This document shows, one piece after another, positions 1 to 64,000 of a DNA stretch of 64,000 nt. The stretch is taken from IMG/VR virus record IMGVR_UViG_3300042507_003741, positions 1 through 64,000 of that record; one strand, given 5' to 3'. The notes beneath the pieces were generated by a model. It was not told the origin of the DNA. It was given only the letters and a program-made list of their open reading frames with translations, and searched no databases. Source of the stretch: a virus. The position numbers were made by a program, and so were the translations under genes. Positions within the stretch are counted from its first letter, which is position 1. Each line of letters opens with the position of its first letter.

Positions 1-230
1 CACTTCCTGTCGATCACCTTGCGTAGCGTGTCGGCATCCCGTCGCCGCTCGTCCCCCAGTTGCTCAAGCCTCTCGCGCAGAATGGAGTTCACGCCGCGCA
101 GCCGCCATATCTCGTCTACCAGCGGATTGGCGCCGGTCGCCCAATGCAGCAGCCACGCCGATCCAACGAACGACGCCGGGATGAGTACGGCCAAAGAAAA
201 CCACGCATACCAAGGCATTTCGTTAGGCAT
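1..230 (-). CDS. Small membrane-anchored protein, paralogue A (cut at window edge)
   Basis: About 76 residues, missing only one base of the stop codon at the window edge. The N-terminus holds one hydrophobic segment (about residues 7-32, WYAWFSLAVLIPASFIGSAW then LLHW), followed by a charged helical tail (NSILRERLEQLGDERRR) that should form a short coiled coil. A copy at 60572-60802 is almost identical over its whole length. The substitutions are scattered and the flanks differ, so this is an old duplication and not an assembly repeat. Function unknown; probably an inner-membrane peptide. Confidence 0.75.
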   Translation of the reverse strand, partial: MPNEMPWYAWFSLAVLIPASFVGSAWLLHWATGANPLVDEIWRLRGVNSILRERLEQLGDERRRDADTLRKVIDRK

Positions 231-254
231 TTTTCGTATCACATAGGACATGGT

Positions 255-611
255 TTAGGTCGGCCCCGCCCCGCCTACGTCAGTGACCCTAGCGGCGCTA
301 GGGCGTTCGACGGGAGCAGGGCCGACTTGTTGAGTTCGCTCCAGCAGCCCGCGAGCCACAGCGACCGCCGCCATGTCATCGTCGGCGTGGCATCCGTTCT
401 CCTGGCGGTCGATCTCGGAATACTCCGCGACTGCCTCGCACAGCCGCATTATCGCCTCTCGCTCCTCGTCGGTGAGCGTGGGCTGCGGAATCCAACTCCT
501 GCGGTCCAGTTCTCTCGCCGCGTCCAGCAAAACGTCACTGTAATCGGCACCGCAAATGTTGAGCGTGTCGCTCATGTCTCGCAGCCGTTCGGCCAGTTCG
601 TCCTGTGTCAT
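255..611 (-). CDS. Small LTDEERE-family phage protein
   Basis: 118 residues with an AAAGGA ribosome binding site upstream of ATG. The second half carries the module PTLTDEEREAI ... GLLERT, which recurs in the proteins at 683-904, 59997-60269, 60308-60541 and 60795-61523. The module looks like a short two-helix unit beginning with the conserved TDEER turn. The N-terminal part (MTQDELAERLRDMSDTLN) is specific to this copy. I do not recognise a biochemical function. The gene sits just upstream of the duplicated membrane protein, the same order as at 60.6-61.5 kb. Confidence 0.7.
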   Translation of the reverse strand: MTQDELAERLRDMSDTLNICGADYSDVLLDAARELDRRSWIPQPTLTDEEREAIMRLCEAVAEYSEIDRQENGCHADDDMAAVAVARGLLERTQQVGPAPVERPSAARVTDVGGAGPT

Positions 612-682
612 ATCGAAGTCCTTTCTCGGGCTGCTCTCTGCGGTCAGTGATGATCGCCGCCTATTTTCGCGGTTTTCGCCGA

Positions 683-904
683 TTATCGGTCAAAATCCAC
701 GCGACACCGTGCAATCAGTGTCTCCAGCACGGCCGCGTGCCGCTCCTCTCCGGGCGTGTCGGAGTACGCCGCAAACCAAGCAATCGCCTCCTGCTCCTCG
801 TCGGTGAGCGTGGGCGAGCCGCTGTCGATCACAGCGCTAAGCCGCCGCACCTCTGCGGCGAGCAGGTCGGGATCTCGGCAGGTGTCAGGGTCAACTCGCA
901 TCAT
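683..904 (-). CDS. Small LTDEERE-family phage protein
   Basis: 73 residues. Its ATG overlaps the TGA of the upstream metallophosphoesterase (ATGA), so the two are translationally coupled. Residues 30-70 carry the PTLTDEEQEAI module shared with four other small proteins in the window, here without the usual LLERT ending. Function unknown. Confidence 0.7.
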   Translation of the reverse strand: MMRVDPDTCRDPDLLAAEVRRLSAVIDSGSPTLTDEEQEAIAWFAAYSDTPGEERHAAVLETLIARCRVDFDR

Positions 905-1659
905 GCCTCTCCGTCTGGGTCATGGCTAGTCATGGTGCAGGGCAGCCCCTGCCTCGCCAGCGACTCCGGGTAGCCGTGTGCGATGAGCCACTCTGTTACG
1001 TCGCCGTCCGTCGCAGGGTCGTACAGTCGCGGAAATCCGTATCGCCAGCCGCTCGGCGGATCGACCAAGTGCGGTCGCTGCATCCACGCCGGCCGCAGCA
1101 AGGCCGGGCGTTGCTCGGCCTGCACCGGCCGCACTCGCGGCAGCACGCGGGCGACATCGTCCATCGACCAGGGCGTCCATGGCGCTGGACCCTCTGGCCC
1201 GTCGGCGTCAACGCCAACGTCCAGGGTATTCGTTTGCCGCTGCCTGTCCTCGTCTCGCAGCCGGCCATGCACATGGCCGTAGAGATGCCAGGAGCCTCTG
1301 TGACTGGCAGGCCAAGAGCGATGCGGGTAGTGCGACATCCAGATCCGCTGCGTGCCGACGCTGATCTCGGCCACCTCACCGACGCTGGCAAATCCCGCGC
1401 CTTCGCATTTCGACCGTCTGTCATGATTACCTAAAAGCAGCCGAACGTCGCGGCAGGCGATCTGATAGCGGTAGTAGTGAGGATTGCGACCCTTGAGGGC
1501 GAAGTCCCCGAGAATCCACAGCGTATCGTCTGGCTGCACCGCCGCGTTGATGGCGGCGATGATCGTCGCGTCCATCTCGGCTACGGCAGAAAACGGCCGC
1601 GAGCAGTGGCGGATGATGTTCGCGTGACCGAGATGCAAATCGGCGGTGAAGTAGATCAT
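901..1659 (-). CDS. Calcineurin-like metallophosphoesterase
   Basis: 252 residues. All family metal-binding motifs are visible: D7-L-H9, G51-D52-F, GNHD at 77-80, H110 in SHYPH, and GHVH at 128-131. This is the classic order for a two-metal phosphoesterase of the small phage type that cleaves phosphomono- or diesters, possibly nucleic-acid ends or cyclic nucleotides. The C-terminal third (after about residue 175) has no recognisable motif. It lies in the SSB operon: AAGGAG lies 9 bases upstream of ATG and the stop of the preceding gene abuts the start. A nucleic-acid processing role is inferred only from this context. Confidence 0.85.
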   Translation of the reverse strand: MIYFTADLHLGHANIIRHCSRPFSAVAEMDATIIAAINAAVQPDDTLWILGDFALKGRNPHYYRYQIACRDVRLLLGNHDRRSKCEGAGFASVGEVAEISVGTQRIWMSHYPHRSWPASHRGSWHLYGHVHGRLRDEDRQRQTNTLDVGVDADGPEGPAPWTPWSMDDVARVLPRVRPVQAEQRPALLRPAWMQRPHLVDPPSGWRYGFPRLYDPATDGDVTEWLIAHGYPESLARQGLPCTMTSHDPDGEA

Positions 1660-1935
1660 TCACGGCTTCTCCTTGAGAAACTCCGCCGGCGGAGCCTCTC
1701 GCAAGTACGCCGACACAATCGCCGGGACGGTGCCAATAGCGAAGCACGCCAGCAGGACGGCGATCACCGTCCACTTCTCCCACCGCTGGAGGTCTTCCGC
1801 CTGCCGGTCCAGAGCCGCCCGGAGAGCCAGCAGGTCGCACTCCATTCTCGTAATGGAATCCGGAGTAGCCAGAACGGGCATCCTTTCCCGCTCCGGCATC
1901 CCGGCGACGATTCGATCCATCTCCTCGACGCTCAT
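1660..1935 (-). CDS. Small coiled-coil membrane protein
   Basis: 91 residues. A helical charged N-terminal half (MECDLLALRAALDRQAEDLQ) is followed by one membrane segment around residues 55-75 (WTVIAVLLACFAIGTVPAIV) and a short polar tail. The chosen ATG overlaps the SSB stop codon (ATGA); a longer reading frame upstream has no ribosome binding site. Function unknown; it could anchor a replication protein to the membrane. Confidence 0.65.
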   Translation of the reverse strand: MSVEEMDRIVAGMPERERMPVLATPDSITRMECDLLALRAALDRQAEDLQRWEKWTVIAVLLACFAIGTVPAIVSAYLREAPPAEFLKEKP

Positions 1936-2288
1936 GCGAACGGGATCTCGCAGTCCTCCTCGACCGCCCCAACAGCCTCGCGCTTCGGCCACCGCAGACT
2001 GACCCCCACCTCATTCGCCATCAGACGCAATGAGAAGCCCTGTGAGCCGTCCTTCTTCTCGTACGTCTCCAGGCCAGCCCGACCGGAAACGACCACTCTC
2101 TGGCCTTTCTGGAGCGTCTGGGAGCATGTCTCCGCCTGCTCGTCAAAGCAGACCACCTCTACCCACGTCGTCGGCCCGTCCTTCTTCTCCGTCGAGGCCA
2201 CCGAGAAGGTCAGCATGGCCTTCCCGCTCTTGGTGATCCGGAGTTCGTTCACCTTGCCCACATTGCCAGTCACGGTCGCTTCGATCAT
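1932..2288 (-). CDS. ssb: Single-stranded DNA-binding protein
   Basis: 118 residues. An OB-fold N-terminus (MIEATVTGNVGKVNELRITK, then TFSVASTEKK, TTWVEVVCFDEQAE and KGQRVVVSGRAG) matches bacterial and phage SSB. The protein ends in the acidic tip EEDCEIPFA, equivalent to the DDDIPF tail that recruits partner enzymes. The linker is very short, as in phage SSBs. The start follows GAGAGGAAACG; the longer in-frame extension upstream reads into the regulatory region and is rejected. This is the first gene of the leftward operon and faces the divergent region. Confidence 0.92.
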   Translation of the reverse strand: MIEATVTGNVGKVNELRITKSGKAMLTFSVASTEKKDGPTTWVEVVCFDEQAETCSQTLQKGQRVVVSGRAGLETYEKKDGSQGFSLRLMANEVGVSLRWPKREAVGAVEEDCEIPFA

Positions 2289-2628
2289 CGTTTCCTCTCT
2301 CTCATTGGGACGCTGGACAGGTGGACAGCATATCGCTGGACGGGCGTTTAGCAACCCCCCAGCACGCAGGGGTCGATCTGTTTTGGGAAAAAATCCAGGA
2401 GGGGAACGTAACTGATACGTGACGCGGCTGGGGGGGGCTCGGGGGCGTTCCATCTATACGCCGCCCCCCGCCGCAGAAAACAAGGCACCAATCCTTCACG
2501 CTGTCCGTCGCTGCCGTGAAACCGGCCCACGAAACCCCTTTCCATCGCGGTCCGTTCGCTGCGGAGTCTGCCTTGTGTCGGAACGACGACGGCGTTCGAC
2601 CGTCCAGTGACCGACCGGAGGATGACCC
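2289..2628. promoter_or_regulatory. Divergent gene-free region between SSB operon and rightward operon
   Basis: About 340 bases without a convincing gene separate the leftward SSB operon from the rightward operon, so promoters for both should lie here. Visible structure: a perfect inverted repeat ACGTA-ACTGA-TACGT at 2406-2420, a good operator candidate; a GC-rich pairing of the G-run near 2425-2440 with the C-run near 2460-2475; and the first copy of the 14-mer at 2557. I do not see a clear -35/-10 pair. A replication origin is possible but unsupported. Confidence 0.5.
2557..2600 (+). promoter_or_regulatory. Conserved 14-mer plus hairpin, copy 1
   Basis: CGCTGCGGAGTCTG at 2557-2570, followed by a hairpin at 2577-2600 (GTC-G-GAACG pairs with CGTTC-GAC, with one bulged G). 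The next start codon is at 2629 with CGGAGG upstream. It is the most upstream of ten copies and the only one not placed right after a stop codon, so it probably marks the entry to the operon. Confidence 0.75.
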
Positions 2629-2835
2629 ATGCCGACGTTCAACTACGTCCACTGCACCTGCTGCGGCAACCAATTCACGGATCGGCTCGGCCTTCTTCGC
2701 GGCATCGACGCTCTCCACTTCGTCTGCACCTTGTGCGACGACGAGCGGCGTGTGGAGAACGCCGACGCCCATAGCCGCTGGCTCGACGAGATGGAGGCGC
2801 AGTGCGGCTGGTTCTCCGCTGCCGACGAGCGGTGA
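2629..2835 (+). CDS. Small zinc-ribbon protein
   Basis: 68 residues with CGGAGG upstream of ATG. Two cysteine pairs (CTCC at about 9-12 and CTLC at about 33-36) form a probable zinc knuckle. The remainder is acidic with several aromatic residues. First gene of the rightward operon; function unknown. The stop is followed after five bases by 14-mer copy 2. Confidence 0.65.
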   Translation: MPTFNYVHCTCCGNQFTDRLGLLRGIDALHFVCTLCDDERRVENADAHSRWLDEMEAQCGWFSAADER

Positions 2836-2840
2836 TTTGC

Positions 2841-2878
2841 CGCTGCGGAGTCTGCCTTTCGGTGGCCGACGTTCGGCC
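2841..2878 (+). promoter_or_regulatory. Conserved 14-mer plus hairpin, copy 2
   Basis: The 14-mer lies at 2841-2854, five bases after a stop codon. It is followed by a perfect hairpin GGCCGA-CGT-TCGGCC at 2864-2878. The CGT loop recurs in copies 3 and 7 on unrelated stems. The next start is at 2911. Confidence 0.8.
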
Positions 2879-2910
2879 TGCCGTCCCGTCCCTCTCACTC
2901 GGAGCGTCCC

Positions 2911-3090
2911 ATGTTCTGCGTCGTGTCCATCACCGCCAGCGGCGAGCGTCGTGCCTACGTCTTTCCCTGCGAGCGGAAGGCCCGCTGGTACATCAACGAC
3001 AACGCGGATGGCGTGCGGCTGTTCGTGTTGTACGACCCTGCCGGCGAAGTCGTGATCGAGTCTCGGTTCCCGGTGCTGATGGTGGCCTAA
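2911..3090 (+). CDS. Hypothetical protein, 59 aa
   Basis: 59 residues starting MFCVVSITASGERRAYVF and ending RFPVLMVA, with GGAG upstream of ATG. It is flanked by 14-mer copies 2 and 3, the same punctuation as its neighbours, which supports it as a real gene. The sequence looks like a small beta-rich domain. Function unknown. Confidence 0.65.
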   Translation: MFCVVSITASGERRAYVFPCERKARWYINDNADGVRLFVLYDPAGEVVIESRFPVLMVA

Positions 3091-3095
3091 ATCGC

Positions 3096-3133
3096 CGCTG
3101 CGGAGTCTGAATTGTGGCGGCGGCACGTTGCCG
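3096..3133 (+). promoter_or_regulatory. Conserved 14-mer plus hairpin, copy 3
   Basis: The 14-mer at 3096-3109 begins five bases after a TAA stop. A perfect hairpin CGGCA-CGT-TGCCG follows at 3121-3133. The next start is at 3177. Confidence 0.8.
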
Positions 3134-3176
3134 TTCGTCACTGGTTCGGTTGTTTCTTTCCATGAGGAGAATTGCC

Positions 3177-3593
3177 ATGACGATTGCCCAAATCCAGAAG
3201 ATCGCTGCCGAAGCCGTTGCCAATGCCCTGCGGCTCACGCAGACCCAAGATGCCCCCGCCCCCGTGAAGAAGGCGAGCGGCGACCTCAAGGCCAAACGGC
3301 TGGCCGCATTGGAGAAGGCCCGTGCCGCGAAGAAGGCGAAGGCGCAGGCCAAGCCCGCAGCCGTTGTCGCGGAACCCGTGAAGAAGCCCGCGAAGGTGAA
3401 GAAGGCACGCCCCGCATGGAGCGTCAAGGATCATGTCACGAAGAAGAACGTGAAGGGCCAGATCGTGCAGATCGGACCGTTCACCGCGTGGCTCCCAGAG
3501 GGCGACGAGGAGCGCAAGGCTGCGGTGTTCTCCGCGATCAACGACGTGTGCCGCACGGACGAAGTGCGGAAGTTGGCCGCTGCCATCCGCTGA
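3177..3593 (+). CDS. Lys/Ala-rich protein, 138 aa
   Basis: 138 residues starting MTIAQIQKIAAEAVANALRL; GAGGAGA sits seven bases before this ATG, so it is preferred over upstream in-frame starts. The middle (about 30-85) is a Lys/Ala/Pro-rich low-complexity segment (KARAAKKAKAQAKPAA) resembling histone-H1-type tails. The C-terminal 55 residues look folded (GQIVQIGPFTAWLPEG). A DNA- or RNA-binding role is suggested by charge only. Confidence 0.65.
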   Translation: MTIAQIQKIAAEAVANALRLTQTQDAPAPVKKASGDLKAKRLAALEKARAAKKAKAQAKPAAVVAEPVKKPAKVKKARPAWSVKDHVTKKNVKGQIVQIGPFTAWLPEGDEERKAAVFSAINDVCRTDEVRKLAAAIR

Positions 3594-3599
3594 TTCCGC

Positions 3600-3664
3600 C
3601 GCTGCGGAGTCTGACCAGTGAGGGCCGACGACGGCTCGGGCGGGTTCGTAGCCCGCCCCCTCAC
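3600..3664 (+). promoter_or_regulatory. Conserved 14-mer plus nested hairpin, copy 4
   Basis: The 14-mer at 3600-3613 starts six bases after a TGA stop. The hairpin is nested: an outer GTGAGGG (3618-3624) pairs with CCCTCAC (3658-3664), and an inner GGGCGGG (3638-3644) pairs with CCCGCCC (3652-3658). Confidence 0.8.
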
Positions 3665-3667
3665 CTA

Positions 3668-3693
3668 CGCCCATCGCAACTTCGCGGTGGGCG
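3668..3693 (+). terminator. Intrinsic terminator-like hairpin
   Basis: CGCCCATCGC-AACTTC-GCGGTGGGCG forms a ten-pair stem with one G-U pair, followed directly by TTTGTGTTT. This is the layout of a rho-independent terminator placed 37 bases before the next start codon. It may instead shape the leader of the gene at 3731. Confidence 0.6.
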
Positions 3694-3730
3694 TTTGTGT
3701 TTCTAGTCCCTGTTTCACAAGGAGTTCACC

Positions 3731-3952
3731 ATGCCCCGTTCCCCTCTCGCCCAGTTCACCGGCAAAGACGGCTGCCTGTACCTCATCAACCTCAAGAGCG
3801 ACGGTCGCGTGTACGGTCCGTACCTGGACGCAAAGCAGGTTCGCATGGCCCGTGCCTGCATCCCCGCCCACGAGCACAGCAACGACGTTGTGCGTGCGTT
3901 CCGCGACGGCCTGCCTGCGGGGGAGGCCGACGTCAATCCGCTGACCCGGTAA
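3731..3952 (+). CDS. Hypothetical protein, 73 aa
   Basis: 73 residues starting MPRSPLAQFTGKDGCLYLIN, with AAGGAG upstream of ATG. It is flanked by 14-mer copies 4 and 5. A beta-rich first half (GCLYLINLKSDGRVYGPYL) is followed by a helical region. Function unknown. Confidence 0.65.
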   Translation: MPRSPLAQFTGKDGCLYLINLKSDGRVYGPYLDAKQVRMARACIPAHEHSNDVVRAFRDGLPAGEADVNPLTR

Positions 3953-3957
3953 ATCAC

Positions 3958-4024
3958 CGCTGCGGAGTCTGATTTTCACACTGCGAATGGGGCCAGTCGT
4001 CACGGTGGCGGCTGGCCCCGTCGC
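3958..4024 (+). promoter_or_regulatory. Conserved 14-mer plus hairpin, copy 5
   Basis: The 14-mer at 3958-3971 begins five bases after a TAA stop. A strong stem follows: GGGGCCAGTCG (3989-3999) pairs with CGGCTGGCCCC (4009-4019) over 11 pairs with one wobble, extended outside by GCGA/TCGC (3983-4024), then ATTT. The next start is at 4049. Confidence 0.8.
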
Positions 4025-4048
4025 ATTTCACCCACGAGGAGCGATGCC

Positions 4049-4393
4049 ATGTACGAACCACTCGACAACACCACGCCTCACTGGCCCGACGACTGCGGCC
4101 ACGACACGCTCGATCCCGCGTCTTTCGTGGGCACGTTCAAGATGTTTCATCACCCCCGCGAGGCGATTGTGGACGTGTACGTCTATGACGCACTTGGCGA
4201 CCCGCTGTCGCAGGGCATCTGCCTTCGGCACGGAACCGATCACCTCTATTCCACCGTGCGGGTGAACGAGATGTTCGATCACCCAATCGGCATGGAGTAC
4301 GACGGCGGGCTGCTCCGCTGCGCACGCACGTTTCTACTGTCACGGGGCACGTTTCGCTGGCAACCAGTGGCCGCAGTCGCCCACGACAACTGA
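4049..4393 (+). CDS. Hypothetical protein, 114 aa
   Basis: 114 residues starting MYEPLDNTTPHWPDD, with GAGGAG upstream of ATG. Rich in His and aromatic residues (FKMFHHPREAIVDVYVYDAL). No family recognised. It lies between 14-mer copies 5 and 6. Confidence 0.65.
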   Translation: MYEPLDNTTPHWPDDCGHDTLDPASFVGTFKMFHHPREAIVDVYVYDALGDPLSQGICLRHGTDHLYSTVRVNEMFDHPIGMEYDGGLLRCARTFLLSRGTFRWQPVAAVAHDN

Positions 4394-4411
4394 TTCGATA
4401 CGCGATTCCGC

Positions 4412-4455
4412 CGCTGCGGAGTCTGGATTCTGACCGGCGGCACAGTGCCGCCCGG
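4412..4455 (+). promoter_or_regulatory. Conserved 14-mer plus hairpin, copy 6
   Basis: The 14-mer at 4412-4425 begins 18 bases after the stop codon, further than most. The hairpin GGCGGCA-CAG-TGCCGCC at 4436-4452 is extended by CC/GG around a bulged C (4434-4455), followed by CTTT. The next start is at 4480. Confidence 0.8.
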
Positions 4456-4479
4456 CTTTCACCACGAAGGGAGTGCGTC

Positions 4480-4833
4480 ATGCACAAAGAGATCGCAGAA
4501 ATGTGGGTCGCTGCACTGCGAAGCGACGAGTACGGGCAGACCTACGGGTATCTCCGCCAGGAGTACGAGCCCGGCCAGTTTGCCTACTGTGCGTTGGGCG
4601 TGCTGTGCGACATCCACGCGAAGGCCACCGGCCTGCCTTTCGACAAAGAAAACGGCGGGCTCCCAACGGAAGTCGCCGTGTGGGCGGGCCTGCACTGGCT
4701 TGACCCGGATGTCGTCATGCCCGTTGGCGACAACGAGGAGGAGCACATGTCCATCACGTCTGCCAACGACGAGTACGGGTTTCCGTTCTCGCAAATCGCA
4801 GCGGCCATCTCGACGCAGTGGGAACGCCTGTAG
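4480..4833 (+). CDS. Conserved phage/plasmid hypothetical protein (YCALGVLCD type)
   Basis: 117 residues, with AGGGAG upstream of ATG. The pattern W-x-x-ALRS-x-x-Y-x-Q, then YCALGVLCDIHA, LPTEVAVWAGL, and a C-terminal NDEYG-F-F-QIA matches a widespread phage and plasmid family of unknown function that I recognise by pattern only. Flanked by 14-mer copies 6 and 7. Confidence 0.7.
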   Translation: MHKEIAEMWVAALRSDEYGQTYGYLRQEYEPGQFAYCALGVLCDIHAKATGLPFDKENGGLPTEVAVWAGLHWLDPDVVMPVGDNEEEHMSITSANDEYGFPFSQIAAAISTQWERL

Positions 4834-4837
4834 TTCC

Positions 4838-4880
4838 CGCTGCGGAGTCTGTCTCTCGGTGACCGGACGTTCCGGCCACC
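4838..4880 (+). promoter_or_regulatory. Conserved 14-mer plus hairpin, copy 7
   Basis: The 14-mer at 4838-4851 begins four bases after a TAG stop. The hairpin CCGGA-CGT-TCCGG (4863-4875) is extended by GGTG/CACC around one mismatch (4858-4880). The next start is at 4912. Confidence 0.8.
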
Positions 4881-4911
4881 CGTCCCTTGTCCCTTGTTTT
4901 GAGGAGTTCCC

Positions 4912-5082
4912 ATGCGCACGCATGTCACCACCACCAGCCCCCGCCTCATGCACTTCGTCTCGCTCGCCCGCGTGGCAAGCGAGGTGGGTGCGAAGTCGCA
5001 GCGTCACCTTCTGGCCGACCTCCGCACGCTCACCCATCGTGAGCGTCGTGAAGTGGCCGACCTCGTGAAGAAGGAGGGCTGA
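4912..5082 (+). CDS. Hypothetical basic protein, 56 aa
   Basis: 56 residues starting MRTHVTTTSPRLMHFVSLAR, with GAGGAG seven bases before ATG. Basic and helical (LTHRERREVADLVKKEG at the C-terminus). It follows 14-mer copy 7 and lies three bases before the next gene. Possibly nucleic-acid binding, from charge only. Confidence 0.6.
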   Translation: MRTHVTTTSPRLMHFVSLARVASEVGAKSQRHLLADLRTLTHRERREVADLVKKEG

Positions 5083-5085
5083 TGT

Positions 5086-5343
5086 ATGGAGTGGATCAAA
5101 TGCACAGACAGGCTTCCGCCAGACGCTCGCCCGACATACGCACAGCCTCCTGTGCTGGCGTGTACGAGGGGTGGCACTCGGCAGGCGATGCACTACGACC
5201 ACGACATGAAGGACTGGTACTGCGCTCAAGGCGATGGCTATGGGGTGCATGGCGACATCACCCACTGGATGCCGATGCCGCCGCCGCCGCCGGAGCAGGA
5301 ACGCAAAGAGATCGCTGATGTTCTGTACCCAGAGGAGGACTGA
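5086..5343 (+). CDS. DUF551-type phage accessory protein
   Basis: 85 residues. The family pattern is clear: an N-terminal W-I-x-C-x-D-x-L-P-P, then a central W-Y-C-A-Q-G-D-G-Y and ITHWMPMPPPPP at about 57-69. DUF551 proteins are short, common in phages and prophages, and of unknown function. Two other DUF551-like genes occur in the window (11786-12001 and 58969-59295). Confidence 0.75.
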   Translation: MEWIKCTDRLPPDARPTYAQPPVLACTRGGTRQAMHYDHDMKDWYCAQGDGYGVHGDITHWMPMPPPPPEQERKEIADVLYPEED

Positions 5344-5346
5344 CAC

Positions 5347-5775
5347 ATGGCCGAAGCATACAAGGTCGCGGCTTCGTACCGCGATTCGATCCTCGCCCAC
5401 CAACGCATCCTGTGCGGCGATGACGTAGGCGAGGGCAAGGCATGGCAGGAGCAGGCCATGCGCCTGTCGCATGAACTGGAACGCTACGCCAGTTTCCTGC
5501 GGGACTGCGTGGGCGGCGGCTATCCCGGCCCCGTCGCGTTCCCATCATGGGACGAGGATGCTGCGGAACGATGGGACGGATACCAAATGGTGTGCGATGC
5601 GATCCGCAAGGCCGATCTCATCGACTATCTGGAGCAAAGCCGCTCCACGCTCAGCGATGCGATTTTTGATGGCAGGCGTGGACTGAACGCCAGCCTGGAC
5701 GCGATGCGGGCGACCTCTCTGGCCGCAGACGCCACCACGTTTTTGCGGGCGCTCGGCGTTCCGCAGGAGGACTGA
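5347..5775 (+). CDS. Hypothetical protein, 142 aa
   Basis: 142 residues, mainly helical and acidic, starting three bases after the previous stop. It ends LRALGVPQED. Its stop codon overlaps the start of the next gene (TGATG). No family recognised. Confidence 0.6.
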   Translation: MAEAYKVAASYRDSILAHQRILCGDDVGEGKAWQEQAMRLSHELERYASFLRDCVGGGYPGPVAFPSWDEDAAERWDGYQMVCDAIRKADLIDYLEQSRSTLSDAIFDGRRGLNASLDAMRATSLAADATTFLRALGVPQED

Positions 5776-5903
5776 TGGGCAACAAGTGGAACGACCAGTG
5801 GTGGTCACTGGTCAAGGCTGAACGAGTCAAGGAGGAGGAGCGACTGCGAGTGGCACGCAAGCACGCCAAGCGAGCCACTCGCCGCAAACAAAAGCAGCGG
5901 TGA
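5775..5903 (+). CDS. Very basic 42-aa protein
   Basis: 42 residues starting MGNKWNDQWWSLVKAERVKE and ending in an Arg/Lys-rich tail (RKHAKRATRRKQKQR). AGGAGGAC precedes the ATG, which overlaps the upstream stop. The tail suggests nucleic-acid binding. 14-mer copy 8 follows the stop after five bases. Confidence 0.55.
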   Translation: MGNKWNDQWWSLVKAERVKEEERLRVARKHAKRATRRKQKQR

Positions 5904-5908
5904 TCCGC

Positions 5909-5958
5909 CGCTGCGGAGTCTGGTTTTCGGCATGGGCCGTCCCGTCGTGGGGCGGCCC
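5909..5958 (+). terminator. Conserved 14-mer plus terminator-type hairpin, copy 8
   Basis: The 14-mer is at 5909-5922. A ten-pair stem GGGCCGTCCC-GTCGT-GGGGCGGCCC (5934-5958) with one wobble is followed by TTTCTTTTTC, a textbook intrinsic terminator. The amidoligase start follows at 5990. This copy most strongly suggests that the element closes one transcript before the next gene. Confidence 0.8.
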
Positions 5959-5989
5959 TTTCTTTTTCACCTTCGCTGAGGAGCGAGAC

Positions 5990-7234
5990 ATGAGCGACGA
6001 GAACGAAGTCCTGCACGACGAGTACGGGTTCAACGAGACCACCGGCATCCACCACGAGACGGGAACCTTGTGGGATCCCAACGGGTTCGACATGGAGGGG
6101 ATCCACCCAGCCACCGAGACGGAGTTCCACCCTACCACCTCCCGCACGCGCGACGGCGAGGCATACGACTCGGCGGGGTACGACTACAGGGGCTTCAACG
6201 AGGACGGCTACGACCGGGATGGGTACGACTCGGACGGGTACAACTACAACGGGGAGGACTGCTACGGCTTCACCCGCTGCGCCAACGGCGAGTGCGACGA
6301 CGACGACTGCGAGTGTCACGGCTCGGGCTTCGACGACCAACTCGACGACTACGGCACGCGGGCTCACCTCGCGCATGGCTGGGCGGCTGACCCGGCTCGT
6401 GGCCCCGCGTACATGTACGCCGGGCACGAGATCGAGATGTACTCCGACGACGAGGACTTCAGCGACGTGGAACACACGCTCGCCCAAGTCAACGACCTGT
6501 ATCGGAAACTCAATCCGCTCACCCGCAACCGCAAGTGCGCCATCGCCAAACGCGACGGCTCGCTCGACGAGTACGGTCCCGGCGGCTTTGAGTTGGTCAC
6601 GGTTCCGCTCACGACCGAGCAGGTCTACGGCATCTTCGGGGCGTTCAAGACGCTCGGCGACGGACGCTGCTCGGCGTGGAACATGGGCGAGGACGTTGGT
6701 CACCACATCCACCTGTCCAAAGCGGCCATCGGCCCGCTCACGCTGGGCAAGTTGCTGGTGTTCATGAACGCCGAGCCCAACCGCACGTTCCTGGAGGCCA
6801 TCGCCTGTCGCCCTGCGGGGTTCAACAAGTTCCGCACCAAGCAACTGACCCAGACGGAGAACAGCGACCGCTACGAAGTGCTGAACGTGACGAACACCAC
6901 CGTCGAGTTCCGCCTGTTCAAGAGCAACCTGTACAGCCGAGCGATCCTCAAGAACCACGAGTTCGCCGTTGCGGCTGTCAAGTTCTGCGAGCAGGCAGCA
7001 CACGGGTTCGGTGCGGTCGAGTCGTCCCTCGACCCGCTGCACGTCGCCAACTTCCGCGACTTCGTGGCGGTCAACCGCAGTGCGTACCGCTACCTGCATG
7101 AGTTCCTGCTGTCGCATCCGCTCATCAGCGGCGGCTACCGCAGCAACAGTCCGCTCCCGGCGAGCATCGCCAACCCGAAGGAGCGGTCGCCCGTGTTCAA
7201 CATGATCCGTACGTCGTCCGTCGTCGGTGCCTGA
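5990..7234 (+). CDS. Putative amidoligase (glutamine-synthetase/COOH-NH2 ligase fold)
   Basis: 414 residues. The ATG at 5990 has GAGGAG upstream; the longer frame reads through the terminator. The N-terminal 120 residues are an acidic tyrosine/glycine repeat (GYDRDGYDSDGYNYNG at 73-88) with a CxxxxCxxxxxCxC cluster. The catalytic part begins at about 140 and shows the amidoligase signatures: GHEIEMY (145-151), DGSLDEYGPGGFELVT (189-204), GHHIHLSK (237-244) and VEFRLFKSN (305-313). Such enzymes use ATP to join a carboxylate to an amine. The next gene encodes a class II glutamine amidotransferase, the partner expected to supply ammonia. The target molecule is unknown; peptide or cell-wall modification are candidates. 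Confidence 0.8.
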   Translation: MSDENEVLHDEYGFNETTGIHHETGTLWDPNGFDMEGIHPATETEFHPTTSRTRDGEAYDSAGYDYRGFNEDGYDRDGYDSDGYNYNGEDCYGFTRCANGECDDDDCECHGSGFDDQLDDYGTRAHLAHGWAADPARGPAYMYAGHEIEMYSDDEDFSDVEHTLAQVNDLYRKLNPLTRNRKCAIAKRDGSLDEYGPGGFELVTVPLTTEQVYGIFGAFKTLGDGRCSAWNMGEDVGHHIHLSKAAIGPLTLGKLLVFMNAEPNRTFLEAIACRPAGFNKFRTKQLTQTENSDRYEVLNVTNTTVEFRLFKSNLYSRAILKNHEFAVAAVKFCEQAAHGFGAVESSLDPLHVANFRDFVAVNRSAYRYLHEFLLSHPLISGGYRSNSPLPASIANPKERSPVFNMIRTSSVVGA

Positions 7235-7271
7235 CCCCTGGTTTCACTCACACTCACAAGGAGATTCCTGC

Positions 7272-8123
7272 ATGTGCCTCGCCATCTACAAGCCCGCCAC
7301 CACCACGCCCGATTGGTCCGCCTACCGCAACGGCTTCGCCGTGAACGACGATTCGTGGGGGTTTGCCGTCGTCGTTGACGGCACGCTCGTCACCCGCTGC
7401 GGCATCGGCCCCTTTGAGGAGTTCCGCGAAGCCTTCAGCCCTTACGCCGACCGACAGGCCATCATCCACTTCCGATGGGCCACGCACGGCAAGAAGGACA
7501 CGGGCAACTGCCACCCGTTCATGGTGAGCGACGCGCTCGCCGTGATCCACAACGGCGTGATCTCCATCCAGTGCGACGTGGACAAGGATCGCAGTGACAC
7601 TTGGCACTTCAACGAGTTGGTGCTCAAGCCACTGCACTCTCGGGACGAGGACTTCTACCGCCGACGCGAGGTGGTGTACACGCAGCAACTCGCCCACTCC
7701 GGCAGCAAGTTCGTGTTCCTGCGGGCGGACGGCGACTACTCCATCTGGAACGAGGACGACGGCGACTGGTCGCGTGACGGTCACTGGTACAGCAACGACT
7801 CGCACGAGGGTTCGTACTACCGCAGCATCGGCTACGGACTGACCTCTCGCACCACGACGACGGCCACCAAGACCGAGCGTTCGTGGATCGAGGCGTCGGA
7901 TGGCAAGTGGAAGTACGTTGAGGAGGACACCGCCGCGTCCGCCTGCCGCACGGCGTACGACCGCATGGCCGACGAGCAGGAGGAGGAGGACCGCGAGGAT
8001 TCGTTCTACACCAACATGCGGGTGGAGGACTTGCTCGCCTACGGGTTCAGTCGCAAGTGCTTGGCAGAAGTGCAGGACATGCTCGGCCACTTGGGCATCG
8101 AGGCGCTGCACGACGCCCTCTGA
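7272..8123 (+). CDS. Class II glutamine amidotransferase
   Basis: 283 residues. The chosen ATG places Cys at position 2, the N-terminal nucleophile after Met removal, and has AAGGAG upstream. Family motifs are present: RWATHG at 68-73, HPF at 81-83 and HNG at 93-95. No synthetase domain is attached, so ammonia released from glutamine is presumably used by a separate enzyme, most likely the adjacent amidoligase. The C-terminal half (RTTTTATKTERSWIEASDGK and an acidic DEQEEEDRED stretch) is not recognised. 14-mer copy 9 follows the stop. Confidence 0.88.
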   Translation: MCLAIYKPATTTPDWSAYRNGFAVNDDSWGFAVVVDGTLVTRCGIGPFEEFREAFSPYADRQAIIHFRWATHGKKDTGNCHPFMVSDALAVIHNGVISIQCDVDKDRSDTWHFNELVLKPLHSRDEDFYRRREVVYTQQLAHSGSKFVFLRADGDYSIWNEDDGDWSRDGHWYSNDSHEGSYYRSIGYGLTSRTTTTATKTERSWIEASDGKWKYVEEDTAASACRTAYDRMADEQEEEDREDSFYTNMRVEDLLAYGFSRKCLAEVQDMLGHLGIEALHDAL

Positions 8124-8129
8124 TTTTCC

Positions 8130-8143
8130 CGCTGCGGAGTCTG
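8130..8143 (+). promoter_or_regulatory. Conserved 14-mer without hairpin, copy 9
   Basis: The 14-mer begins six bases after a TGA stop. Unlike the other copies there is no clear hairpin behind it; only 27 bases, with a repeated GGCAAGC, separate it from the next start at 8171. This copy separates the conserved sequence from the stem-loop as independent parts. Confidence 0.75.
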
Positions 8144-8170
8144 TCTATACGGCAAGCAAGGAGGCAAGCC

Positions 8171-8263
8171 ATGCACCACTGGACCCATGCGGAGATCGAA
8201 ATCTTCCTCGCCATGTGCTACGTCGCCATGAAGGCGCTGGCACGGTGGGCGGAACTCGACTGA
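8171..8263 (+). CDS. 30-aa peptide
   Basis: MHHWTHAEIEIFLAMCYVAM followed by KALARWAELD. AAGGAGG sits well placed before ATG. It is amphipathic or weakly hydrophobic in the middle. It lies between 14-mer copy 9 and the next ORF, which supports it as a real small gene. Function unknown. Confidence 0.5.
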   Translation: MHHWTHAEIEIFLAMCYVAMKALARWAELD

Positions 8264-8278
8264 CTAGAGGAACCCCAA

Positions 8279-8464
8279 ATGCAGCCAAGAGCCAAGCGAC
8301 TGTATCGGATTGCCGTGCAACAGGAGGAGAGCAAGCCCGAAAGAACTATGTACTTCACGTCCCATTCGTACGGGCCGATCCGCGTCGTGATGCGGCGGTT
8401 CGCAAAGCGATTCCCCAACTACTTCAGCATCGACGTTCGATGTGTAACACCAAAGGAGGAATGA
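8279..8464 (+). CDS. Hypothetical basic protein, 61 aa
   Basis: 61 residues, starting MQPRAKRLYRIAVQQEESKP, rich in Arg/Tyr/Phe (VVMRRFAKRFPNYFSIDVR). AGAGGAA precedes ATG. Function unknown. Confidence 0.55.
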   Translation: MQPRAKRLYRIAVQQEESKPERTMYFTSHSYGPIRVVMRRFAKRFPNYFSIDVRCVTPKEE

Positions 8465-8466
8465 CC

Positions 8467-8736
8467 ATGCCTTTTGCAGATGCCAAGTACCCGCCGTCCG
8501 CCAAGCGACTGTCTGGCGGAGGCTGGCCCGCTCACACCGTCACGCTAGCCAACGGGGAGCGACTGTACATCGAGGAGGCCGGGCCAAAGGTGGAGATCGC
8601 CTTGTGCGACAAGGGAACCGACAACCCCGATCTTTGGGTGTGCGCCATCACCCGAAACGGCGTGCTTACCTACGGGTACAGCGGTGATTCATGCGAGAGG
8701 ATCGCACAGGAGGTGCCGCTGTCATGTCGGACCTGA
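8467..8736 (+). CDS. Hypothetical protein, 89 aa
   Basis: 89 residues from an ATG with AAAGGAGGA upstream. A beta-rich small domain (HTVTLANGERLYIEEAG, then GPKVEIALCDKG). Function unknown. It overlaps the LexA-type gene that follows by 13 bases. Confidence 0.6.
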   Translation: MPFADAKYPPSAKRLSGGGWPAHTVTLANGERLYIEEAGPKVEIALCDKGTDNPDLWVCAITRNGVLTYGYSGDSCERIAQEVPLSCRT

Positions 8737-9029
8737 CCCCACGCGAGCGAGAGATCCTCACCCTCATCGCCCGCTCGATTGACGCCAATGGATACCAGCC
8801 TTCCTACCGGGAGATCGCCGCCCACTTCGGGTGGACCGGGCTCGGCTGGTTGCAGTACCTCGCCCGCCGCATCGCACTCAAGGGCCATGCCCAAGTGATC
8901 GGCCCCCGTGCGTGGTCGTTCGACTGGAAGTCTTACCTCAAGGAGCAGAAGCATGACGCTGCAAGAACTGATGGATCGCGTACTCGCCGTGTTCCCCGAC
9001 GCCATGTTCGACGAGAGCGACGCGCGTGA
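8724..9029 (+). CDS. LexA-type winged helix-turn-helix regulator (no peptidase domain)
   Basis: 101 residues. Residues 4-60 match the LexA DNA-binding domain: LTPREREILTLIARSIDANG, then YQPSYREIAAHFG as the recognition-helix region. There is no S24 self-cleavage domain. It could be a transcriptional regulator of this operon. The last 25 residues overlap the next gene in another frame. ACAGGAGG precedes the ATG. Confidence 0.7.
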   Translation: MSDLTPREREILTLIARSIDANGYQPSYREIAAHFGWTGLGWLQYLARRIALKGHAQVIGPRAWSFDWKSYLKEQKHDAARTDGSRTRRVPRRHVRRERRA

Positions 9030-9117
9030 GGTCGTCATCTACACCGGGATGCTCCGGCATCCGGATGACAACTGGAACACAGGCTCGCGACCCGTCGAAC
9101 CGTTGACGGAGAACTGA
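8953..9117 (+). CDS. Hypothetical acidic protein, 54 aa
   Basis: 54 residues starting MTLQELMDRVLAVFPDAMFD, with AGGAGC upstream. The N-terminus looks like a short helix-loop-helix. It overlaps the LexA-type gene by 77 bases. Function unknown. Confidence 0.55.
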   Translation: MTLQELMDRVLAVFPDAMFDESDAREVVIYTGMLRHPDDNWNTGSRPVEPLTEN

Positions 9118-9147
9118 AAACATGTACACTCAAACAGGAGGCGGGGC

Positions 9148-9324
9148 ATGCAATACCCGACTACTACTGTGACCCTCACGCCACGCGAGATCGACCTCAT
9201 CATCACGGCCCTGCACGAAAGTGCGGAGGATCGCGAGCAGTTCGATGAACCCGAGCAGTCGGCGGCGTTCGCCGTCTTGCAGCGGAGGTTCGTCAAGGCA
9301 CAGAACCAAGTCATCACCCACTGA
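9148..9324 (+). CDS. Hypothetical protein, 58 aa
   Basis: 58 residues starting MQYPTTTVTLTPREIDLIIT, with AGGAGGCGGGGC before ATG. Helical (ALHESAEDREQFDEPEQS). Its VTLTPREIDLI start is reminiscent of small phage proteins with a TPxE helix N-cap. Function unknown. Confidence 0.55.
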   Translation: MQYPTTTVTLTPREIDLIITALHESAEDREQFDEPEQSAAFAVLQRRFVKAQNQVITH

Positions 9325-9335
9325 AAGGATCCACC

Positions 9336-10214
9336 ATGACACCGACAACTCTCACCATCGGGTCGGGGCTCGGCGGCATCGCCATCCTCAACACCAAGAC
9401 GGTCAACCGCGACCGCCTCTACTGGGCGGCGGACAACGTGAACTGCGGGCAGTTCGTCCCTGCCCAGCCCGCTCGCACGACCGTGCTGCGGGACTGCATG
9501 AAGGACGTAGCCGACAGCCTGTACGGCCGCATCCGCAGGCAGCCCAACGTGGTGCGGCAACTGGACGACCCCGCCTCGTTTGAGGTGGTGCGTGTGGTGC
9601 CGGGCCAGTCGCAGAACGAGTACCGCTTCCTGTTCTCGGCCCTCATCGGCACGAACTGGGACGTTGGCATCCTGGAGTACGACTCCGCCGGGCCACGCGG
9701 CTCACAGGTTCTCGCCTCGCTCGACCCTGCGGTCGTGCAGCAGCGGGACTACCTGCCGTCCAGCGTGGTCGGTCAGGTGGTGGTCAAGATGCTCCGCCAC
9801 TGGAAGGCCACGCCCCTCAAGGACGACGGCGGCGTGTGGTTCATGCTGGGCCAGACGCTTGAGGACTTCCGCACGTTCGCACGCCTGCTGCTCGGGCCTC
9901 ACGCAGACGGCCCGCGATTCACCGTTCACCAAGTCGAGATCGCGTCCGATCCCGACACGGTGATGCACGTTCTCGACCGGCTCGGCTCGGAAGTGCAGGC
10001 CGGTCTGGCGGAGATCATGACCGACGTGATGGAAGCGACCGGCGGCATGGCCGACCGCTCTATCAACGTGCGAATCAACAGGGCCGACAGGTTTCTGGAG
10101 AAGGTGCGGTTGTACGAGCAGGTGCTCGGCCGACCGCTGCCCGAACTGACTGCGGCCATCGACCAAGTGAAGCAGGCAGTCGCCGTCAATCGGCTGCTGG
10201 CTGCGGCTGTCTGA
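9336..10214 (+). CDS. Conserved phage hypothetical in MoxR/VWA locus
   Basis: 292 residues, with AAAGGA upstream of ATG. No family I can name with confidence. The N-terminal 150 residues look alpha/beta (YRFLFSALIGTNWDVGILEY) and the C-terminal half is a long helix bundle (ADRFLEKVRLYEQVLGRPLP). It lies upstream of the MoxR ATPase and the VWA protein, suggesting a partner or substrate of that machine. Confidence 0.6.
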   Translation: MTPTTLTIGSGLGGIAILNTKTVNRDRLYWAADNVNCGQFVPAQPARTTVLRDCMKDVADSLYGRIRRQPNVVRQLDDPASFEVVRVVPGQSQNEYRFLFSALIGTNWDVGILEYDSAGPRGSQVLASLDPAVVQQRDYLPSSVVGQVVVKMLRHWKATPLKDDGGVWFMLGQTLEDFRTFARLLLGPHADGPRFTVHQVEIASDPDTVMHVLDRLGSEVQAGLAEIMTDVMEATGGMADRSINVRINRADRFLEKVRLYEQVLGRPLPELTAAIDQVKQAVAVNRLLAAAV

Positions 10215-10241
10215 CCAATCCCACTCACTAAGGAGAGTGTT

Positions 10242-10559
10242 ATGCGTACGCTTCGCCTCGACTACAGCAAGTTCATCAGCGAGTACAAGGAAGCCCTGTC
10301 GTGTGACCTGCACTTCAAGGAGTTCTTGCAACTCGCCGGCATCAGTCCGTTCATGCTCAACGACAGGCTCAAGACGCTGGCCCGACGCGGCCTCGTCCTG
10401 CCCAAGTTGAAGGGCATGCGGAACAGGAAAAGCGGGGCCGCCCCCGCTCGTCGCAAGGTCAGACGCCCGCGCGTCTCGTCCAGGCCGAAGGCGGGTCACG
10501 CCACGCCCGCAACCGTGCGGGAAGCGGACTTGGCCTTCGTGATCTGCGTCGGCGGCTGA
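10242..10559 (+). CDS. Putative winged-helix, basic-tail protein
   Basis: 105 residues, with AAGGAGA before ATG. Residues 20-55 (LHFKEFLQLAGISPFMLNDR, then LKTLARRGLV) resemble a helix-turn-helix with a wing. The remainder is Arg/Lys/Pro-rich. Likely DNA binding, from sequence character only. 14-mer copy 10 lies 20 bases after the stop. Confidence 0.55.
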   Translation: MRTLRLDYSKFISEYKEALSCDLHFKEFLQLAGISPFMLNDRLKTLARRGLVLPKLKGMRNRKSGAAPARRKVRRPRVSSRPKAGHATPATVREADLAFVICVGG

Positions 10560-10579
10560 CGTTTTCCCCGCAGTTTTCC

Positions 10580-10632
10580 CGCTGCGGAGTCTGTTTGTGG
10601 GGGGCGGGGTAGCATCGTGCCGCCCCGCCCCC
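10580..10632 (+). promoter_or_regulatory. Conserved 14-mer plus long hairpin, copy 10
   Basis: The 14-mer is at 10580-10593. A perfect ten-pair stem GGGGGCGGGG (10600-10609) with CCCCGCCCCC (10623-10632) encloses a small inner GCA/TGC pairing. It immediately precedes the MoxR gene. It is the last copy seen; genes further right lack it. Confidence 0.8.
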
Positions 10633-10662
10633 ATTCCTTCCCTACTCAGGAGCATTTCGATC

Positions 10663-11766
10663 ATGCCTCGCACCACACTCGGCAACACCCCCGCGTTCCT
10701 CGCCTGTCAGGTCGCTCCCGTTCTGGTCACGGGCGGCACGGGCGTCGGCAAGTCCTCAACGTGGGAGGCACTGGCCGCCGCACTTGGGCGGGCGTTCGTC
10801 CCGCTGCTCGGTGCCACCCACCTGCCCGAAGATTTCTCTGGCTACCCCATCCCTGACCACAAGGCAGGCGTCGTCCGCATGATGCCGACCTCCCTGTGGG
10901 ACAAGACCAAAGACGGCAAGGCTCTCGTGCTCGTGGACGAGGTGACCAACGTGCCGTCTGCCACGCAAGGAGGCTTGCTCTCCGTCCTGTCGGAGCGACG
11001 AGTCGGCGAGTACGTCATGCCGGCATCGACCATCATCGTCGGTGCGTGCAACCCACCGGAACTGTGCCCCAATGCGGTGCCCCTCGCGCCTGCCATGCGG
11101 GCACGGTTCGTCCACTTCCCATGGGAGGTGGACTACGACCACTGGTTCACCGGCCTGCGGGCTGGCTGCCATTGGACGGCTCCGCAGTTCCCCATCGTGC
11201 CGGAACACTGGACCGACTTCCTCCCGCAGTTCGGCTCGCTGGTGGAGGCGTTCCTCCGCTCGGCACCCGACGCTCGGGAGAAGTTGCCGCAGGACGACGA
11301 GACGATGGCGTTCCCCAACCTGCGGACCTGGACGTTCCTCGCCAAGTGCTTCGCTGCGGCGGGTGCCTGCGGGTACGAACAGAAAGACCCCATCTACCGG
11401 CCGCTCGCCGTTGGCTGCGTCGGTGCGGAGGTGGGCGGCGAGTTCCTCCGGTACTGGCACCGGCTCGACCTGCTCAATCCGGAGGCGTACCTGTCCGGTG
11501 CGGAGGACTACAAGTACGAGCGTCGGCCCGACGCCAACATCTGCTTCCTCACTGGGCTGGTGAAGTCGCTGCGTGACAACACCAGCAAGGAGCGGTGGAC
11601 TCGTGCGGCGGAGGCATTCATCACCATCGGGGAGCAGGAGATCGAGTCGTTTCTCATGCAGTTCCGTTCGTTCTGGAATCCTGTCAGCAAGGGGGGCGTG
11701 CGTCCCGATGGCTGGTCGCCCCCGAAGGACGTGCTGGCGAAGTTGATGGCTCTGGTTCAGTCGTGA
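10663..11766 (+). CDS. MoxR-type AAA+ ATPase
   Basis: 367 residues. Walker A GGTGVGKS at 24-31, Walker B ALVLVDEVT at about 87-95, sensor 1 GACNP at 127-131 and candidate arginine fingers in PAMRARF (143-149). The spacing matches MoxR ATPases, which act as chaperone-like remodelers together with VWA-domain partners. Such a partner is encoded at 11998-13494. The ATG follows CAGGAGC; the upstream extension reads through the hairpin of 14-mer copy 10 and is rejected. Confidence 0.88.
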   Translation: MPRTTLGNTPAFLACQVAPVLVTGGTGVGKSSTWEALAAALGRAFVPLLGATHLPEDFSGYPIPDHKAGVVRMMPTSLWDKTKDGKALVLVDEVTNVPSATQGGLLSVLSERRVGEYVMPASTIIVGACNPPELCPNAVPLAPAMRARFVHFPWEVDYDHWFTGLRAGCHWTAPQFPIVPEHWTDFLPQFGSLVEAFLRSAPDAREKLPQDDETMAFPNLRTWTFLAKCFAAAGACGYEQKDPIYRPLAVGCVGAEVGGEFLRYWHRLDLLNPEAYLSGAEDYKYERRPDANICFLTGLVKSLRDNTSKERWTRAAEAFITIGEQEIESFLMQFRSFWNPVSKGGVRPDGWSPPKDVLAKLMALVQS

Positions 11767-11785
11767 CCCCACAGGAAACAGGAGC

Positions 11786-12001
11786 ATGCAAGACATGATT
11801 TGGAATCTCTTTCAGCCCGACTACGGCAAAGTCCCCAGCAAGGTCGGCCGCTACCTCGTGGCACGCTCGCACGGGTACGTCCAGATCGCACTCTGGAACG
11901 GCGACTACTTTGTCCCCGACGACTTGCCCACGCATCGACGCCTCAGCGACGTTGATTCATGGGCCGACATCCCCCAACCCCCTCACGGGAGAGACACATG
12001 A
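11786..12001 (+). CDS. DUF551-like small protein
   Basis: 71 residues. The pattern P-S-K-V-GRYLVAR, IALWNGDYFVPDD, then VDSWADIPQPP is that of short DUF551-like phage proteins. It sits between MoxR and VWA genes, and its TGA overlaps the next ATG (ATGA). CAGGAG precedes the first ATG. Function unknown. Confidence 0.6.
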   Translation: MQDMIWNLFQPDYGKVPSKVGRYLVARSHGYVQIALWNGDYFVPDDLPTHRRLSDVDSWADIPQPPHGRDT

Positions 12002-13494
12002 CCCCACGACAACTACTGGGGCAGGCACGGGTACATACCTTTGAGTATGTCCCGTACCTCGCGTCATACATCTACTCCCTGCGTGAGCAGGAGACGCCGG
12101 GCATCGGCACGGCAGCAGTGGATGCGGCCGGCAACCTGTACTGGGATGCCGAGTTCGTATCCAAGATCGGTCGAGATCAGACCGCCTACCTCGTAGCCCA
12201 CGAGGTGTTGCATCTGATCTTCGACCACCACTCCCGGTCGCAAGAGATACTCGGCAAGAACCCGAGCGACTTGGAGCGATTCGTCTGCAACATGGCCGGC
12301 GATCTGGTCATCGAGCAGACGCTCTCCATGATGCGGCACTTGCGACCGGAGGGTGCCGTGTATCTGGGAGTAGAAGTGCCGGCGTGGGGCATCACGCTCG
12401 ACTTCCCCGAGAACAAGTCGATGCAGGAGTATTACCGCCTCATCATGGAGAAGTTGAAGAATGGCGACAACAACCAACAACAAGGAGACGGCAATGGGGA
12501 ATCTGATTCCGATGGGTCTGCCGGAGGTAGTGGTGAGCAGGGGGATTCGTCCGCATCCGGCGGCGACGATTCCGATGGACAAGGCGATGACGACATGGGC
12601 GGCGAGGGCAGCGACGGTGGCGATGGCAGTCAGGACGATGGGGGAGACGCTGACGAAGACGGTACTGAAGCGGACGGCAGCCCGAGTCCGTCTGGCAACG
12701 GAGCGGGGTCGCCTCCGTCTGAGCAGGGCACGGCACCGCAGCCGCCCGGTACGCCGGGCACGGGGGGCTCGTGTGCGGACGGGCTACCTCGCCCGTACGA
12801 GATAGACAGCGACGGGTCGTGGGAGGCGTACGGCGAGGACATGGCCGCAGCCCAAGCGGAGGACGCCATCGCCAAGTACGAGGCCAGCAATCCAGGCAAG
12901 GTGCCCGGCAATATCAAGCAGGCACTCAAGCAGAAGTTGCGGCCCACGCCCGACCCGTTCGCCCAGTTGCGGTCGGCGGTCTGCACCAGCGTGGCATCGC
13001 CGGTCGGCGGACGGGACTACTCCCACCGCCGCCGGTCACGCAAGCAGCCGCCGGGAGACGATGCCCCGATTCTGCACGGCCGCATCACCGTGCAGCCCCA
13101 CGCCGTCGTGATCGTGGATACGTCCTACTCCATGATGCGAACGGACATCCAGGCGAAGGCGCTCTCGGTCATCGCTCAAGGACTGCGGAAACTGGGGCGG
13201 GTCAAGGTCTACTGCGCCGACACGCAGGTGCAGTCGCACAAGACGGTCGCCACGACCAAGTTGTTTGAATGGCACGGCGGCGGTGGCACGGACATGCCCA
13301 CCGCCATCGCGCAGGTGGAGCGGGAGGACCGGCCCGACTCCATCGTTCTCATCACCGACGCCGAGACACACTGGCACGGCAAGAAGCCCCGTGCCCGTGT
13401 CGTCGTGGCGTACACCGGCAAGAAGGGATCGTCCTGGCACGCCGCAATCCCGCAGTGGGCTCGCGTTGTGCCTCTGTCTCAGGAAGGAGCATGA
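11998..13494 (+). CDS. Metallopeptidase-like plus von Willebrand A domain protein (COG3864 type)
   Basis: 498 residues. The N-terminal domain has a zinc-peptidase motif H68-E-V-L-H72 (YLVAHEVLHLIFDHH). A long acidic Gly/Ser/Asp linker follows (about 155-265). The C-terminal VWA domain has the MIDAS signature D374-T-S-Y-S378 (VVIVDTSYSMM) and a later GGGTDMP. This two-domain layout is known as a partner of MoxR ATPases, and the MoxR gene is two genes upstream. The pair is probably a metal-dependent remodeling machine; the target is unknown. Confidence 0.85.
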   Translation: MTPRQLLGQARVHTFEYVPYLASYIYSLREQETPGIGTAAVDAAGNLYWDAEFVSKIGRDQTAYLVAHEVLHLIFDHHSRSQEILGKNPSDLERFVCNMAGDLVIEQTLSMMRHLRPEGAVYLGVEVPAWGITLDFPENKSMQEYYRLIMEKLKNGDNNQQQGDGNGESDSDGSAGGSGEQGDSSASGGDDSDGQGDDDMGGEGSDGGDGSQDDGGDADEDGTEADGSPSPSGNGAGSPPSEQGTAPQPPGTPGTGGSCADGLPRPYEIDSDGSWEAYGEDMAAAQAEDAIAKYEASNPGKVPGNIKQALKQKLRPTPDPFAQLRSAVCTSVASPVGGRDYSHRRRSRKQPPGDDAPILHGRITVQPHAVVIVDTSYSMMRTDIQAKALSVIAQGLRKLGRVKVYCADTQVQSHKTVATTKLFEWHGGGGTDMPTAIAQVEREDRPDSIVLITDAETHWHGKKPRARVVVAYTGKKGSSWHAAIPQWARVVPLSQEGA

Positions 13495-13496
13495 AC

Positions 13497-14384
13497 ATGG
13501 CAAAGCGAAGGAAGAAACTGGCACCACGCCTCTACACGTACGAGAAACTGGAGTCACTGCTGCGGCTGCATGCCGCCGGCAAGCGTTCGCACCGCTTGTA
13601 CAACTGCATCGCCGTGAACAGGCACGACCCGTACATCCAGATTGTCTACTGTGCCAAGAGCCTACGTGTCGTGCTTGCCACCGTCGGCAGAGGCAGCAAC
13701 GGCGATACCGTGTACACGGTGCCGGGAATGGGAAGTCGAGGCAAGACTCCCGAGAGTGCGGCAGCCATTCGCAAGTGGCGGCAGTACGTCCCAGTGTTCA
13801 CGCCCTGCGACGGCAAGCCTTTCGCGGCAGGCACATTCCGGCACTGGCGTGTGCGCGATGGAGTGGCAACGTGGTGCGAGAGAAAGCCGGGCACCTGGAT
13901 GCACGTTCCTCGCGGCATTGATGCCCGGCCCGACAAGTGGGCCGATGTCAACGCCAAGATGTACCCAAACTTCCCGCGCCGCTGCAAGTTCTTCGCCACG
14001 CGATTGAGAAAGGCGCTGGCTGCCGGTCCTCCTGCGGAACTGTCGCTCCTGGCTCTCCGCTCTAGCCGCGAAACCAACCTGCTGTGGAACATAGTGTGCG
14101 CACATGGGGACGGGCCGCGTCTCTCCGTCTGCACGCCTCCCACCGCCACGCAGGATGGCAGGCGGCTGCTCGTCAAAGTTCTCCTGCACGACAAGGAATC
14201 CCGCCAGCACCATCACATTGATGGCGACTACGGGATCAAGCACAACCAGTTCATTGCTCTGGAGGACGGCACGGCACAGTTGCGAGGCAACTGCCTGCGT
14301 TGGAAGTGCAGCAAAGACGCCATCGCAGGTATCGCCGAGTGGATCATGGGCGACATCTACATTCCCGGCCCAGACTCATTCTGA
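13497..14384 (+). CDS. Hypothetical protein, 295 aa
   Basis: 295 residues starting MAKRRKKLAPRLYTYEKLES; AAGGAG lies seven bases before this ATG. Basic, with several Cys and His residues (HDKESRQHHHIDGDYG). No family recognised. Adjacent to the VWA gene, probably co-translated. Confidence 0.6.
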   Translation: MAKRRKKLAPRLYTYEKLESLLRLHAAGKRSHRLYNCIAVNRHDPYIQIVYCAKSLRVVLATVGRGSNGDTVYTVPGMGSRGKTPESAAAIRKWRQYVPVFTPCDGKPFAAGTFRHWRVRDGVATWCERKPGTWMHVPRGIDARPDKWADVNAKMYPNFPRRCKFFATRLRKALAAGPPAELSLLALRSSRETNLLWNIVCAHGDGPRLSVCTPPTATQDGRRLLVKVLLHDKESRQHHHIDGDYGIKHNQFIALEDGTAQLRGNCLRWKCSKDAIAGIAEWIMGDIYIPGPDSF

Positions 14385-14397
14385 AAGGAAAAGTGAC

Positions 14398-14610
14398 ATG
14401 AGTTTCTTCGACTACAAGTACGGCCACAGCACTGTCCGCGAACGCTTTCGCGAGATGCTCGGGCTCAACTCCGGGCCTATCGAGTGGGTCTTCCGGCTTG
14501 CGATCCTGGCACTGATGGTCCGCACCAGCCTCGATCCGACCGAGCCCATCTACATGGGTCCGTTCGGCTGGCTCTGCGTCGTGGTCTTCGTCTTCTTCTA
14601 CTTGCTCTAG
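14398..14610 (+). CDS. Small two-helix membrane protein
   Basis: 70 residues with GAAAGGAAAAG upstream. After a charged N-terminus (MSFFDYKYGHSTVRERF) there are two hydrophobic segments: about 30-46 (WVFRLAILALMV) and 54-70 (GPFGWLCVVVFVFFYLL), the latter at the extreme C-terminus. It could be a holin-like or membrane-anchor protein. Confidence 0.6.
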   Translation: MSFFDYKYGHSTVRERFREMLGLNSGPIEWVFRLAILALMVRTSLDPTEPIYMGPFGWLCVVVFVFFYLL

Positions 14611-14621
14611 GAGTCACGCAC

Positions 14622-15362
14622 ATGCCCATCGTCTATGCGTATGGCCGGGCATCCACCGGCCGACAGACCATCACGGAGGACGCCCAGCGCTCCGTGTGCG
14701 AGGAGTACATCAAGCGGGCGCTCGTCCCGGAGGGCTACACCTACGGCGGCTGGCTCTACGACTCCGCCACCAGCGGCACTAAGCCGATGTTTGAGCGGGA
14801 CGAGGGCCGCAAGGTGTGGGCTCTCGTCCAGCCGGGCGACAAGATCGTGTGGGCCAAACTCGACCGGGCTTTCCGCTCCGTCATCGACGCCGCCCAGACG
14901 ATGCAGTTGCTCAACCGGAAGGAGGTGTCGTTCAACTCCCTTGATCTCGGGCTGGACACCGGCAGTCCCATCGGCCGCTGCGTGTTCACGATCCTCACGG
15001 CGTTCGCGGAACTGGAGGTGGAGTTCATCCGACAGCGAACCCGAGACAGCCTGCGTGCGAAGCGCCGGGCCGGCAAGCCGCACGGTCGCCATGCCCCCAT
15101 CGGCTGGAAGAAGTGCGGCAAAGGGAAGGACTCTTACTACCTGCCCGACCCGGAGGAGCGTGCGATGGTCGAGGAGATGGCCCAGAGGCGAGCGGCCGGC
15201 TGGTCGCTGGAGCGGCTGACCATGGCGTACTACAGAGTCAGCAGGCCGAATGGCTACAAGTGGAACATCAACTCCATCAGCCGGGCGCTCAAGGCACAAG
15301 CGGTTCGCTTTGCAAAAGCGTTTCCAGACAGCCCAAAGCGACGGCGAGTCGGCGCTGGATAG
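14622..15362 (+). CDS. Small serine recombinase
   Basis: 246 residues. The resolvase/invertase catalytic N-terminus is clear: YAYGRASTGRQT with the catalytic serine at 11 in RAS, then DKIVWAKLDRAFRS (about 72-85) and the long helix region FAELEVEFIRQRTRDSL (about 130-146). The C-terminal part carries a HTH-like region as in short serine integrases. It could invert, resolve or integrate DNA. Its 3-prime end overlaps the convergent sigma-factor gene by 74 bases. TAGGAG precedes the ATG. Confidence 0.88.
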   Translation: MPIVYAYGRASTGRQTITEDAQRSVCEEYIKRALVPEGYTYGGWLYDSATSGTKPMFERDEGRKVWALVQPGDKIVWAKLDRAFRSVIDAAQTMQLLNRKEVSFNSLDLGLDTGSPIGRCVFTILTAFAELEVEFIRQRTRDSLRAKRRAGKPHGRHAPIGWKKCGKGKDSYYLPDPEERAMVEEMAQRRAAGWSLERLTMAYYRVSRPNGYKWNINSISRALKAQAVRFAKAFPDSPKRRRVGAG

Positions 15363-15813
15363 TGCGAGGGTCGCAACCCACCTGCTCGCCAATCTCCCGC
15401 AGGCTGAGTCCGCGAAAGAAACGCAAGTGGATCAGCCTGCGGGACTTGGCGGGGAGCCGGGCAATCGCCGCCTGGATTTTCGTGGACAGGACGCGCTGCT
15501 TGCCTGCGGCCACAGCCTCCGCAACCTCCATCGAGACTCGATCCGGCGAGTCATACCGCAGTCGCCGGTTGCGGTCGATCTCCTTGAGCAAGGCGTTGCG
15601 GATTGCCATCGAGAAGTAGGTCGTCACCTTTGACTTGGCTGGGTCGTACGTAACGGCCGCCTTGCAGATAGCCAGATACGCCACGCTCGTCGCGTCTATT
15701 GCGTTCGCCTGCCTGCGCAGGGATGGATACCTGCGACGGAAGGCTGCAATCGCCTTCGGCACAATCTCCATCGCTTGCTCGGCAAGCCGCTGCTGCTCTG
15801 CTGTCAGGTGCAT
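15289..15813 (-). CDS. Sigma-70 family RNA polymerase sigma factor
   Basis: About 174 residues from the MHLTAEQQ start; an upstream ATG at 15831 is also possible. Region 2 is seen as DATSVAYLAICKAAVTYDPA followed by TTYFSMAIRNALLKEIDR. Region 4 is seen as RLPAKSRRLIHLRFFRGLSL followed by an HTH (REIGEQVGCDPRTIQRRL). It lacks regions 1 and 3, like ECF or phage sigma factors. It faces the serine recombinase gene convergently. It may direct host polymerase to phage promoters; the repeated 14-mer is one candidate target, untested. Confidence 0.82.
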   Translation of the reverse strand: MHLTAEQQRLAEQAMEIVPKAIAAFRRRYPSLRRQANAIDATSVAYLAICKAAVTYDPAKSKVTTYFSMAIRNALLKEIDRNRRLRYDSPDRVSMEVAEAVAAGKQRVLSTKIQAAIARLPAKSRRLIHLRFFRGLSLREIGEQVGCDPRTIQRRLAVALGCLETLLQSEPLVP

Positions 15814-15852
15814 ACCTGCACTCTGACGCATGCGGCCCAAGTGGATAGGCCG

Positions 15853-16164
15853 CTACTCCCCCTCCGCCGGCAGCATCGCGACGGCGTCGGCCCATGGAAT
15901 CACTGCGACGCTCGCCAGGAGCGTGGCCTTGTCTGCCGCTTCCCACATCTCATGCAGCCATCCACCCGGCTGGATCGCATAGAGAAGCGTGGCCGGGAGC
16001 ATGAGCCGGCCGTCTGTCATCTGTCGCGGCATGGCGATGCAGTCCGGTCTGCCGTACGTGGCGTGCAGTTCCGCGAGCCGCTGGGCCAGTTGCGGCGAGA
16101 ACACCAGTGCATGGTTCTGGCAGAACTCTACGGACGGCGGGATGTCAATTTCGGAGAGGGTCAT
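15853..16164 (-). CDS. Hypothetical protein, 103 aa
   Basis: 103 residues starting MTLSEIDIPPSVEFCQNHAL. It overlaps the LamG gene's stop by four bases. It could be a small tail-associated or chaperone protein, by position only. Confidence 0.6.
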   Translation of the reverse strand: MTLSEIDIPPSVEFCQNHALVFSPQLAQRLAELHATYGRPDCIAMPRQMTDGRLMLPATLLYAIQPGGWLHEMWEAADKATLLASVAVIPWADAVAMLPAEGE

Positions 16165-17777
16165 GCGTCGCGTCCCATGGCGGCCTGGAACGCTTGTATG
16201 GCCGCGTTGTAGTCAGAGACTTGCTGCGCGGTCATACCTGCGCCGATGCTGTACGAAAGGATCCTGTGGTTAGCAAAAGATGCCGCCGTTCCCGCTGAAT
16301 TGGTGGCATAGACAAACCAGCCATTTGCGTGTGTTGCCGGCGTTGTGCTGGTTGTTCCTGTCACCTTGCTGGTGGCATTGTTGTACGTCGTAATCGCAAT
16401 GCTGCTCGTCCGAGTGCTCGTCCACAGTCCGCCTGGGAGGGTCGTTACACCGGCCCCGAACGTGTCGTCGCTGCTTACAGTTCCGCCCCACATGGCGCGG
16501 AACTGCACTAAGTTGCCGCCGGTCAATCGCTGAAAAATCTCAAACCGTTGCGACCCGCTCGCTGCACCCAGCAACGAGCGGCTACTGCCAGGAGTAAGCG
16601 ACGGGATGTATGCCGACAGGTGACCTGTTGCAATCTCAGGGATCGCGGCTGGCGTCAGTCCAGTAGACAGGTACTTACTGGTGCCGTCGCCCAAGAGTCC
16701 GCCGCTCGCGCCCGTCTCCGCGTAGTCAGTGATGGCGAAGTTGACGTTGGTATCCAGCGTGTTGCCAAACTGCGTGCCGCCCAGCGACTGCCCGCGATAG
16801 AGAGGCGTTCGGACGGCAATCAGTGAGGCGTCAGCAGTGCCGCAGAACAGGTTGAGCCGGTAGAAGCGGTCCCTCAACCCCGCCGCGTCGATGGCGTTGC
16901 AGAACGTATTCACCGCCGTCGCCGTAGTGGACGAGACGGTGCCGCCGTTGGCGTAGACGCGGTTCACCCAGTCTTGGGCATCGGTGTTGCTGACCTGCGG
17001 GGCAACGGTGATGCCCCACTTGCGCCCAAGGTAACGCTCAACCTGCAACCGCTGGGCGTCGGTGAGCACGCGGGGCCACACCAGCACCTCGCCGATCCAG
17101 CCGTCCAGCAGGTTCGCGCCGTTGCCGCCGCCGACAGAGACGGCCAGGCTATCGGTGTCGGAGGTGTTACCGGTGGTCTGGAACGACGTGTTGCTGCCAG
17201 CGAGAGAACTTTCGGCGTAGATGAATGCGTCCGAGTTGGCGTAGTCGAACACGGCAGACGCGATCCTTGGATTGGTCGTGCCTGTGCCGTTGACGCGGTT
17301 GAATGAATCGGCGTCCACTCGGCGGCCACCACCGGACAGGCTGCTTACGACCGGAGCAACAGAACCGAGAGCCGCGCGGGCCTGCGTGGAATTGGCTCCA
17401 GACGAAAAGATTACGGCCGTATAGCCCAGTGAAATCGTTGACAGCGCGTCCCATTTGACGGCCGCGATGATCGTCGCCCCGCTCACGTTTCGCAGAAACC
17501 CCAGCGTCGCGGCGTTGCCGAGCATCTCTTGGCCGCCCGTGTAGTCCAAGACGCGCCGGCCGTTCTGCGTGCGGTTCACCGCATTCGGCTGCGACGCTGG
17601 GGTCGCCTGCGCGACGTGCCGCCCGTTGCCCGACAGGTCGCGCCACTCGCTGACGGTGTTCCCGTTGAGCGTCAGGCTGCCGTCGTTGCTCGCGTCCAGC
17701 CACATGCCCAGATTCGGGATTGATCGCGGGTCAAATCCGCTGGCTCTGGGCCGCAGTAGCCGATTGTTCATTGACAT
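16161..17777 (-). CDS. LamG/concanavalin-type tail or receptor-binding protein
   Basis: 538 residues. The first 250 residues fit a LamG-type lectin fold: SIPNLGMWLDASNDGSLTLN, WRDLSGNGRHVAQ, DGWIGEVLVWPRVLT and ERYLGRKWGI near 240. A second jelly-roll-like half (about 330-520) starts after a linker. This is common in phage adhesins that bind surface glycans. It lies next to the lysis-like genes and far from the main tail cluster. Confidence 0.7.
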   Translation of the reverse strand: MSMNNRLLRPRASGFDPRSIPNLGMWLDASNDGSLTLNGNTVSEWRDLSGNGRHVAQATPASQPNAVNRTQNGRRVLDYTGGQEMLGNAATLGFLRNVSGATIIAAVKWDALSTISLGYTAVIFSSGANSTQARAALGSVAPVVSSLSGGGRRVDADSFNRVNGTGTTNPRIASAVFDYANSDAFIYAESSLAGSNTSFQTTGNTSDTDSLAVSVGGGNGANLLDGWIGEVLVWPRVLTDAQRLQVERYLGRKWGITVAPQVSNTDAQDWVNRVYANGGTVSSTTATAVNTFCNAIDAAGLRDRFYRLNLFCGTADASLIAVRTPLYRGQSLGGTQFGNTLDTNVNFAITDYAETGASGGLLGDGTSKYLSTGLTPAAIPEIATGHLSAYIPSLTPGSSRSLLGAASGSQRFEIFQRLTGGNLVQFRAMWGGTVSSDDTFGAGVTTLPGGLWTSTRTSSIAITTYNNATSKVTGTTSTTPATHANGWFVYATNSAGTAASFANHRILSYSIGAGMTAQQVSDYNAAIQAFQAAMGRDA

Positions 17778-17778
17778 T

Positions 17779-17847
17779 TCATCTGGCCCGGAGTGCGAGG
17801 ACGAACACTGCGATCATCAGCAGCGTGAGGAGGATGTGCTCGATCAT
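17779..17847 (-). CDS. 22-aa single-span membrane peptide
   Basis: The whole sequence MIEHILLTLLMIAVFVLALR plus two residues (Ala-Arg) is one hydrophobic helix. GGAAGG lies seven bases before ATG, and it fits exactly between the upstream TGA and the LamG start. Its position beside two other membrane proteins and a peptidase suggests a lysis-related role. It may be too short to be real, but the ribosome binding site is good. Confidence 0.5.
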   Translation of the reverse strand: MIEHILLTLLMIAVFVLALRAR

Positions 17848-17848
17848 G

Positions 17849-18109
17849 TCAGTTCCTTCCCTCGTCCACTCCATTCGCTGCGGCCACCTTCGGCTGCAAG
17901 GCGTAGAGCAGCCGCGTCTGTTCGTGAACGGCTTCGGCTATGTCCCGCTGGGTCAGGGACATCTCCCGGAGAAACGCTTGGTGCGCCTCTACCATCGGCA
18001 GCACGATGTCCACTCGCACAAACCACAGCACGCAGGTCGCCAGCATGAGCCCAAACCCATACCGCTCCCACATCCGCAACGCTGTCTCGTACATGTCCGC
18101 ACTACTCAC
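17849..18109 (-). CDS. Membrane protein with one TM and coiled coil (holin- or spanin-like)
   Basis: 86 residues. A hydrophobic segment at about 17-32 (YGFGLMLATCVLWFVRV) is followed by a helical polar tail (MSLTQRDIAEAVHEQTRLLY), the layout of small phage membrane proteins such as i-spanins. It sits in a run of membrane and secreted proteins with a papain-like peptidase. Its start overlaps the stop of the upstream gene. Confidence 0.55.
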   Translation of the reverse strand: MSSADMYETALRMWERYGFGLMLATCVLWFVRVDIVLPMVEAHQAFLREMSLTQRDIAEAVHEQTRLLYALQPKVAAANGVDEGRN

Positions 18110-18501
18110 GGCTCACCTCTTGCTGCCCACTGCCACCCCGCCAGTTTCACGCGGTTCGCCGCTCTGGATAGCCACCACTCCAGGATGTGCTGCACGATGG
18201 CCGAGATGGCGGCCGACAGGATCAGCGTCCAGAAGAAGCCGTAGGTCTGCTCGCCGCCACGCAGCGCCTCGTAGGTGGCTGTCACTCTCTTGGTGGTTGC
18301 GTCCAGGATCTTCTCCTCCTCGACCGATCCCCTGCCGGCAGCGAGAAGCGGCTCAATGGGCCACTCCGTGACGGCGATCAGCACGAGGTCGTTCAGCCGC
18401 TCCTTGCCGACGAGGCGGGCGCGAACCGGAAGGCGGCGGCGGACGTGGTCGCACAGTTCGTCGGCCCTCATGGCTGCCTCTCGCACGAGCCATTGACGCA
18501 T
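18106..18501 (-). CDS. C-terminally anchored membrane protein
   Basis: About 131 residues from the MRQWLVREAAM start; a longer in-frame N-terminus overlaps the neighbour and is doubtful. The body is helical and basic. A membrane segment lies at about 99-115 (YGFFWTLILSAAISAIVQHI). Probably part of the lysis or envelope cassette. Confidence 0.5.
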   Translation of the reverse strand: MRQWLVREAAMRADELCDHVRRRLPVRARLVGKERLNDLVLIAVTEWPIEPLLAAGRGSVEEEKILDATTKRVTATYEALRGGEQTYGFFWTLILSAAISAIVQHILEWWLSRAANRVKLAGWQWAARGEP

Positions 18502-18704
18502 CGCTGCGGCTTCGGCCGGTTCTTCGCACACGGACACGTCGCCGGGCATTCGCACCACACCCGCGTGATCCCGTCTCCCGTCGGCACCATGCCGGTGCCG
18601 TTGCACTTACCACAGCATTTCACTGCCGGCGGCGCGGGAGGAACAGGCGCGGAGGCTGGGGCGAACGCCAGCCACACCGCAACGGTGGCGGCCGTAATCT
18701 TCAC
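18468..18704 (-). CDS. Secreted cysteine-rich protein with CxxCxGxG motif
   Basis: 78 residues. An N-terminal signal-like segment (MKITAATVAVWLAFAPASAP) is followed by a cysteine-rich region: CCGKCNGTG resembles one DnaJ zinc-finger repeat, with six further Cys after it. No lipobox is evident. It overlaps the peptidase upstream by four bases (ATGA-type) and the next gene by 34. Probably exported; function unknown. Confidence 0.6.
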   Translation of the reverse strand: MKITAATVAVWLAFAPASAPVPPAPPAVKCCGKCNGTGMVPTGDGITRVWCECPATCPCAKNRPKPQRCVNGSCERQP

Positions 18705-19642
18705 CCCAGAATCTCCTTTGCGCCCCAGTCCTTGAGCATCCGCTTGGGGAACCCCAGCACGTTGGACACGGCATACGTCCCGCCCTGCGAGATCATTCGC
18801 TGGGCCGTCTGCTGGTCAATCCAGAAAGACCCCTCCGGCTGGTCGTGAACCTTCGGGCCGGTGTGAGCGTTCCAGCCCCACGAGTTCTGCACGCAGAAGC
18901 GGCAGTCATTGGGGCGGGTGTCGTCGGCTGCGTGCCACTGCATCGCGTGGTGCCATGTTCCGGACGGGCGGATCATGCCCTCCGAGTTCCGCCTCATCCC
19001 GGCGAACCCCACGTCTGAGCAGCACACCAGCCCGTACCCATTGGCGATTGCGTCCCGCGCCTGCTGCCACGTCGTCACCAGACTGATCGTCCCGATGTGG
19101 TGCTTCTTTGCCTCACTGGTCACCTCTGAGGGGACGCCCCGCGAACCCCACCGCATCCCCACCGCTGCGTTGTATTCCGTGAGGTCGAGCCCGAGCGCGT
19201 CATACTTCTTGCGGAGCATCAGCCCGCCAGTCTTGTGCGCCCACTCCACGATGCGGGAGCAGGTGGCACCCTGACCGCCGTGACCACGAGCGCCGTACAG
19301 CGGCTCCGTCGCCGTCCGGTCCACCCAGTCCTCTGTCGAGTGCAGGTCAGGGTCGTTGCCCCGAGCAACATCTGCCCCGCCACGCACGGCATGGCTCACG
19401 CAATCGCCCGTCGTTTGCGTCTCGTCGTATGGCTTGCGGCCGGTCGCCGTCTCCCAGTGAACGACCGACTTGAAGGCAAGCGACAGTTTGCCAGCCCCGC
19501 TTTCGGCCAGCGTGCTGCCAAACAGCGGCATGGGCAGCGACCGCAGCAGCCGGGCGGTGGCGTCGGGGTCGCAGTACGAACCCACGAGCCCTTCGTTGTA
19601 CGCCCGAGCGATGTCCTCTGGCGAGGCGAAGAAGTCTTCCAT
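18701..19642 (-). CDS. Papain-like (C1-type) cysteine peptidase
   Basis: 313 residues. Papain-fold active-site order is visible: Q76 then C81 in TTGDCVSHA, H232 in TWHHAMQW, and N253 in CVQNSWGW, the last matching the NSWG signature exactly. No transmembrane or clear signal segment. It is encoded beside small membrane proteins, so I infer a lytic or envelope-acting peptidase. A virion maturation or structural role is also possible. I see no muramidase, amidase or transglycosylase gene in this cluster. Confidence 0.75.
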   Translation of the reverse strand: MEDFFASPEDIARAYNEGLVGSYCDPDATARLLRSLPMPLFGSTLAESGAGKLSLAFKSVVHWETATGRKPYDETQTTGDCVSHAVRGGADVARGNDPDLHSTEDWVDRTATEPLYGARGHGGQGATCSRIVEWAHKTGGLMLRKKYDALGLDLTEYNAAVGMRWGSRGVPSEVTSEAKKHHIGTISLVTTWQQARDAIANGYGLVCCSDVGFAGMRRNSEGMIRPSGTWHHAMQWHAADDTRPNDCRFCVQNSWGWNAHTGPKVHDQPEGSFWIDQQTAQRMISQGGTYAVSNVLGFPKRMLKDWGAKEILG

Positions 19643-19649
19643 GCCTCAC

Positions 19650-20066
19650 CTATTTGATCGCTGCAAAAGCCCGAGCCGCTGACTGCCTGAGTTCCGGCGT
19701 GAGCGGCAAGTCCTTGTCGCCCACAGCCAGGAGCAGGTACTCGTCGAGCCGCTGGCCTAGCCCGGCATACCGGCCCACCATCCCCGTGTTCTCAAAAGCC
19801 ATCGACAGGGCGTGCTTGTACCGTGCCCGCAGGTCGAACAGCGTCTTGCAGACCGGCTGCTTGGCCGACCCGTCCCGCACCACGATGTCCGCCACTGCCG
19901 CATGAAAGTCACGCAGGATCGCGGCATCGGCGGCACTGACGCCAGCCAGGACGCCAGCAGGCTGCGGCACAACCGGAGCCACGACTGGCCTGCGGGGCAG
20001 GACGGTAACCGTCATGGCCCCAATGCCAATCAGCAGGCCCGCCCAGATTGCGACCGTCCGTGCCAT
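19650..20066 (-). CDS. Single-TM exported helical protein
   Basis: 138 residues. An N-terminal membrane segment or uncleaved signal (VAIWAGLLIGIGAMTVTVL) is followed by a helical periplasm-side domain (about 45-138). Just upstream of the peptidase gene. Function unknown. Confidence 0.6.
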   Translation of the reverse strand: MARTVAIWAGLLIGIGAMTVTVLPRRPVVAPVVPQPAGVLAGVSAADAAILRDFHAAVADIVVRDGSAKQPVCKTLFDLRARYKHALSMAFENTGMVGRYAGLGQRLDEYLLLAVGDKDLPLTPELRQSAARAFAAIK

Positions 20067-20069
20067 GAA

Positions 20070-20312
20070 CTACCGCGCTTTCTTCGGGAGTTCCTTCTCT
20101 GCGACCAGGGCGGCGATCAGCGCTCGGGCCGCAGTCGCCACCGGAGTCTCGCCGGCCTCTTCCGCCTGGACGGCCAGAACGAAGAGGCGATTCACCCAGC
20201 CGGCCCGGTCTGACGGCGAGACTCCGGGCGACCGGGCGGCCGTCAGGTGCGGGAATGCCGCCGCGCCAGCGGCGACGGCAAATGCGACGGCGGCCACCAA
20301 GTACAGCGTCAT
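20070..20312 (-). CDS. Small single-TM protein
   Basis: 80 residues from an ATG overlapping the upstream TGA. An N-terminal hydrophobic stretch (MTLYLVAAVAFAVAAGAAAF) is followed by a helical domain ending KELPKKAR. The longer ORF upstream has no supported start. Function unknown. Confidence 0.6.
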   Translation of the reverse strand: MTLYLVAAVAFAVAAGAAAFPHLTAARSPGVSPSDRAGWVNRLFVLAVQAEEAGETPVATAARALIAALVAEKELPKKAR

Positions 20313-20581
20313 CCGTCGATCTCCGCCTGCGACACCGCCGTCACGACAGCCACGATGTACCGGAACAACTCCTCGCCCTGCGGGCTCAACAGGCACGCCT
20401 CTACCCGCTCGCAGAGGTCATCGTCGATGGGAGTCGCCGTCTTGGTAGCGACAAACCGCATGAGTTTGAGCGCCCCTGCGGCCCGCTCTTTCGCCGTGTC
20501 GGCTGCGGAAATCTCGGACAGCATCGACAAGGCCGGAGCCCACTCGACGATCATCCTCACCTTGTCCGCGACAGTTGCCAT
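20309..20581 (-). CDS. Hypothetical helical protein, 90 aa
   Basis: 90 residues; AGAAGGAGAAGGCAA precedes ATG, so the start is well supported. Acidic and helical (MLSEISAADTAKERAAGALK). It overlaps the end of the next upstream gene by 164 bases in another frame. Function unknown. Confidence 0.6.
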   Translation of the reverse strand: MATVADKVRMIVEWAPALSMLSEISAADTAKERAAGALKLMRFVATKTATPIDDDLCERVEACLLSPQGEELFRYIVAVVTAVSQAEIDG

Positions 20582-20957
20582 TTGCCTTCTCCTTCTGGCG
20601 GGCCGCCCATGCCACCAGAAGATTTATGTCCCGCTCGGGACGGCACAGGGACAACAGTTTTCGCCTGACTAAAGCGGGGTCCAGCCGCAAATCCAGGCAC
20701 GTCTGGTCGAACGTGAACAGGCCGCCCGTGCCCTCAAACGCCCAACGATAGGCCGCCACCTGCCGGCGGAGCGTCTCCCACTCCTTCCGGCTTGACGGCA
20801 GCATCTGGGCGTACCCCAGCCGGCGGTGCCGGCGACACAACTCCCGAACGTGATAATGCGTGCGAACGAGAACCTCTGCGCAGAACCTACCCCAACCGGC
20901 CTCGCAATCCTCAACGATGTTCTCGTCGTCGTAGTCCTTTACGGCGACGGCGATCAT
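20418..20957 (-). CDS. Hypothetical protein with long out-of-frame 3-prime overlap
   Basis: 179 residues in the open frame. The first about 125 residues look like a folded helical protein with several His/Cys (VRTHYHVRELCRRHRRLGYA). The last about 55 are Arg/Gly-rich and lie over the start of the gene at 20309-20581, so they may not be conserved. The start overlaps the previous TAA (TAATG). A sequencing or natural frameshift near 20590 is an alternative. Confidence 0.5.
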   Translation of the reverse strand: MIAVAVKDYDDENIVEDCEAGWGRFCAEVLVRTHYHVRELCRRHRRLGYAQMLPSSRKEWETLRRQVAAYRWAFEGTGGLFTFDQTCLDLRLDPALVRRKLLSLCRPERDINLLVAWAARQKEKANGNCRGQGEDDRRVGSGLVDAVRDFRSRHGERAGRRGAQTHAVCRYQDGDSHRR

Positions 20958-21571
20958 TAGTTTGTCGGTGCCTCACAATAGCCGGTACGAAATGAACCTT
21001 CGTTGAGTTCCGGCCACAACTCCAACGAATGAATCGCTGCCATGAAGTTCCACGCCGCATGGCCCAGATGGTCTTCGCTCCTGTCGCCGTCCAGGAACTT
21101 GAATACGTGGCGAATGGCATGATTCAGTATGTCGGCTGCACCCATCCCGGCTTCCCAGTTATAGGGACTGTACTTGGCGGCACCTTCTGCACAGGCGATT
21201 GCCACTGCCTCAATGCCCTTCGGTGGAATCAGGTCATAACGAAACAACCGCACTTCGTGCATTTCTTTCTCGACACGGCTGTTCTCCTGAATGGCGTGCA
21301 GGACTGCAACCGCAGCGTTTGCCAGATGGTCGGCATTCCTATCTCCCGCCAGAAAGAGGTATGTATCTCGGAGGCACTCGTTGAGACATTCCGGCACGCT
21401 CAGTCGCCCCCCATACTTCGCGGCTCCTTCCGCACACGCTGCCGCCACCGCCGCCAGACCGATGGGCGTGATGAGGTCGTACCTCGTCGCCTCCGCATCG
21501 CTCGACCGAACGGCACCGCTGGCGTACCTGACTGACCTGTCCTCAGTTACTTTTGTCACTGGATTTATCAC
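20957..21571 (-). CDS. Tandem-duplicated DUF5664-type (dATP/dGTP diphosphohydrolase-like) protein
   Basis: 204 residues, GTG start with AAGGAG upstream, overlapping the HD gene's stop (GTGA). Two copies of the same domain follow each other. Copy 1 has RYDLITPIGLAAVAAACAEG and FLAGDRNADHLANAA; copy 2 has RYDLIPPKGIEAVAIACAEG and FLDGDRSEDHLGHAAWN. The RYDLIPP and GDRSEDHLAHAAWN signatures belong to the DUF5664 family, which includes MazZ dATP/dGTP hydrolases of Z-genome phages. Copy 1 has lost the W of AAWN and other positions and may be degenerate. No PurZ is seen in the window. Confidence 0.75.
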   Translation of the reverse strand: MINPVTKVTEDRSVRYASGAVRSSDAEATRYDLITPIGLAAVAAACAEGAAKYGGRLSVPECLNECLRDTYLFLAGDRNADHLANAAVAVLHAIQENSRVEKEMHEVRLFRYDLIPPKGIEAVAIACAEGAAKYSPYNWEAGMGAADILNHAIRHVFKFLDGDRSEDHLGHAAWNFMAAIHSLELWPELNEGSFRTGYCEAPTN

Positions 21572-22083
21572 TTGACTAACTCCTTGAATCGGGCCTCAAA
21601 CAACTCCTTTGCTTGCGTCCAGGAATACGGATTCACTGGCCCGCACGCAGGCTCTACGTCGATCCCCCAGTCGTGCGAGCAGGAGATCAAATCGCGCTTC
21701 TCCGCCATCAACGCCCGCAGGTCTGCCTGCTTTACGTCGGGCGGCATCGGCCACGACAGCCGAAACACGCGGGCTATCGTCTGCTGCACCCGCTCCTCCA
21801 GTTCCCGGTAGCCGGGCAGTAGGTTCTTCAGCGGCGTGGCTACGTCTCCCAAGTACGCCTCGCTGGCATCATGCAGAAGCCCCCACAGCGCGTTCTCTGG
21901 CAGCGTCAAGCGGCTCACCATGACGCTGTGCTGGGCCACGCTGTACGGGCACTTGCTGTGGCCCGTGAATCGGCTGATGAGAGACAGGGCGTGGGAGATG
22001 TCGGGCAGGCGGACGTCCTCCTCGCTGAAGTTCGCGAGGTCGATCAGTTTCCCGGTATACGTCTGCATGGTCGTGGCGTTCAT
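21568..22083 (-). CDS. HD-domain phosphohydrolase
   Basis: About 171 residues. Early H (AQHSVMVSR) and HD (WGLLHDASEAYLGD) motifs match the YfbR-like HD hydrolases that act on deoxynucleoside monophosphates. The start is ATG with GGAGTG upstream. It is followed directly by the DUF5664-type gene, giving a two-enzyme nucleotide-pool module. Confidence 0.8.
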   Translation of the reverse strand: MNATTMQTYTGKLIDLANFSEEDVRLPDISHALSLISRFTGHSKCPYSVAQHSVMVSRLTLPENALWGLLHDASEAYLGDVATPLKNLLPGYRELEERVQQTIARVFRLSWPMPPDVKQADLRALMAEKRDLISCSHDWGIDVEPACGPVNPYSWTQAKELFEARFKELVK

Positions 22084-22085
22084 GG

Positions 22086-22559
22086 TCAGCACTCCTTGCA
22101 CACAAATGGGTCTATCGGACGCAACGCCGACTGCGGGACGAAATACGCTTCCCCGTAGCCACCGTAGTTGGCCTTGAACTTTGGCTGCTTCGCCTCCGCC
22201 GCAGGCATCCAGCCGTGAATGGTGAACTCGTGCGGGCCTCCCGTGACCAGTACGAACACGTCACTGTCCCTGTCTCCGGATCGGACGATAAGGTCATAGG
22301 AATGCTTGGATCGCGTGCGGACCTGGATGCGTTCACCGACATCACCACCAGACTTGAAGGTGTTGACACTGCCGTTCCAGTAGCGATTGGTCGCCTTCGC
22401 GAACGCACACTCACCGAGCGCGCCGAGAATGTGAACGTGCCACTCGTTTTCGTTTGTGGGACGGGCGTTTTGCAGACCCTTTCGCAGAGCCTCCACGTTT
22501 CGGCTTACTCCCACGAGTGCTGCCCGGCTCACCTCGAACCACTCCAGCGTTACCCGCAT
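22086..22559 (-). CDS. PD-(D/E)XK-like phage protein
   Basis: About 157 residues from the MRVTLEWFEVSRAAL start with GGAAGGAAAG upstream. LGALGECAFAKATN, GGDVGERIQVRTR and the YDLIVRSGDRDSDVFVLVTG strand resemble a phage family of nuclease-fold hypotheticals. The expected catalytic Lys in the E-x-K position reads QVRT, so activity is uncertain. Confidence 0.5.
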   Translation of the reverse strand: MRVTLEWFEVSRAALVGVSRNVEALRKGLQNARPTNENEWHVHILGALGECAFAKATNRYWNGSVNTFKSGGDVGERIQVRTRSKHSYDLIVRSGDRDSDVFVLVTGGPHEFTIHGWMPAAEAKQPKFKANYGGYGEAYFVPQSALRPIDPFVCKEC

Positions 22560-22668
22560 CGTTCTTTCCTTCCCTGAGAGCGACCCAGCCGTCCTTGTCC
22601 GGGATCGGGCTGTGGATTTCCTCCTCCTCGCCGTCGTCTCCATCCCAGTCGATCACTCTGGCGTTCAT
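22411..22668 (-). CDS. Small acidic/basic protein overlapping its neighbour
   Basis: 85 residues starting MNARVIDWDGDDGEEEEIHS. The start overlaps the upstream TGA (TGATG), typical of coupling. The first about 37 residues are outside the next gene; the rest overlaps it by 149 bases and is basic and low-complexity. The true protein may be shorter, or may change frame. Function unknown. Confidence 0.4.
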   Translation of the reverse strand: MNARVIDWDGDDGEEEEIHSPIPDKDGWVALREGKNDAGNAGVVRGEPGSTRGSKPKRGGSAKGSAKRPSHKRKRVARSHSRRAR

Positions 22669-23369
22669 CACATGGCCCCCTGCACCTGCTGCACGAATCG
22701 CTTGATCTGCTCCAGCGGGAACGTCACAAGCCACTCCTTATCGTTCTGCCGGTGCAGCACCACCGGGCAGAGTTCGCCGCACTGCTCACGGGACTTCTCC
22801 ATGACGGCGTGGAGGTTCAGCCCGCGCTCCACCCGCTTTACCTCCAGCCACAGGTGCGGAGTGCCAGGAGACAGGAGATCGCTGGCCGACTCCGTGCCGC
22901 TGTGCTGCTGCGAGCGGCGGGCTCCGGCCCATGGAACCAGCCGGTTCCATTCGGACGCCGCCTCCAACTCGCCACGCTTTCCCTTCTGCCTGCTGTTGAT
23001 TGCCATATCCTTCAACTCCTTTGGGATCCCGTTCCGCCGACGAAATACGAACACACGCACCGGATACCGCTCCGGGCCGTAGCCCAGATGTTTCTTGAGG
23101 CGGAGCGAAGCCAGGAACGCCGGGTCGTAGTGGGCGTCGTCAACTTCTCTCTTTGCGGTGAGCAGCATCCCTTTGGTGAGGTTGTTCTTGCCCCCGAAGT
23201 GCAACCCCTCGTGGCACCACATGCAGAGACGCAGGAGGTTGCGTCGGTCGTGGGAGCGGCCCGCCCCTTGTTGCAGGTGGTGGATGTGCAGCGACTCCCG
23301 CCCCCAGCACACAGCGCAGAAGCCGTACTCCGCCGCAAAGGCCGCCAGTTCTTTACGGGCATCACTCAT
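22668..23369 (-). CDS. HNH endonuclease fused to PD-(D/E)XK nuclease
   Basis: 233 residues. Residues 1-85 hold an HNH zinc-type endonuclease: CAVC at 18-21, IHHL near 30 and CMWCHEG near 50. Residues about 125-233 are a separate nuclease fold: SRQKGKRGELEAASEWNRLV, then SASDLLSPGTPHLWLEVKRV, matching phage Holliday-junction-resolvase-like PD-(D/E)XK enzymes (D...ExK). An internal ATG at 22997 with AAAGGAG upstream could also express the second domain alone. It overlaps the upstream gene's stop by eight bases. Confidence 0.75.
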   Translation of the reverse strand: MSDARKELAAFAAEYGFCAVCWGRESLHIHHLQQGAGRSHDRRNLLRLCMWCHEGLHFGGKNNLTKGMLLTAKREVDDAHYDPAFLASLRLKKHLGYGPERYPVRVFVFRRRNGIPKELKDMAINSRQKGKRGELEAASEWNRLVPWAGARRSQQHSGTESASDLLSPGTPHLWLEVKRVERGLNLHAVMEKSREQCGELCPVVLHRQNDKEWLVTFPLEQIKRFVQQVQGAM

Positions 23370-23637
23370 CCCCCCTCTCCGTCGTCAGGCTCACGATGTC
23401 CCGCACGGCATGGGTAAAAGCCTCTGCGTCCTCCTCTGTGGCAAACGCGATGACGTACCGATACGACTCCTCTGTCGTGTTCAAGTCCACGCTGTGCTCG
23501 TGCGTCTCCTTTCGGCAGGCTGCCAGACCGCCCAGCCTCTTGGCGGCTTCCACCAACTCCCGGTTCTCCTGCAAGAACCCCGCCAATGCTTGGCCGATGA
23601 ATCCCACGACGATGACTCCCTTGTGAATGTTGGACAC
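23362..23637 (-). CDS. Hypothetical protein, about 91 aa
   Basis: The GTG at 23637 has GGAGAG five bases upstream; an in-frame TTG start at 23649 is less likely. Residues such as ETHEHSVDLNTTEESYRYVI and FATEEDAEAFTHAVRDIV suggest a small alpha/beta fold. Function unknown. First gene after the candidate structured RNA. Confidence 0.5.
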   Translation of the reverse strand: MSNIHKGVIVVGFIGQALAGFLQENRELVEAAKRLGGLAACRKETHEHSVDLNTTEESYRYVIAFATEEDAEAFTHAVRDIVSLTTERGDE

Positions 23638-23699
23638 ACAACTCTCCAATCAAAGCGCCTCTTCAAGCGCTGAAACAAATCAATCTGCTCACTGTTTGA

Positions 23700-23953
23700 A
23701 GGCTCGCTGCGGGTGGACGGCGACTATCCCCAGCCCGAAGGCTAGGGTTAGCCGCCACCTGCCCACTGTCAGTTAGGACGTAGGGGTGTCCTCCTTGCCG
23801 CAGGGGCGGAGGCATGCGACCTGCTTATCGGACATCCTGCTGTCCGCGTGACTTGGCCCTGTCGCTTGCGGCTGGCCTACCCACTTTCGTCACGATCCCT
23901 TCTGGTCGTGGGTCATGCGTCTGCGTGCCATAGGTTCACCCAACCCACGCAGC
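23700..23953 (-). ncRNA. Candidate structured non-coding RNA
   Basis: The longest well-structured gap (about 325 bases between genes, 23650-23974) contains no plausible ORF but at least six hairpins. The main one is a 17-pair stem, 23719-23735 with 23740-23756, closed on the minus strand by C-UUCG-G, with two G-U pairs and one mismatch. Others: AGGAC/GTCCT (23775-23792), CCGC/GCGG (23798-23809), the perfect CGGACA/TGTCCG (23829-23846), CACGA/TCGTG (23891-23910) and CTGCGTG/CACGCAG (23921-23952). The UUCG loop supports transcription from the minus strand. It matches no RNA family I recognise, including tmRNA, RNase P and group I/II introns. Confidence 0.55.
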
Positions 23954-23974
23954 CGTTCGGATTGTCGAATCGCT

Positions 23975-24373
23975 CTACTTCATTCGCGGGATGCTCCGCA
24001 GGACTGCCATGTCCGACCACTTGTCCGCAGCGTGCCAGGACATCCAGCGGCCGCCATTGGTTGCGGCCACAGGAACGCAAAGGACGACGCCCGTGCGGAT
24101 GTTGCAGAGCACAAAAGCATCGACGTGTCGCGGATCGTATCGCTGCGACTTGGCCGACCCTCTGCCAATGCGAATGCGGGACTTGTTGCGGCCGCGAGAC
24201 GACGATGCCTTGACCTGGATCCGCCAGCAGCGGCGTGCATCAAAGGCGAGCAGGTCATACCCGTCGTCCACAATCGGGACGGCGACGTAGAAGCCCGCCC
24301 GGAGCAGCCGCTCCACAGCCATAGCCACGCCGATTTGTGATATGAAACGCTCATCTGGCGATCCTTCGCTCAT
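23975..24373 (-). CDS. PD-(D/E)XK nuclease family protein
   Basis: 132 residues starting MSEGSPDERFISQIGVAMAV with GGAGTG upstream. DDGYDLLAFDARRCWRIQVKASS fits the D-x(n)-(E/Q)-x-K nuclease core, with D in YDLLA and Q-V-K. The group is shared by phage and mobile-element proteins. It lies directly downstream of the helicase gene and upstream of the candidate RNA. Confidence 0.65.
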   Translation of the reverse strand: MSEGSPDERFISQIGVAMAVERLLRAGFYVAVPIVDDGYDLLAFDARRCWRIQVKASSSRGRNKSRIRIGRGSAKSQRYDPRHVDAFVLCNIRTGVVLCVPVAATNGGRWMSWHAADKWSDMAVLRSIPRMK

Positions 24374-24381
24374 GCGCACTC

Positions 24382-25905
24382 CTACCGGGCCGCAGTGGTT
24401 TCCTTTCGCCGCCCCAGTTCCCTCCGCACGGCCGACGTGAATGGCGTCTCCTTCTTCTGGGAGCCAAGCACCCACGAGAGGTATCCCTCCGGGATCGAGT
24501 CCAGAGGAATGCCCTTGTATTTGCCGTACATCATCCGCCAGCCACGCTTCTTCTTGGCCTCCGGCTCGGAGAAGAGGTCGCGGGTGGTGTGATCGAAGTT
24601 GACGCCTATCAGAAGGCTCTTGCGGCGCTCCCGGCTTTCCAGTGACCGGGCCTCCAGTTCTGCCAACTCAATGGCATCCGCCTCACGAATGGCACTGACG
24701 GCATCCGTGCCCTCCATCGACAGAGAGGCAGACAGTCGGCTGCGGCGGGCGGGCCGCTTCCTGCTCTTTGCGTCCAGGACTTGCATCGCATTGAGCAGTT
24801 GATGGTTGCGACTGCTGTCGGTGATGTCGTAGATGTTGAAATGAGGCTTGTCGCTCGCCGCGATTGCCGCCAGCCGCTCGTCCCGGCTCATCTCCGAGTG
24901 GATCGTGCCGGGCAGCGGCCGGGTGCCGCGACCCAGACGCTGCTCGTATCGCGACAGGCTGCGAGTCGGCGCTGCCATGTAGATGTTTCGCAGCGCCGGG
25001 AAGTCCCAGCCGTACCCCAAGATGCCGACGTTCACGATGATCTTGGTTTCACCAGACAGGAAGGCGTCCATGTTCGCCTGCCGCTCGACAATGTTCTGGC
25101 TGCTGTGAACCAGACTGACAGTGTGCTGGTAGCGCTCAAACATGTCGCGCAACTGCACGGCCTGCCGCTTGTTGCATGCGTAGACCACCGACGGCTGCTG
25201 CTTGAAGGTTGACAGGACAAGGCCCGTCACCTCCTGCGCGAAATGCTCTGCCGTCATCACGGCTGCCAACTGGGACGTGTTCCACTCGCCGGCCTCGTCT
25301 TCCACGAGGGACAGGTCGAAACTCTTGGCCTCGCTGAGAAAACACTTGGGGCCGACCAGATACCCGTCGCTGATGCCATCCAGCAGCGAATACACCACCT
25401 GCGGGCGAGGCCAGTATCGCAATGCCTTGCCCTTGCCCTTGTAGGGAGTGGCCGAGAATCCGACGATGGTCGCCCCTCGATTTTCAAACCACTGGAGCAT
25501 CTCCTCCATGCGTGGCGTCATGCCGACGTGGCACTCGTCCACCAGCACCAAAGACACACGCTCGTACGCCTTCGCCTTGAACCGGCTGCTGGAGAGCAGG
25601 CTGTCCCGAGAGCCGACAATCACTCTGCGGCGCAGCCCCTCGATGCTCTCCGCAAAGTTCCCGCCCTGCTCGATGTCGCACCGTTCTCCCAGACGCAATT
25701 CCAAGCGGTCCCGGCCCTGACGCATGAGGTCAAGAAGCGGCACCACCTTCAGCGGGTATCGTGCGATGCGGCACAACTCGGCCATCACCTCTGTCTTGCC
25801 GGAGCCGACCGGCTGGCAGACGACGATCCGCTTTTGGCCTCGCTTTGCGGCCCGGCACACAGCCTCGACGGCGGATCGCTGATAGTCACGAAGGGAGATC
25901 GTCAT
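24382..25905 (-). CDS. SF2 DEAD/DEAH-type helicase with DUF3820-like tail
   Basis: 507 residues. Motif I QPVGSGKT (31-38), II LVDECH (121-126), III FSATP near 148, and VI QRLGRGTRPLPG near 335. The C-terminus has MYGKYKGIPLDSIPEGYLSW, a pattern like DUF3820. The start is ATG with GAGGAGG. A second helicase of the same layout ends the window (63229-64000). Likely a recombination or replication helicase. Confidence 0.85.
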   Translation of the reverse strand: MTISLRDYQRSAVEAVCRAAKRGQKRIVVCQPVGSGKTEVMAELCRIARYPLKVVPLLDLMRQGRDRLELRLGERCDIEQGGNFAESIEGLRRRVIVGSRDSLLSSSRFKAKAYERVSLVLVDECHVGMTPRMEEMLQWFENRGATIVGFSATPYKGKGKALRYWPRPQVVYSLLDGISDGYLVGPKCFLSEAKSFDLSLVEDEAGEWNTSQLAAVMTAEHFAQEVTGLVLSTFKQQPSVVYACNKRQAVQLRDMFERYQHTVSLVHSSQNIVERQANMDAFLSGETKIIVNVGILGYGWDFPALRNIYMAAPTRSLSRYEQRLGRGTRPLPGTIHSEMSRDERLAAIAASDKPHFNIYDITDSSRNHQLLNAMQVLDAKSRKRPARRSRLSASLSMEGTDAVSAIREADAIELAELEARSLESRERRKSLLIGVNFDHTTRDLFSEPEAKKKRGWRMMYGKYKGIPLDSIPEGYLSWVLGSQKKETPFTSAVRRELGRRKETTAAR

Positions 25906-26224
25906 GCTTCCCTCCTCGCTTCTTGGCCTTCTTGGCACGCTTGGCTGCCCGTTTCCTCTTGCCCGACTGAGGCTCGGCGGCCGGAGCCGACCAGCGGTTG
26001 CTGCAAATGGTCGCACTGCACTCCGGCTGCGGGTCTGCGGCAGGAGCCGGAAACATCTGCGACAGGCGTGCGTCCAGCCGCTGCGCCAGTTCGATCTCCA
26101 CCAGCAGGGCCGGCAGGATCGCCTTGCAAAACCGCACGGCCGTATCGGCGTCCAGCGTCCCCGCCTGTGCGTGAGCCGAGACGCCTTGAGCCAGCGAGAT
26201 GTAGCGTTCAGTGTCGGGTGTCAT
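25886..26224 (-). CDS. Hypothetical protein, basic C-terminus
   Basis: 112 residues starting MTPDTERYISLAQGVSAHAQ. The C-terminal third is Lys/Arg-rich (KRKRAAKRAKKAKKRGGK). It overlaps the helicase start by 20 bases. Between the annealing protein and the helicase. Function unknown, perhaps DNA-binding. Confidence 0.6.
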   Translation of the reverse strand: MTPDTERYISLAQGVSAHAQAGTLDADTAVRFCKAILPALLVEIELAQRLDARLSQMFPAPAADPQPECSATICSNRWSAPAAEPQSGKRKRAAKRAKKAKKRGGKHDDLPS

Positions 26225-26294
26225 GAGTGAAATGCCGGATGAGAGGACGGCATCCGGCGTGCCGTTGGGATGTGGCCCTGCCCTGCCAAGTTGA

Positions 26295-26981
26295 TTACGA
26301 CGCCGCCACCGCTGCCCGCTGCTCCTTCTTGGCCGCAGGTGCGGGCAACTTGGACACGCAGTCCGCAGCCACCAGACGCACGCGAGCGGCCGCTGCGGCA
26401 GACAGTTGCCCGCCCTCGACCCCTCGCTCGACGCGACTCAAAACGGAGTTCACCGACACTTCGTCCTTCGCCGCCCGCAGGTTCGCTACAAGCGCCTTCT
26501 CGATTCGCGGCTCATCGTTGATCGACGCGGCCGCATGCGTGGCGTCGGCCTGCTGCCCGTCGTCGTCGCTGTCCGCAGCAATCCCGGCGATGGCGCACAA
26601 CGCCGCACGCTTGAGGTACGTCGCCGTCGAGGCCAGCGACTGCGGTGGCACGTTGCCCTTGAGCGGCAAGTACGACCGCTGGAACTGCCCAGACTTGTGG
26701 CCGAGCGTGGTCACCAGGATGAGCCCACCGTCCTCGCCGTGAGGCATGAACGTCTGGCTCACCGACAGGCCATTCGCTGCAAACGGCGCCCGCAGCGTGT
26801 CCAGAATCGTCGCCAAATCGGCGTAGTCCGGGATCGGCTCGCCGGTCCGCTTGTCCTTCTTGGCGAAATGAGACACGCAGGTGCGTGGTGCGTTTCGCAA
26901 CTGACCTAGCGCCGTCGCATGAGCGGCAAACAGTTGATCGAGATGCTCGGACGCCTCCTGCCACACAGATTGAAACTTCAT
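26295..26981 (-). CDS. erf: ERF-family ssDNA annealing protein
   Basis: 228 residues. ERF signatures: DYADLATILDTLRAPFAANG, LSVSQTFM, ILVTTLGHKSGQFQRSYLPL, and SLASTATYLKRAALCAIAGI followed by ADSDDDG. It pairs complementary single strands. It follows the exonuclease gene with a TGATG overlap, the usual exonuclease plus annealing protein recombination pair. Confidence 0.85.
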   Translation of the reverse strand: MKFQSVWQEASEHLDQLFAAHATALGQLRNAPRTCVSHFAKKDKRTGEPIPDYADLATILDTLRAPFAANGLSVSQTFMPHGEDGGLILVTTLGHKSGQFQRSYLPLKGNVPPQSLASTATYLKRAALCAIAGIAADSDDDGQQADATHAAASINDEPRIEKALVANLRAAKDEVSVNSVLSRVERGVEGGQLSAAAAARVRLVAADCVSKLPAPAAKKEQRAAVAAS

Positions 26982-27961
26982 CACAGTCTCCCAAGAACGT
27001 GAGCCGGAAATGGAAGTTCAACAACCTCGCCGTGCGATTCCGGCAGCCACCAGTCGAGGTCTTCGCGCAATCGAAGTTCAGCAAGGGCGGCATCCATGAG
27101 CCGCCGGCCCTCTGCGACCACAGCAGAAGGGAGAGTCACGACCTGACAGTCGTGAGGCAGAGACGTTGAGACGACAATGAATCGCAGCGGCTGCGGGTCC
27201 AGCCCCATCGCTTCCATGCCGCACTGATACCACGCATCCTGGAGGTGGTAGCGGAAGTCCATGACTGACCGCCAGAAGTTCGCCAGGATGTCCGCCTCGC
27301 GGGTGGTCTTGAGGTCAATTGCCAGACCGTCGCGGGTGATCGCGTCGAACCTGCACTTGAGTTGGTGGCCTTCTGGCGAGCGCCAATACGCGCCCACTTC
27401 ATGCTCGGAGATTGTGGACAGGAGTTCACGGGATGCTGGGTTGTTCTTGATCGCCGACACTTCCGCGACGATCTGGGCTCGCTCCTTCGGGGATACGACT
27501 GTTGCCCCCTCTGGGGCCTCGTTTTTGGCCCATTTCTCCGCTTCTTTGCCAACCAGCCCGGTGGCTGTTAGGGTTGCTGGCGGAGGGACGACCAGCGACT
27601 CAAGGAAGTCATCGCCCAGTTCCAGCCACGAATGCAGCAGCGTGCCATGATCGGTGGCGCTGCTGGAGAACGGCGGCAGGGTCTTGGCGATGTACCGCTG
27701 GTGGTACAGGACAGGCGAGTCAAGGAGCGTTTTGATTCGGCTGCACGACCTGTGCGTTTCATTGGCGTGATACTCGGCGTTTGCCTCTCCTCGCCGAATC
27801 ACGGCCTCTACATGTGGCGAGTACGCTTCCGATTCTGTGGGCGTACATGCTGCTTGTAGGTGCTCCGTTTGAGGGGTTCGTACTTTGCCGGATGCGCAGC
27901 CGAGTTGAAAGTCGGCCGGGCTGTCCGATAAATCACCCCTCACATCAAGTGAGGCAACCAT
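26981..27961 (-). CDS. RecE-like/DUF3799 PD-(D/E)XK exonuclease
   Basis: Up to 326 residues. From about residue 60 the family features begin: CSRIKTLLDSPVLYHQRYI, HGTLLHSWLELGDD, and the catalytic strand LKCRFDAITRDGLAIDLKTT (D...D-x-K). The downstream HLQDAWYQCGM resembles the Tyr-rich RecB-type motif. The first about 55 residues have no ribosome binding site at the ATG at 27961 and may not be translated; a GTG near residue 54 is an alternative. Confidence 0.75.
   Translation of the reverse strand: MVASLDVRGDLSDSPADFQLGCASGKVRTPQTEHLQAACTPTESEAYSPHVEAVIRRGEANAEYHANETHRSCSRIKTLLDSPVLYHQRYIAKTLPPFSSSATDHGTLLHSWLELGDDFLESLVVPPPATLTATGLVGKEAEKWAKNEAPEGATVVSPKERAQIVAEVSAIKNNPASRELLSTISEHEVGAYWRSPEGHQLKCRFDAITRDGLAIDLKTTREADILANFWRSVMDFRYHLQDAWYQCGMEAMGLDPQPLRFIVVSTSLPHDCQVVTLPSAVVAEGRRLMDAALAELRLREDLDWWLPESHGEVVELPFPAHVLGRL
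27938..27954. promoter_or_regulatory. Inverted repeat upstream of integrase gene
   Basis: Perfect CCTCAC-ATCAA-GTGAGG, ending five bases before the tyrosine recombinase ATG and overlapping its GAGG ribosome-binding stretch. It could be an operator or a translational hairpin that masks the binding site. TCCGATAAATC lies just upstream. Confidence 0.45.
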
Positions 27962-28784
27962 GTCCAATAACCTCCCTGTCCTGGTGGAGCGATACCTCCG
28001 CTCCCGATCCGTCAGTCCTGGCTACGCCCGAAATGTCCGTGCCGTCTGCTTGGCCTGTCGCACCATGTCCGTCGATGCAATCAACACGTATCTGCAAAAA
28101 CGAATCGTCGAGGTGGCTTCGATTACCGCAGCGACCGAGCGAGCGATTCTCGTTGGCATCTGGAAGTGGGCCTACGAAACCGAAGTAGTGGATCGACTGC
28201 CACGCGGAATAGTCAAGATCAAAATCGCCCGGCGTCCGACTCGGGCGTGGACTATAGAACAGTGCTGTACGGCCGTCAAGGGGACTTTCGCCCTCGCCGA
28301 AGAAGTGCGTCGGAAGCGGGTGACAGTCGGCCTTTTTCTGCGGTGCTGGATGCTGCTGGGGTACGAAACGGGCGCGAGGCACGGGGACTTGTGGGAGATG
28401 AGGCAAGAAGACTTCGACCTGGATGCCGGCACCGTCCGCTGGTCGCAGCACAAGACCGGCGAGCCGCACGTCAAGATCATGAGCCGGCCCTGCCTGCTGG
28501 CCGTCCAGGAGATGCTGGAGCGGTCGCCAGACGGTCGCGTGCTGGGTTGGGTGATGTCAAAGAAATCGGGTCATCGGCGGATGCGGAAGTACCTGCGTGA
28601 CATGAAGTACGCGGGATCCTCCAAGTGGCTACGCCGCAGCGGGGCCACCCACATTGAGATGGAGCATCCTGGCAAGGGGCGGCTGCATCTTGGTCACAAG
28701 ACGCCTGGACTGGCCGAGCGGTGCTATATCGACTGGTCGCAGGTGCGCAGGGACATCCCGTGCGTGCCGTCGCTACTCAAATAG
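27960..28784 (+). CDS. int: Tyrosine recombinase (phage integrase family)
   Basis: 274 residues. Catalytic set: R140 in ETGARHGDL, K165 in HKTGEP, R225/R226 in KWLRRSGAT, H246 in LGHKT, and Y256 in ERCYID. The usual His of the HxxR box is replaced by Lys (K223). The N-terminus (about 1-90) is a small SAM-like core-binding domain. No IntI-type extra helix is evident. It could integrate or resolve the phage genome. Its 3-prime end overlaps the convergent virion gene by 12 bases. Confidence 0.85.
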   Translation: MSNNLPVLVERYLRSRSVSPGYARNVRAVCLACRTMSVDAINTYLQKRIVEVASITAATERAILVGIWKWAYETEVVDRLPRGIVKIKIARRPTRAWTIEQCCTAVKGTFALAEEVRRKRVTVGLFLRCWMLLGYETGARHGDLWEMRQEDFDLDAGTVRWSQHKTGEPHVKIMSRPCLLAVQEMLERSPDGRVLGWVMSKKSGHRRMRKYLRDMKYAGSSKWLRRSGATHIEMEHPGKGRLHLGHKTPGLAERCYIDWSQVRRDIPCVPSLLK

Positions 28785-31700
28785 GGAGATGGCGCTGGTG
28801 TCCGACTTCCGCTTCTTGGGCTTCTTCTTCTCACCGACCTTTTTCCGAGCCTCGCGACGTTCTCGTCCAAGCGCTCGGGAGACGGCCATCCGCTGCAACG
28901 CCCACTGCGGCACTCCCGGCTGGAGGTGCTCGGGGATGTATGTCTGCTGGAACTCGCGGGTATACGGGTCAATGGACTCCTCGATCTGCCGCACGGCGTC
29001 GGCAAGGGCGTCCTGCTGGGCCACGTCCCGAATCTTGATCCCGGAAAGGGCATTCAATCCGGTCTTGCCGATGCGATGCGAGAGAGGCTGGCCGCCGCGA
29101 TCATCGAGCAGCGAGCGGGCGACGTACAGCGGACGGCCAACGAACGGGGCGGCCTCGATCAACTTCTCTGGGAGAGTCGGCACATCGGCGTACGGGTTGC
29201 CGCTCACCGCACGAGCAATAGCGTCGAGCGAGGATGTCGCTTCGGAGAGCGGGCGGTTGGTGAACAGGTCTTTGCCGAATGCAAACTCAGCCCCCATCCG
29301 GAGGAGCGGGTGCGTCTGCATGGCGATCTGCCGTGCCGTGCCAGACGCCATGCCGCCAATCGTTCCCGGAGTCTCGATCATGTTGATCTGGTCGAAGCCC
29401 GGTGCGTCGATGTCGGTCAAGTAGGTCTGCGTGCCCGGCGCAGGAACGCCGCCGAACACCTCCGGGATCGGGAAGGCAAACTGCGACCGCAGGCCAGACG
29501 GGATGTAGGTGTCCTCGCCCTCGTCCTGCACTGCTTCGGTGGCGCGGATCATTTGCCCGTACCGCCCGCCCGGTCGCTCCGCGAGTTGCCGCAGCACTTC
29601 GCGGAAAATCCTGCTCTGGTACGAGTACCAAGGAAAAACCGCCTTCAGCAGCGATTTCTCCATACCGGATAGGGATGAGTAATCGACGTGGGCGCGTTTC
29701 ATTGCCGCCGCCGCCGCCATCGGATCGTAGCCCTGCTTGAGCAGAGCGATGTACCCAGTGAGCCTGTTCACGCCATCGGTCAGCGAGTTCATCCGCTCGC
29801 CAGCCCGGAGCAGCGGATTGGTCTGCTCGGCCAGCGGATTGCGTTTGGATCGCCAATTGAGGAAGTCCTGCGTGTTCCACCCCTTGCCCAGTTCTCGTCC
29901 GATGGACGCCATGCTGATCGGGTCGGATCCGATGATGTTGTCCAGCGCCCGCTGGCCTGTGACGCTGGCACTCAAGTCGCTGACCGAGCCGCTGCTGACA
30001 AGGCCGGTGCTGGACAGGTCGGCGTAGAACTGGGCCAGCCCGTCGTCGTTGGCGTAGCGTGGGATGGATGCCAGCGTGCTGCGGAACTTGTCGCTGTCTG
30101 GCCCTTCCATGACCAACGCCTTTGCGGCACGGACGGAATCCAGGTCGAGCGCTCCCTCCAGCCAGTTGCTGATTGCCCCAGAATACAGGTCACGCACTGC
30201 CCGTGAGGGCCATGCCAAGATCGAGCCACGCCACGCCTGCGTGTAGTGGTCCAGCCCCCGCATGAACGCACCGGCCGCCTCGCCCGTGCTGTACAGGTCT
30301 TTGGCACGAGTCAGCCGGTTGATGTGTTCTTCCGGGATGGAGAACTGATTGAGGTTGATTTCGTCGGCGTCCTTGCCAAGCAACTTCGCGAGACGCTCAC
30401 GCATCTGCTGTGCGGCACCGACCTGCGGCGTGATGTTGGACAGTGTGCCTTTGGATGGCACGGCGAACACCTGACTGCTTGCGTCGTCGTACGTCTTCAG
30501 TCCAAGACGCTGGATCGCTGTGGGCAGAGAGATGTGCCGACCGCGACCTGTGGTGTCCACCAAGTTGTAGGGCTTGTCTACGGCAAACGTCGCTACGGAG
30601 TCGAGCAGCGTTGTGCCCGTGCCCAACGCCTCGCCTGTGTTGCGAACGTAGGAACCAATCATGTCCGTTGGGTGCTGGCCGAACAGGGGCATCTTCTGCA
30701 CCACCTCGTCAGGCAGTGCATTGAGGACGCGGGCAATCCTGCGGGCCTTCTTCATCGTGACTTTTGGCTGTCCGGAAGCCACGAGCGCGTTCAGTTTATT
30801 GCGGATGTAGTTGGCCGCTGCCTCGTCTGTCTTCAGCGTCCGCTTGGGGCCAGAGACGTTGGTGTCTTTTGACAGGTCGATGATGGTCTGCCGCCCGCCT
30901 GGAACCGACATGGCGTCGGTGCGGCGAAGGGCGTCGGTCGTCATGAACGACAACTCGCTGCCCAGTTTGCGGTTGACTCGGGCCTCCATCTCAAGGGCGG
31001 GATCGGCCCGGCGAGGCAGGTAGTCGATGCCGTATTTGTCGGTTAGCGGCTCGCCGTTGAGTCCGAGTTCCCGTCGCTCGCCCAGCGATGTGTCCCGCTT
31101 GGAGGCCCACCAGTCGGCGTACTCCTTCAAAGCCGGGCGGCTGGTGACGTACTGCACGTCCTCTGGCTTTCGGGCAGCCGCGCCCTCAAGGTATCGGCCG
31201 AGCCGTTCGTTGCCCTCTGGCGAGAACACCTCCGGGTGCGCTTGCCGGAGGCGAGACAGTTGAGCGGTGTGTTCGGCCGTCGCCGCCCCGCCACCAACCT
31301 TGCGGGCCTGGAAGTTGGCGATGTTGGTGATCTGCTCCTCCGCGTCGATCTTGCCTCCAACGCGGGCGTCGAAGCCAGCAGCCAGACTGCGGCCCGGCAG
31401 GCTCCATCGGTATGCCTGACCGAAGGAATCCAGCGCATCGGCAAACGTGTCGCCGAACCCCTTGCCCAGCCAATCGCCCACGACGAGCGGATCGCCCATC
31501 GGCAGGCCCAAGCCAAAAGACTTGGCGAGCGGCTGGTTGCGAATCTGGGCAAGTTGCGCATCTCCGAGCAACTGGCGGGCAGACTCCTCCGCCGCCTTCG
31601 GGTCGTCGGCGTACTTGATGAGGTCGTCCAGCGTGCCCGCTCTGCGGGCCGTCCTGGTGCCGTATAGCGGCCGACCGACCGTCGCGGGATCAAAGGTACT

Positions 31701-32261
31701 GATCGTGCGTCCAGTGGCCTCTAACGCCTTCTTGGTGCGTCTGGCGACGGATGGCAGGAGGTCGTCTGCCATCCCGGTCGAGATGGCCTTCCTGGTAAGG
31801 GCGGTCGGAGCCGTGTCGAGCAGGCTCCCGGTGGTGCCGGCCAACTTGGCCGCCGCCTTGCCGCCGGGCGTGAGCGCCTTCGCCGGCCCGGAGAGCAGGG
31901 CCAACGGATCGGTAAAGACTTCGGTTGCCAGCCCGCCTGCGAAGTTGAGCCAGTTGTCCTCCGGCCCAGCCAGCCCGGCCATCCGGTTCAGTTCCCGGCC
32001 CGTGACCCGCTCGCCCGCCTTTCCAGCAAGGGCACCACGCAGGTAGTCGCCGGGAGCCGCGAGGGCATCGCCGACTCGCGACAGCGTGCCGCCGGTTACG
32101 GCACCAATCTCGGCCAGAACGGAGTCTCGCTCCTGTGGCGTGACGACATCCCTCTCGACCGGCTCGTCAGCCAGCAAGGCGTCATCGAAAAGCGGGATGT
32201 AGCCTGCGGGTCGCTTGCGTTTCCGCTCGTCCTCAAACAGCCCGCCTTCAAAGAGGTTCAT
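28773..32261 (-). CDS. Large internal-virion-type protein (about 1162 aa)
   Basis: The ATG at 32261 overlaps the previous stop (ATGA); an earlier start is not supported. About residue 875 carries FPWYSYQSRIFREVLRQL, after DYSSLSGMEKSLLKAV, a pattern of very large phage proteins that enter the host with DNA. The remainder is mostly helical, with many Ala/Arg segments. The last gene of the virion operon. Confidence 0.65.
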   Translation of the reverse strand: MNLFEGGLFEDERKRKRPAGYIPLFDDALLADEPVERDVVTPQERDSVLAEIGAVTGGTLSRVGDALAAPGDYLRGALAGKAGERVTGRELNRMAGLAGPEDNWLNFAGGLATEVFTDPLALLSGPAKALTPGGKAAAKLAGTTGSLLDTAPTALTRKAISTGMADDLLPSVARRTKKALEATGRTISTFDPATVGRPLYGTRTARRAGTLDDLIKYADDPKAAEESARQLLGDAQLAQIRNQPLAKSFGLGLPMGDPLVVGDWLGKGFGDTFADALDSFGQAYRWSLPGRSLAAGFDARVGGKIDAEEQITNIANFQARKVGGGAATAEHTAQLSRLRQAHPEVFSPEGNERLGRYLEGAAARKPEDVQYVTSRPALKEYADWWASKRDTSLGERRELGLNGEPLTDKYGIDYLPRRADPALEMEARVNRKLGSELSFMTTDALRRTDAMSVPGGRQTIIDLSKDTNVSGPKRTLKTDEAAANYIRNKLNALVASGQPKVTMKKARRIARVLNALPDEVVQKMPLFGQHPTDMIGSYVRNTGEALGTGTTLLDSVATFAVDKPYNLVDTTGRGRHISLPTAIQRLGLKTYDDASSQVFAVPSKGTLSNITPQVGAAQQMRERLAKLLGKDADEINLNQFSIPEEHINRLTRAKDLYSTGEAAGAFMRGLDHYTQAWRGSILAWPSRAVRDLYSGAISNWLEGALDLDSVRAAKALVMEGPDSDKFRSTLASIPRYANDDGLAQFYADLSSTGLVSSGSVSDLSASVTGQRALDNIIGSDPISMASIGRELGKGWNTQDFLNWRSKRNPLAEQTNPLLRAGERMNSLTDGVNRLTGYIALLKQGYDPMAAAAAMKRAHVDYSSLSGMEKSLLKAVFPWYSYQSRIFREVLRQLAERPGGRYGQMIRATEAVQDEGEDTYIPSGLRSQFAFPIPEVFGGVPAPGTQTYLTDIDAPGFDQINMIETPGTIGGMASGTARQIAMQTHPLLRMGAEFAFGKDLFTNRPLSEATSSLDAIARAVSGNPYADVPTLPEKLIEAAPFVGRPLYVARSLLDDRGGQPLSHRIGKTGLNALSGIKIRDVAQQDALADAVRQIEESIDPYTREFQQTYIPEHLQPGVPQWALQRMAVSRALGRERREARKKVGEKKKPKKRKSDTSAISLFE

Positions 32262-34351
32262 TGTTGTGGTGCTGGGTAACCTGCCACGCCGCGAGCGAAG
32301 TTCGCAGGCCCGCCGATGACATAGTCCGGAGCGCCCCTGAGCGACTGACCGGCCGAGTACGCCCAACTGCCGCCTGCGGAGGCGTGCATCTTTTCCGCTT
32401 GGTCGGGGCTCAGTTTGAGCACGTCTCGCGCAAACGCCAAGAACGCCGGCTTGTCATTGACAAGCGCCCGCAAGTGCGCTTTGACTTCTCGGCTGTTTGG
32501 ATTGATGCCTGCTTGATGCTCCAAGACGATAGCCTGCACCCGCGCAGGGATTTGCGCTGGGTCCATTCCGGACTTTTGCAACACCAGCGTCAGGGCTGCG
32601 TCCCTCTGCTCCGGAGGCATCCTCAAGGCGTCCATGAACTGCGGCATCAGTTGTGACGGGAGGGTGCTGTCTTGCTGCGGCTCTTCCTGGCCGGCTTGGG
32701 CTCTCGCCTGCGCGGCAGCCAGAGCGGCAGCGTTTGCACGCTCACCCATCGCCAAGTCCATCGCCCGCTGGGCGCCACGCGGATTCCCGGCGATGTCATT
32801 TGCCGTCGCCAGCATGACGGGATCGCCTTGACGCACAGCGTCGATCAGCGAGCGGACCGCCATGCCAGGAGCAAGGTTCGGGTTGCGAAGGTCGCGCGTC
32901 AGGCTGAAGTTGGCCTGCCGATCACGCCACGTCTGGTTTTGCAGGTCCGTCAACTGGAACCGCATCTGCTCGTTGATCTCACGCATCTTCGTGAAACCGT
33001 CTGGCGAATTGACAAGCCCAACCAGCGCCTGCTTCTGCTCGGGCGACATCATGCGACCGTAGCGGGCGACGATAGTCCGGGCGAACTCCATCTTTCGCTC
33101 GGGACTCATCTTCGCCTCATTGTCGAGGCGGGCCTGTGCCATCTTCTCGGGATTCGCGGCATACCGAGTGCCGCCCATGGGCGTCCGGACGGTGTCGTAC
33201 TTGGTCCCCAGCCGGTCGTGTCGCTCTTTCTCGCGAGCCACGTCAGCGGCCAGCAGCGCACGGTCTTCCGGCTTGGTGCCGTCGTACTGCGACACGTCGA
33301 TGCCGTACGCCTTGCCCATTTCGCGGTGCTGCTCAAAACTCCCCTCGCCGTAATACTCTGCCGCTCGCTTGGCATCTTCCAGGCGGTAGGCTTCTGGCGC
33401 CCGAGAGGACATCGAGCCGTCGGCGTTGAACGTGAACGTGCCGCCGTGAGCAGTCTGCGGCACCTCTGGCGTGTAGACATCGCGCGACATGCCCCTCATC
33501 TGCTCGGGCGTGTACACGCCGGGCTTGAGTCCCTCCGGCAGCGGCTTTCCGGCGGCGCGGCGGGCCTGCGCCAGCGGGCTGAGATCGCTGGGGGAGCCGT
33601 ACGCCGCACGCATGGCAGCCTCGCGGGCGGGAGGAGGCATGTCGCCGTACTTGAATCCGAGATAGTCCTCAAAACTCTCGCCGTGTGCGTGCGACCCGCT
33701 CTCAAACTGCTGACGAACCGCCGCCTTTTCTTGGGGCGACAGCCGGTCAAACACGTCCATGGAAGTGACCTGCTCCTCGCCGGGAAGCGTCCCAGACTCC
33801 GGAGGCAGATTCCATCCAGGCACCGGACTCTTTCCTTCGTATTTCGGAGCCTTGCTGTGTGCGGGCGGCACCGGCATGGCGTCCAGGCCGGTCTTGGGCG
33901 CGGGCACAGGAATGTCCATGTTCAAGACATCCGCCGGCGGCAGGCCCAGCGGGTTCGTCGGGTCGGTCGTGGCGGCAACAGCAGCGCCGGCGGCCTCCGT
34001 GCTTGGCGTCCATGAGTTGCCGCGTTCCCAGTTGCGGGTTGCCGCCGGAGCGGTGTTTGTCTTAGCCACTCTGGCAGTTGCGGTTGGGGCAGCCGTAGGC
34101 CGCGAGTACGGGCTGGGGTCCGGAATCGCGAGCGTCTCCTGCGGGGGCGCGCTCCCCTCTTCCGGCATCAGCAGCGGATCTGCGGCCTGCCGAGTTCGTG
34201 CAGTACGCTCTGCCGCCAACTGACGCTGGGCCGCTTGCAGTTCACGCACCCTGGACGCACGCTCGTCAGCGCGGCGAGCCTCACGCGCCAGATACTGACG
34301 CTTGAACATGTCGGCAAACCCGGCTTCGGCAATGGGCGCAGAGTCCGCCAT
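32258..34351 (-). CDS. Virion-associated protein, about 697 aa
   Basis: The ATG at 34351 follows GGGAG by six bases. Helical N-terminus (MFKRQYLAREARRADERASR), a Pro-rich linker near 60-230, then a large helical body ending in GQSLRGAPDYVIGGPANFAR. Between two other giant proteins in the ejection-protein position. No enzymatic motif recognised. Confidence 0.6.
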   Translation of the reverse strand: MADSAPIAEAGFADMFKRQYLAREARRADERASRVRELQAAQRQLAAERTARTRQAADPLLMPEEGSAPPQETLAIPDPSPYSRPTAAPTATARVAKTNTAPAATRNWERGNSWTPSTEAAGAAVAATTDPTNPLGLPPADVLNMDIPVPAPKTGLDAMPVPPAHSKAPKYEGKSPVPGWNLPPESGTLPGEEQVTSMDVFDRLSPQEKAAVRQQFESGSHAHGESFEDYLGFKYGDMPPPAREAAMRAAYGSPSDLSPLAQARRAAGKPLPEGLKPGVYTPEQMRGMSRDVYTPEVPQTAHGGTFTFNADGSMSSRAPEAYRLEDAKRAAEYYGEGSFEQHREMGKAYGIDVSQYDGTKPEDRALLAADVAREKERHDRLGTKYDTVRTPMGGTRYAANPEKMAQARLDNEAKMSPERKMEFARTIVARYGRMMSPEQKQALVGLVNSPDGFTKMREINEQMRFQLTDLQNQTWRDRQANFSLTRDLRNPNLAPGMAVRSLIDAVRQGDPVMLATANDIAGNPRGAQRAMDLAMGERANAAALAAAQARAQAGQEEPQQDSTLPSQLMPQFMDALRMPPEQRDAALTLVLQKSGMDPAQIPARVQAIVLEHQAGINPNSREVKAHLRALVNDKPAFLAFARDVLKLSPDQAEKMHASAGGSWAYSAGQSLRGAPDYVIGGPANFARGVAGYPAPQQ

Positions 34352-34353
34352 CG

Positions 34354-37300
34354 TCATCTCCCGAACAGGTAGTTTTGGTACGTCTGATAGGTCTGCGGCC
34401 CGCCGCCGCGAGAGCCGCGAATACGGTCAAGAGCCCGCTGAATCGCTGCCTCTTGCTCCAGTTGATCGTCCATTGGCACGCTCGCACCGTCTCGCACCGG
34501 GATCGGGTAAAAGTCGCCGCCACCGCCGCCAGGGCCGCCACCGGAGCCACCGGCCGGAATGGGGATGTCAATGAAACCGCCGCCGCCGCTGTTTATCCGT
34601 GCGAGGCCGCCCAGAGTGCCGCCGACGGCCGCAGTGCCGACGATCCAGGGCCACTTGCCACGTTTCTTCTGCCCCTTATTCTTGGCCTCCGGCTGCCCTG
34701 CCTGCGGCGTGTCATCTGCTGCCTTCTTTGCGATAGCCGTCTCTGGGGCGTCGATCTGATCCTCGTCCGCAAGGCGAACCGGCTTGATCGGGTCTGCCTG
34801 CGGAGCGTCGGCGGCAGCCGCAGGGGTGGCCGCAGTCGCCGCAGGCGGGTCTACGTCCGCCGGCGCTGGCGAGGCAGGCGCAGGATCGCTAGACGCCGGA
34901 GCGGCATCGCCCTTGATGGGCTTGATGCGGAGTTGCCTCTGCTCGTTGATGTACTTGCTGGCGGCATCGCGGGCAGACGTCCGGGCTTCGTCTTCGCCGT
35001 CACCCATGTCGATGTAGTTGCGATAGGTCTGGTCGTAGACTTCCTGCCCCTCCTGGTCGATGTCCTTGATGATGTCTTCATCGCTGCGGCTGGCGGCGCT
35101 GGCCGCGTTCTTGCCGGCAGGAGCCGGGTCGCCATCAATGTCGGAGATGTCCGTAGCGGAGGCTTCCAGTTTGGCTTCTTCGGCAGTCGAGGACTTGCCT
35201 CCCCTTCGCCGCGATGGCTTGGCCGGCGGCTCGGCAGGAGCAGCCTGCGAAGGCGCGGCAGCGCTGGTGCCTGTGCCGCTCTCCAGATCGGGGGCCACGT
35301 CTTCGCGGAGAATCTGCTTGCCGGCGACTGTGCGGGCGGACTCGTTGCGGTTCTGCGGGCCGAAATAGTCCTCAAGCGCTCGGATAATGGCCGCCCGATC
35401 CTGCTCAAAGCCCTTGTCGCCGGGCTTGAAAACGGTTTGGCCGGCGAGCAGGTCGTCTGCGAGTTGCTCGGGCGTTTCAAAAGGGACAAACGTGAAGCCG
35501 CCGGTGTCCGCTTTCCGCCCCAGCGGGTTGCTCGTCCCGTAGAGGGCGCCGAGAGCCTGTTGAATGTCGCTCTCGCGCCGCGAGCCGCCAAGACGCCCGC
35601 GCTTGCCCTGCTGGCCGAGAGCACTCACTTCGTCGTCGGGCGATTCGGGAATCACGTCGTCCGGAACATTCGACGTAGCGTCCAGTTGCCGCCTAGCGTC
35701 AGCATTCAAGATGGCACGCTCGGCCGCAGACAACTCGTCGCTGGCACGATTGAGATTGTATGCAGCACGCGGCCGTCGCCCGACCAGTTTCATCACGAGG
35801 TTGTCTCGCACCGACTGAATGCTCTCGCGGTTGAGCATGCTGTCGGGGTACGCCGGCCGGCCCCGCTCAAGAACCCAGCCCTTCGGAACGTCCTCGCTTC
35901 GCATGCCGGCCGGCGCGCGCTGCACTCGGCCAGTCCTCTGCTCTACGAGTCGCGGCGGGTACAACTTGTCGAGTTCCCTCTGCGCCTGCGTTACTTTTTG
36001 CTGAGCGCGTGCAAGTGCCTCCGCGCCTTTGGCGCTCTGCATTTCGGCAAGGGCAGCGGTGAGGCTGTCCTCCGCCGTGCGGGCCGCCGCGACCGCGTCC
36101 CGGTCGCGAGTGTCAGGCAGGCGCTCGCGGATGGGCCGCACTTCAAGCGGTGTCGCAGAGTCGTCGCCCTTGAAGGCAAGCGGGATATTCCCATCTGGGA
36201 ACATGCCCTTGCGCACTTCTTCGGGCATCCCGCCGCCGACTGCCCTGCGGTCTAGGGCCTCCTCGCGGGCGCGATTCACCGCCACGCCTTCGTCGAAGGC
36301 GGTCGGCATGTTCGCCTGACCAATGTCTTCGATTACCGTCACCGGCGTACGAGCACCTGGAGCAATGCCGGGACGCGGCGCAGGGGCGACCGAAGAACGC
36401 AGCAGTCGCTCTTGCTCGGCCAGATAGTCCGGGTCGGTGCCGACGATGGCGCGCCGCAACTCCGACGCCGCCTGCTGCCGCTGCAAGAAAGAAGTCCGGG
36501 CACCCGAGATCATCTCCTCCATCGCCTGCCGTGCTTCGTCCGTGTCGGCCGGGCGCGTGCGGATGTCGTCCACCACGTCGCGAGCAGCAGCAATGGCGGC
36601 CTCGTCGCCAGATCGCATGGCGGTGTCCAGGCGAATCAAAGCCTGCTCCATCTCGTTGCCGCCACGCAGCAACTCTGCCACCGCATTGGGGTCGAACGCC
36701 GGCCCGTCTGTGCCGCGACTGAGGCGCTTCTCGATGAACGGCCGTGCCGCCGTTTGGTCTTCTGGCCCACGCCGGAGGCCCATCGGGTGGGGCCTGCTTG
36801 CCGTAGCGCCGGAGTCCAGTCGGAGCGGCGCGTCGCCCGGCTTGCGACGCTCCTTGAAAACGCTGGGGTCGAGCGCCCCTCGTCCGCCGGTCATAGGCTC
36901 CAGCGAGCGGCCAGAGGACAGCCGCGCCAGCACGGCTTCCCGACGTTCGGCCGGCATCGCGTTGAACGCCGATGCCAATGCGTTCCAGTCGCCTTCCGGC
37001 ATGGCTTCTTCGACCAGTTGGCGTGCTGTCCGCACGTCCACGCCCGCTGCCGCCGCATCCGCAGACCCGGCTCGCGAGGCAGCCGCAACCTCGCGTGCAT
37101 TTCGGGCGGCAGTGAGTTGCTGGCCTGCGCGGGTCGCGTCTGGAACTTCCGCCATCTCCGCAAGAGTGTCGAGTCGCTGCTGGGCAGCCGCAATCGCAGC
37201 CTGCCGCCTCTCGGGAATGCGCTTGGCATCGACGGACTCAATGCCGGCCGCCAGTGCGGGATGAGAAAGCAGCGCCTCACGCTCGGCCTCATTCAATCGC

Positions 37301-38217
37301 GAGACTTGCGTCTGCAAGTCCTTGAGCGTCCTGCGTGCAATCGGATCAGTGCTACGCTGCTCGGCAGTGGCAGAACGAATCCGCTCCGCAAGGCTATCAA
37401 TCTTGTCCTGCCGAACCGCGTTGGGCGGGAGGTTGTATCGCGGCGAGGCGGCGTCGGTCGTAATCGGGGTGGCCGAGTTCTCCAGGTCGTCTGCGACATC
37501 CGTCGTGGAAGTCAGGTCACCCGGCGAGCGGCCGAGCACGTTGCCGTACACGTCAACGACCGTGCCGTCATCCACGTACCGAAACTTCTCGCCATCTCCA
37601 AATGGCTCCAGGCGGCGGCCGCCCACGCCGATCAACTCCTTGCCTTCCTGCGCGAACGGCAACTGCCCGGCCTCCGCAGGCAACATGTCGGGGGCCGCAG
37701 TGGGCGCAGAAGACTGCGGCCGCACGAACGAACGCCGCAGGCCGCCGATCTCCTCTGGCGTGAGGGCGTCGATTCCTGCGACTGCAATCTTGCGGAGAAT
37801 CGCCTGCACCTGTGACTGCGGAATCGGCCCCGCCATCACGAGGTCGAGGTCGGCACCGGCCCGCACCAGAGCCAGAACCTCCTCCGGCAGCATGGCCGCC
37901 GGGCCTTGATTGCCCAACTTCTCCAGCAGCCGGTATGTGTCTGGCACGTCTTCCGGGTCGATCTCGCTGAACCGCAGCACGTCATCGGCGGGCAGCGGCG
38001 AGGCGTCAGTCGTGCCAACGCCCTGCGGGCCGCGCGGCAACTCGCCGGGAGTAGGCTCCATGTACAGGGGCGCGCCCTCTACCGGCACGGCACGAGGCTT
38101 CGGGAGGCTCCTCTGCCGGCCTGCCACCAGCACTGCCTCTCGGGCGGCCGCCTCAACTTCGGCCGCACGAACCGCTTGCTGGAGGCGGCGAACCGCGAGT
38201 GTCGATGGAGACGCCAT
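34354..38217 (-). CDS. Giant low-complexity virion protein (1287 aa)
   Basis: 1287 residues, rich in Ala/Arg/Asp/Pro. Most of it looks disordered or coiled-coil. A hydrophobic segment near residue 1190 (KWPWIVGTAAVGGTLGGLAR) is followed by a Gly-rich tail. The size and position match internal or ejection proteins of podoviruses. No lytic transglycosylase motif seen. Its start overlaps the upstream stop (TAATG). Confidence 0.65.
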   Translation of the reverse strand: MASPSTLAVRRLQQAVRAAEVEAAAREAVLVAGRQRSLPKPRAVPVEGAPLYMEPTPGELPRGPQGVGTTDASPLPADDVLRFSEIDPEDVPDTYRLLEKLGNQGPAAMLPEEVLALVRAGADLDLVMAGPIPQSQVQAILRKIAVAGIDALTPEEIGGLRRSFVRPQSSAPTAAPDMLPAEAGQLPFAQEGKELIGVGGRRLEPFGDGEKFRYVDDGTVVDVYGNVLGRSPGDLTSTTDVADDLENSATPITTDAASPRYNLPPNAVRQDKIDSLAERIRSATAEQRSTDPIARRTLKDLQTQVSRLNEAEREALLSHPALAAGIESVDAKRIPERRQAAIAAAQQRLDTLAEMAEVPDATRAGQQLTAARNAREVAAASRAGSADAAAAGVDVRTARQLVEEAMPEGDWNALASAFNAMPAERREAVLARLSSGRSLEPMTGGRGALDPSVFKERRKPGDAPLRLDSGATASRPHPMGLRRGPEDQTAARPFIEKRLSRGTDGPAFDPNAVAELLRGGNEMEQALIRLDTAMRSGDEAAIAAARDVVDDIRTRPADTDEARQAMEEMISGARTSFLQRQQAASELRRAIVGTDPDYLAEQERLLRSSVAPAPRPGIAPGARTPVTVIEDIGQANMPTAFDEGVAVNRAREEALDRRAVGGGMPEEVRKGMFPDGNIPLAFKGDDSATPLEVRPIRERLPDTRDRDAVAAARTAEDSLTAALAEMQSAKGAEALARAQQKVTQAQRELDKLYPPRLVEQRTGRVQRAPAGMRSEDVPKGWVLERGRPAYPDSMLNRESIQSVRDNLVMKLVGRRPRAAYNLNRASDELSAAERAILNADARRQLDATSNVPDDVIPESPDDEVSALGQQGKRGRLGGSRRESDIQQALGALYGTSNPLGRKADTGGFTFVPFETPEQLADDLLAGQTVFKPGDKGFEQDRAAIIRALEDYFGPQNRNESARTVAGKQILREDVAPDLESGTGTSAAAPSQAAPAEPPAKPSRRRGGKSSTAEEAKLEASATDISDIDGDPAPAGKNAASAASRSDEDIIKDIDQEGQEVYDQTYRNYIDMGDGEDEARTSARDAASKYINEQRQLRIKPIKGDAAPASSDPAPASPAPADVDPPAATAATPAAAADAPQADPIKPVRLADEDQIDAPETAIAKKAADDTPQAGQPEAKNKGQKKRGKWPWIVGTAAVGGTLGGLARINSGGGGFIDIPIPAGGSGGGPGGGGGDFYPIPVRDGASVPMDDQLEQEAAIQRALDRIRGSRGGGPQTYQTYQNYLFGR

Positions 38218-38507
38218 TACTTGCCCTTCTTCTTGGCGGGCTTCTCGTCGTCCGCGTCCTCGTCGTCCGACTCCTCTTCCCCTTCGTCTTGCGAGAGTTC
38301 CGGAGGCAGGTCGTCTTTCGTGACGGGGATCGGTGCGGGCTTGCCATTGGTCTGCTCGTGCAGATCAGTGAGTGCCTCACGCTCTTCGTCCGACTTCTCG
38401 GCGTCCTTGCCTTCCGGCTTCTTCCCGGCCTTCGCCAGCATGCTCTTGATGAGTTTGCGAAGTGCCTTCGGCGGCAGGTCTTCCAGATCCAGTTCAGCGG
38501 CGTCCAT
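38217..38507 (-). CDS. Acidic/basic 96-aa protein
   Basis: Start ATG with AAGGAG seven bases upstream. The N-terminus is a short helix (AAELDLEDLPPKALRKLIKS), then an acidic DEGEEESDDEDADDEK tract ending PAKKKGK. Its charge suggests a chaperone or linker for a virion protein. Confidence 0.6.
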   Translation of the reverse strand: MDAAELDLEDLPPKALRKLIKSMLAKAGKKPEGKDAEKSDEEREALTDLHEQTNGKPAPIPVTKDDLPPELSQDEGEEESDDEDADDEKPAKKKGK

Positions 38508-38518
38508 GCCTTTCTCCT

Positions 38519-39052
38519 TCATTCAAAAAGCCTTCCGAGTAGCGGCGTGTAGTCGAGTTGCTGCTGGTCTAAACCGAACTGCCCCCTGCGGATAGCCTCG
38601 TACAAGTCCTGTTGCCATCCGCGTCGTTGCTGTTGCTCCATCGCTTTCGTGTTGCGAAGACCCTCAAGCAGTCCCGCATTGGCAAGTCGCTCGTTGGCCT
38701 GCATGCTGTCGGCGGTCTGGCGAGCGACGGCATTGGCATTCGCTGCCGCCATCTCCGTCTGCACAGCACCAGCACTGGCTTGGGCGTCCGCTGCGTCCTG
38801 CGCCATCTGGGCGGCGTACTGCTGACCCTTGCCGCGCGAGACGCCTCGACGGTCTTGGCCCGCCAGTGCGGACTCGCGAGCGCCGTAGCCTGCTGCCATC
38901 TGGTTGTTGACCGCAGACTGCACGGCCGAGTCCGCAATCGCCGGAGGGCGCATGGGGTACTGCGGGGACGCGGCCTGCATGGGCGCCTGCGGCTTTGGCC
39001 GAAACGCTGGCGGGCTGCTCTTGGGCAGGGAGGAGTCCAGGCCAATAGCCAT
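38519..39052 (-). CDS. Hypothetical virion-cluster protein, 177 aa
   Basis: 177 residues; Ala/Gln-rich helical (AVQSAVNNQMAAGYGARES, then DAADAQASAGAVQTEMAAAN). The start overlaps the upstream TGA. It resembles small structural proteins between tail and internal proteins. Function unknown. Confidence 0.6.
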   Translation of the reverse strand: MAIGLDSSLPKSSPPAFRPKPQAPMQAASPQYPMRPPAIADSAVQSAVNNQMAAGYGARESALAGQDRRGVSRGKGQQYAAQMAQDAADAQASAGAVQTEMAAANANAVARQTADSMQANERLANAGLLEGLRNTKAMEQQQRRGWQQDLYEAIRRGQFGLDQQQLDYTPLLGRLFE

Positions 39053-39414
39053 CAGAAGTCCCTCGCCATTCCAGTGAGGAGCGCCTGCTGGAGATTGAGA
39101 TTCCGCCGCTTTTGCATGGCGGCGTAGTCAAAGCCCATGCCCATGTCGAACACGCCGGAGCGGTTTGCGGCGGACCCAGCAGCCACCCGCTCCTGCGAGG
39201 CGTTCGCGGACTGCTGGGCCGAATTGCGGGCCGCCGCCTGCCGCTGCTGGCTCTCGTCCTGCATCTGCTTGAGGGCGAAGTCCTGGTTCTTCTGCTCCCG
39301 ATCCATGTTGAGAGCGGAAGCAGCCTGCATGGCCTGTCCCTTCGCAAGCGGACTCGCCTTGCTGGACAGACCAGACAGCAGCCTGGAGCCGGGAGTGAAT
39401 CCGATGGCGTTCAC
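39052..39414 (-). CDS. Hypothetical virion-cluster protein, 120 aa
   Basis: 120 residues, with a Gln-rich helical middle (REQKNQDFALKQMQDESQQR). The C-terminus resembles its downstream neighbour in character. Likely structural; family unknown. Confidence 0.6.
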   Translation of the reverse strand: MNAIGFTPGSRLLSGLSSKASPLAKGQAMQAASALNMDREQKNQDFALKQMQDESQQRQAAARNSAQQSANASQERVAAGSAANRSGVFDMGMGFDYAAMQKRRNLNLQQALLTGMARDF

Positions 39415-39417
39415 GGC

Positions 39418-39744
39418 TCAGTACCTCATCGAGCCGTTCTTGCCGGAAGTGAAGCCGTACGAATACTGGCCGTCGCCCTGCCCGATCTTCTTCATCAAAC
39501 CGTCCAGGACGCCGTACTTGCGCTCCTGTGACTGGCGGGCAGTCTGCGAGTCGTACATGCGGCGCTGCGACTCTTGCTGCTGGAGTCCGCGCTCGTACAT
39601 CTCGCGCTCGTAGTCAGGCGACTGCTGGTACGCCTGCATCTGCTTGTTGCGAGCCAACTGTGCGGAGACTTCGTTGTAGCCGTACCCCGCCTGCGGAGCG
39701 GAGGCGCCGTGATTGAAGCCAGAGAAAGAACCTGCGTACGCCAT
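39418..39744 (-). CDS. Hypothetical Gln/Tyr-rich protein, 108 aa
   Basis: Starts MAYAGSFSGFNHGASAPQAG, with AGGGAGGGG upstream. Tyr/Gln-rich with coiled-coil centre (YQQSPDYEREMYERGLQQQE). Probably structural, with its neighbours. Confidence 0.55.
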   Translation of the reverse strand: MAYAGSFSGFNHGASAPQAGYGYNEVSAQLARNKQMQAYQQSPDYEREMYERGLQQQESQRRMYDSQTARQSQERKYGVLDGLMKKIGQGDGQYSYGFTSGKNGSMRY

Positions 39745-39760
39745 AACCCCTCCCTGCGTT

Positions 39761-40390
39761 TCAACCAAAGTCCTGCATCAACACAGAACCGTCGGGCAAG
39801 CCGAAGGGGTTCTGGAGCCGCGCATGCTGTTCCCTGGCTTCTTGGCCGTAGTCGTAGAGGTGCATGGATCGGGCACCGCCTCGACGGAGGAAGTCAGCGA
39901 CAGGGCTCTGCGTCTGCGGAGGCGTGGCCGCCGCCGGTGGCCTTCTTTGCGGCGGCTGCTGCTTGGGCTGCTGCTTGGGCGGGCCGGCAGGTTGGCCGTC
40001 TCCGTCCGCGACCACAGGCGCCGCTGGCTTCCGGTTCGGGTCGTCCATCCCCTGCCAAGTGCCGCCTCCGGCAGAAGCGCTGCCCGACGAGGTTTCGGAT
40101 GTGACGCGAACCAGAGGCGACAGGCTCTGGCCCGGATCGCGCTCCGACGCTGCCGGGAGGTGGGCGCGCACGGCCTTGACCAAATCGCGCACCTTGTTGC
40201 CCGCCGTTACCGCACTGGGGTCGCCTCTGAAGTTGGCCTCAAACTTGGCGTCCCTCAATGCACCAATCGCGTCCTGCTTTTTCGCCAGATCGTCCAGTCC
40301 GCTGTAGTCATAGGACTTGCTGGAACTGGACTGCGAAGACGCCGGCGAGGCGGTGTACGCAGTCAGCAACTCGGGAAGTCGTAAAGCCAT
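39761..40390 (-). CDS. Hypothetical virion-cluster protein, 209 aa
   Basis: 209 residues, Ser/Pro/Gln-rich in the middle (GPPKQQPKQQPPQRRPPAAA). GAGAGG precedes ATG. C-terminal motif PDGSVLMQDFG. No function recognised. Confidence 0.55.
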   Translation of the reverse strand: MALRLPELLTAYTASPASSQSSSSKSYDYSGLDDLAKKQDAIGALRDAKFEANFRGDPSAVTAGNKVRDLVKAVRAHLPAASERDPGQSLSPLVRVTSETSSGSASAGGGTWQGMDDPNRKPAAPVVADGDGQPAGPPKQQPKQQPPQRRPPAAATPPQTQSPVADFLRRGGARSMHLYDYGQEAREQHARLQNPFGLPDGSVLMQDFG

Positions 40391-40430
40391 GCCTAGCCTC
40401 TCTACGGATTTATGTCCGCAGATTGGCTAG
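40391..40430 (-). promoter_or_regulatory. Nested hairpin with CATAAAT loop before the 39761-40390 gene
   Basis: On the minus strand CTAGCC (40425-40430) pairs with GGCTAG (40393-40398), and inside it CGGA pairs with TCCG around a CATAAA loop (40405-40418). The GCGGACATAAATCC string also occurs, with one change, before the gene at 58043-58699. Fifteen bases separate it from ATG. Could be a promoter -10-like box or a leader hairpin. Confidence 0.35.
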
Positions 40431-40849
40431 TGAGCGGCGGCCTTTCTGGCCCGCCGGATGGCTAGGAGAACCGCCTGCCGGGCGACGGTCGCCGAGAACG
40501 GGAGGTGCCTGCGGCCCGCTTCCTCCCGCAGCCATCCCACGATCTCGTCCAGGCGTGTCTCGCACTCATCCGCCCCCCAGACGTCCATCTGGGCGGCTCG
40601 GGCGTTGCACGGGCAGGTCGGGGTGGCGGTGATGCCGACGAGCCGGAGGAGTTTCTTGAGTTCTGTGCCTGGACCGCCGGGCGTCTGGGTGATCGGCAGC
40701 GCCCTCGTGACGCGCGGATAATCCTGGTGCGTCTCATCGACCGTGACTGTGGCGCCGTCCTGGCTGACGATGCAGCCACGCACCTCGTCAAGCGTGTAGC
40801 CGCGCTCGCGGCAGCGAGCATCAAAATGTGAGCGGAGTCCGGTGATCAT
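40427..40849 (-). CDS. Planctomycete-type Cys/RAAQMDxWG protein
   Basis: 140 residues; start ATG overlapping the upstream TGA. The C-terminal two-thirds, GITATPTCPCNARAAQMDVW then GADECETR and WLREEAGRRHLPFS, fit a pattern I have seen repeatedly in planctomycete and related phage proteins. The cysteines may bind a metal. Function unknown; useful for host inference. Confidence 0.55.
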   Translation of the reverse strand: MITGLRSHFDARCRERGYTLDEVRGCIVSQDGATVTVDETHQDYPRVTRALPITQTPGGPGTELKKLLRLVGITATPTCPCNARAAQMDVWGADECETRLDEIVGWLREEAGRRHLPFSATVARQAVLLAIRRARKAAAH

Positions 40850-41673
40850 GGGAAGGGGTTGAAGTCTCCGCAAGGCATGCAATCACTTGCCGCATCAGAA
40901 AACTGCACCCATACGCCGCACGGCGTGTAGCCAGGAATGTTCGGTGGCCCGGTCCCTGCGGGAATGCAAAACGTATTGCAGTTAGGGACGAGGCCGGGAC
41001 AGTCGGTGCAGTCGTTCCATATCTCGTTGGGCGGCTCAACGCACAGACCTACGCATTGTCCGTTCACGCAATCGCATCCAGGCCCGCAATCCCCCATGGA
41101 CTCGCAAGGGCCGGAGCATGGCGGGGCGCAAAGGTCAATCCCAAGAGCGTCCGCGCACGCCTGCATTTGCGTGGACTGCGGTGGCGTGTACGCAGAGAAG
41201 TTGGCGCACCCCGTCGCCTCCACGCCTACCGGGCAGTTGTCGCCGCCGGTGTAGGACAGCGAAGACACGCACTCGTCGCAACTATCCACGACTCTGGTGC
41301 GAAAGTAGTACTGCTGGCGTGGGTACATCGTGTCCGGGTTTTCTGTCGGCAGCGCGGAATCTTCTAGGCACCACTGGCCCGGCCACTGAGGCAGCGCCGC
41401 AGCGTCTGCCGCGCACGCGGCGATACCCAACCCGGCTTCGCAATTCCATCCGCTGACCCGCACCACATCCGCAGGCTGGGCTGGGATGTTGTCAATCGTA
41501 GAGGTTTCGCAATCCAACTCGGTGTTGTAGGAGGCTTGGTACGTCGAGTACACGGTTTCGTGGCAGATGTAGCGATATTCGCACGGAGACTCGCAGCAGC
41601 AGGCAGCATTGGCCGCCAAGCCTCCGCCCCTGACTAGCAGCACGCCGTTGTTGAGATAGAGCGGCACCGTCAA
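40846..41673 (-). CDS. Cysteine-rich tail-cluster protein
   Basis: 275 residues with about 29 cysteines, more than one in ten. It starts MTVPLYLNNGVLLVRGGGLA then AACCCE, and later carries a CxxxxxCxxxCxC-type run (CESMGDCGPGCDCVNGQCVG). No signal peptide. It lies between tail and accessory genes, so it may be a structural or host-contact protein held by disulfides. The N-terminal pattern resembles proteins of planctomycete prophage-like loci. Start overlap with neighbour is four bases. Confidence 0.6.
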   Translation of the reverse strand: MTVPLYLNNGVLLVRGGGLAANAACCCESPCEYRYICHETVYSTYQASYNTELDCETSTIDNIPAQPADVVRVSGWNCEAGLGIAACAADAAALPQWPGQWCLEDSALPTENPDTMYPRQQYYFRTRVVDSCDECVSSLSYTGGDNCPVGVEATGCANFSAYTPPQSTQMQACADALGIDLCAPPCSGPCESMGDCGPGCDCVNGQCVGLCVEPPNEIWNDCTDCPGLVPNCNTFCIPAGTGPPNIPGYTPCGVWVQFSDAASDCMPCGDFNPFP

Positions 41674-43097
41674 CCCCCAGTCGGGCAGTCGGAAATCGGG
41701 ATCACAAGGTTCTCGGCCGGATCGCCCTCAGCAAGCACGTACAGGTTCTTGCGAGAGAACTCCAGGCCGGAGGCAGTCAGGGCAACGTCCGTCAGCACCG
41801 TGACCAGATGCGACCGCCACGTCAGGCAGGGGTCCGCCCCCTCAGATGCAGTGACGTACGACAGCGCCGAAGGCAGGTCGCTGTCGTAGCCAGACAGGTC
41901 ATCGACCTTGATCCCGACGAGCGAACTGAACGCCGTGCAGTGTGCGGCCGGCTGAATCTCAAGGGCGTAATACTCGACCTCTGGGGCGTTCACACCATCG
42001 GGCTCCGCCTCGACGTACTCGCCGTTCACGTCGAACAACGGCGGCCCAGACATCACGGCGGCGGGGTCGTCTCGCTCGGTAGATTCCGGCTCCGGGTCGG
42101 GCGGGGCTGGGGCGGCCTGGACGCGATCTTTCGTGCGGGCTGCGAACAGGACGTGCTTTTCCTCGTCCGTGTCCGCAATCGGGGTGGTCTGATTGAGAAC
42201 ATCCACCTCCAGTTCAGACTCGGGCCACACCTGCTCGACGGACTTGGTGTCTCCGACGGCCCATCCGCCCGTAAACTTGCCGACCCGGAACGTGTTGAAA
42301 TAGGTGTTGGCGTCTCCGCGTGACGAGAAGACAGGGATGATCCTGCGGCGGCCGCGAAGCCCCTTGCGGTCCTCGACGATCTCGGTCACGACCGTCTGGG
42401 GCGTGACAGGAATCGTGTCCACTCGCTCCTTGCGCTCGTTCCACGCCTTGATGCGCTCGTAGGTGACCTCCAGCCCTCTGCCGTCGATGAACTCGACCTT
42501 CGTCACTACGTCGTACTCGGAGCGGTTGAGCATCTGGAGGTTCCAGAGCACCTCCCGGCCCGTCTCTTGGATGTCGAGGCGCGCCGTGCCGTCGTTGTGC
42601 CCGACCTGCGCGCGTGGGGCTTTGCCAACGAGTTGATTCGCCTGCGAGTCCAGCATCGCCACCGGCAGGCCATTGGCGGGTCGGCCGGCGACGACGTTGC
42701 GGACGCTGACTTGTGCGGCCTGACCATTGCCGGCCACGTCCGTCAGCGAGCCAGGAGCAACACGGAACTGGGCAGGCGCCTGCTGCGGTATCGCCACCGG
42801 GACCACGTTCGGCTCCGGCTCTTTCTCGGGCCGCTGCTCGGACGGGGCGGTCCGCTGCGGCCGGTGGTCGGGATCGGCAGGGCGAAAGTCGAGATTCGGG
42901 AATCGCAAGCGCCGCTTCTCGGGCGTCACCATCCGCATGTCGGCTGGGGTGCTGTCGATCTCCACCGGCCCGGCGTGCCGCATCTCCTGAGCGCTGTTGC
43001 CCAAGATGCTGGCAATCTGCGTGGCGGCGTCAGGCGACAGCCCGGCCGACACGAGCGCCTTCCGCAACTGCTGCCGCTGTTCGCTGAATCCGGCCAT
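41670..43097 (-). CDS. Tail-cluster structural protein, 475 aa
   Basis: 475 residues. A helical N-terminus is followed by a Pro-rich linker (about 70-115) and a large beta-rich body (DIQETGREVLWNLQMLNRSE, then VVTKVEFIDGRGLEVTYERI). C-terminal part SRKNLYVLAEGDPAENL. Function not recognised; in the tail region beside the tubular protein. Confidence 0.55.
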   Translation of the reverse strand: MAGFSEQRQQLRKALVSAGLSPDAATQIASILGNSAQEMRHAGPVEIDSTPADMRMVTPEKRRLRFPNLDFRPADPDHRPQRTAPSEQRPEKEPEPNVVPVAIPQQAPAQFRVAPGSLTDVAGNGQAAQVSVRNVVAGRPANGLPVAMLDSQANQLVGKAPRAQVGHNDGTARLDIQETGREVLWNLQMLNRSEYDVVTKVEFIDGRGLEVTYERIKAWNERKERVDTIPVTPQTVVTEIVEDRKGLRGRRRIIPVFSSRGDANTYFNTFRVGKFTGGWAVGDTKSVEQVWPESELEVDVLNQTTPIADTDEEKHVLFAARTKDRVQAAPAPPDPEPESTERDDPAAVMSGPPLFDVNGEYVEAEPDGVNAPEVEYYALEIQPAAHCTAFSSLVGIKVDDLSGYDSDLPSALSYVTASEGADPCLTWRSHLVTVLTDVALTASGLEFSRKNLYVLAEGDPAENLVIPISDCPTGG

Positions 43098-43101
43098 GCG
43101 G

Positions 43102-46062
43102 CTACCCTCCGGACGCCGTGCCGTACACGTCGAGGGCGTAGACGATGACGGGATCGGCGTTCTTGCTGGCGCCGATCAGTTCGACGGCCACATGACGATC
43201 AGAGGACTGGATGTCGTCCATGCTGCGACTGGCGAACGCCGCCTTCGCCACGCCGCTGTCGTAGCCAGTCCGCGTAGTCTGTGCCGCCATGTCCAGGCGG
43301 GATGCACCATCAACGGTGCTGGCCGTAAAGCCCACGCCGCGATTGCGGTTGGCGACGTTGGGGCGAGCGTGCGCCGAGTTGTTGTAGTAGAGGCGTGCTG
43401 CGATGTCGCACTTCGCGGACTGGGGCTTGTAGGTCAGGCTGACATCGCGCGACTGCCCGGAGCCACCGCCCTTGGCGTTCATGTCCGTTGGAAAAGCACG
43501 GTTACCCGTCTTGTAGCGATACACAGGGAACATCGAGCCGGTGGCGGCGACAAAGGTGGCCGTCGCCTGGACGGGTGCCGCGCAGTTCGGGTCGTCGGGA
43601 GCCGAGACGGTAACGGAGCCGCTGGAGTACCCGTGCCCTTGATGCAGAATCCAGATGCCGCTGACCTGCCCTTCGGCGTTGATAACAGCCTGGAGTTCTG
43701 CCCCCACGCCGCCGGAGACGGTCACGGTCGGAGGCGTGCGATACCCCGCCCCCTTGTTCGTGATGGTCACGGTGGAGATGGCCCCGACTGCCGAGTCCAG
43801 TCGCCCTTCGTCGAGCAGGAAGGCACCGCTCGACGCCCCATAGACGCAGCGGTAGTCTCCGTTCGACATCGGGACTGCGGCACCAGCGGAGATCCGCTGC
43901 GGATACCGTTCCATCCACCACGTATTGGTGTCGATGGAGTAGCACAGGGCACGGGTCGGATATCCCGTCGAAACGTCGGCCTTGAATGCTACGAATACCC
44001 GCACGACCTTGCGGACGGCATCCACGAGGACGAAGTTCCATCCCTTGCGGCCCAGAGCCCAGTCCACTTGCGTGCGAAAGATGTCGTCAATGGGGGCCGA
44101 CAAGTCCTTGAACTCACCCTGCGGCGAGATCGAGTACACGCCGTACTGATCCAGCACGTAGCAGACCCCTGCATAGATGTCCCAGCACCGCTGGCCGGAG
44201 CAACCCCTGTTGGCAATCGGCGACACGTCGGCATCCCGAAGCGGCTGCTTGCTGTACGACAGCGAGTAGGCGTGCCGCGACTGCATGATGAGCATGGAGC
44301 CGCCAAACGGGATCAAGGCCGTGATGGCGTCACCGTCCCTCGCGTTCTGCTGAAGCACGAGTTCGTTGATGTCAGGAACGCTCTCCGGCTCGTCCACCTC
44401 CGAAAAGTAGATCGAGTTCGGCTCGGCCCCGCCCGTGTCCACGCCGTACCAGAAGCGGTCCTGGTAGCGCACGACGACGGCCTTGTCGTTCGGCGGCGGC
44501 TTGAACCGCATGGCGTTTAGATCGCCGTTTGGCAGCACAATGGGCATGGCTGCATACCCCACCCGGTCCGGATTCCGCACCTCCTCGTCGGTTAGGTCAT
44601 CGGTGAGCGTGGCTTCGGTGCCAACCCGGTAGAGCATGAGGGCTTGGTCGCCCGTTGTCCGCCACAACTCCACCGTGAGCGTGCGGCCATCCGTATTGCT
44701 CGGCCCGGTCACGCTCCACGCCATCGACTGCGCCCCCTCTCCTGCGTCCACCTCCAGGACGGGAGACAGATTGCTGGGAATCGGACCGCCACTGGCAACT
44801 GGCGTGTTGTCTACATAGCGGTAGTAGCACTGGTACTTGCCACGCAGGTGCGGGCGGGCCACTGCAAACGCTTCCGCCCCGCCTGCGACAGCAGACACCT
44901 GCGGGAGCGTCTTGTAGCCGCCGCCGCCAGACTCTAGCGATACGGATGAGATCGCCCCGTTGGTCACCTTGCATGTGGCGTATGCGCCAAAGCCTGACGC
45001 CGACGTGATCTGGATCTCCGGAGCAACCACGTATCCGCTGCCGGCGTTTGTGATGGTGATGGACTTGATGGAGAATCGCGGCGTGGACGTGTTGTTGGCG
45101 TGGCCCGGCGGATAGCCTTCGATGATGATCGTCTTGTTGGCCGGCAGCGCACCACGCGCGCCTGTGGTGGCGTTCCATGAGGAACCGCTGGTGATCTCGA
45201 TCCGCACTGGGTCGGTCTGCGAGTATCCTGTGCCGGCGGTTTTGGCCGTGACGGACCGGACAAACGGCGACTCTGACCAAAACACGAACGGCGTGCTGCC
45301 GACGCACTGCGTCTCCAGGACTCGCTGCCCGTAGAAGTTCACTCGCGCCACTGCGCCAGTGCCTGTGGCGCCGCTCACGGTGTACGTCAGCGTGGTCGTG
45401 ACCGGCACATAACTGGTCAGGTTACTCGGCCCCAGACCGCATGCGTTGTGGTAGACCGAGACTGTGCGTGCCACAGACCCGCTGCCATTGGTCAGCGGAA
45501 TATCGACTGCCCCCCATGCGGCGTACACGGTGCGCTGGCTTGCGATGTAGTCGGTTTCGTCATCGAACGGCGGCCCTTGCAGCATCTCGTAGTGCGTGAT
45601 GGAGCCGGGATTGGGGGGCGTGCCGTCCATGACGGGAGTTAGCACGGCTCCCGTCCCGTGCGTGGTACTGAGGACGATGGGCGGAGGAGCCGGGTAGTGC
45701 TTGCCGCCGTCCGTCACAACCAGTTCGCTGACGACCGACTGGTTGAGGTAGGACTGGGCCTTTGCGGCCCGATAGCCGGCCGGAGGAGATGCGGGGGCGG
45801 TGAACGTCACGGACGGGGCGGCGTTGTATACGGCACCGGGCTTGTGAACATCGGCGCGGGCGACGTAGTACCGCTTCGTGGTGTTCAGCGTGATCGTCGG
45901 TGCGGTCGCTGGGGGCACGATGCCAGCGTTCGTGGATGTGCCGACCCCATTCCATCGCTTGGGCTGGATGCCCAATCCCTGCGCGATAATCAGTTCGCCG
46001 TAGCGACCCTGCGCGCACGAAATCGGATGCGACGTACTGAAGCCGGATGCAATGACGGTCAC
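43102..46062 (-). CDS. Tail tubular protein B-like, with GxGY beta repeats
   Basis: 986 residues, GTG start overlapping the upstream TGA. At least six GxGY-type repeats: GGKHYPAP (about 121), AGTGYSQT (277), AGSGYVVAP (342), GGGGYKTLP (382), KGAGYRTPP (772) and HGYSSGS (811). The repeats are followed by a valine-rich strand. The central region has YNACGLG and DRFWYGVD, which resembles gp12-like tail nozzle beta-propellers. Its size exceeds T7 gp12 (about 800 residues). Confidence 0.65.
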   Translation of the reverse strand: MTVIASGFSTSHPISCAQGRYGELIIAQGLGIQPKRWNGVGTSTNAGIVPPATAPTITLNTTKRYYVARADVHKPGAVYNAAPSVTFTAPASPPAGYRAAKAQSYLNQSVVSELVVTDGGKHYPAPPPIVLSTTHGTGAVLTPVMDGTPPNPGSITHYEMLQGPPFDDETDYIASQRTVYAAWGAVDIPLTNGSGSVARTVSVYHNACGLGPSNLTSYVPVTTTLTYTVSGATGTGAVARVNFYGQRVLETQCVGSTPFVFWSESPFVRSVTAKTAGTGYSQTDPVRIEITSGSSWNATTGARGALPANKTIIIEGYPPGHANNTSTPRFSIKSITITNAGSGYVVAPEIQITSASGFGAYATCKVTNGAISSVSLESGGGGYKTLPQVSAVAGGAEAFAVARPHLRGKYQCYYRYVDNTPVASGGPIPSNLSPVLEVDAGEGAQSMAWSVTGPSNTDGRTLTVELWRTTGDQALMLYRVGTEATLTDDLTDEEVRNPDRVGYAAMPIVLPNGDLNAMRFKPPPNDKAVVVRYQDRFWYGVDTGGAEPNSIYFSEVDEPESVPDINELVLQQNARDGDAITALIPFGGSMLIMQSRHAYSLSYSKQPLRDADVSPIANRGCSGQRCWDIYAGVCYVLDQYGVYSISPQGEFKDLSAPIDDIFRTQVDWALGRKGWNFVLVDAVRKVVRVFVAFKADVSTGYPTRALCYSIDTNTWWMERYPQRISAGAAVPMSNGDYRCVYGASSGAFLLDEGRLDSAVGAISTVTITNKGAGYRTPPTVTVSGGVGAELQAVINAEGQVSGIWILHQGHGYSSGSVTVSAPDDPNCAAPVQATATFVAATGSMFPVYRYKTGNRAFPTDMNAKGGGSGQSRDVSLTYKPQSAKCDIAARLYYNNSAHARPNVANRNRGVGFTASTVDGASRLDMAAQTTRTGYDSGVAKAAFASRSMDDIQSSDRHVAVELIGASKNADPVIVYALDVYGTASGG

Positions 46063-46427
46063 GACGGCGGCTCCCCTGCGTGGTCGTGGAACGTCCCCGT
46101 GTAACTGCTCTGCACCTGCCCAGAGGACGGAGACAGCGATGGGTCAATGGGGCTCGACAGGGCTGTGCCGTACGCTGGCGTTGCCAATGACCGCACTTGT
46201 CCAGAAGCGTCCAGGACAATCATCTTGGCGGCGTTGCCGAAGATGTATGGATAGCAGTCCCGGATTTCTGGGGCCGCGCTCGCGAACGACACCGGCCGCA
46301 TGCCGCCGCGACTGGTGAGTTGGCCGGGAGTTGCCGTGACGATATTGGTCTGCTCGACGGCAGCGCCCGCAGGGATGGCATACGGGCTGGCGTTTGTGAC
46401 CAGTCCTGCCCACATCGCTTCGGCCAC
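46059..46427 (-). CDS. Small tail protein, N-terminal part of gp12-like module
   Basis: 122 residues with PAGAAVEQTNIVTATPGQLT then SRGGMRPV, a pattern typical of the N-terminus of podovirus tail tubular B proteins. It ends at a stop that overlaps the larger protein's GTG, so a protein normally encoded in one frame may be split in two here. Confidence 0.55.
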   Translation of the reverse strand: MAEAMWAGLVTNASPYAIPAGAAVEQTNIVTATPGQLTSRGGMRPVSFASAAPEIRDCYPYIFGNAAKMIVLDASGQVRSLATPAYGTALSSPIDPSLSPSSGQVQSSYTGTFHDHAGEPPS

Positions 46428-46429
46428 GA

Positions 46430-47314
46430 CTACACCCCCGTGTCTGCGCCCGAAGGCGAGTAGTACCCAAGTGAACGCGGGCCGCTCACAACGATGCCGT
46501 CTGGGCGAGTACCACTGAGCGGCGCCACCACGTCCGCCTCAAAGGCCATCCGCAGGTCGCGGGCGTAGACGGTCAGCGATCCCTCGACGTTCTTGCCCAT
46601 CATCTTGGCGACCCACACCTCTGCACCGGACAGCACTGCCGTGAACATGGTGTCGCTCACGTCGAGGTAGTCCGACACGACTGTCTTGGCGTTGGCGGGC
46701 GGTGTGCCCACCAGACTTCCTGCGACCCCGATGATTTCTTCGGCCGTGAACGGGTTGATCCCCGCTGGCCCCTCCGGAAAGGCGGTGGCCGTGCCGTAAC
46801 GCTTCACCAGCCCCGTCGTGGACAGCGATCCATTCCGGCTCGCTGCCTCGTAGCCCATGTACCGCAGTGGGGCAGGCTTCCGCCGGTAGGTGTAGGTCAG
46901 CGTTTGCGTGATGTCCGGGTCGCCGACGACCTTCAAGGCCCAGCGGTCGTAGAGCGTCGGATGCTTGACGACGGTCCACAGAATGGGCGAGTTGAGTTCC
47001 GGCAGCACGACGTTGAGTCGCGTCCACTCCATCGGCGTGACGTACTTCACAGACGACGGACTCGTCACGGGCGGGATGATGGAATCCACGTTCCGCACAT
47101 TCGCCGGCAGCGTGTAGGTGAAGCCGGGACCGCCGCCGGCGTCGGGCGTGGTCAGGGTGGCTGTCGTGACGTGCCAGTTCCAGTCGCGGGCGTGCGTCAC
47201 GTCGCGGTGGGCGTGGTGTGCAGCGGCCCGCAGCAGGCGATGCTCGCTGTCCTGAGCCCCGCCGCCAACGGAGTTCATCAGGTACTCTAGAATGTCCTGC
47301 CCGCAGTAGTACAT
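46430..47314 (-). CDS. Head-tail adaptor (tail tubular A-like)
   Basis: 294 residues; a helical beginning (MYYCGQDILEYLMNSVGGGA then SEHRLLRAAAHHAHRDVTHA) and beta body YTLPANVRNVDSIIPPV are characteristic of podovirus gp11-type proteins. It lies between the portal cluster and tubular B-like protein, as expected. Confidence 0.65.
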   Translation of the reverse strand: MYYCGQDILEYLMNSVGGGAQDSEHRLLRAAAHHAHRDVTHARDWNWHVTTATLTTPDAGGGPGFTYTLPANVRNVDSIIPPVTSPSSVKYVTPMEWTRLNVVLPELNSPILWTVVKHPTLYDRWALKVVGDPDITQTLTYTYRRKPAPLRYMGYEAASRNGSLSTTGLVKRYGTATAFPEGPAGINPFTAEEIIGVAGSLVGTPPANAKTVVSDYLDVSDTMFTAVLSGAEVWVAKMMGKNVEGSLTVYARDLRMAFEADVVAPLSGTRPDGIVVSGPRSLGYYSPSGADTGV

Positions 47315-47339
47315 CGACGCCCCCTGCGTGACCGGATAA

Positions 47340-47669
47340 TCAGCCCTTCACGCTCACGCGGAACGTCGCCGTGCCCGCGTTCGTCACCGCCACGATGAAC
47401 GGAGCGGCGAACAGGGCATCTGGCAGCGTGTAGGCGTTGTTGGCCGCAATGGTCGTGGTCACGCCCGAGCCGTCCGCATTGAGCGGCACGGGCGTGAGTT
47501 CCGGGCCGAAGGCGACATGCCACGTAAGCGTCGTGGCACTGGACACGGCGTCCACGATGAGCACGCCGCCGGCTGCGGCAGCGAACGGAATCTTGGGGCT
47601 GGTGCTGGTGCTGTTCGTGGCGACGAACGTGCCCGTCACGGAGTTGAGTCGCTCGATCTTGTTCGGCAT
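47340..47669 (-). CDS. Small beta-rich head or tail protein, 109 aa
   Basis: 109 residues, Thr/Ala/Val-rich beta sandwich-like sequence (TFVATNSTSTSPKIPFAA, VTTTIAANNAYTLP). Probably decoration or adaptor protein. Family unknown. Confidence 0.55.
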   Translation of the reverse strand: MPNKIERLNSVTGTFVATNSTSTSPKIPFAAAAGGVLIVDAVSSATTLTWHVAFGPELTPVPLNADGSGVTTTIAANNAYTLPDALFAAPFIVAVTNAGTATFRVSVKG

Positions 47670-48223
47670 TACTTCTTCTTCCTTTTCCAGTGGGGCACGA
47701 TGCGGTCCTTCACCTTCTCGATGGCCTCGCCACGCTTGAGTTTCGGGTTGTTCTTCATCTCTTCCCGGACATGCTCACGCAGGATGCGGGGGTTGATGTC
47801 CACTTCCTTCGGCGGCCCCTTCTCCGGCGGCACGTAGTCCACGATGCCGTGAACCTCCAGGTCGCGCTTCTTGGCGACCCGCAGAATGTCGGCGGTCGAG
47901 TCCACCCACGCCTCCGGGTCGCGGTGGCCCCGCTTGTCCGCGATGCCGCCCATGTAGAACTTGCCGGTGGTGTTGATCCCGGCGGCGCGGGCTTGCCCAA
48001 TCAGCCAGTCCGCCTGCTTGCGGGGAATGTTGTTGAGCCACTCGCCACCCAGCCGACCCTGCATGAAAGCCCGGTCGCTGCCTCGCGTGCCAGGAGGCTG
48101 ACGCAGGGCGCACATGGCCGCAAACCGCTCCGTCTGCCCGTCCGCAATGAGGCGGGCGTAGTGCGTGCGGACCTCCGCACTGGAGGCGGCAATCTCTGGC
48201 GGGAGTTGAATGGCAGTTTTCAT
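47669..48223 (-). CDS. Conserved virion-cluster protein, 184 aa
   Basis: Starts MKTAIQLPPEIAASSAEVRT. PPGTRGSDRAFMQG, GQARAAGINTTGKFYMGGIA and DPEAWVDSTADILRVAKKRD match a group of phage proteins I recognise only as conserved, upstream of adaptor genes. Lys-rich end (PHWKRKKK). Function unknown. Confidence 0.6.
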   Translation of the reverse strand: MKTAIQLPPEIAASSAEVRTHYARLIADGQTERFAAMCALRQPPGTRGSDRAFMQGRLGGEWLNNIPRKQADWLIGQARAAGINTTGKFYMGGIADKRGHRDPEAWVDSTADILRVAKKRDLEVHGIVDYVPPEKGPPKEVDINPRILREHVREEMKNNPKLKRGEAIEKVKDRIVPHWKRKKK

Positions 48224-48246
48224 GGCACCTATAGGTTCTTGTCCTG

Positions 48247-50271
48247 TCACGGCTGCATCTCGGGCGGCACCTGCGGGGGCGGACCTTCTGGCATCGGTGG
48301 CGGCTGATCGGGTGCGGCACCCTCTGGGCCAGCAGGCGGACCTGGAGGCATTCCAGGAGGGCCGGGAGGAGGAGGCGGTGGCGGCGGAGGCGGAAGCAGG
48401 TACGGCTTGGCGTCGATGTCCAGGCTGTCGGCCCAGTCAGAAATCAAGGCGTTCAGCGGATCCACCATCCCCATCGGAACCAGCCCTTGCAGGATCGGGC
48501 CAAGCGTCTGGAGTGCCGCCTGCATCTGCTCGACGCGGGTGGCCTTGTTGGGCTTGCGGGCTGACCCCGCCTCTACCCGGTACTCAAACTCACGGGCCAC
48601 CGTCGCCGGGTCCATGCTGGCGATGTGCTGGCCCCATGCGGCAGCCCCCAGCGGACCGACGATGGACTCCACGTCCTGCGGCCGGAGCAGCCACCGGGCT
48701 GCCAGCGCCTCGCGGCGGGCCAGAAGGCTCATGGAGTCCTCCAGTCGATTCGCCATGTCGTCCGGACGAACAGACAGTTGCTCCGCCTTCACGTTGGCCT
48801 CTGTGGCACTCCGTATCTGGCTCGACGACATAGCGTACGCGAGTTCGGTGAGGCCAACGCGCTTGTCGAACTGCTGGGCAACAGCGTCCACGATACGCCA
48901 CAACTCCGGCGACACCTCCGGCAACTGGAACACCGAGATGAGGTCGTTGACGCTCCGTCCAAGCGTCTCGCTGATCTCCACGACCTTGAAGCCCTTTTCG
49001 GACTGCGACAGGATTTGATCCTTGATGTCCTGGTCCGCAGCCTTGCTCACGCCAAGCAGCGTCTCGCAACTAGTGGCGACACGCTGGGCGATGAACGACA
49101 TCGCGAAGTTCAAGAACCGCAGTTCGCCGATGCCCGGCTTGATGTGGCTGATCGGCCACACGTAGCCCGGTTTGCGGTGGAAGTCGAGGGCCACGAACGG
49201 CCAGCCATTGGCCTCCGCCCAGAACGGGATCGGCCACTGCACGGCACGGAACAGTCCCGGAGGCATGCCGGTCGCCTCATCGACCTGCTCCTCTAATGCC
49301 GCTGGCGGCATGTTGAGCGGGTGCGGGATGCCCTCGCAGACGACGATGTAGCAGTTGTCGCCTACGGAATCGAACGTGCCGACCAGTTCCTTCGGCATGT
49401 CCTTGAGCCGGTCGCCCAGTCCCGTCTTGCTCCAAATCTTCCAGTAGGTGACCAGTTCGTTGGACTTGCCAGCCTTGCGTCCCTTGTAGGTCTGGTCGTC
49501 CTCCGTGAAGATTTGGTTGTCACCTTCGCCGTCAATCGGCTTGGCGCCGTCCAGGTGGCCCTTGAGTTGGTCGCGATCCAGCCCGTACTGGCGCGCCACC
49601 ACGTCGATTGGGTGCGTGCATCTCCGGGCGCACCATGTGATGTCCTCGATCTCGGTGGCGTCCGGATCGAGAGTGAAGTTGTCCACGCTGTCGGCAAACG
49701 ACCCGATGATGCCGATGTCTGAGCCTGGAATCGTAACCATCTCGGTCCACCACACGCCCATGCCCTTGATGATCGCCTCATCCACGACGCGACGGCTGTG
49801 CGTCTTGAGGTCGAGTTCGTTGGGCGTGTAGTTCAGATACCGCTCCATCAGCAATGCGGCGACCTTGCGGACTTCCGAGCGCTGCATCGTCTCCTGCGCC
49901 GCCTGCTGGTAGGCCATCATGGACTGCTCGTCCGCAACGCCCACGAGTTCCGGAGACACGAACGGGTACTTGGCCGGCGTCACCGTCCGCACCGGGTTGC
50001 GGTGGTAGATGACGCTGCCAAACAACTTCACGGCCTCAAACACGCGATTGACCTGCATGCGAAACGCAGGCGGGGCGATGGTCCGGTTGTAGCCGTACTC
50101 GTGGCGGGCGTAGGTGTCCTTCCAGAACCAGTTGTGCGGCCCGTCGAAGAACGACATGGCCTCCCGGCCGTCCTCCGTGAAAGGACGCTTGTGCTTGAGA
50201 GACAGTTCGATCTTCTTGAGCCACCCATTCGCTAGAGAGCGAAGGGCGTCCTCACCCGTTCTTGGTTCCAC
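48247..50271 (-). CDS. Portal protein
   Basis: About 674 residues from GTG with AAGGAAG seven bases upstream; an upstream TTG start is possible. Portal hallmarks: helical core (EAVKLFGSVIYHRNPVRTVT), AIIKGMGVWWTEMVTIPGSD, and NELVTYWKIWSKTGLG, plus a long helical C-terminal half. The extreme C-terminus is a polyproline tract (PPPPPPPPPPGPPGMPPGPP) uncommon for portals. It follows terminase and a small gene, as in tailed phages. Confidence 0.8.
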   Translation of the reverse strand: MEPRTGEDALRSLANGWLKKIELSLKHKRPFTEDGREAMSFFDGPHNWFWKDTYARHEYGYNRTIAPPAFRMQVNRVFEAVKLFGSVIYHRNPVRTVTPAKYPFVSPELVGVADEQSMMAYQQAAQETMQRSEVRKVAALLMERYLNYTPNELDLKTHSRRVVDEAIIKGMGVWWTEMVTIPGSDIGIIGSFADSVDNFTLDPDATEIEDITWCARRCTHPIDVVARQYGLDRDQLKGHLDGAKPIDGEGDNQIFTEDDQTYKGRKAGKSNELVTYWKIWSKTGLGDRLKDMPKELVGTFDSVGDNCYIVVCEGIPHPLNMPPAALEEQVDEATGMPPGLFRAVQWPIPFWAEANGWPFVALDFHRKPGYVWPISHIKPGIGELRFLNFAMSFIAQRVATSCETLLGVSKAADQDIKDQILSQSEKGFKVVEISETLGRSVNDLISVFQLPEVSPELWRIVDAVAQQFDKRVGLTELAYAMSSSQIRSATEANVKAEQLSVRPDDMANRLEDSMSLLARREALAARWLLRPQDVESIVGPLGAAAWGQHIASMDPATVAREFEYRVEAGSARKPNKATRVEQMQAALQTLGPILQGLVPMGMVDPLNALISDWADSLDIDAKPYLLPPPPPPPPPPGPPGMPPGPPAGPEGAAPDQPPPMPEGPPPQVPPEMQP

Positions 50272-50611
50272 CGTTTTGCTTCCTTGCAAGGGCCACCTGT
50301 TCCGTCAGGCTGGCGATCTGAGCCACGAGGCCGTCCATCTTTCGCATCTGCGCAGACTGCGGCGTGAAGTCCCAGCAGCCCCACTGCCGCCACTCGGAGT
50401 GTTCCTGCAAGCCGGGATCGTCCTTGTGCCGCACGGACGGACGCTCCAGGAAACCTGTGTTCGGAGAGAAGGTGAGGACACTGACCGTCATGACGCCCGG
50501 CCGCTCCACGATCCACCCGAGCGTCGGCTCGTTGCAGTTGAGCGGGTCGTGATACCAGTAGACGCTGTCGCCAACGCGGACCGTCGGAGGACTAAAGGAC
50601 TCGACTTCCAT
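50252..50611 (-). CDS. Hypothetical protein, 119 aa
   Basis: 119 residues with a SH3/RNA-like start (PPTVRVGDSVYWYHDPLNCN) and helical tail (MDGLVAQIASLTEQVALARK) suggesting a coiled coil. It overlaps both the terminase and the portal genes. Function unknown; possibly packaging accessory. Confidence 0.6.
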   Translation of the reverse strand: MEVESFSPPTVRVGDSVYWYHDPLNCNEPTLGWIVERPGVMTVSVLTFSPNTGFLERPSVRHKDDPGLQEHSEWRQWGCWDFTPQSAQMRKMDGLVAQIASLTEQVALARKQNGGTKNG

Positions 50612-52298
50612 ACTTTGCTCCTGACTGTGGGCCTAAGAAGATGAACTCGTCGGAATCGGCTGCGAGACGCTTCTTGCGTTTCCGCATCCAATCGACGTAC
50701 CAAGGATCGGGGCCGACATCGACTTTAGGCTTGTGCCAGCGAGGTCGATAGGCACAGAGGTACTCCAAACACTGGCAGGCATGGACTTCCCCCCGCGTGT
50801 TCGGCTGGTCCGTTACCACGTAGGCTCCGCCCACCAACTGGGTCTTGTGCTTGTACCGCCTGAGTTCCCGCTCCAGGTCGGGGACGGCATTTCGCAGCAC
50901 CCGCAGCATGGGCCTGCCGTCAGGGCGGATGTGCAGGTAGTTCCGGACAGCCGACATGCGGGCCTGCACGTCGTCGCACCCCGCCAGGAAACTGTGCCCC
51001 GTCGTCTCGCTGGACACACCCTGCGACTTGAGTTGCTCGGTGTACAGTTCCACCGGCAGGCGTCCTGAGCCGATCTCGCGAAGCCGGCCGCCGTGCATGT
51101 CGATGATGAAGGCGTAGAAGTTCTGGCCCTTGCACTTCTCCTGCATCTTCTCGCCAAACACGATGGCGTTGCAGTTGCGAATGTAGAGTTGGTCGTAGAT
51201 CAGCAGCATCGACTCGTCAGGCGGCACGGCGGCGAATAGCACCGACGTGACGGCGTGACCAGGGTCGATGGCGGCGTACCGGCACCAATCGTTCGGCACG
51301 GTCAGGTTCTCCAGTTCCGTCCGGTCGTAGCCGTGAACGTGCATGGCGAACGTCGGGTAGCAGAGGATCGAGTCGCTGATGAACTCGCCCTCGCTGCGCA
51401 TCCGCAGCACGTCGTCTCCCAATGCCGCCCAGCCTTCGATGCGCTTCCGCTTCTCGTCGTCCGGGATGTGCGGGTTGTCCAGGAATCGGAGTTGGAACTT
51501 GACGATGGTCGGGTTCTCGACGCCCTCCTCCGCCAACTTGTCGGCCCGCTCGGCGAGCGACTGGAGCGAGTCGTTCCGGCTGTGCGGCATGGCCGACCAC
51601 GCAAATACGCCGCGACGATCCGAGAGGCGGGCCTGCATCTCCGGAACCCACGCATCGCCGTTGTTCACGTCTTCGTCGATGTGGACGCGGTTCGCCTGCC
51701 AGCCCTGCGGCGGCTCTCCTTCCGACGAGAAGAAGTAGAGTTGCCAGCCGTTGGTCAGCGTGCAGGACTGGATGTAGCGAGCGGACTTCAGAATCCACGA
51801 CTTCTTCGCCACCATGCGAGGCGGAATCAGCGGCGGGGCAGGCTTGGCCTCACGCTCACGGGCAGAGTCGGTCGCCGGGTTGAAGGCCCGCCACTCGCCG
51901 GTCTTCTCGTCCTTGATGATCTTGAACGCCCCAGCCATGAACAGCATGGGGTAGACCACAAGGCCGATGTGCTTCCAGTCCTTACCAACGATGGCGAGGA
52001 TGCCGTCCTTCTCGGGGTACTTCCCGTGCGGGTCTTTCCCGCAGACGGCACGGGCGTCCTCCACGAACGTGCAGAGCGACTTGCCGGAGCGGTTGCCGCC
52101 CAGCACGAGCATCTCACTCGACCGGGACTGGTGGACTTCCTCCTGCTTGGGCGTCGGCTGGTAGAGCCGCAATGCCTCGATCCGGCGGCTCGCCAACTCC
52201 GCCTGCATCTCCTTGAGTTCGCTCTGCTGGAACGACCCCAATCGCTTGACGGACGGCAGCGGCGAAATCTGAGGGGGTTTGCGGCGTGACTTCGACAT
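50592..52298 (-). CDS. terL: Terminase large subunit
   Basis: 568 residues from ATG with GGAGG upstream. ATPase domain: Walker A GGNRSGKS at 67-74, Walker B HIDED at 206-210, coupling region GVFAWSAMPHSRND. Nuclease domain: AAIDPGHAVT near 330 and AFIIDMHGGR near 395. It cuts and pumps phage DNA into capsids. It overlaps the upstream gene by 185 bases. Confidence 0.88.
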   Translation of the reverse strand: MSKSRRKPPQISPLPSVKRLGSFQQSELKEMQAELASRRIEALRLYQPTPKQEEVHQSRSSEMLVLGGNRSGKSLCTFVEDARAVCGKDPHGKYPEKDGILAIVGKDWKHIGLVVYPMLFMAGAFKIIKDEKTGEWRAFNPATDSAREREAKPAPPLIPPRMVAKKSWILKSARYIQSCTLTNGWQLYFFSSEGEPPQGWQANRVHIDEDVNNGDAWVPEMQARLSDRRGVFAWSAMPHSRNDSLQSLAERADKLAEEGVENPTIVKFQLRFLDNPHIPDDEKRKRIEGWAALGDDVLRMRSEGEFISDSILCYPTFAMHVHGYDRTELENLTVPNDWCRYAAIDPGHAVTSVLFAAVPPDESMLLIYDQLYIRNCNAIVFGEKMQEKCKGQNFYAFIIDMHGGRLREIGSGRLPVELYTEQLKSQGVSSETTGHSFLAGCDDVQARMSAVRNYLHIRPDGRPMLRVLRNAVPDLERELRRYKHKTQLVGGAYVVTDQPNTRGEVHACQCLEYLCAYRPRWHKPKVDVGPDPWYVDWMRKRKKRLAADSDEFIFLGPQSGAKYGSRVL

Positions 52299-52791
52299 TG
52301 AGGAAACCTCCACCAATACTCATGGCAATGCGGCTGAGACGCTGATCCAACTCGGACTCCAACTCCTCGTCAGACCACTGGGTCAGCGGCTTCTTCGCCC
52401 CGCCCAGTTCGGTGTTCTTCGTGACAAGGCGGACGATGCCCTCCAGCAACTTGGTGCGGTGCGAGCCGCCGGGAGGGGCGTCGAAATACTGCTTGACCAT
52501 CATGGCGGCAAACCCGTTGGACCCGCCGAAATACTCCATCAGCCGCTCCAGGAGTTCGCTGGAGTGCGGGATGTTCTCCCCTCCCCTGCCAGCCGCCTTC
52601 GCGAAAGCGTCGAGGGCACCCTCCTCGATTGCGGCCATGTCCCGCTTCTTCTGCTTCAACTTCTTGCCGCGATTCACCTTCGCACGGCACATGACGCAGC
52701 GGGGATCCCACGACCCATCCTTCTTGACGCGGAAGTGGTTTCTGGAAAGTGGAAAGGACTGGCCGCAGTCGGTGCAGGTCTTGTCGCTCAT
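52114..52791 (-). CDS. Candidate small terminase subunit with zinc-knuckle
   Basis: 225 residues. The N-terminus has C-x-x-C and C-x-x-C pairs (KTCTDCGQSF, RCVMCRAKV), then helical regions (MMVKQYFDAPPGGSHRTKLL). The position upstream of terL is that of terS, but no HTH is certain. The last about 60 residues overlap terL in another frame. The N-terminal zinc module resembles that of the next upstream gene. Confidence 0.55.
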   Translation of the reverse strand: MSDKTCTDCGQSFPLSRNHFRVKKDGSWDPRCVMCRAKVNRGKKLKQKKRDMAAIEEGALDAFAKAAGRGGENIPHSSELLERLMEYFGGSNGFAAMMVKQYFDAPPGGSHRTKLLEGIVRLVTKNTELGGAKKPLTQWSDEELESELDQRLSRIAMSIGGGFLNVEVTPQTPSDFAAAVRQAIGVVPAERTQGDAGGVGEPPDRGIAALPADAQAGGSPPVPVE

Positions 52792-53198
52792 GATGCGGAC
52801 GCTCCTCCCCAGTAGGGCTTGCAGTTACCGCACGCGCAGCGTCCCTCCAGGTACAGGGCGGCATATCGCAGAAGTTGCGGGCTGTCCCGAAAGTGCCCCA
52901 GACCCAAGTTGCATCGGCTGCACAACGCGCCGCGAACACGCCCCGTTGCATGATCGTGGTCGATGGCAAGTTGCATCTTCTGCGTTTCGCCGCAGATGAC
53001 GCACTGCCGCACTGCCCTTGCTTCCATTGCACGCGCAATATCTAGGACGCCCTCCGGAACCCTAGTGGCTTTGCGGTACGCAGACCGGCACTCGCGACAC
53101 CACGAGTCCAGCCCGTTCTTTTTGCGCGAATTGGGAGGGAAGTTGGTGAGGTCGCCGGTTTTTGGGACTCTGCATTTCGTGCAAGTCAGCAATCCCAT
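52788..53198 (-). CDS. Recombination endonuclease VII-like HNH nuclease
   Basis: 136 residues. An N-terminal zinc module (LTCTKCRVPKTGDLTNF ... CRECRSAYRKA) is followed by the endonuclease VII pattern CVICGETQ, AIDHDHATGRVRGALCSRCN and LGLGHFRDSP. Such enzymes resolve branched DNA and can serve packaging. Its stop overlaps the next gene start. Confidence 0.8.
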   Translation of the reverse strand: MGLLTCTKCRVPKTGDLTNFPPNSRKKNGLDSWCRECRSAYRKATRVPEGVLDIARAMEARAVRQCVICGETQKMQLAIDHDHATGRVRGALCSRCNLGLGHFRDSPQLLRYAALYLEGRCACGNCKPYWGGASAS

Positions 53199-53473
53199 GC
53201 TCGCCTCGCTTTAATTAGACGACTGTCAGGGTCTTTTGCTGCCTCCGGAAACATCTTGGCCTGACCTGCGCTGCGGGCACAGAAAGACTTGCGTCTCGCT
53301 TGATCCGCCGCGTCTGGATCGCCTGCCTTGACTGGCGGCTTGAGGTTGGCGTCGTTCTCGCGGTTGTAGGCAGCACGCCCAGCGGCATTCAGACCGCCCT
53401 CTGGGCTTTGCCCTTCCTTGCGAGTCCACGCTGCCGACTTCAGTTTCCGCACCCGGTCGCCATGCTCATCCAT
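53186..53473 (-). CDS. DUF6321-like small protein
   Basis: 95 residues. GGLNAAGRAAYNRENDANLK, then KSFCARSAGQ and DPDSRLIKARRAWDC, resembles a common phage small protein (DUF6321-like) found near terminase genes. Function unknown. Confidence 0.65.
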   Translation of the reverse strand: MDEHGDRVRKLKSAAWTRKEGQSPEGGLNAAGRAAYNRENDANLKPPVKAGDPDAADQARRKSFCARSAGQAKMFPEAAKDPDSRLIKARRAWDC

Positions 53474-53476
53474 GCG

Positions 53477-53659
53477 TCACCTGTCCGCCTGCGGGACCGA
53501 CGAGATCATCGGGGCCATGCCGTCCTTCGGGGCCGGAACGCGACCGGCACCCACCTCCCGCTTGGCCTTGAAGTCCTCCAACTCCGGGAAGTCCAGCAGC
53601 CCCGCCGTGTGCAACTGGGCCATGATCGCCTGCCGGTCAGGCTGATCGAACTGGCTCAT
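53477..53659 (-). CDS. Hypothetical protein, 60 aa
   Basis: 60 residues starting MSQFDQPDRQAIMAQLHTAG; helical with a Pro-rich tail. The longer frame upstream covers the terminator and is rejected. Function unknown. Confidence 0.55.
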   Translation of the reverse strand: MSQFDQPDRQAIMAQLHTAGLLDFPELEDFKAKREVGAGRVPAPKDGMAPMISSVPQADR

Positions 53660-53709
53660 CGGACTAGGTTCATTGGGAAGCGACACTGTCGATACTCCCT
53701 GTACAAAGG

Positions 53710-53753
53710 GCAGGGGCCGCAGGTGGGCGTCCTTCCCCTCCTGCGGCCCCTGC
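53710..53753 (-). terminator. Strong terminator-type hairpin between capsid-side and terminase-side genes
   Basis: Perfect 14-pair inverted repeat GCAGGGGCCGCAGG (53710-53723) and CCTGCGGCCCCTGC (53740-53753), 16-base loop. Minus-strand readout is followed by CCTTTGTAC, a weak U run. It lies downstream of the capsid and decoration genes, so partial termination may set higher capsid mRNA level, as the terminator behind gene 10 does in T7. Confidence 0.65.
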
Positions 53754-53779
53754 AACGTCGCGACGTGAGATGCACCGAA

Positions 53780-54316
53780 TCAGAAGCCAGCGGCCGTGCG
53801 GACCAGAATCCGCCCGGAGGTCGTGGCGCTCGTCGCGATGGCGAAGCCCAGAAGCGGGTTCGTGGACTGGGCCGCCGCCGAGCCGGCCGTCGCCGACAGA
53901 CCGTACGAGGCACCGGCCGCCACGCTGGTCGCCGTCTTGGTGACCGTCGAGGGACCGCGCACCACCAGCCAGAACACCTCGTTGTTGGGCACGCCGGCCG
54001 CCGGGAGGTACTCGTCCACGACGCCCATGAGGGCAGTCGAGGTCGTCGCCAGACCGTCCACTTCGGACAGGATGGCAGCGTCCTTGAACTTGGCGACCGC
54101 ACCCGGCACGAGGGCCGAACCGCTCGTGTTCTTCACGGCGATGCACTCGACCGTCCGGTTGCTCTTGAGAGCGCCGGTCTTCGGGTCTTCATCGCGGAAC
54201 ACCTTGCGGACGCCCACGACGTTGGAGCCGTCGCCGTTCTCGGCCTCGTACAGCGTCACGGTGACGCCAAGCGTCTGGCCGCGAGCAAATCCGGGATCAG
54301 CAGTCAGCGTACTCAT
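53780..54316 (-). CDS. Beta-rich head decoration-like protein
   Basis: 178 residues, beta-rich (GVTVTLYEAENGDGSNVVGV, SALVPGAVAKFKDAAILSEV) and Ala/Thr/Ser-rich C-terminus. Directly downstream of the major capsid gene. A capsid-stabilising or decoration protein is likely; no specific family. Confidence 0.6.
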   Translation of the reverse strand: MSTLTADPGFARGQTLGVTVTLYEAENGDGSNVVGVRKVFRDEDPKTGALKSNRTVECIAVKNTSGSALVPGAVAKFKDAAILSEVDGLATTSTALMGVVDEYLPAAGVPNNEVFWLVVRGPSTVTKTATSVAAGASYGLSATAGSAAAQSTNPLLGFAIATSATTSGRILVRTAAGF

Positions 54317-54352
54317 CTGCGAGGAATCTCCTTCTCTGGTTGCTGGCAGGGG

Positions 54353-55471
54353 TCAGGCGAGGGCCGCGAACTTCACAAAGTTGCGGGGCGACTTCATCTT
54401 GATGTTGGCGAGAACCGACACGGCGTAGCGGTACGCGGAAAGTTCCTCGTTGTAGAACGGTCCCTCCGCTTCCAGCAGGTTGCCGGTCATCACCTTCATC
54501 TCCATGTTGCCGATGGAGAGGGCATAGCCCACGCCCGGCGGCACGGCGTAGTCCGACGCGGTTTCGATGCCGTCGATTTCGACCACATCGCCGAAGCCGT
54601 AGGACTTCAGACCGTTGGTCTTCGACACGATGGCCCGCTCGCGGCTGTCCAGCCGGTTGAGGAACTGGATGTACATCGACCGATCCAGGAGGATCATGTC
54701 GATCTGGTTCTCGCGAGTGTCGTTCCGCTTTGCGTGGTTGACCGACTCGCGGATCGCCTCGATGCACTGATCCTTCCAGGTCGCCGTCGCACCGCCGAAG
54801 GCCGTGCTGGTGTAGTTGCAGACCAGGGGCGACCAGAAGTCGTACTCCGGATCGGCCGGAACGCGGGGCCACGAGCCGGTCGCCAACTGCGATCCAGCGT
54901 ACTGACCCAGGCCCGTCTTCAGACCGGCGTACTCGTCGTTCGGGAAGCCGAAGGGGTCGGCGGGATCCGCCGTCCGCTGGGCACCGGTGGCGACGTTGAC
55001 CGTCCCGTTCACGGCGAACATGGACTCAAGCCCATGCCACCGATTCTCGTTGCCGCTGGCGTACCCGTCGATGAACACCTCCTTGGCGAGATGCTCCTGC
55101 ATCGACTCCGTGAGCCGGTTCGTCATCTTCCCGGCCACGTCGATGAGTTGGGCCTGACCGCGATTCTCCAGCATCTCCCGCTTGGTGATCTGATCGGTGA
55201 CCGAATAGCCCCGATACGGGAGGTTGGCTCGCTGCCAGAGCGCGTGGCGTGCGAAGACTCGCGGCGACTCGCCCGTGTACGTGGACACGGGGATGTTGCG
55301 ATAGCGCACCTGCCAGTCAAAGCCACGACCTCCCTGATTCATGGCGACGTTGCCGTTCGCCTGGAGGGCCGCGAAGACCTTGAACTTGCGGAAGGTCGTC
55401 TGCTCCTCTTCCTTCAGATGGAGGGTCAGAGTAGTTCCGATAGAACGAGCCCAGTCAACGCTTGACGCCAT
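54353..55471 (-). CDS. Major capsid protein
   Basis: 372 residues. Long N-terminal helix region, then VFARHALWQRANLPYRGYSV, a central helix (LTESMQEHLAKEVFIDGYAS) and C-terminal MILLDRSMYIQFLNRL with KSPRNFVKFAALA end. The layout, length and position (after a scaffold-like gene) fit an HK97-fold coat protein. No protease gene is seen, so maturation may not need one. Confidence 0.75.
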   Translation of the reverse strand: MASSVDWARSIGTTLTLHLKEEEQTTFRKFKVFAALQANGNVAMNQGGRGFDWQVRYRNIPVSTYTGESPRVFARHALWQRANLPYRGYSVTDQITKREMLENRGQAQLIDVAGKMTNRLTESMQEHLAKEVFIDGYASGNENRWHGLESMFAVNGTVNVATGAQRTADPADPFGFPNDEYAGLKTGLGQYAGSQLATGSWPRVPADPEYDFWSPLVCNYTSTAFGGATATWKDQCIEAIRESVNHAKRNDTRENQIDMILLDRSMYIQFLNRLDSRERAIVSKTNGLKSYGFGDVVEIDGIETASDYAVPPGVGYALSIGNMEMKVMTGNLLEAEGPFYNEELSAYRYAVSVLANIKMKSPRNFVKFAALA

Positions 55472-55485
55472 GTCGCGTTACCCTT

Positions 55486-56586
55486 TCAGTTGTGGCCGTC
55501 TCGTGCCAGTTGGCGAGCGAGACGCTGCTCAAAGGTCAGAGGTGCTTGCGGTGTTCTCGGGTCGCTTGACCCCGCAGCCCTACTCGGATTGCGAGACGCT
55601 TCCCTTCTAAGAAAATCTATGTCCTTCTCGGCCTGAGTTGCGGCATTGGCCGCTGGCGCCGGCGCAGCAGCGGCGGGCATCGCAGGTGCGTTTTGCTGCG
55701 GTAAAGCAGACTCAAACGCACTTCGCTGCGTGCTCTGCGACTGCATGCCACGCAGTCGATCAAGCAAATCACGCTCGATCATTTTCGTGGCATATTCCCA
55801 CCTCGCCTCTGCACTCTGGATGCCCATGCGAGAGGCTTCTTCGATGTACGTCTGCGCCGCCAAACCTTCGGCGGTGGGCGTCTTCCCGTCCGCCTCGTAC
55901 AGCCAGTCGGCGTTCTCCTTCTCCAGCCCGGAAACGTACTGGTGCTGCTGCACCTCCTGGAACTGGCTCTCCACGATCTGCTGGGCCTGACGCTGGGCGA
56001 TCTCCTGGATCATCGGCCCCAGCGCCTCCTCCGGATTGGTGAGGAACTTCTGGGCGAAGTCGGCCTTGTACTTCTGGTACTCGTACAGGGCGTGCTTGGC
56101 GTCAAGCGGGGCGTCACCGGAAATGACCTCACGCCCGTTCTCGTCTTTCACGAGGTACTGCTTGTACGACTCGCGGACTTCCGGCGGGCTCCACCACTTC
56201 TTCACCGCCTCTGCGGCAGTGGTCTTCTGGAGAGGCTGCTGGGCGGCGGGTTGCTCTCGCTGGGAGGAGAGCCATCGCTCAAAGGGCTCTCGGTTCTGGA
56301 GGTACTGCTGGGCGTATGGGATGTACTGCTGGTACTGCTGGAGGGCTTGAGTTGCGGCTTTCTCCCGCTCCATAGAGGCATAGAGGCGGCGAGCAATCGC
56401 CAAGTCGTCCTGCCCCTGGAACTCATCGAGATTCTTGAAGGCGTCCCAGACCGACTGCTGTGGAGCCGGTGCAGCAGCCGCCGCAGGTGCAGTTTCCGGC
56501 GTCGAGGGGGCACTGGAGGTGCTTTCAGTCGAGGTGTCTGGCGTGGAGTCTACGGATTCGTCAATGACTGCTGATTCGTCGGACAT
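55486..56586 (-). CDS. Scaffold-like protein
   Basis: 366 residues, acidic N-terminus (Ser/Asp/Glu/Thr) then Ala/Pro/Gln rich coiled coils (QQYQQYIPYAQQYLQNREPF) and basic C-terminus (LTFEQRLARQLARDGHN). Immediately upstream of the capsid gene, the scaffolding gene's usual place. Confidence 0.7.
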   Translation of the reverse strand: MSDESAVIDESVDSTPDTSTESTSSAPSTPETAPAAAAAPAPQQSVWDAFKNLDEFQGQDDLAIARRLYASMEREKAATQALQQYQQYIPYAQQYLQNREPFERWLSSQREQPAAQQPLQKTTAAEAVKKWWSPPEVRESYKQYLVKDENGREVISGDAPLDAKHALYEYQKYKADFAQKFLTNPEEALGPMIQEIAQRQAQQIVESQFQEVQQHQYVSGLEKENADWLYEADGKTPTAEGLAAQTYIEEASRMGIQSAEARWEYATKMIERDLLDRLRGMQSQSTQRSAFESALPQQNAPAMPAAAAPAPAANAATQAEKDIDFLRREASRNPSRAAGSSDPRTPQAPLTFEQRLARQLARDGHN

Positions 56587-56598
56587 GATTGCCTTTCT

Positions 56599-58041
56599 CT
56601 ACGGCTGCACGGCCGTCGGAGCGGCCTGCAACTTGCGTGACATGCGATTGCGGACCTGCTCCAACTCGCCAAGCGACCCCCGCTCGGCAAGGTCATCATG
56701 TGCCTGCTGCTGCGCTGTAGATAGCCGCTCGTTTTCGCCAAGTGCGCGATGCAACTCGGCGCCCGCCCGACGGCTGCGATCTACCTGCTCGGGCGACTTG
56801 TAATCAAAATCGACGCCCGGCTTGCCGCCGCCAGCCGCATACTGGCGCCACGAGCGGCCCGGCTCGCCGCCTAAAGCCCCCTGCATTCCTGCGTCAAACG
56901 CCCACTCCTGGCCGGCGTCTCTGGCAAGCGCGGCCGACACAGCCGGCACTGCCGCACGGCCAGCCTTCGCCAGCACCCCCGCGCCTCCAGCGAGCGTGAG
57001 TGCTGCACTGGGGTCAATCCAGCGAACCAGATTCTCGCCCGTGTCGGCCAGCCATCCAGGCGGAGCGTAGCCTGTCGTGCGATACCACCGCTCCGATGCC
57101 ATCGGCGTATTGGAGTCGTAGACTTGGTTCTGGAGTTCGGCAATTCTGCGGCTGATGTCGCCAGACGAGGGCCGCGATCCGACCGGGAAGTCTGCAACGC
57201 GGGAGGGCATGGTCGTCCTGTAGTGCTGCGTGGCTGCGTGTCGAGCGCGAGCCCTGTCCCATGCCTCTTGGTCTTGGAACGCCCGAGCAATCGGCAGCGC
57301 CCATCGGACGTGCGCAGGAGCAAGGGCGTCTGCCTTGCTGGAGTCCGCCGGCACACCGGCCTCGCCACCTGCTGAAGTGAGAATCGCTTCGGCCGGGATT
57401 TCTGCCCAAGTAAAATACGATCCAGTGGGCGTCTCTGGGTCCGCCACAGCATTCAGCAGGGCATTCTGCCAGCCGCCCCAGCGTTGATACCCGCCCTGCG
57501 GCACGGAGAGCGGCTCCCCGTACACCCCTCCAGACCGAGCCAGCCGTTCGCCGGAGTTGCTGTCGTAGAAGCGAATCGCGTTCGCATCCAGCATCCTGCG
57601 TGGCGTCCGCATCCGCTGCGACTGCTCTTGCGACTCCAGTTCGCTCCCCAAGAAGTCCAGGTCGCGGCCGAAGTCCTGCATGTATTGCTGGGAGCGAGGG
57701 TCCAGCAGGTGCATGGACGCAGCACGCCGCTGCCGCACTTCTTGCGGCGACTTGCCTTCTGCGGCGTACTCCGCCCTCGCCGACTCGCGCGCCTCTGGAT
57801 TTTCCCACGCACTCAACTCGCCGCCGTCATTTCCAACGGCAGTCCGCATCTGGGCCTGCATGTTGATGCGATCAATGGCCTCCTGGAGCGTGCGGTGCGG
57901 GGCAATTCCGTGCCGCCTGTAAATCTCCCCGCGAATGGCATCCGCCCGCTCCATGCCCAACGCACCCGGCTGGGCGGCAGGGTTGGGCTTGGGGCGTGAG
58001 GCGAAGATCGCGTCGATGCCCGCCTCGTTCAGTCCAGCCAT
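56599..58041 (-). CDS. Hypothetical virion-cluster protein, 480 aa
   Basis: 480 residues. Helical N-terminal half (HRTLQEAIDRINMQAQMRTA) and one hydrophobic region around 350-375 (ALTLAGGAGVLAKAGRAAVP). C-terminal helical segment. No function recognised; position suggests a virion or head-associated protein. Confidence 0.55.
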   Translation of the reverse strand: MAGLNEAGIDAIFASRPKPNPAAQPGALGMERADAIRGEIYRRHGIAPHRTLQEAIDRINMQAQMRTAVGNDGGELSAWENPEARESARAEYAAEGKSPQEVRQRRAASMHLLDPRSQQYMQDFGRDLDFLGSELESQEQSQRMRTPRRMLDANAIRFYDSNSGERLARSGGVYGEPLSVPQGGYQRWGGWQNALLNAVADPETPTGSYFTWAEIPAEAILTSAGGEAGVPADSSKADALAPAHVRWALPIARAFQDQEAWDRARARHAATQHYRTTMPSRVADFPVGSRPSSGDISRRIAELQNQVYDSNTPMASERWYRTTGYAPPGWLADTGENLVRWIDPSAALTLAGGAGVLAKAGRAAVPAVSAALARDAGQEWAFDAGMQGALGGEPGRSWRQYAAGGGKPGVDFDYKSPEQVDRSRRAGAELHRALGENERLSTAQQQAHDDLAERGSLGELEQVRNRMSRKLQAAPTAVQP

Positions 58042-58042
58042 A

Positions 58043-58699
58043 TCACCGTGTCTCCTTCAAGCCAGAAAGCACGCCGGGCTGCTGCTGTTGGGCGGCTCCA
58101 GCCCCGATCAGTGCAGGCACGGCCATGATGCGAACCGCATTCCGCAAGTGATGGTCGGGGAGGACAAACTCCCGGTCGTGATTGCGGGAACTTCCAGAGA
58201 ACGGCGTGTTGCGGACGTTGTATTGCGGCAACTCGTCGGCAGGCACGTCGATTCGGTAGATCGGCGCCTCCAGGTCGTTGTCGCCCACGTAGTAGTCCAG
58301 TTCGTGCGGGGCGTCTGTTGCCCACCGCCCTGCTGCGCCGGGCGGGTTGGGATCGAACTGATCCTGCATGGCATAGTCCCGCGAGCGCTTCCACTCGGCA
58401 TACGGAACCTGCTGGCCCCACATGTTCACCGTTTCCGGCGGCTTGTAGTTGAGCGCGGTTTCGCCAACGCGATAGGTCCGCACGTAGCCCTCTGAGGGAG
58501 GCTCGGCGGCACCGATGCGGCGAGTCAGTTCATCGAACCGCTGCTGGTGCAGGGGGTTCCCTTTGTGGTATCCGCCCACAGATCGAGGCGGGGCAGGAAC
58601 GGGTGCGGGCGGGGCTGGAGCGCGGACTTGCTCCGCCAACTCCGCCACCTTAGAGGCCCGCCCCAGACGGGCGGCAGCGAGCGCAGCGGGTGTTGCCAT
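58043..58699 (-). CDS. Hypothetical virion-cluster protein, 218 aa
   Basis: 218 residues; GAGGGA before ATG. Helical start, then a beta-rich domain (VGDNDLEAPIYRIDVPADEL) and a C-terminal region LRNAVRIMAVPALIGAGAAQ. First gene of the virion operon. Function unknown. Confidence 0.55.
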   Translation of the reverse strand: MATPAALAAARLGRASKVAELAEQVRAPAPPAPVPAPPRSVGGYHKGNPLHQQRFDELTRRIGAAEPPSEGYVRTYRVGETALNYKPPETVNMWGQQVPYAEWKRSRDYAMQDQFDPNPPGAAGRWATDAPHELDYYVGDNDLEAPIYRIDVPADELPQYNVRNTPFSGSSRNHDREFVLPDHHLRNAVRIMAVPALIGAGAAQQQQPGVLSGLKETR

Positions 58700-58701
58700 A
58701 G

Positions 58702-58727
58702 AAATCCCTCACGGGATTTATGGCCGC
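58702..58727 (-). promoter_or_regulatory. AAATCCC hairpin and CATAAATCC box before virion operon
   Basis: Perfect hairpin AAATCCC-TCAC-GGGATTT at 58702-58719; overlapping, minus-strand GCGGCCATAAATCC at 58714-58727. The string resembles that at 40406-40419, also 14-15 bases before a start codon. A promoter or 5-prime stabilising element for the virion operon is possible; RNA ends would settle it. Confidence 0.4.
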
Positions 58728-58871
58728 CTACTTCGCCAACAGGTACAAACCCACGTTGGAGAAGGCGTACCCCAAGTAGGCGACCCCCATGCCGGGATTG
58801 CCCCGCCAGAACTGCTCGGCGGAGACGTAGGCGTAGATCAGCCCCGTCAGTGCTATCAGCCATCCGCTCAT
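58728..58871 (-). CDS. 47-aa membrane protein
   Basis: MSGWLIALTGLIYAYVSAEQ then FWRGN and MGVAYLGYAFSNVGLYLLAK: two hydrophobic segments. The ATG overlaps the preceding stop (ATGA), supporting translation. Unknown function. Confidence 0.55.
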   Translation of the reverse strand: MSGWLIALTGLIYAYVSAEQFWRGNPGMGVAYLGYAFSNVGLYLLAK

Positions 58872-58972
58872 TCGTCGTACGGGTAACCGTCCTCCGGGTC
58901 TTCGGTGTACGGGCCGGGCTCCGCGTCCTCATGGAACCAGGGGCGTACGTCGGGGTAGGTGGCTTGTGTCAC
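58868..58972 (-). CDS. 34-aa acidic peptide
   Basis: GTG start overlapping the upstream stop (GTGA) and stop overlapping the next ATG; residues include TYPDVRPWFHEDAEPGPYTE. Coupling on both sides supports a real gene. Function unknown. Confidence 0.5.
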   Translation of the reverse strand: MTQATYPDVRPWFHEDAEPGPYTEDPEDGYPYDE

Positions 58973-59295
58973 TTTTCGACAGTTTCCGTGCCATCGCTCG
59001 GCGGGGCCGGGAGCGGCATCCAGTTAGTGATCCCGAATGAATCCACATCGTCATCGTCCATGCCGCAGAACCGCCACATCACCCCGTCATGCGATGCCAT
59101 CTGAGCAAGGCGAATGTCTTTCGGAAACGCTCTTGTGACAGCCAAGACGGCGGCATGCACTTCCGGCAGCCGCTCCGTCACCGGAATCCAGCGCGGCACT
59201 TGCTCCTCCAACTCTTCGATCTCGGCGTGCATCCTCCGCTCCTCTGGCGTGCAGTCGCAGTTCATGGGCTTCTGGTCGCAGATCGGGCAATACAT
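58969..59295 (-). CDS. Zinc-knuckle plus DUF551 protein
   Basis: 108 residues. N-terminal CPICDQKPMNCDC metal site, a short coiled coil, then DUF551: PRWIPVTERLPEVHAAVLAV and ITNWMPLPAPP. GAGGAG precedes ATG. It lies just after the last attC-like site of the cassette array. Confidence 0.7.
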   Translation of the reverse strand: MYCPICDQKPMNCDCTPEERRMHAEIEELEEQVPRWIPVTERLPEVHAAVLAVTRAFPKDIRLAQMASHDGVMWRFCGMDDDDVDSFGITNWMPLPAPPSDGTETVEK

Positions 59296-59315
59296 CCTAC
59301 TTCTCCTCTACGCTC

Positions 59316-59365
59316 ACAGAACCAAGCGATGCAGCGGACGAGACGCTGATCGCCAGCGTTCTCAC
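59316..59365 (-). repeat. attC-like site 1
   Basis: Minus-strand boxes TGAGAAC (start, contains the TGA of the upstream ORF) and GTTCTGT (end). Arms GCGATCAGCG and CGCTGCATCGC fold around CTCGTC. The 5-prime box is the reverse complement of site 2's 3-prime GTTCTCA. Downstream no matching ACAGAAC is seen, so the array ends here. Confidence 0.8.
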
Positions 59366-59592
59366 TCATCGACACTAACTGCGGCGCCTTCAACGGTCGG
59401 CTCATTGAGTTCATAGGCCGGAACATCAGCCTCCACCCACCGAATCTGTTTGTCGCCGTCGTTTCCTTCCATGCACTCATACGCAATGTTGGCGGCTTCG
59501 CGACCAGCGTTCTGCCAGCCGTTTGCGGAATAATTGCCATCCTCCGACACGCACACCGCTATGCGAACCCGAATCGTTTTTGCTTCGCTCAT
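59362..59592 (-). CDS. Cassette ORF C, 76 aa
   Basis: MSEAKTIRVRIAVCVSEDGN ..., with CAGGAG before ATG. Small alpha/beta protein (IRVRIAVCVSED, IAYECMEGNDGDKQIRWVEA). Stop TGA is inside the attC-like 5-prime box. Function unknown. Confidence 0.7.
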   Translation of the reverse strand: MSEAKTIRVRIAVCVSEDGNYSANGWQNAGREAANIAYECMEGNDGDKQIRWVEADVPAYELNEPTVEGAAVSVDE

Positions 59593-59610
59593 TGCCTGTC
59601 TCCTGTTCTT

Positions 59611-59660
59611 GTGAGAACCACGCGATGCAGCGGACGAGCCGCTGATCGCTGGCGTTATGC
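59611..59660 (-). repeat. attC-like site 2
   Basis: Minus-strand boxes GCATAAC (contains the upstream TAA stop) and GTTCTCA. The stem CAGCGG-CTCGT-CCGCTG continues with GCGAT/ATCGC, leaving one unpaired C, reminiscent of extrahelical bases in attC. Its 3-prime half (24 bases from GTCCGCTG) is identical to site 4. Confidence 0.85.
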
Positions 59661-59924
59661 GGTCGGGTACTTCTTCTGAAACTGCTCGTACGTCATCGCG
59701 TCCCCTTGGCCGCCGACGCCTGTTGCGATGAATGACCCGCGCGATACCCGGATGGATTTCACGCCCTTCAACTTCTTCCGGCCGGTGAACTCGCGGTATC
59801 TGATTGCTGACCAGCCCTTGCCTTGGCAGTGGATGCAGACCACAGCCTCCCCTTCGCCTTCGCACATGCCGCGATACAGGCCCGCCCCATGGCATTCGTC
59901 GCACTCACACTTGATGTCTGGCAT
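59655..59924 (-). CDS. Cassette ORF B: DnaJ-like CxxCxGxG zinc protein, 89 aa
   Basis: Two CxxC-x-G-x-G repeats: CDECHGAGLYRG and CIHCQGKGW, as in the DnaJ zinc domain, here alone without a J-domain. AGGAGG precedes ATG. The C-terminus (MTYEQFQKKYPTA) is helical. The TAA stop lies in the attC-like box. Possibly a small metal-binding protein. Confidence 0.75.
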   Translation of the reverse strand: MPDIKCECDECHGAGLYRGMCEGEGEAVVCIHCQGKGWSAIRYREFTGRKKLKGVKSIRVSRGSFIATGVGGQGDAMTYEQFQKKYPTA

Positions 59925-59941
59925 TTGTCCTCCTGAGTCAA

Positions 59942-59999
59942 CCGCATAACCAGCGGATGAAGCGGACGGCGGGGCCGCCGCTGATCCTGCGTGTTCTCA
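59942..59999 (-). repeat. attC-like site 3
   Basis: Minus-strand boxes TGAGAAC (contains the upstream TGA) and GTTATGC. The stem is extended: CAGCGGCGG and its complement around CCCG, with arms AGGAT/ATCC. TGAGAAC is the reverse complement of site 4's GTTCTCA. Confidence 0.8.
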
Positions 60000-60269
60000 G
60001 CCCAGCCGTTGCAGTATCGATTCAACAGCCACCCTATGCGGCTCATACATGATCGTCGGAAGCATCCGACGGAGCGCCTCCCGCTCCGCGTCGGTGAGCG
60101 TGGGCTGCGGCTCGCGGTAGAGCGACTGCACTGCCATGTCGCCCGCAGCAACCATCTCTGCGTCAGGCCGGTGCAGAAAAAAGTCCGCGTGGTCAGTCCA
60201 CTCAACCATCCACGCCACCGGCTGAGAACCACGCGATGCAGCGGACATATCATCTACCTCGTCTGCCAT
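59997..60269 (-). CDS. Cassette ORF A: VAW-type/LTDAERE protein, 90 aa
   Basis: N-terminus MADEVDDMSAASRGSQ is encoded inside attC-like site 4; then VAWMVEWTDHADFFLHRPDA and a C-terminal module PTLTDAEREALRRMLP. VAW...LY...P motif recurs in 60795-61523. The RBS and ATG lie in the preceding cassette. Function unknown. Confidence 0.7.
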   Translation of the reverse strand: MADEVDDMSAASRGSQPVAWMVEWTDHADFFLHRPDAEMVAAGDMAVQSLYREPQPTLTDAEREALRRMLPTIMYEPHRVAVESILQRLG

Positions 60270-60311
60270 GGTTGCTCCTGTGTTCGATGCCGCTGATCGC
60301 TGGCGTTCTAA
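60223..60311 (-). repeat. attC-like site 4 with gene start in its loop
   Basis: Boxes TTAGAAC (contains the upstream TAG) and GTTCTCA. Between CAGCGG and CCGCTG the loop is lengthened by about 40 bases holding CAGGAGCAACCATGG, the ribosome binding site and start of ORF A. Length 89, still within the usual attC range. Confidence 0.8.
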
Positions 60312-60541
60312 TTGGTCCGCTCAAGCAGGCCGTCGATCACGGCGGCGACCTCCACACTGTCGGCAAACCGCCCCGCGAAGTAGTCTTCTCGCACTCGCCG
60401 CAGCACCTTCCTCAGCGACTCCCGCTCCTCGTCGGTGGGCCGCAGGCGTGCGACCTCCGCCTCTAACTGCTGCACTCGCTCCATCGCCTGGATTAGTGCA
60501 TCCAGATCGTCAGGCATCATCGGCGGCACAAGATCACTCAT
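60308..60541 (-). CDS. LTDEERE-family protein, 77 aa, upstream of site 4
   Basis: MSDLVPPMMPDDLDALIQAM then coiled coil (VQQLEAEVARLR) and the RPTDEERESLRKVL ... DGLLERTN module. AAAGGAG before ATG. The upstream boundary shows a weak resemblance to an attC 3-prime half (ATTGCGTGATTTCA), so this may be a decayed fourth cassette. Confidence 0.7.
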   Translation of the reverse strand: MSDLVPPMMPDDLDALIQAMERVQQLEAEVARLRPTDEERESLRKVLRRVREDYFAGRFADSVEVAAVIDGLLERTN

Positions 60542-60571
60542 GTCTGTCTCCTTTACGTTGAAATCACGCAA

Positions 60572-60802
60572 TCACTTCCTGTCGATCACCTTGCGTAGCG
60601 TGTCGGCATCCCGTCGCCGCTCGTCCCCCAGTTGCTCAAGCCTCTCGCGCAGAATGGAGTTCACGCCGCGCAGCCGCCATATCTCGTCTACCAGCGGATC
60701 GGCGCCGGTAGCCCAATGCAGCAGCCACGCCGATCCAATGAACGACGCCGGGATGAGTACGGCCAAGGAGAACCACGCATACCAAGGCATTTCGTTAGGC
60801 AT
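60572..60802 (-). CDS. Small membrane-anchored protein, paralogue B
   Basis: 76 residues, the complete copy of the gene at the window's left edge. MPNEMPWYAWFSLAVLIPAS and a charged coiled tail ending TLRKVIDRK. AAGGAG is absent, but the start overlaps the upstream gene. Function unknown. Confidence 0.75.
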   Translation of the reverse strand: MPNEMPWYAWFSLAVLIPASFIGSAWLLHWATGADPLVDEIWRLRGVNSILRERLEQLGDERRRDADTLRKVIDRK

Positions 60803-61523
60803 TTGTTGTCCTCTCCAGAAGGCCGTCCAGCACCGCCGCTATCTCGTCGCACGCCACATCGCCAACGTCGGCGTAGGCGTCGCGTACTTCACGCAGGACG
60901 AATCGCTCCGCGTCGGTCAGCGTGAACGGCGTCAGCGAGCAGTGAAGCGTAGTGCGGCCAACAACGTGGGGGCAGGTCTGCGGGGTGCGGTAGAGCGGGA
61001 CGACCTCCCCGTCGTTTTCGTCCGCTGCCGCGTCGGCGTGTTCGCGGTGCAGCGAAACCATCTGCCATTCGTCGGAGTGTGCCAGCCACGCCACCGGATC
61101 CTGTGTATTGTGCCCCCGCCCACCCGCCGCCTCGCCGGTGCCGGGCCGCGTAACGTCTAGGGGCCGCCCCTCGCCGCTTCCATCGCTGGAGGCCGGTGGC
61201 TGCGCTATCGCAGGCGAGGAGCCATCTGTCTCCACGCATGGTGGAGCAGTCTGATTGCCGGTGCCCAACACGGGTCGCGTCACGGGTTTATCAGTCCCGC
61301 CGCTGCCGCGTCCTTCAGACGCATGAACGCCTGTTGGCAACTGGACTCTCGCCGCCGGCGCGGCGTCATGTTCGGTTCGCTCCCGCTCGCGGAGCATGGC
61401 GTCGGCCCAGCGGTAGGCAGCCGTGAGTAGGTGTTCCCACTGCAATGCAGTTGGGTACTGATTGGCCTCGTCTGACAGCAGCCCGGTCAGGGCCGCAGCG
61501 GCGAAGTGGTCACGGTCTGTCAT
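60795..61523 (-). CDS. VAW-type/LTDAER-family protein, 242 aa
   Basis: Helical N-terminus (residues 1-55), a disordered Ser/Gly/Pro linker (60-145), then PVAWLAHSDEWQMVSLHREH with VVPLYRTPQ, and finally FTLTDAERFVLREVRDAYAD ... GLLERT. So it joins two modules found separately in smaller proteins nearby. Function unknown. Confidence 0.65.
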   Translation of the reverse strand: MTDRDHFAAAALTGLLSDEANQYPTALQWEHLLTAAYRWADAMLRERERTEHDAAPAARVQLPTGVHASEGRGSGGTDKPVTRPVLGTGNQTAPPCVETDGSSPAIAQPPASSDGSGEGRPLDVTRPGTGEAAGGRGHNTQDPVAWLAHSDEWQMVSLHREHADAAADENDGEVVPLYRTPQTCPHVVGRTTLHCSLTPFTLTDAERFVLREVRDAYADVGDVACDEIAAVLDGLLERTTNA

Positions 61524-61747
61524 GTCTTGTCCTCCTCGTTGGCCCACAGCATTGCGGCCTTCTCGTCCCAGCAGTCAGCCCGTCCCATGTCGAACCAGTG
61601 CGGGAAATGTCGCAGCACAGCCCGCGCCTCTTGGCGAACCTCCGTGCGGATCCCCTTGATGCCGCCCTCCACATAGACGTTGGAGAGCCGCACCAGGAAG
61701 TCGCGGGCACGGAGGACCGCTAGCGTTCGTTCACACGGGAGGGTCAT
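61520..61747 (-). CDS. BPSL0761-like small protein
   Basis: 75 residues starting MTLPCERTLAVLRARDFLVR and containing IRTEVRQEARAVLRHFPHWF. The ERT-AVL-RDFL and R-x-EAR-LLRHFP pattern is that of a short bacterial and phage family of unknown function (BPSL0761-like, from memory). Confidence 0.65.
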   Translation of the reverse strand: MTLPCERTLAVLRARDFLVRLSNVYVEGGIKGIRTEVRQEARAVLRHFPHWFDMGRADCWDEKAAMLWANEEDKT

Positions 61748-62022
61748 GGCCACCTCGGGTACAGGAGGCAACCTTCATTGGCGTAGCCGTTCATCACTTC
61801 GATGGCGGAGATCCGCGGGAACTCCTTGGCCATCTCCTTGGCAATGTCCTCGCCAGGCAGCATGTCCAGCCGCTGGCGGTGGGCTGCCACCCAGGCTTGC
61901 ATCTTGGCCATGTCATCGCCGTGCGTCGGGCCATGCTCTTTCCTCTCAACCCAGGTCCGAATGACATGGTTGAAGGTGCGGAACTTTAGGATGTTTTCCC
62001 AGATCACTTGTTTGCCAAACAT
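61744..62022 (-). CDS. Hypothetical protein, 92 aa
   Basis: 92 residues, starting MFGKQVIWENILKFRTFNHV. Helical and mildly basic; overlaps the next gene by four bases. Function unknown. Confidence 0.6.
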   Translation of the reverse strand: MFGKQVIWENILKFRTFNHVIRTWVERKEHGPTHGDDMAKMQAWVAAHRQRLDMLPGEDIAKEMAKEFPRISAIEVMNGYANEGCLLYPRWP

Positions 62023-62028
62023 TACATC

Positions 62029-62646
62029 TCACCCCATGTGCTTACGAGTTTTTGCTGGAGCCTTTGCAGCTCGGCCTCCAGCGTCCGGATGCGTCTTCGC
62101 AACGTATCGTTCTCTCTCTTCAGTCTCTCCTCCTCCTGCAAGGAAGGCTTCGGTTGGTCCATCTACTAGGTCCAGATAGGCGTGCGGGTACAAGAGGTTG
62201 ATCAACGAATCGGCCGTACGGAGGTGCGCTTTCGGGGCGACGAGGACCGGCACCTCATGCCCACGGCCGCGGTCAAACGTAACGGCCTCTGTCCAGCTCT
62301 CGTCACGGTCCAGGATGGTGAGCCACACCCACTTGCCAGTGGGCTTCGACAGGTACACGTAGATGAGGTTCTGCGTGGACTCCATCTCAAGGCCGCGCAG
62401 GTCATCGACAAAAACCGTGTCGTAGGGATAGGACTCCGGATCATCGAACGACAGGCTCCGCTCCTTGATCTCAATGGAGAACAGCCCAAGGGCGTCAGGG
62501 GTTTCAACATGTCCAGTTTTCCTGCAATGCTGTTTGACAACTATCTTCTTGCCGTGAGCGACCGACCGTCCGCTGGTCCGCATCGCCTCCACCCATTTGC
62601 GTTCGGCCGCCTGGCCTTTAACGAGTGCCGACTGGAATGAACGCAT
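62029..62646 (-). CDS. PD-(D/E)XK-like phage protein
   Basis: About 205 residues from MRSFQSALVKGQAAERKWVE; other ATGs lie upstream in-frame. Core pattern: AERKWVE, VETPDALGLFSIEIKERSLS (D...ExK), then TQNLIYVYLSKPTGKWVWLT. It resembles a holdfast of restriction-like nucleases. Start uncertain because no good ribosome binding site is seen. Confidence 0.6.
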   Translation of the reverse strand: MRSFQSALVKGQAAERKWVEAMRTSGRSVAHGKKIVVKQHCRKTGHVETPDALGLFSIEIKERSLSFDDPESYPYDTVFVDDLRGLEMESTQNLIYVYLSKPTGKWVWLTILDRDESWTEAVTFDRGRGHEVPVLVAPKAHLRTADSLINLLYPHAYLDLVDGPTEAFLAGGGETEERERYVAKTHPDAGGRAAKAPAKTRKHMG

Positions 62647-63136
62647 AGTCGTTCCAAAAGGAGTAGACATGCATGGCAACCGGCACGCGCGGCTGACCAA
62701 CCATGCAGCCCTGGATCACACCCGCAGCCCGCAGCTCCGCCGCGCGCTTGTACAACTCCTCCGGGGGCACATCGTCTCGCTGGAGCCCGCATTCCAGGAA
62801 CTCCAGGCGTTCCGGGATGGGCTCGTTCGCCTTTATCTCATCCGCGTTGTCGCGGACGGCCTTGGCCCAACGATTCGACCGGGAGAAAATCTCTGCGATG
62901 TCGGCGTCATCCAAGCCCCAGTCACGCATGACCACCAGGGCCAGACGCTCGGGCGACGGCATGTAAGTCAGCCGCTTCAGCAGCCGCACCGCACCCTGGG
63001 TCTGCGGGCCCAGCAGACCCAGGATCCTGGCCACGTAGGACGCCGGCTGGCCGTTCACCAGACACCGACGCTTCAGCTCGGGGGCGTGAGCCAAAGCATG
63101 CCGCAATACGACGCCACAGTCTGCGAAACCAACCAT
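62618..63136 (-). CDS. Hypothetical helical protein, 172 aa
   Basis: 172 residues; AAGGAGGAGAGG precedes ATG. MVGFADCGVVLRHALAHAPE, and DDADIAEIFSRSNRWAKAVR resembles an HTH (recognition helix near 85-105). Possibly DNA-binding. Confidence 0.6.
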   Translation of the reverse strand: MVGFADCGVVLRHALAHAPELKRRCLVNGQPASYVARILGLLGPQTQGAVRLLKRLTYMPSPERLALVVMRDWGLDDADIAEIFSRSNRWAKAVRDNADEIKANEPIPERLEFLECGLQRDDVPPEELYKRAAELRAAGVIQGCMVGQPRVPVAMHVYSFWNDYAFIPVGTR

Positions 63137-63248
63137 CTTTCCTCTCCTCCTTGATGAAAGTTGTGGGGAAAACGTGATCCACATCGAAGTAATCCAAGAC
63201 CTCCTGGAGCGTGTCATCCAGGAGAACGTCAGGCCGTTTGCTTGCCAT
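62922..63248 (-). CDS. Small protein overlapping two neighbours
   Basis: The ATG has AGGAGAC upstream. The first about 37 residues (MASKRPDVLLDDTLQEVLDY) do not overlap the gene at 63136; the remaining part overlaps in another frame and is low-complexity. The real protein may be shorter or frame-shifted. Function unknown. Confidence 0.4.
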   Translation of the reverse strand: MASKRPDVLLDDTLQEVLDYFDVDHVFPTTFIKEERKDGWFRRLWRRIAACFGSRPRAEASVSGERPAGVLRGQDPGSAGPADPGCGAAAEAADLHAVARASGPGGHA

Positions 63249-64000
63249 GTCTCCTATCCCTCTCCTTGCGAAACAGACTGCTCACCCAACCTTTGGTGTT
63301 CACTGCGGCCCACCGCAGATACCAATCAGGCAACGTGTTGAGCGTGCGGCCGGCGAACTTGCCTTTCAGCGGGTTCACATACGTTCCGACGCACCGCTTG
63401 CCCGAGCCGATCTGCACCTCCTCGGAGAACAGACGGCCCGTCGCTTGGCCCTGCATCCGCTTGCGGCGGGCTTCGATGTCCTGGGCAATCAGCCGGCGCT
63501 CCAGTTCCTGCTGGGCCAGGGCGTCGATCTGCTCCTGGGTCAGCGGCTCGGCGGCTTGAGCGGCAGCCTTCTTGATGACCTGGCGCACTTCCTTGTCGGC
63601 CGTGCAGAACATGTCCACGGCTGTGACGAGTCGGTGGTCCAGGCTTGCATCAGTGCAATCGACAATCTTGAAACGTGGCTTTCCAGATCCTGCGATCCGT
63701 GCAATACGGCCGGATGGATCCGAGCCTTCGTAGTCCACAACTCCGGGGAGAGGACGAGTGGCTCGTCCCACGCATTGCAACCAGAAAGATCGGGACTTTG
63801 TGGGCCTTCCGAGGATGAGGGTGGCGGTCGGCGGATGATCGAAGCCAACGGCCACAACTTGGCAATTGACAAGAACCTTCGCCTCTCCAGTCTTAAATCG
63901 CCGGATAGCATCTTGCCGTTCCTCCTCGGGCTGGGTGCCGTACACATAGACCGCAGGGATGCCGTAGTTGTTGGTCAGGTAGTGGCAGACACCCTTGGCC
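63229..64000 (-). CDS. SF2 helicase, C-terminal part (cut by window end)
   Basis: The open frame runs off the window's right edge. Visible: helicase C-terminal domain with motif IV-V (VLVNCQVVAVGFDHPPTATL) and VI (WLQCVGRATRPLPG). The C-terminus carries GTYVNPLKGKFAGRTLNTLP then DWYLRWA, the same DUF3820-like unit as the helicase at 24382-25905. The ATPase half lies outside. It stops over the start of the next gene. Confidence 0.8.
   Translation of the reverse strand, partial: AKGVCHYLTNNYGIPAVYVYGTQPEEERQDAIRRFKTGEAKVLVNCQVVAVGFDHPPTATLILGRPTKSRSFWLQCVGRATRPLPGVVDYEGSDPSGRIARIAGSGKPRFKIVDCTDASLDHRLVTAVDMFCTADKEVRQVIKKAAAQAAEPLTQEQIDALAQQELERRLIAQDIEARRKRMQGQATGRLFSEEVQIGSGKRCVGTYVNPLKGKFAGRTLNTLPDWYLRWAAVNTKGWVSSLFRKERDRRHGKQTA

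Follow-up and report, generated by a model that had tools for sequence, protein, structure and literature searches.

The window analysed here, a stretch of 64 kb (64,000 nucleotides) that forms part of an 81.6-kb IMG/VR virus record, contains a gene-free interval bounded by the end of a PDDEXK_5 nuclease gene (23978..24373; Pfam PF11645, E 1.8e-8), near 23,978, and the start of the next small gene, near 23,637-23,649. Both genes lie on the minus strand, so that the original prediction was correct in describing the interval as devoid of genes and its neighbours as co-directional. The interval is occupied by a conserved element, denoted type A, which was delimited through its homologues, their alignment (A2) and covariation: it is about 280 nt long and runs on the minus strand from a 5' start at ~23,958 to a 3' stop at ~23,684 (23684..23958). 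The extent originally proposed, 23,700 to 23,953, overlaps this element but misses its last 16 conserved bases, including the direct repeat R2 discussed below.

Two neighbours of the element are constant, namely, an upstream gene for an SF2 helicase (24385..25905, minus strand; PHROG 16, E 7.7e-60) and a downstream gene for an HNH and RusA-like nuclease (22671..23369, minus strand; PHROG 244, E 1.3e-12, in addition to HNH matches). Among the loci with a match, the helicase gene is located upstream, on the same strand, in 33/33 loci of type A and 44/44 loci of type B, a second RNA introduced below (77/77 together), and the HNH gene, again co-directional, is located downstream in 41/41 loci of type A and 44/44 of type B (85/85), where both totals include some overlapping loci of the same contigs. 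The gene directly 3' of the RNA differs among phages, encoding the small protein MEM, the small protein MAK, or HNH; the distance from the RNA to the HNH gene ranges from ~77 to ~1,200 nt, and many loci have the start of the next gene no more than ~40 nt away from it. A search beside the type A RNA revealed neither a promoter-like nor a terminator-like site, and an independent transcript is therefore not indicated. There is no tRNA or tmRNA at the locus and no tRNA in the entire 64-kb window. A model search of the 81.6-kb record yields one copy of type A only; short matches near 7.7 and 7.9 kb were rejected as a second copy, being chance similarities inside a coding ORF. At the left end of the window (260-325, minus strand), we observed a member of a known small RNA family, DUF3800-VIII RNA (RF03075; 59 bits, E 1.6e-8).

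Predicted fold of the type A RNA and its coupled repeats

For the interval as a minus-strand RNA, none of 100 dinucleotide shuffles folds as stably (z -2.8); the plus-strand result is less striking (z -2.0, with 2/100 shuffles as good). Alignment A2 comprises 24 non-redundant type A members, and 12 helices with 72 pairs were assigned in it (P1, PK1, P2, P3, P4, PK2, P5, PK3, P6, P6b, P7b and P8). When a two-sided change is counted if present in at least one member, and the outer-stem CACC/GGUG variants are left out of both figures, such changes occur in 38 of the 72 pairs, compared with 5-9 when the partner is slid by 1-3 columns, and the observed value was reached by none of 500 shuffles. Although the alignment was known when the helices were named, scanning blindly for stems of 5 or more pairs recovers the same signal: 10 stems contain at least 2 two-sided pairs, against a mean of 0.08 and a maximum of 1 in 40 tree-preserving simulated alignments, a null that distributes changes across all columns. 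Because many positions are invariant, no Watson-Crick pair on its own attains E<0.05 (the best has 0.26) when pairs are tested singly with our tree-aware procedure on these 24 sequences, whose diversity is limited, and the covariation support, as far as it can be read from this alignment, sits at the level of helices and of the whole structure. In the minus-strand reading, G.U cells outnumber A.C cells, 102 vs 11, a bias that assigns the RNA to the minus strand.

These figures bear out the candidate structured RNA of the original prediction, which had named two observations that would speak against it, the lack of covariation in homologues and an aligned protein. Covariation is strong across the 24 members, and no conserved reading frame is found in them: a protein-coding origin was rejected given that the longest stop-free stretches vary without pattern and that lengths differ by non-multiples of three. 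That the locus encodes a real structured RNA, on the minus strand and absent from Rfam, is, in our estimate, very nearly certain.

In the predicted fold, all of it on the minus strand, pseudoknots interlock in a chain, and a long hairpin domain, P8, comes after them. The chain begins with the hairpin P1 (23921..23952; arms 23952-23946 and 23927-23921; 4/7 pairs two-sided, 97% of cells paired), the loop of which (23932-23928) pairs with 23905-23901 in the P2 loop to form PK1 (23901..23932; 2/5 pairs two-sided, including UCUGG/CCAGA and UUUUGG/CCAAAA), with one A.G mismatch in the window itself. P2 (23880..23912; arms 23912-23908 and 23884-23880) has two-sided changes in 5/5 pairs and is 99% paired; it is crossed by P3 (23847..23894; arms 23894-23889 and 23852-23847), in which the P2 loop pairs with a downstream strand and where all 6/6 pairs are two-sided and 100% of cells are paired. 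P4 follows (23855..23877; arms 23877-23874 and 23858-23855; 2/4 pairs two-sided), and its loop, in turn, pairs with a downstream strand in PK2, which crosses P3 and P4 (23816..23865; arms 23865-23861 and 23820-23816; 3/5 pairs two-sided, 100% paired, with GCGAC/GUCGC, GAGUC/GACUC and GAGAC/GUCUC). The chain is completed by the hairpins P5 (23829..23846; arms 23846-23841 and 23834-23829; 3/6 pairs two-sided) and P6/P6b (23790..23812; arms 23812-23805 and 23799-23790; 4/8 pairs two-sided), joined by a kissing pair, PK3, between the P5 loop (23840-23836) and the P6 loop (23804-23800; PK3 as a whole 23800..23840; 4/5 pairs two-sided). P7b (23761..23779; arms 23779-23776 and 23764-23761) has 98% of its cells paired and one-sided changes only.

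P8 (23719..23756; arms 23756-23740 and 23735-23719; 5/17 pairs two-sided, 97.5% paired) is the UUCG-capped stem of 17 pairs from which the original prediction started. The long stem is real, the C(UUCG)G loop is indeed on the minus strand, and one G-U pair, in line with the G-U pairing then pointed out, is kept in 24/24 sequences. In the window, however, the stem consists of 16 pairs and one A.A mismatch, as one U that is present in most homologues, and completes all 17 pairs in them, is missing here. Nor is the loop conserved: other members carry UUCU, AUCA, UCAC and others, so that UUCG is incidental. P8 is a side domain at the 3' end of type A, the core of which is pseudoknotted.

Around this domain, we observed a CACC segment 5' of R1, GGUG after R1, and another CACC after P8 (alignment columns 204-207, 239-242 and 284-287), such that GGUG can pair with either CACC. 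The three segments change together in a diverged clade, to CGCC/GGCG/CGCC, and the two alternative partners of GGUG could form a possible conformational switch.

The strongest covariation in the alignment stems from identity rather than base pairing, namely, the identity of two direct repeats that flank the P8 domain, R1 (ACAGUGGGCAGG; 23758..23769, minus strand) and R2 (ACAGUGAGCAGA; 23684..23695, minus strand), which are coupled letter for letter. R2 marks the 3' boundary of the element, the sequences diverging directly after it. At three variable positions (A/G/U/C, U/C and A/G; coupled columns 226/304, 230/308 and 233/311), R1 and R2 carry the same letter in 24/24 members, and parsimony assigns seven, two and two changes to these positions, equal in both copies. 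No column complementary to the coupled positions was found in the RNA alignment, no consistent antisense site within 600 nt, and no excess of further copies in the window. This pattern suggests one partner that would contact both repeats, be it a protein or an RNA or DNA acting in trans. In one diverged member only, a possible third, degenerate copy with two mismatches lies 68 nt past R2 (L186:676-689).

Relatives, the type B counterpart and known RNA families

To locate relatives, the flanking PDDEXK and helicase proteins served as queries against viral contigs. The gene order of the window was found again in dozens of uncultivated phage contigs, with the intergenic element at 78-96% identity (blastn and profile searches), and pattern scans added diverged type A members in other contexts (L103, L168, L186 and L110). 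In most comparisons, nucleotide identity to the window is 92-96% for the RNA vs 65-83% for the flanking genes, and for the RNA of the most distant members tested, it is 83-85%. Such high identity, together with the many invariant bases outside the helices in alignment A2, suggests a tertiary core in type A. In a collection of 50,697 records of isolated phages, neither type A nor type B was detected and no nucleotide match of the flanking DNA was found, the helicase and nuclease proteins having only distant homologues there. One contig of a Pirellulaceae (Planctomycetota) metagenome-assembled genome, L278, carries type A. A planctomycete host for these phages is nevertheless only a hint because other genomes of the family yielded no type A (0/240) and a sample of the phylum gave weak matches only, at about 20-23 bits, the chance expectation over 392 genomes. 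In L278, the type A RNA is preceded by a helicase module similar to a second one in the window, where a helicase and a neighbour protein resembling those of L278 are encoded at 62029-63945 (minus strand) with no detectable A or B RNA; the record either contains two related helicase modules or is a chimeric assembly.

Relatives that lack type A carry, at the same position, a second conserved structured RNA, type B, with the motif CGAAAUCCGGGCAACGGGC and with two-sided covariation in 16/56 pairs, vs 1-3 when slid. None of the loci compared has both RNAs, and no testable one lacks both. Among loci selected through HNH-RusA, 33 carry A and 28 carry B, with 0/61 testable loci (those with enough upstream sequence) lacking both and 5 further loci ending at the contig edge; among those selected through the helicase, 33/33 carry A or B, one of them a variant B. 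A quick tree of 52 helicase proteins requires 12 changes between A and B, all forced by well-supported branches, and the HNH tree requires 14 switches. The two types have a common strand order, P1 with a loop-pairing partner and then a-b-a'-hairpin-b', which, at the level of predicted folds, is compatible with deep homology and does not show it.

Beyond this slot, other phages have diverged type B cores in the vicinity of terminase, Erf or HNH genes. Six of these (L194, L196, L205, L208, L212 and L225), centred on the motif GAAATCCGGGCAACGGGC, represent a diverged sub-family in unrelated phage contexts, with HNH/NinG, RusA-like, Erf, terminase or head scaffold genes as neighbours, and the type B family is therefore wider than this phage group. 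At the same locus in yet another phage (L058:6914-7627), the 5' part is of type B and the core motif is altered (CGAAGUCCAGCC...), possibly making it a third RNA type.

The statement in the original prediction that the element fits no known RNA family holds up. Rfam 15 yields no match above the gathering threshold at the locus, in the window and nine relatives, and at E up to 10, type A has only one match, to a lncRNA, attributable to chance; a Clostridiales-2 match at E 5.2 was likewise rejected as chance level. With permissive thresholds and diverged members included, neither A nor B has a match beyond these. A riboswitch or gene-specific leader was rejected because no constant gene lies directly downstream, with MEM, MAK and HNH alternating there.

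Comparison with known systems, which for GOLLD, ROOL, STAXI and VIPR relied on their descriptions and Rfam, places the RNA in a familiar category. GOLLD and ROOL are ornate orphan RNAs of phages and prophages, with elaborate secondary structure, pseudoknots and kissing loops and with function unknown (PMC12286853), and type A shares all these structural traits as well as its orphan status. They are, however, much longer (roughly 660 to over 800 nt vs ~280 nt), are associated with tRNA islands rather than a recombination operon in a window without tRNAs, and differ from type A, which lacks a match to their Rfam models, in having no swappable counterpart. Homo-oligomeric cages are a further hallmark of GOLLD and ROOL. 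STAXI (PMC2864571) is one pseudoknot repeated two or three times, whereas type A is one large non-repetitive fold, again without an Rfam match. VIPR, a phage RNA-guided system with a minimal locus, resembles type A in being a structured RNA in a phage-encoded locus, but in its vrRNA a structured tail comes after 9-16 tandem YNNGG repeats (PMC13142463), and inspection of the aligned type A element revealed no such tract. The omega-RNAs of IscB and TnpB similarly adjoin a nuclease gene; here, however, the neighbouring HNH proteins match only generic HNH and RusA/PDDEXK families, HNH being a small domain, either on its own or fused to RusA, with no match to IscB or TnpB, and no guide was identified. 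In our judgement, the A and B RNA families are new, the general kind, orphan ornate phage RNA, is known, and the swappable two-type slot is the new part.

Proposed function in trans and its alternatives

Given that A or B is present in every testable locus, the RNA probably does something indispensable for this phage group, to judge from the sequences compared. We propose that type A would be read from the minus strand within the helicase-nuclease recombination operon, released from the operon transcript by processing, and would then, alone or as part of an RNP, serve in trans a function on which every phage of the group depends. Either of A and B could fulfil this function in place of the other, the exchange running through recombination in the flanking genes: that one or the other is obligatory and that the exchange is frequent argue for the same job. 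Action in trans is favoured by the variation of the gene that follows the RNA, which argues against control of one particular gene; the almost fixed position inside the operon, as a cis-acting element would need, counts against it. The roles that might fit best are a host-facing one, in which a defence is blocked or decoyed, or one with the DNA-processing enzymes of the operon, and we make no choice between the two. Homology, pairing by covariation, strand, fixed position, near-complete occupancy and repeated replacement of A by B and vice versa are, in our assessment, demonstrated by comparative analysis, whereas to the mechanism as a whole, a processed trans-acting RNA with a role that every phage of the group would need, we assign a probability of roughly one half.

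The main rival is action in cis on the operon, because the element never leaves the operon and GGUG has two co-changing CACC partners. The RNA could promote processive antitermination, as phage put/nut RNAs do, stabilise the transcript, or attenuate the genes that follow it; the invariably co-directional placement (77/77 and 85/85) and the next gene starting within ~40 nt in many loci agree with any of these, and a two-state switch would explain why GGUG and both CACC segments change together. Like type A, the put/nut RNAs of lambdoid phages are structured and transcribed within a phage operon, but the known ones are much shorter, and Rfam detects no homology to them. Considering that type A is both larger and more complex than known put elements, that the immediate downstream gene and the distance to HNH vary as described above, and that no terminator-like site was found nearby, we regard control in cis as possible but rather unlikely. 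A DNA-level element, such as a single-strand origin or a recombination or packaging site, with the hairpins forming in DNA and R1/R2 serving as protein-binding repeats, would account for repeats that change in step without a complementary partner, like two sites of one protein, and for the recombination genes all around. Against it, there is no turn of GC skew at the site, and the preference for G.U over A.C, about nine to one on one strand, fits a transcribed RNA and not DNA hairpins, which makes this explanation very improbable.

A catalytic RNA, for example, a group I-like ribozyme, self-splicing or lariat-capping, situated before a nuclease gene, might be evoked by the a-b-a'-hairpin-b' order, which is supported by covariation in both A and B (in A, P3/PK2 around P5). 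Group I introns have the strand order P3-P7-P3'-P8-P7', and type A resembles them and GIR1 in this order of core strands and in preceding a nuclease gene. Homing endonuclease genes are found together with lariat-capping ribozymes, according to PMC4167309. The same strand order, however, arises in double pseudoknots in general, and the remaining parts of a group I intron are missing or differently ordered, the strands of P2 among the latter. Moreover, neither A nor B matches an Rfam group I or GIR1 model at E up to 5-10, and the element, unlike a dispensable intron, lies between genes rather than inside one and has no empty sites, so that a ribozyme appears improbable.

Returning to the trans-acting RNA, its more specific form can be put forward tentatively: A and B may be RNAs that arose independently, or diverged very deeply, and that meet the same essential need of the phage, occupying as interchangeable alleles a two-allele slot of the recombination operon in which they were swapped many times, possibly as an RNP with the HNH nuclease or as an anti-defence RNA, with R1/R2 as a partner-specific contact.

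Few phage RNAs this structured are known, and their functions are mostly open. The alternation of types A and B in a single slot, with 12 or more switches, amounts to a natural replacement experiment, a handle that other such RNAs lack, and the coupled repeats R1 and R2 provide a second handle, pointing to a specific partner. That all testable members of the group carry one or the other RNA suggests that its role is important, be it for recombination of the phage or for overcoming the host. This makes the long-standing question of the function of large phage RNAs directly accessible to experiment.

Follow-up and report, generated by a model that had tools for sequence, protein, structure and literature searches.

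The block at positions 59316-60311 of this phage DNA consists of four attC-type sites bounding three one-ORF cassettes, with every ORF on the - strand, and each cassette is made up of one short ORF and one attC-type hairpin. Comparison with other viral sequences supports the view that these are integron-type cassettes, exchanged in the phage genome by site-specific recombination. We consider it probable that they form an array without an integrase of its own, moved at the R' box by a host integron integrase (IntI) acting in trans. Exchange of this kind is familiar from bacteria, phages being counted as rare carriers. The DNA analyzed (referred to below as the window) is a stretch of 64,000 nt from IMG/VR virus record IMGVR_UViG_3300042507_003741, the whole of which extends to 81.6 kb. 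Its phage nature is evident from genes for portal, head, and virion-structural proteins and for a helicase; no relative of the portal was found in named phages.

The features of the block are collected in Table I. On the + strand, each site has the layout NNNNAAC-CANGCGATGCAGCGGAC-loop-CGCTGATCGCNNGC-GTTNNNN, and the block as a whole is flanked by a DUF551 gene (58969-59295) on the left and by the gene at 60308-60571 on the right. The latter is taken to belong to the phage backbone because there is no matching outer box, and inspection by eye revealed no partner for the outer left box in the flanking sequence. A preliminary description of this DNA had read four sites alternating with single small ORFs on one strand, with stop codons held within the AAC boxes. 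All of these elements are in the sequence, the stops being TAG, TGA, TAA, and TGA; what that description overlooked is that the ORFs are reversed with respect to attC and that a start codon lies within site 4. The body of the cassette 3 ORF has PVAW and TLTDEER-like segments in common with neighboring phage genes.

Table I. Cassette array, flanking genes, and recombinase gene, in window coordinates
Feature	Position	Strand	Remarks
attC-type site 1	59316..59364	+	R'' ACAGAAC, R' GTTCTCA; covariance model R1, 66.8 bits (R1 training member)
attC-type site 2	59612..59660	+	R'' TGAGAAC, R' GTTATGC; R1, 67.7 bits (training member)
attC-type site 3	59944..59999	+	R'' GCATAAC, R' GTTCTCA; GATGAAGCGG stem variant; 56 bits (training member)
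attC-type site 4, long-loop class	60223..60311	+	R'' TGAGAAC, R' GTTCTAA; 57.9 bits, outside R1 training
Cassette 1, 296 nt, from between G and TT of one box to between G and TT of the next	59359..59654	-	attC 5' of ORF; cut points inferred from R'-box breakpoints
Cassette 1 ORF, 76 aa, no function assigned	59362..59592	-	Stop codon overlapping site 1 box
Cassette 2, 339 nt	59655..59993	-	GTTATGC/GCATAAC boxes complementary across cassette
Cassette 2 ORF, 89 aa, cysteine-rich CxxCxGxG protein	59655..59924	-	Pfam matches all sub-threshold
Cassette 3, 312 nt	59994..60305	-	GTTCTCA/TGAGAAC boxes complementary across cassette
Cassette 3 ORF, 90 aa	59997..60269	-	Start within site 4; attC-encoded leader MADEVDDMSAASRGS
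Putative ribosome-binding site AGGAGC plus ATG	60267..60279	-	In site 4 loop, from sequence
Left flank, DUF551 gene (Pfam PF04448)	58969..59295	-	Adjoins site 1; kept in L018
Right flank gene	60308..60571	-	Terminates at site 4 box
Tyrosine recombinase (PF00589) without IntI insertion	27960..28784	+	Probable phage integrase; candidate enzyme only if a phage recombinase moves the cassettes

The outer four bases of each site are unpaired within the site and pair exactly with those of the neighboring site across each cassette. All three pairs are complementary in this way, as the preliminary description had claimed, and the AAC/GTT outer boxes thus have the complementarity to the neighboring cassette end that is expected of attC. 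The pattern is far from confined to this genome. The core pattern of sites 1 and 2, for which 100 shuffles of the window give an expectation of 0, matches 106 viral-contig stretches, and further patterns in viral contigs account for at least 119 stretches of the long-loop class and at least 61 of the GATGAAGCGG class. A detector built on half-sites, with mismatches allowed, was run on IMG/VR viral loci and returned 578 sites in 225 loci, co-oriented in every locus; because some loci overlap in contig, sites and intervals are counted here as distinct sequences, not as independent events. The same half-site detector found 0 sites in five Markov copies of the phage genome. Complementarity of the boxes at 7 of 7 positions occurs in 220 of 288 distinct inter-site intervals, where shuffling of the boxes among cassettes gives a mean of 39.1 and a maximum of 57, and complementary boxes within a single site occur in 67 of 467. 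Chance is excluded as the origin of the sites and of their matched boxes. A REP-like repeat was also considered and is ruled out by box exchange together with the breakpoints described below: boxes have been exchanged across related genomes, which a REP-like element of the kind envisaged in the preliminary description would not show. The boxes themselves are atypical. The commonest phage boxes, GTTCTCA and GTTCTGT, fit GTTRRRY poorly beyond the GTT, and the sites do not follow the GTTRRRY/RYYYAAC consensus outside its core; this counts against the explanation that we favor.

Structure is conserved where sequence is not, as is characteristic of attC, with inner stems, a spacer, and an extrahelical base. 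The stem of 24 short sites has been preserved through compensatory changes (CAGCGG/CCGCTG, CTGCGG/CCGCAG, AAGCGG/CCGCTT), with the bulged G always in one position; the covariation score is 0.171 compared with 0.053 after shuffling, and five pairs show two-sided change. As DNA, site 2 forms a hairpin with z = -3.5/-3.6 and one bulged base. As RNA, the fold of site 4 is no more stable than its shuffles (z -0.9), and we therefore make no claim of fold-based translational control. A covariance model, R1, was built from the phage short sites; having been trained on phage sites, it gives scores for sites 1-3 that are not independent. When R1 was applied to bacteria, 44 of 294 Planctomycetota genomes, 37 of 297 Acidobacteriota, and 15 of 299 Pseudomonadota were positive, and in two of the Planctomycetota (G191 and G142) the R1 sites adjoin full-length intI genes (419-493 bits). 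These results do not establish a planctomycete host. Assignment of such a host from attC resemblance was dropped because the other two phyla are also positive. A 366-aa phage protein had no match in 199 Planctomycetota, which has no bearing on the host either way.

The movement of cassettes can be followed by comparing viral genomes. The same three cassettes occur in the order c1-c2-c3 in one locus (L026) and c2-c3-c1 in another (L033), each ORF keeping its attC, and single cassettes have moved between phages with both ends at GTT. Where homology between two contigs breaks at a site in both, the break falls at the R' GTT box in 44 of 75 cases and at the R'' AAC box in 2. In L018, which is 98.6-98.7% identical to this phage at the DNA level over long stretches up to site 1, homology ends just past the GTT box of site 1 and is followed by different sequence; the block is therefore not kept identically in all relatives, whereas an identical block in all of them was what the preliminary description had named as telling against its reading. 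Within the array, the segment 59460-59657 (198 nt, ending at the site 2 box) is 94% identical in a 54-kb record (G014). At the DNA level this record resembles the phage nowhere else, except that the hairpin itself aligns a second time, and eight proteins of this phage, mostly structural, have no match in it. These comparisons show that phages differ by the gain, loss, and rearrangement of entire cassettes, to all appearances through crossover in one R box, between G and TT, and the shared units and breakpoints agree in making one ORF plus one attC the unit that moves. A cut between G and TT had been proposed from box complementarity. The cut is supported, and complementarity alone cannot say which box is cut; the polarity evidence given below places the crossover at the GTT box of the + strand, which corresponds to the AAC end in the orientation used earlier.

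Could the sites instead be repeats shuffled by homologous recombination or phage annealing proteins, with no site-specific recombination at all? Sites of one class have almost the same arms, some of the breakpoints fall in loops whose flanking arms are shared, and homologous exchange would keep box complementarity that already exists. Such exchange is, however, unable to give rise to complementary boxes, and breakpoints at one box between sites of different classes (e.g. L026/L033 and L033/L070) are not what it would lead one to expect. We regard it as improbable. Even more so is the notion of a dead bacterial-integron fragment, acquired once by a phage with no continuing exchange. Arrays without intI do occur in phages (Qi et al. 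2023, PMC9892861), and the 1301-bp block has no match among 50,697 named phages. Cassette turnover in relatives nevertheless contradicts such a fragment, which is also hard to reconcile with 225 viral loci and reordered cassettes, with a cassette segment common to unrelated phages and turnover beside site 1, or with a site family that, one distant relative aside, was not found in bacterial genomes.

About nine breakpoints (e.g. L033/L058) are of another kind and lie within attC at the loop, such that the ORF is kept while the loop and its leader peptide are changed. A plain crossover at R' does not explain them.

In the textbook cassette, attC follows the ORF at its 3' end and shares its polarity. 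The phage cassettes depart from this arrangement. The bulged base, alignment with intI-adjacent arrays, and the breakpoints all point to attC polarity on the + strand, with the ORFs on the - strand; in bacterial intI-adjacent arrays ORFs are mostly co-oriented with attC. ORF length alone was set aside as a guide to orientation, being noisy in phage cassettes because ORFs begin inside attC, and a codon score trained on the phage of this record was used in its place. By this measure the better ORF is antisense to attC in 276 of 287 phage intervals and in 258 of the 260 that gave a clear result; attC thus occupies the 5' end of the gene to which it belongs. ORFs stop within ~10 bases of the next box in about 200 of 256 cassettes, and in 92 of the 256 the ORF starts inside the upstream attC (84 of 156 long-loop sites). 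The same reading frame at the box (...GGT T) is used by 83 of these 92 ORFs, and the loop classes encode different leaders (among them MTKEVDEMSAASRG, MSDDNTQDGAEPSPASAG, MPKDDATLSAASVG, and MTQDADGSAPMLG). Ribosome-binding sites and codon scores suggest that the attC-internal starts are used. In many cassettes the attC loop would then supply both ribosome-binding site and start codon, as well as a short leader whose reading frame continues across the box, and a cassette carrying its attC at the 5' end could be translated wherever it lands.

Representative cassette proteins belong mostly to phage families without known function. The cargo to which names can be given comprises DUF551, a Dam methylase, a C5 methylase, a Mom-like protein, PAPS-reductase-like proteins, and a phosphoesterase. 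Of the 112 cassette proteins that were clustered, 32 fall in one group, and the TLTDEER...LLERT segment of this group is also found in backbone genes of this phage, outside the array. As a repeated module, it occurs in small genes at window positions 255-611, 683-904, 59997-60571, and 60795-61547. A stretch of gene 255-611 is 91% identical to DNA within the array of another locus (L015), indicating that backbone and cassette genes interchange.

The preliminary description had suggested looking for an IntI gene in the full phage; the IntI model TIGR02249 gave no match in this record, nor any above noise in the 36 phage records searched, which include it and may be incomplete. With four sites in 1 kb and no intI gene, the block has the composition of a CALIN (at least two close attC sites without intI) and not of a complete integron. 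Tyrosine recombinases are nonetheless common in these phages, and the cassettes might be moved by a phage-encoded enzyme, most simply the common tyrosine recombinase, as a phage-owned, IntI-independent system. PF00589 is present in 27 of 36 site-bearing or related records, with two matches in this phage, and such an origin would fit R boxes unlike GTTRRRY and a site family nearly private to viruses. Several points argue against it. The phage recombinases lack the IntI-specific insertion, and their catalytic arginines are mostly 81-91 residues apart compared with 133-134 in bacterial IntI, outlying values being ambiguous motif picks. The enzymes have diverged strongly between phages whereas the sites are nearly identical, the opposite of what enzyme-site co-evolution would produce, and nine records, one of them of 122 kb, have no PF00589 match, although these may be fragments. 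Furthermore, temperate phages are expected to carry integrase genes in any case. We therefore judge a phage recombinase to be unlikely. The second tyrosine recombinase of this phage, at 66866-67780 (+) of the whole record (G000), is itself diverged, and is kin to that of another record (G026) and not to the enzyme encoded at 27960-28784.

IntI was not found in the 36 records, and their recombinases have a short arginine spacing and vary between phages whose sites hardly differ. The best available inference is therefore a trans-acting IntI of the host, in which both the enzyme and the host are putative. Its substrate would be the folded bottom strand, here the ORF-sense strand, presented while the phage DNA is single-stranded, and phages in a common host could in this manner swap cassettes, DNA-modification genes included. 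What speaks against a host IntI is that cellular genomes hardly contain the site family. The site patterns gave 14 matches in 84,980 cellular genomes, of which only one (L140) is attC-like, a distant relative, and no host with both IntI and these cassettes was found as a result. The preliminary description had offered capture from a host integron or mobilization by the phage. Integron-type cassettes exchanged in a phage are borne out; simple host capture is not supported, because the family is abundant in viral contigs with 14 cellular hits and the module of the 32-protein group lies outside the array. A more radical proposal is that of a private phage cassette economy, based on a phage-specific attC family and a phage or unknown recombinase, with attC supplying translation start and leader, and with genes that are captured as in-frame fusions and pass from one unrelated phage to another independently of any bacterial integron. 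We mention it as a speculation of doubtful standing.

Clusters of attC sites in phages are already known. Qi et al. 2023 identified 17 CALINs in a set of 10,705 phage genomes and showed in an assay that IntI1 can use phage attC sites (PMC9892861). Those CALINs resemble the present array in having attC and cassettes in phages without intI and in their methyltransferase cargo. They differ in that the present sites form a single family found in 225 viral loci, whose cassettes pass between unrelated phages, and in that neither reversed ORFs nor start codons in attC are described in the passages of that paper that were compared (PMC9892861). The sedentary chromosomal integrons of the Planctomycetota G191 and G142 share the stem GATGCAGCGGAC...CCGCTGATC, the bulged G, the AAC/GTT boxes, and box complementarity; unlike the phage arrays, they include intI, have boxes close to GTTRRRY and long hairpin tips, and their ORFs mostly run in the direction of attC. 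For a recombination site supplying a translation start, the nearest analogue is ORF-11 of attI1, which gives translation support to cassettes that have no start region of their own (reviewed in PMC8876359). Here, too, a recombination site holds a ribosome-binding site and start codon, and a short ORF runs across the crossover point. In that system a single attI, fixed in place, acts on the first cassette through translational coupling (PMC8876359), whereas in the phage cassettes the start would lie in attC, travel with the ORF, and yield a fused N terminus. In the literature searched, mostly open-access journal papers, a phage-wide site family, reversed 5'-attC cassettes, and attC start codons are not described, and the phage-wide, reversed, start-codon-bearing form of attC appears to be new.

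With a site family that is frequent in viral contigs and almost missing from the bacterial genomes searched, and with a cassette segment common to phages without other detectable DNA similarity, phages would have a site-specific route for trading accessory genes. The genes so traded would include Dam, C5, and Mom-like DNA-modification genes, which could counter restriction. A reversed attC with a built-in start codon also bears on the open question of how attC joins new genes: since the leader must stay in frame, each joining of attC and gene leaves a readable record.

Several features of the window outside the array are also recorded here. Positions 1-237 are duplicated at 60573-60809 (237 nt, 97% identity, 60 kb apart), the repeat carrying a small membrane-protein-like gene, and positions 260-325 on the - strand, in a region of small genes, match the Rfam DUF3800-VIII RNA with 59 bits. 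The segment 11959-13494 (+) encodes a DUF2201 metallopeptidase plus a VWA-like protein. Between 2557 and 10593 (+), CGCTGCGGAGTCTG occurs in 10 exact copies, all on the + strand, where 0.08 would be expected by chance. Most copies lie tens of bases 5' of a start codon and some are followed by an inverted repeat; these repeats are perhaps a phage promoter or processing signal.

Follow-up and report, generated by a model that had tools for sequence, protein, structure and literature searches.

The window analysed here is a 64-kb stretch of DNA out of an 81.6-kb virus record (G000) that encodes a portal protein, a major head protein and a helicase. Four attC sites (s1–s4) are packed within 1 kb of it (59.3–60.3 kb) in a single shared orientation, and all genes surrounding this interval are carried by the minus strand (Table 1). 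With at least two attC sites and no intI nearby, the array has the makeup of a CALIN. It does not amount to a complete integron (intI plus attI), since no match to an integron integrase was obtained in the 81.6-kb record, itself possibly incomplete, and intI was likewise not found in 20 related viral records.

Table 1 Features of the attC array and of the ORF A cassette (positions in the window).
Feature	Position	Strand	Basis or remark
attC s1, short loop	59316–59364	+	bacterial attC covariance model, E 9.6e-13
Antisense gene, cassette s1–s2, own start	59362–59592	-	sequence and ORF list; TGA stop in s1 R' box
attC s2, short loop	59612–59660	+	bacterial attC covariance model, E 2.2e-15
Antisense gene, cassette s2–s3, own start	59655–59924	-	sequence and ORF list; TAA stop in s2 R' box
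attC s3, short loop	59944–59999	+	bacterial attC covariance model, E 1.2e-6
Gene cassette, attC convention (G|TT to G|TT)	59994–60305	+	ORF A antisense plus its own attC s4
ORF A, 90 aa, 'VAW..LYR.PQPTLTDAERE' phage family	59997–60269	-	TGA stop (59999–59997) in s3 R' box
attC s4, top strand = +	60223–60311	+	bacterial attC covariance model, E 4.3e-15
s4 R'' TGAGAAC	60223–60229		AAC at 60227–60229
N-terminal tag MADEVDDMSAASRGS, attC-encoded	60225–60269	-	translation; sister tags on 15 unrelated families (among the matches listed)
s4 left (L'') arm GCGATGCAGCGGAC	60233–60246		with extrahelical G
s4 terminal loop, 44 nt	60247–60290
ORF A start codon ATG, within s4 loop	60267–60269	-
Shine-Dalgarno AGGAG in s4 loop, 5 nt upstream of ATG	60275–60279	-	motif and spacing recur in many viral sites with a tag
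s4 right (L') arm CGCTGATCGC	starts 60291
s4 R' GTTCTAA	60305–60311		GTT at 60305–60307
ORF B, precedes ORF A in transcription order	60308–60571	-	TAG stop within s4 R' box

In a typical cassette the gene has the same orientation as its attC, whereas all three cassette genes of the window are antisense. The antisense stops of these three genes and of ORF B each fall inside the R' box on the left of the gene (59358–59364, 59654–59660, 59993–59999 and 60305–60311, with TGA, TAA, TGA and TAG, respectively). The first-pass annotation of this DNA had held that ordinary cassettes carry their own start, and this is true of the s1–s2 and s2–s3 cassettes, whose genes start about 24 nt ahead of R''. For the s1 cassette, a search for a boundary on the left (GTTCTGTG..) found none. 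Neither ORF A nor ORF B has a match in Pfam or PHROGs; among known phage records ORF A has no relative and s4 has only chance-level matches, and s4 has none in plasmids. The genes at 60308–60571, 60795–61547 and 59997–60269 have patterns in common (PVAW.., ..L(T/P)(D)AER.., LL.ER(T)) and are likely, judged by these patterns, to be mosaic paralogues of one phage family. Placement of the phage by a terminase search gave weak Arthrobacter phage matches only and was not used for the host.

Identity and polarity of the attC sites

A covariance model trained on 45 bacterial chromosomal attC sites only finds s1–s4 exactly, on the plus strand of the 81.6-kb record (E 1e-6 to 2e-15), and elsewhere returns just two weak matches, of 16.9 and 12.1 bits. 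The 16.9-bit match, at 25976–26099 on the minus strand, lies far from the array and could be a chance hit or a site that has decayed. Site s4 itself has an R'' ending in AAC, an R' beginning with GTT, an imperfect palindrome and an extrahelical base on the L'' side. The ORF A cassette, cut at 59993/59994 and 60305/60306, has ends (GTTCTCAGCC and GGCTGAGAAC) that agree over 10 bp of R'/R'', the boundary complementarity expected of attC. More broadly, R'/R'' flanks of adjacent sites match over at least 7 bp in 111 of 176 pairs among the matches listed, against about 26 after shuffling. An attC-like site with a lengthened loop, as the first-pass annotation described 60223–60311, is thus upheld (E 4e-15, 44-nt loop), and by its sequence features we take it that the site is a true attC.

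These observations bear on whether the hairpins could instead be non-integron intergenic repeats serving homologous recombination or RNA control. They do lie amid small mosaic genes, in a phage without intI in its 81.6-kb record, and the R' boxes depart from the GTTRRRY consensus (GTTCTAA in s4, GTTCTCA in s1 and s3), to which only the GTT core conforms. However, R' is often GTTCGGC in the planctomycete host sites described below too, so the off-consensus box reads as a family variant and not as an exclusion. The cassette-wise R'/R'' matching, the match of the sites to host attC arrays adjoining intI and the presence of viral-type cassettes at attI in a host integron all speak against such repeats, which we consider very improbable.

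Comparison of the s4 arms (GCGAT-G-CAGCGG vs CCGCTG-ATCGC) places an extrahelical G in the left arm, and hence L'' on the left in the plus orientation. Host genomes that carry this attC family have attC and intI co-oriented, with the array 3' of intI. Taken together, these two points make plus the attC top strand, with the phage genes antisense, and it follows that the cassette ending in s4 is 59994–60305, with all of ORF A inside. The proposal that the next cassette takes its start codon from s4 is not supported as regards the word 'next', as the site's own cassette already holds the whole of ORF A.

Predicted translation signals in the s4 loop and in related viral sites

Read on the minus strand, the s4 loop is GCATCGAACACAGGAGCAACCATGGCAGACGAGGTAGATGATAT and contains AGGAG-CAACC-ATG. 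That the site supplies a start codon for ORF A, as previously suggested, is supported by the loop sequence; the open frame from this ATG crosses the arm into ORF A and would place the tag at the head of the predicted protein. The ATG lies 38 nt from the stop of ORF B. Such sites are not confined to this phage. Pattern scans of IMG/VR, which required exact arms and returned viral loci on uncultivated contigs, gave at least 361 sites at a minimum of 184 loci, always in a single orientation within each locus; more than 100 other viral DNA pieces have sites of the s4 kind, many joined to unrelated genes. Among the matches listed, viral loop lengths fall into tight classes (4–6, 10–11 and 42–46 nt), and an antisense ATG is present in the loop of 104 of 158 distinct long-loop viral sites. 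A Shine-Dalgarno motif, an ATG and an ORF crossing the arm by at least 20 codons occur together in 72 of these 158 sites, compared with 2 of 60 bacterial long-loop sites (again among the matches listed) and with an average of 4.2 of 158 (maximum 9 in 50 repeats) when the loops are shuffled.

Several lineages of tag can be distinguished among the matches listed, ..DEVDEM-SAASRGS (tag A), MPKDDATL-SAASVGS, MTHDVAGP-SVASAGS and MTNDNEEP-SAASAGS, and two lineages read another arm frame (MNKPTDALAGPLHRVVS and MSSDVDASPLHPVVS). By blastp, the 71 tagged proteins listed group into 36 families; four of the 71 have mis-picked ATGs ('tags' of the type MRCPLHRVV/MICPLHRVV) and were removed from later counts. 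The check put forward in the first-pass annotation, a search for the same tag on other cassettes, is strongly positive: among the matches listed, tag A by itself stands at the head of 15 unrelated protein families, with more headed by other lineages. At the far end of the tagged cassettes listed, the stop lies within the R' box in 21 of 41 and no more than 10 nt from it in 28 of 41, a statistic limited to tagged genes because its all-cassette version is noisy, wrong frames being open in G+C-rich DNA. Read antisense, R' is TGAGAAC in 57 of 149 viral and 0 of 28 bacterial cassettes among the matches listed.

Loops of the viral long-loop class GCTCGCGACCGCTGACGAAACTAC... (for example at L121, L149 and L160), which lack a start codon, keep the bacterial TCGCGA..TCGCGA inner stem, and this stem is lost in the start-bearing loops of tag lineage A. 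At locus L116, attC-like sites near 361 and 1350 with a 60-nt loop carry antisense starts too (MSEPTSKQPDQNAEQPSAASDGS) and are perhaps a separate viral lineage reaching the same design. Tagged DNA methyltransferases of the C5 or N6/N4 type occur at L071, L078, L135, L136, L138, L166, L197, L198 and L206; that many tagged genes encode such enzymes suggests that the arrays could serve as a store of anti-restriction genes.

The open frame across the arm could be incidental if translation were to begin within the body of the cassette gene, leaving the loop ATG unused. The bodies of the tagged genes have a third-codon-position excess in the tag frame (532 vs 262 and 202), indicating that the frame opened by the loop ATG is the coding frame. 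Within the tag itself there is no such bias (24 vs 17 and 28), and protein-level selection on the tag, tested in this way, was not found, so that its residues look dispensable; a tag not conserved as protein is what an unused start would leave. A Met no more than five residues past the tag is present in 11 of 67 tagged genes, in some directly past it, but 52 of the 67 have none within the first 15 residues, and several tagged proteins have catalytic motifs upstream of any inner Met. In the tagged C5 methyltransferase of L135, the PF00145 match starts at residue 19 (profile position 2), no ATG, GTG or TTG occurs between the loop ATG and codon 39, and no in-frame start other than the loop ATG precedes motif I; the first alternative start is at codon 39 in L136 and at codon 41 in L162. 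Together with the rarity of the combined signals in bacterial and shuffled loops, this makes an incidental frame quite improbable as the general explanation. ORF A has inner ATGs at codon 21, with a poor Shine-Dalgarno motif, and at codon 8, with a Shine-Dalgarno-like stretch, and, taking this gene by itself, initiation at codon 21 is possible.

Predicted folding of 67 tagged sites gives a mean unpaired probability of 0.70 for the ATG and 0.68 for the Shine-Dalgarno motif, with the 3' arm paired at 0.83; for the window site with longer mRNA flanks, an alternative predicted fold pairs part of the ATG. We infer from the sequence that translation begins at the s4 loop ATG, and from the folding predictions that the attC RNA would adopt its hairpin in vivo.

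Probable movement of the tag with its gene and possible exchange with planctomycete hosts

If the loop is a translational entry point, as the first-pass annotation proposed, a resident start-bearing site would stay in place and incoming cassettes would gain its tag. That the same tags stand on many genes without relation to each other (tag A on 15 families among the matches listed) could be read in this way. Linkage tells against it. For loci that have only the gene-start side in common, at ≥95% identity, 73% of core pairs are >0.9 similar, compared with 29% similar when the gene-end side is common and 15% for random pairs; the pairs are not independent of each other, but these figures, like a comparison under looser limits, indicate that the core accompanies the gene whose start it holds. 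About one fifth of gene-start pairs differ in core length, against this rule. In addition, at nine listed pairs with ≥97% identity the core type changes exactly at AAC, so that genes at 97–100% DNA identity stand behind different cores (for example L037/L179, from a tagged core to a core without ATG, L023/L200 and L015/L199). The relatives of ORF A have three different N-termini, with the tag MSDENERSVASAGS in L335 and a start at MNTDNTQPVAW without an attC arm in L332. In L332, L336, L338 and L340 the ORF A relatives start behind GGATCAGGAGCGGCGA-ATG, an attC-like arm, with the Shine-Dalgarno motif in the stem and not in the loop.

Such core swaps would be explained by recombination of the other strand at R''. 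In the study of Qi et al. (PMC9892861), recombination of top strands is reported to be less frequent than that of bottom strands. Polarity, linkage and the attI-joined planctomycete cassette described next all point to s4 being part of ORF A's own cassette, which means that the tag moves with its gene and that receiving new cassettes is not the main role of the site. Of the entry-point proposal, what stands is that the site supplies the Shine-Dalgarno motif and the start and that some cores do swap at AAC; what does not stand is a core free of its gene, as it is mostly linked to it (73% vs 29%). We thus regard a resident tag as unlikely, and the joining of a new gene to an old tag by core swap as possible but secondary.

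Arrays of the same attC family are present in Planctomycetota genomes, and IntI scores over the curated cut-off in 8 of 10 planctomycete-type genomes with this family. Judged by the attC family alone, the hosts of the phage are most likely Planctomycetota, and since the same family adjoins IntI in host genomes, we infer that IntI acts on the phage sites. The orientation of cassette genes differs between the two settings: in clear cases, with genes called as longest ORFs in G+C-rich DNA, bacterial cassettes have 16 sense vs 2 antisense genes and viral cassettes 71 antisense vs 8 sense. The genes flanking viral arrays are also mostly antisense to attC (45 loci above 80% and one below 20%, by crude ORF calls). 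In L241/L329 (JAIXPT010000147.1, a Planctomycetaceae MAG), which has IntI, the first cassette at attI, beside intI, holds an antisense DUF551 gene of the phage kind, whose protein resembles window positions 58969–59295, with a viral-type attC on its far side, and a second viral-type cassette is next. It seems that phage cassettes were captured here at the attI of a host, and the arrangement places the core at the gene-start side, in the same cassette, as does the host attC polarity. A neighbouring gene is presumably an EttA-type ATPase by the look of its sequence, so the locus seems chromosomal; the contig is short and could be misassembled.

Considering all of the above, we think it highly probable that 59.3–60.3 kb is a CALIN of a tailed phage with antisense cassettes, in which s4 doubles as a set of translation signals and the tag travels with the gene. 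The sequence evidence for this reading comprises attC identity, polarity, the start/stop architecture, the spread of the sites, the host IntI integrons and the viral-type cassettes beside host intI. In these phage-adapted cassettes the gene is antisense to attC and so co-directional with the phage genes. The s4 hairpin loop contains the Shine-Dalgarno motif and the ATG, the 3' arm encodes most of the 14–15-residue tag, and R' at the cassette's far end provides the stop (TGA of TGAGAAC). In the mRNA, attC would fold with both signals largely in the apical loop, where the ribosome may assemble before opening the arm as it translates it. With the upstream gene ending in R' about 38 nt before the ATG, any neighbouring cassettes would be spaced alike, and translation of their genes is possibly coupled. 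Host IntI would presumably recombine at G|TT, moving the tag with its gene.

Clusters of attC in phages and their recombination by IntI1 are already known (PMC9892861). The phage CALINs of Qi et al. (2023, PMC9892861) resemble ours in being attC arrays without integrase in virulent phages, but the TJE1 and PH101 arrays are characterized there as typical and their cassettes as co-directional, genes antisense to attC with a start in its loop and a stop in R' are not described, and the main text makes no mention of planctomycetes. The sedentary chromosomal integrons of Planctomycetota have the same arms, extrahelical base and 43–44-nt loop, with IntI in the host genomes; unlike in the phages, their loops are mostly non-coding and their genes sense to attC. 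In class 1 integrons, short ORFs at attI1 (ORF-11) or in attC aid translation and GTTRRRY supplies a stop (PMC8876359), and here too a recombination site carries a translation start and a box a stop. There, however, a separate short ORF re-initiates into a sense cassette (PMC8876359), whereas in s4 the start lies within the attC loop on the opposite strand and leads in frame into the gene of that same cassette. Fused cassettes (blaGES-1/aacA4; PMC4670013, PMC8876359) likewise use the start signal of a neighbouring cassette; they arise through attC loss, whereas in the phage attC is intact and itself encodes the N-terminus. In the literature searched, we found no account of an attC loop in which an antisense cassette gene has its start codon, nor of a phage cassette class whose attC supplies the start and often the stop.

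A broader proposition, for and against which we would lean equally, is that these are a widespread class of phage-adapted cassettes, in which attC is an expression unit (loop start, R' stop) whose antisense gene would be silent behind the host integron promoter but expressed in a phage operon, and in which core exchange at R'' gives unrelated genes ready-made starts. On the main reading, integron cassettes have been remodelled for phage life, with the recombination site taking over the translation start and often the stop, and any order of the array should give evenly spaced, translatable genes. The viral-type cassettes next to planctomycete intI are consistent with phage–host exchange, and the tagged DNA methyltransferases suggest that the arrays may act as a shuffling store of defence-evasion genes. 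The open problem of how a gene is joined to an attC also gains a natural system, in which one start-bearing attC stands before many genes of unrelated families, and core exchange at R'' would, if true, be one route to cassette genesis.
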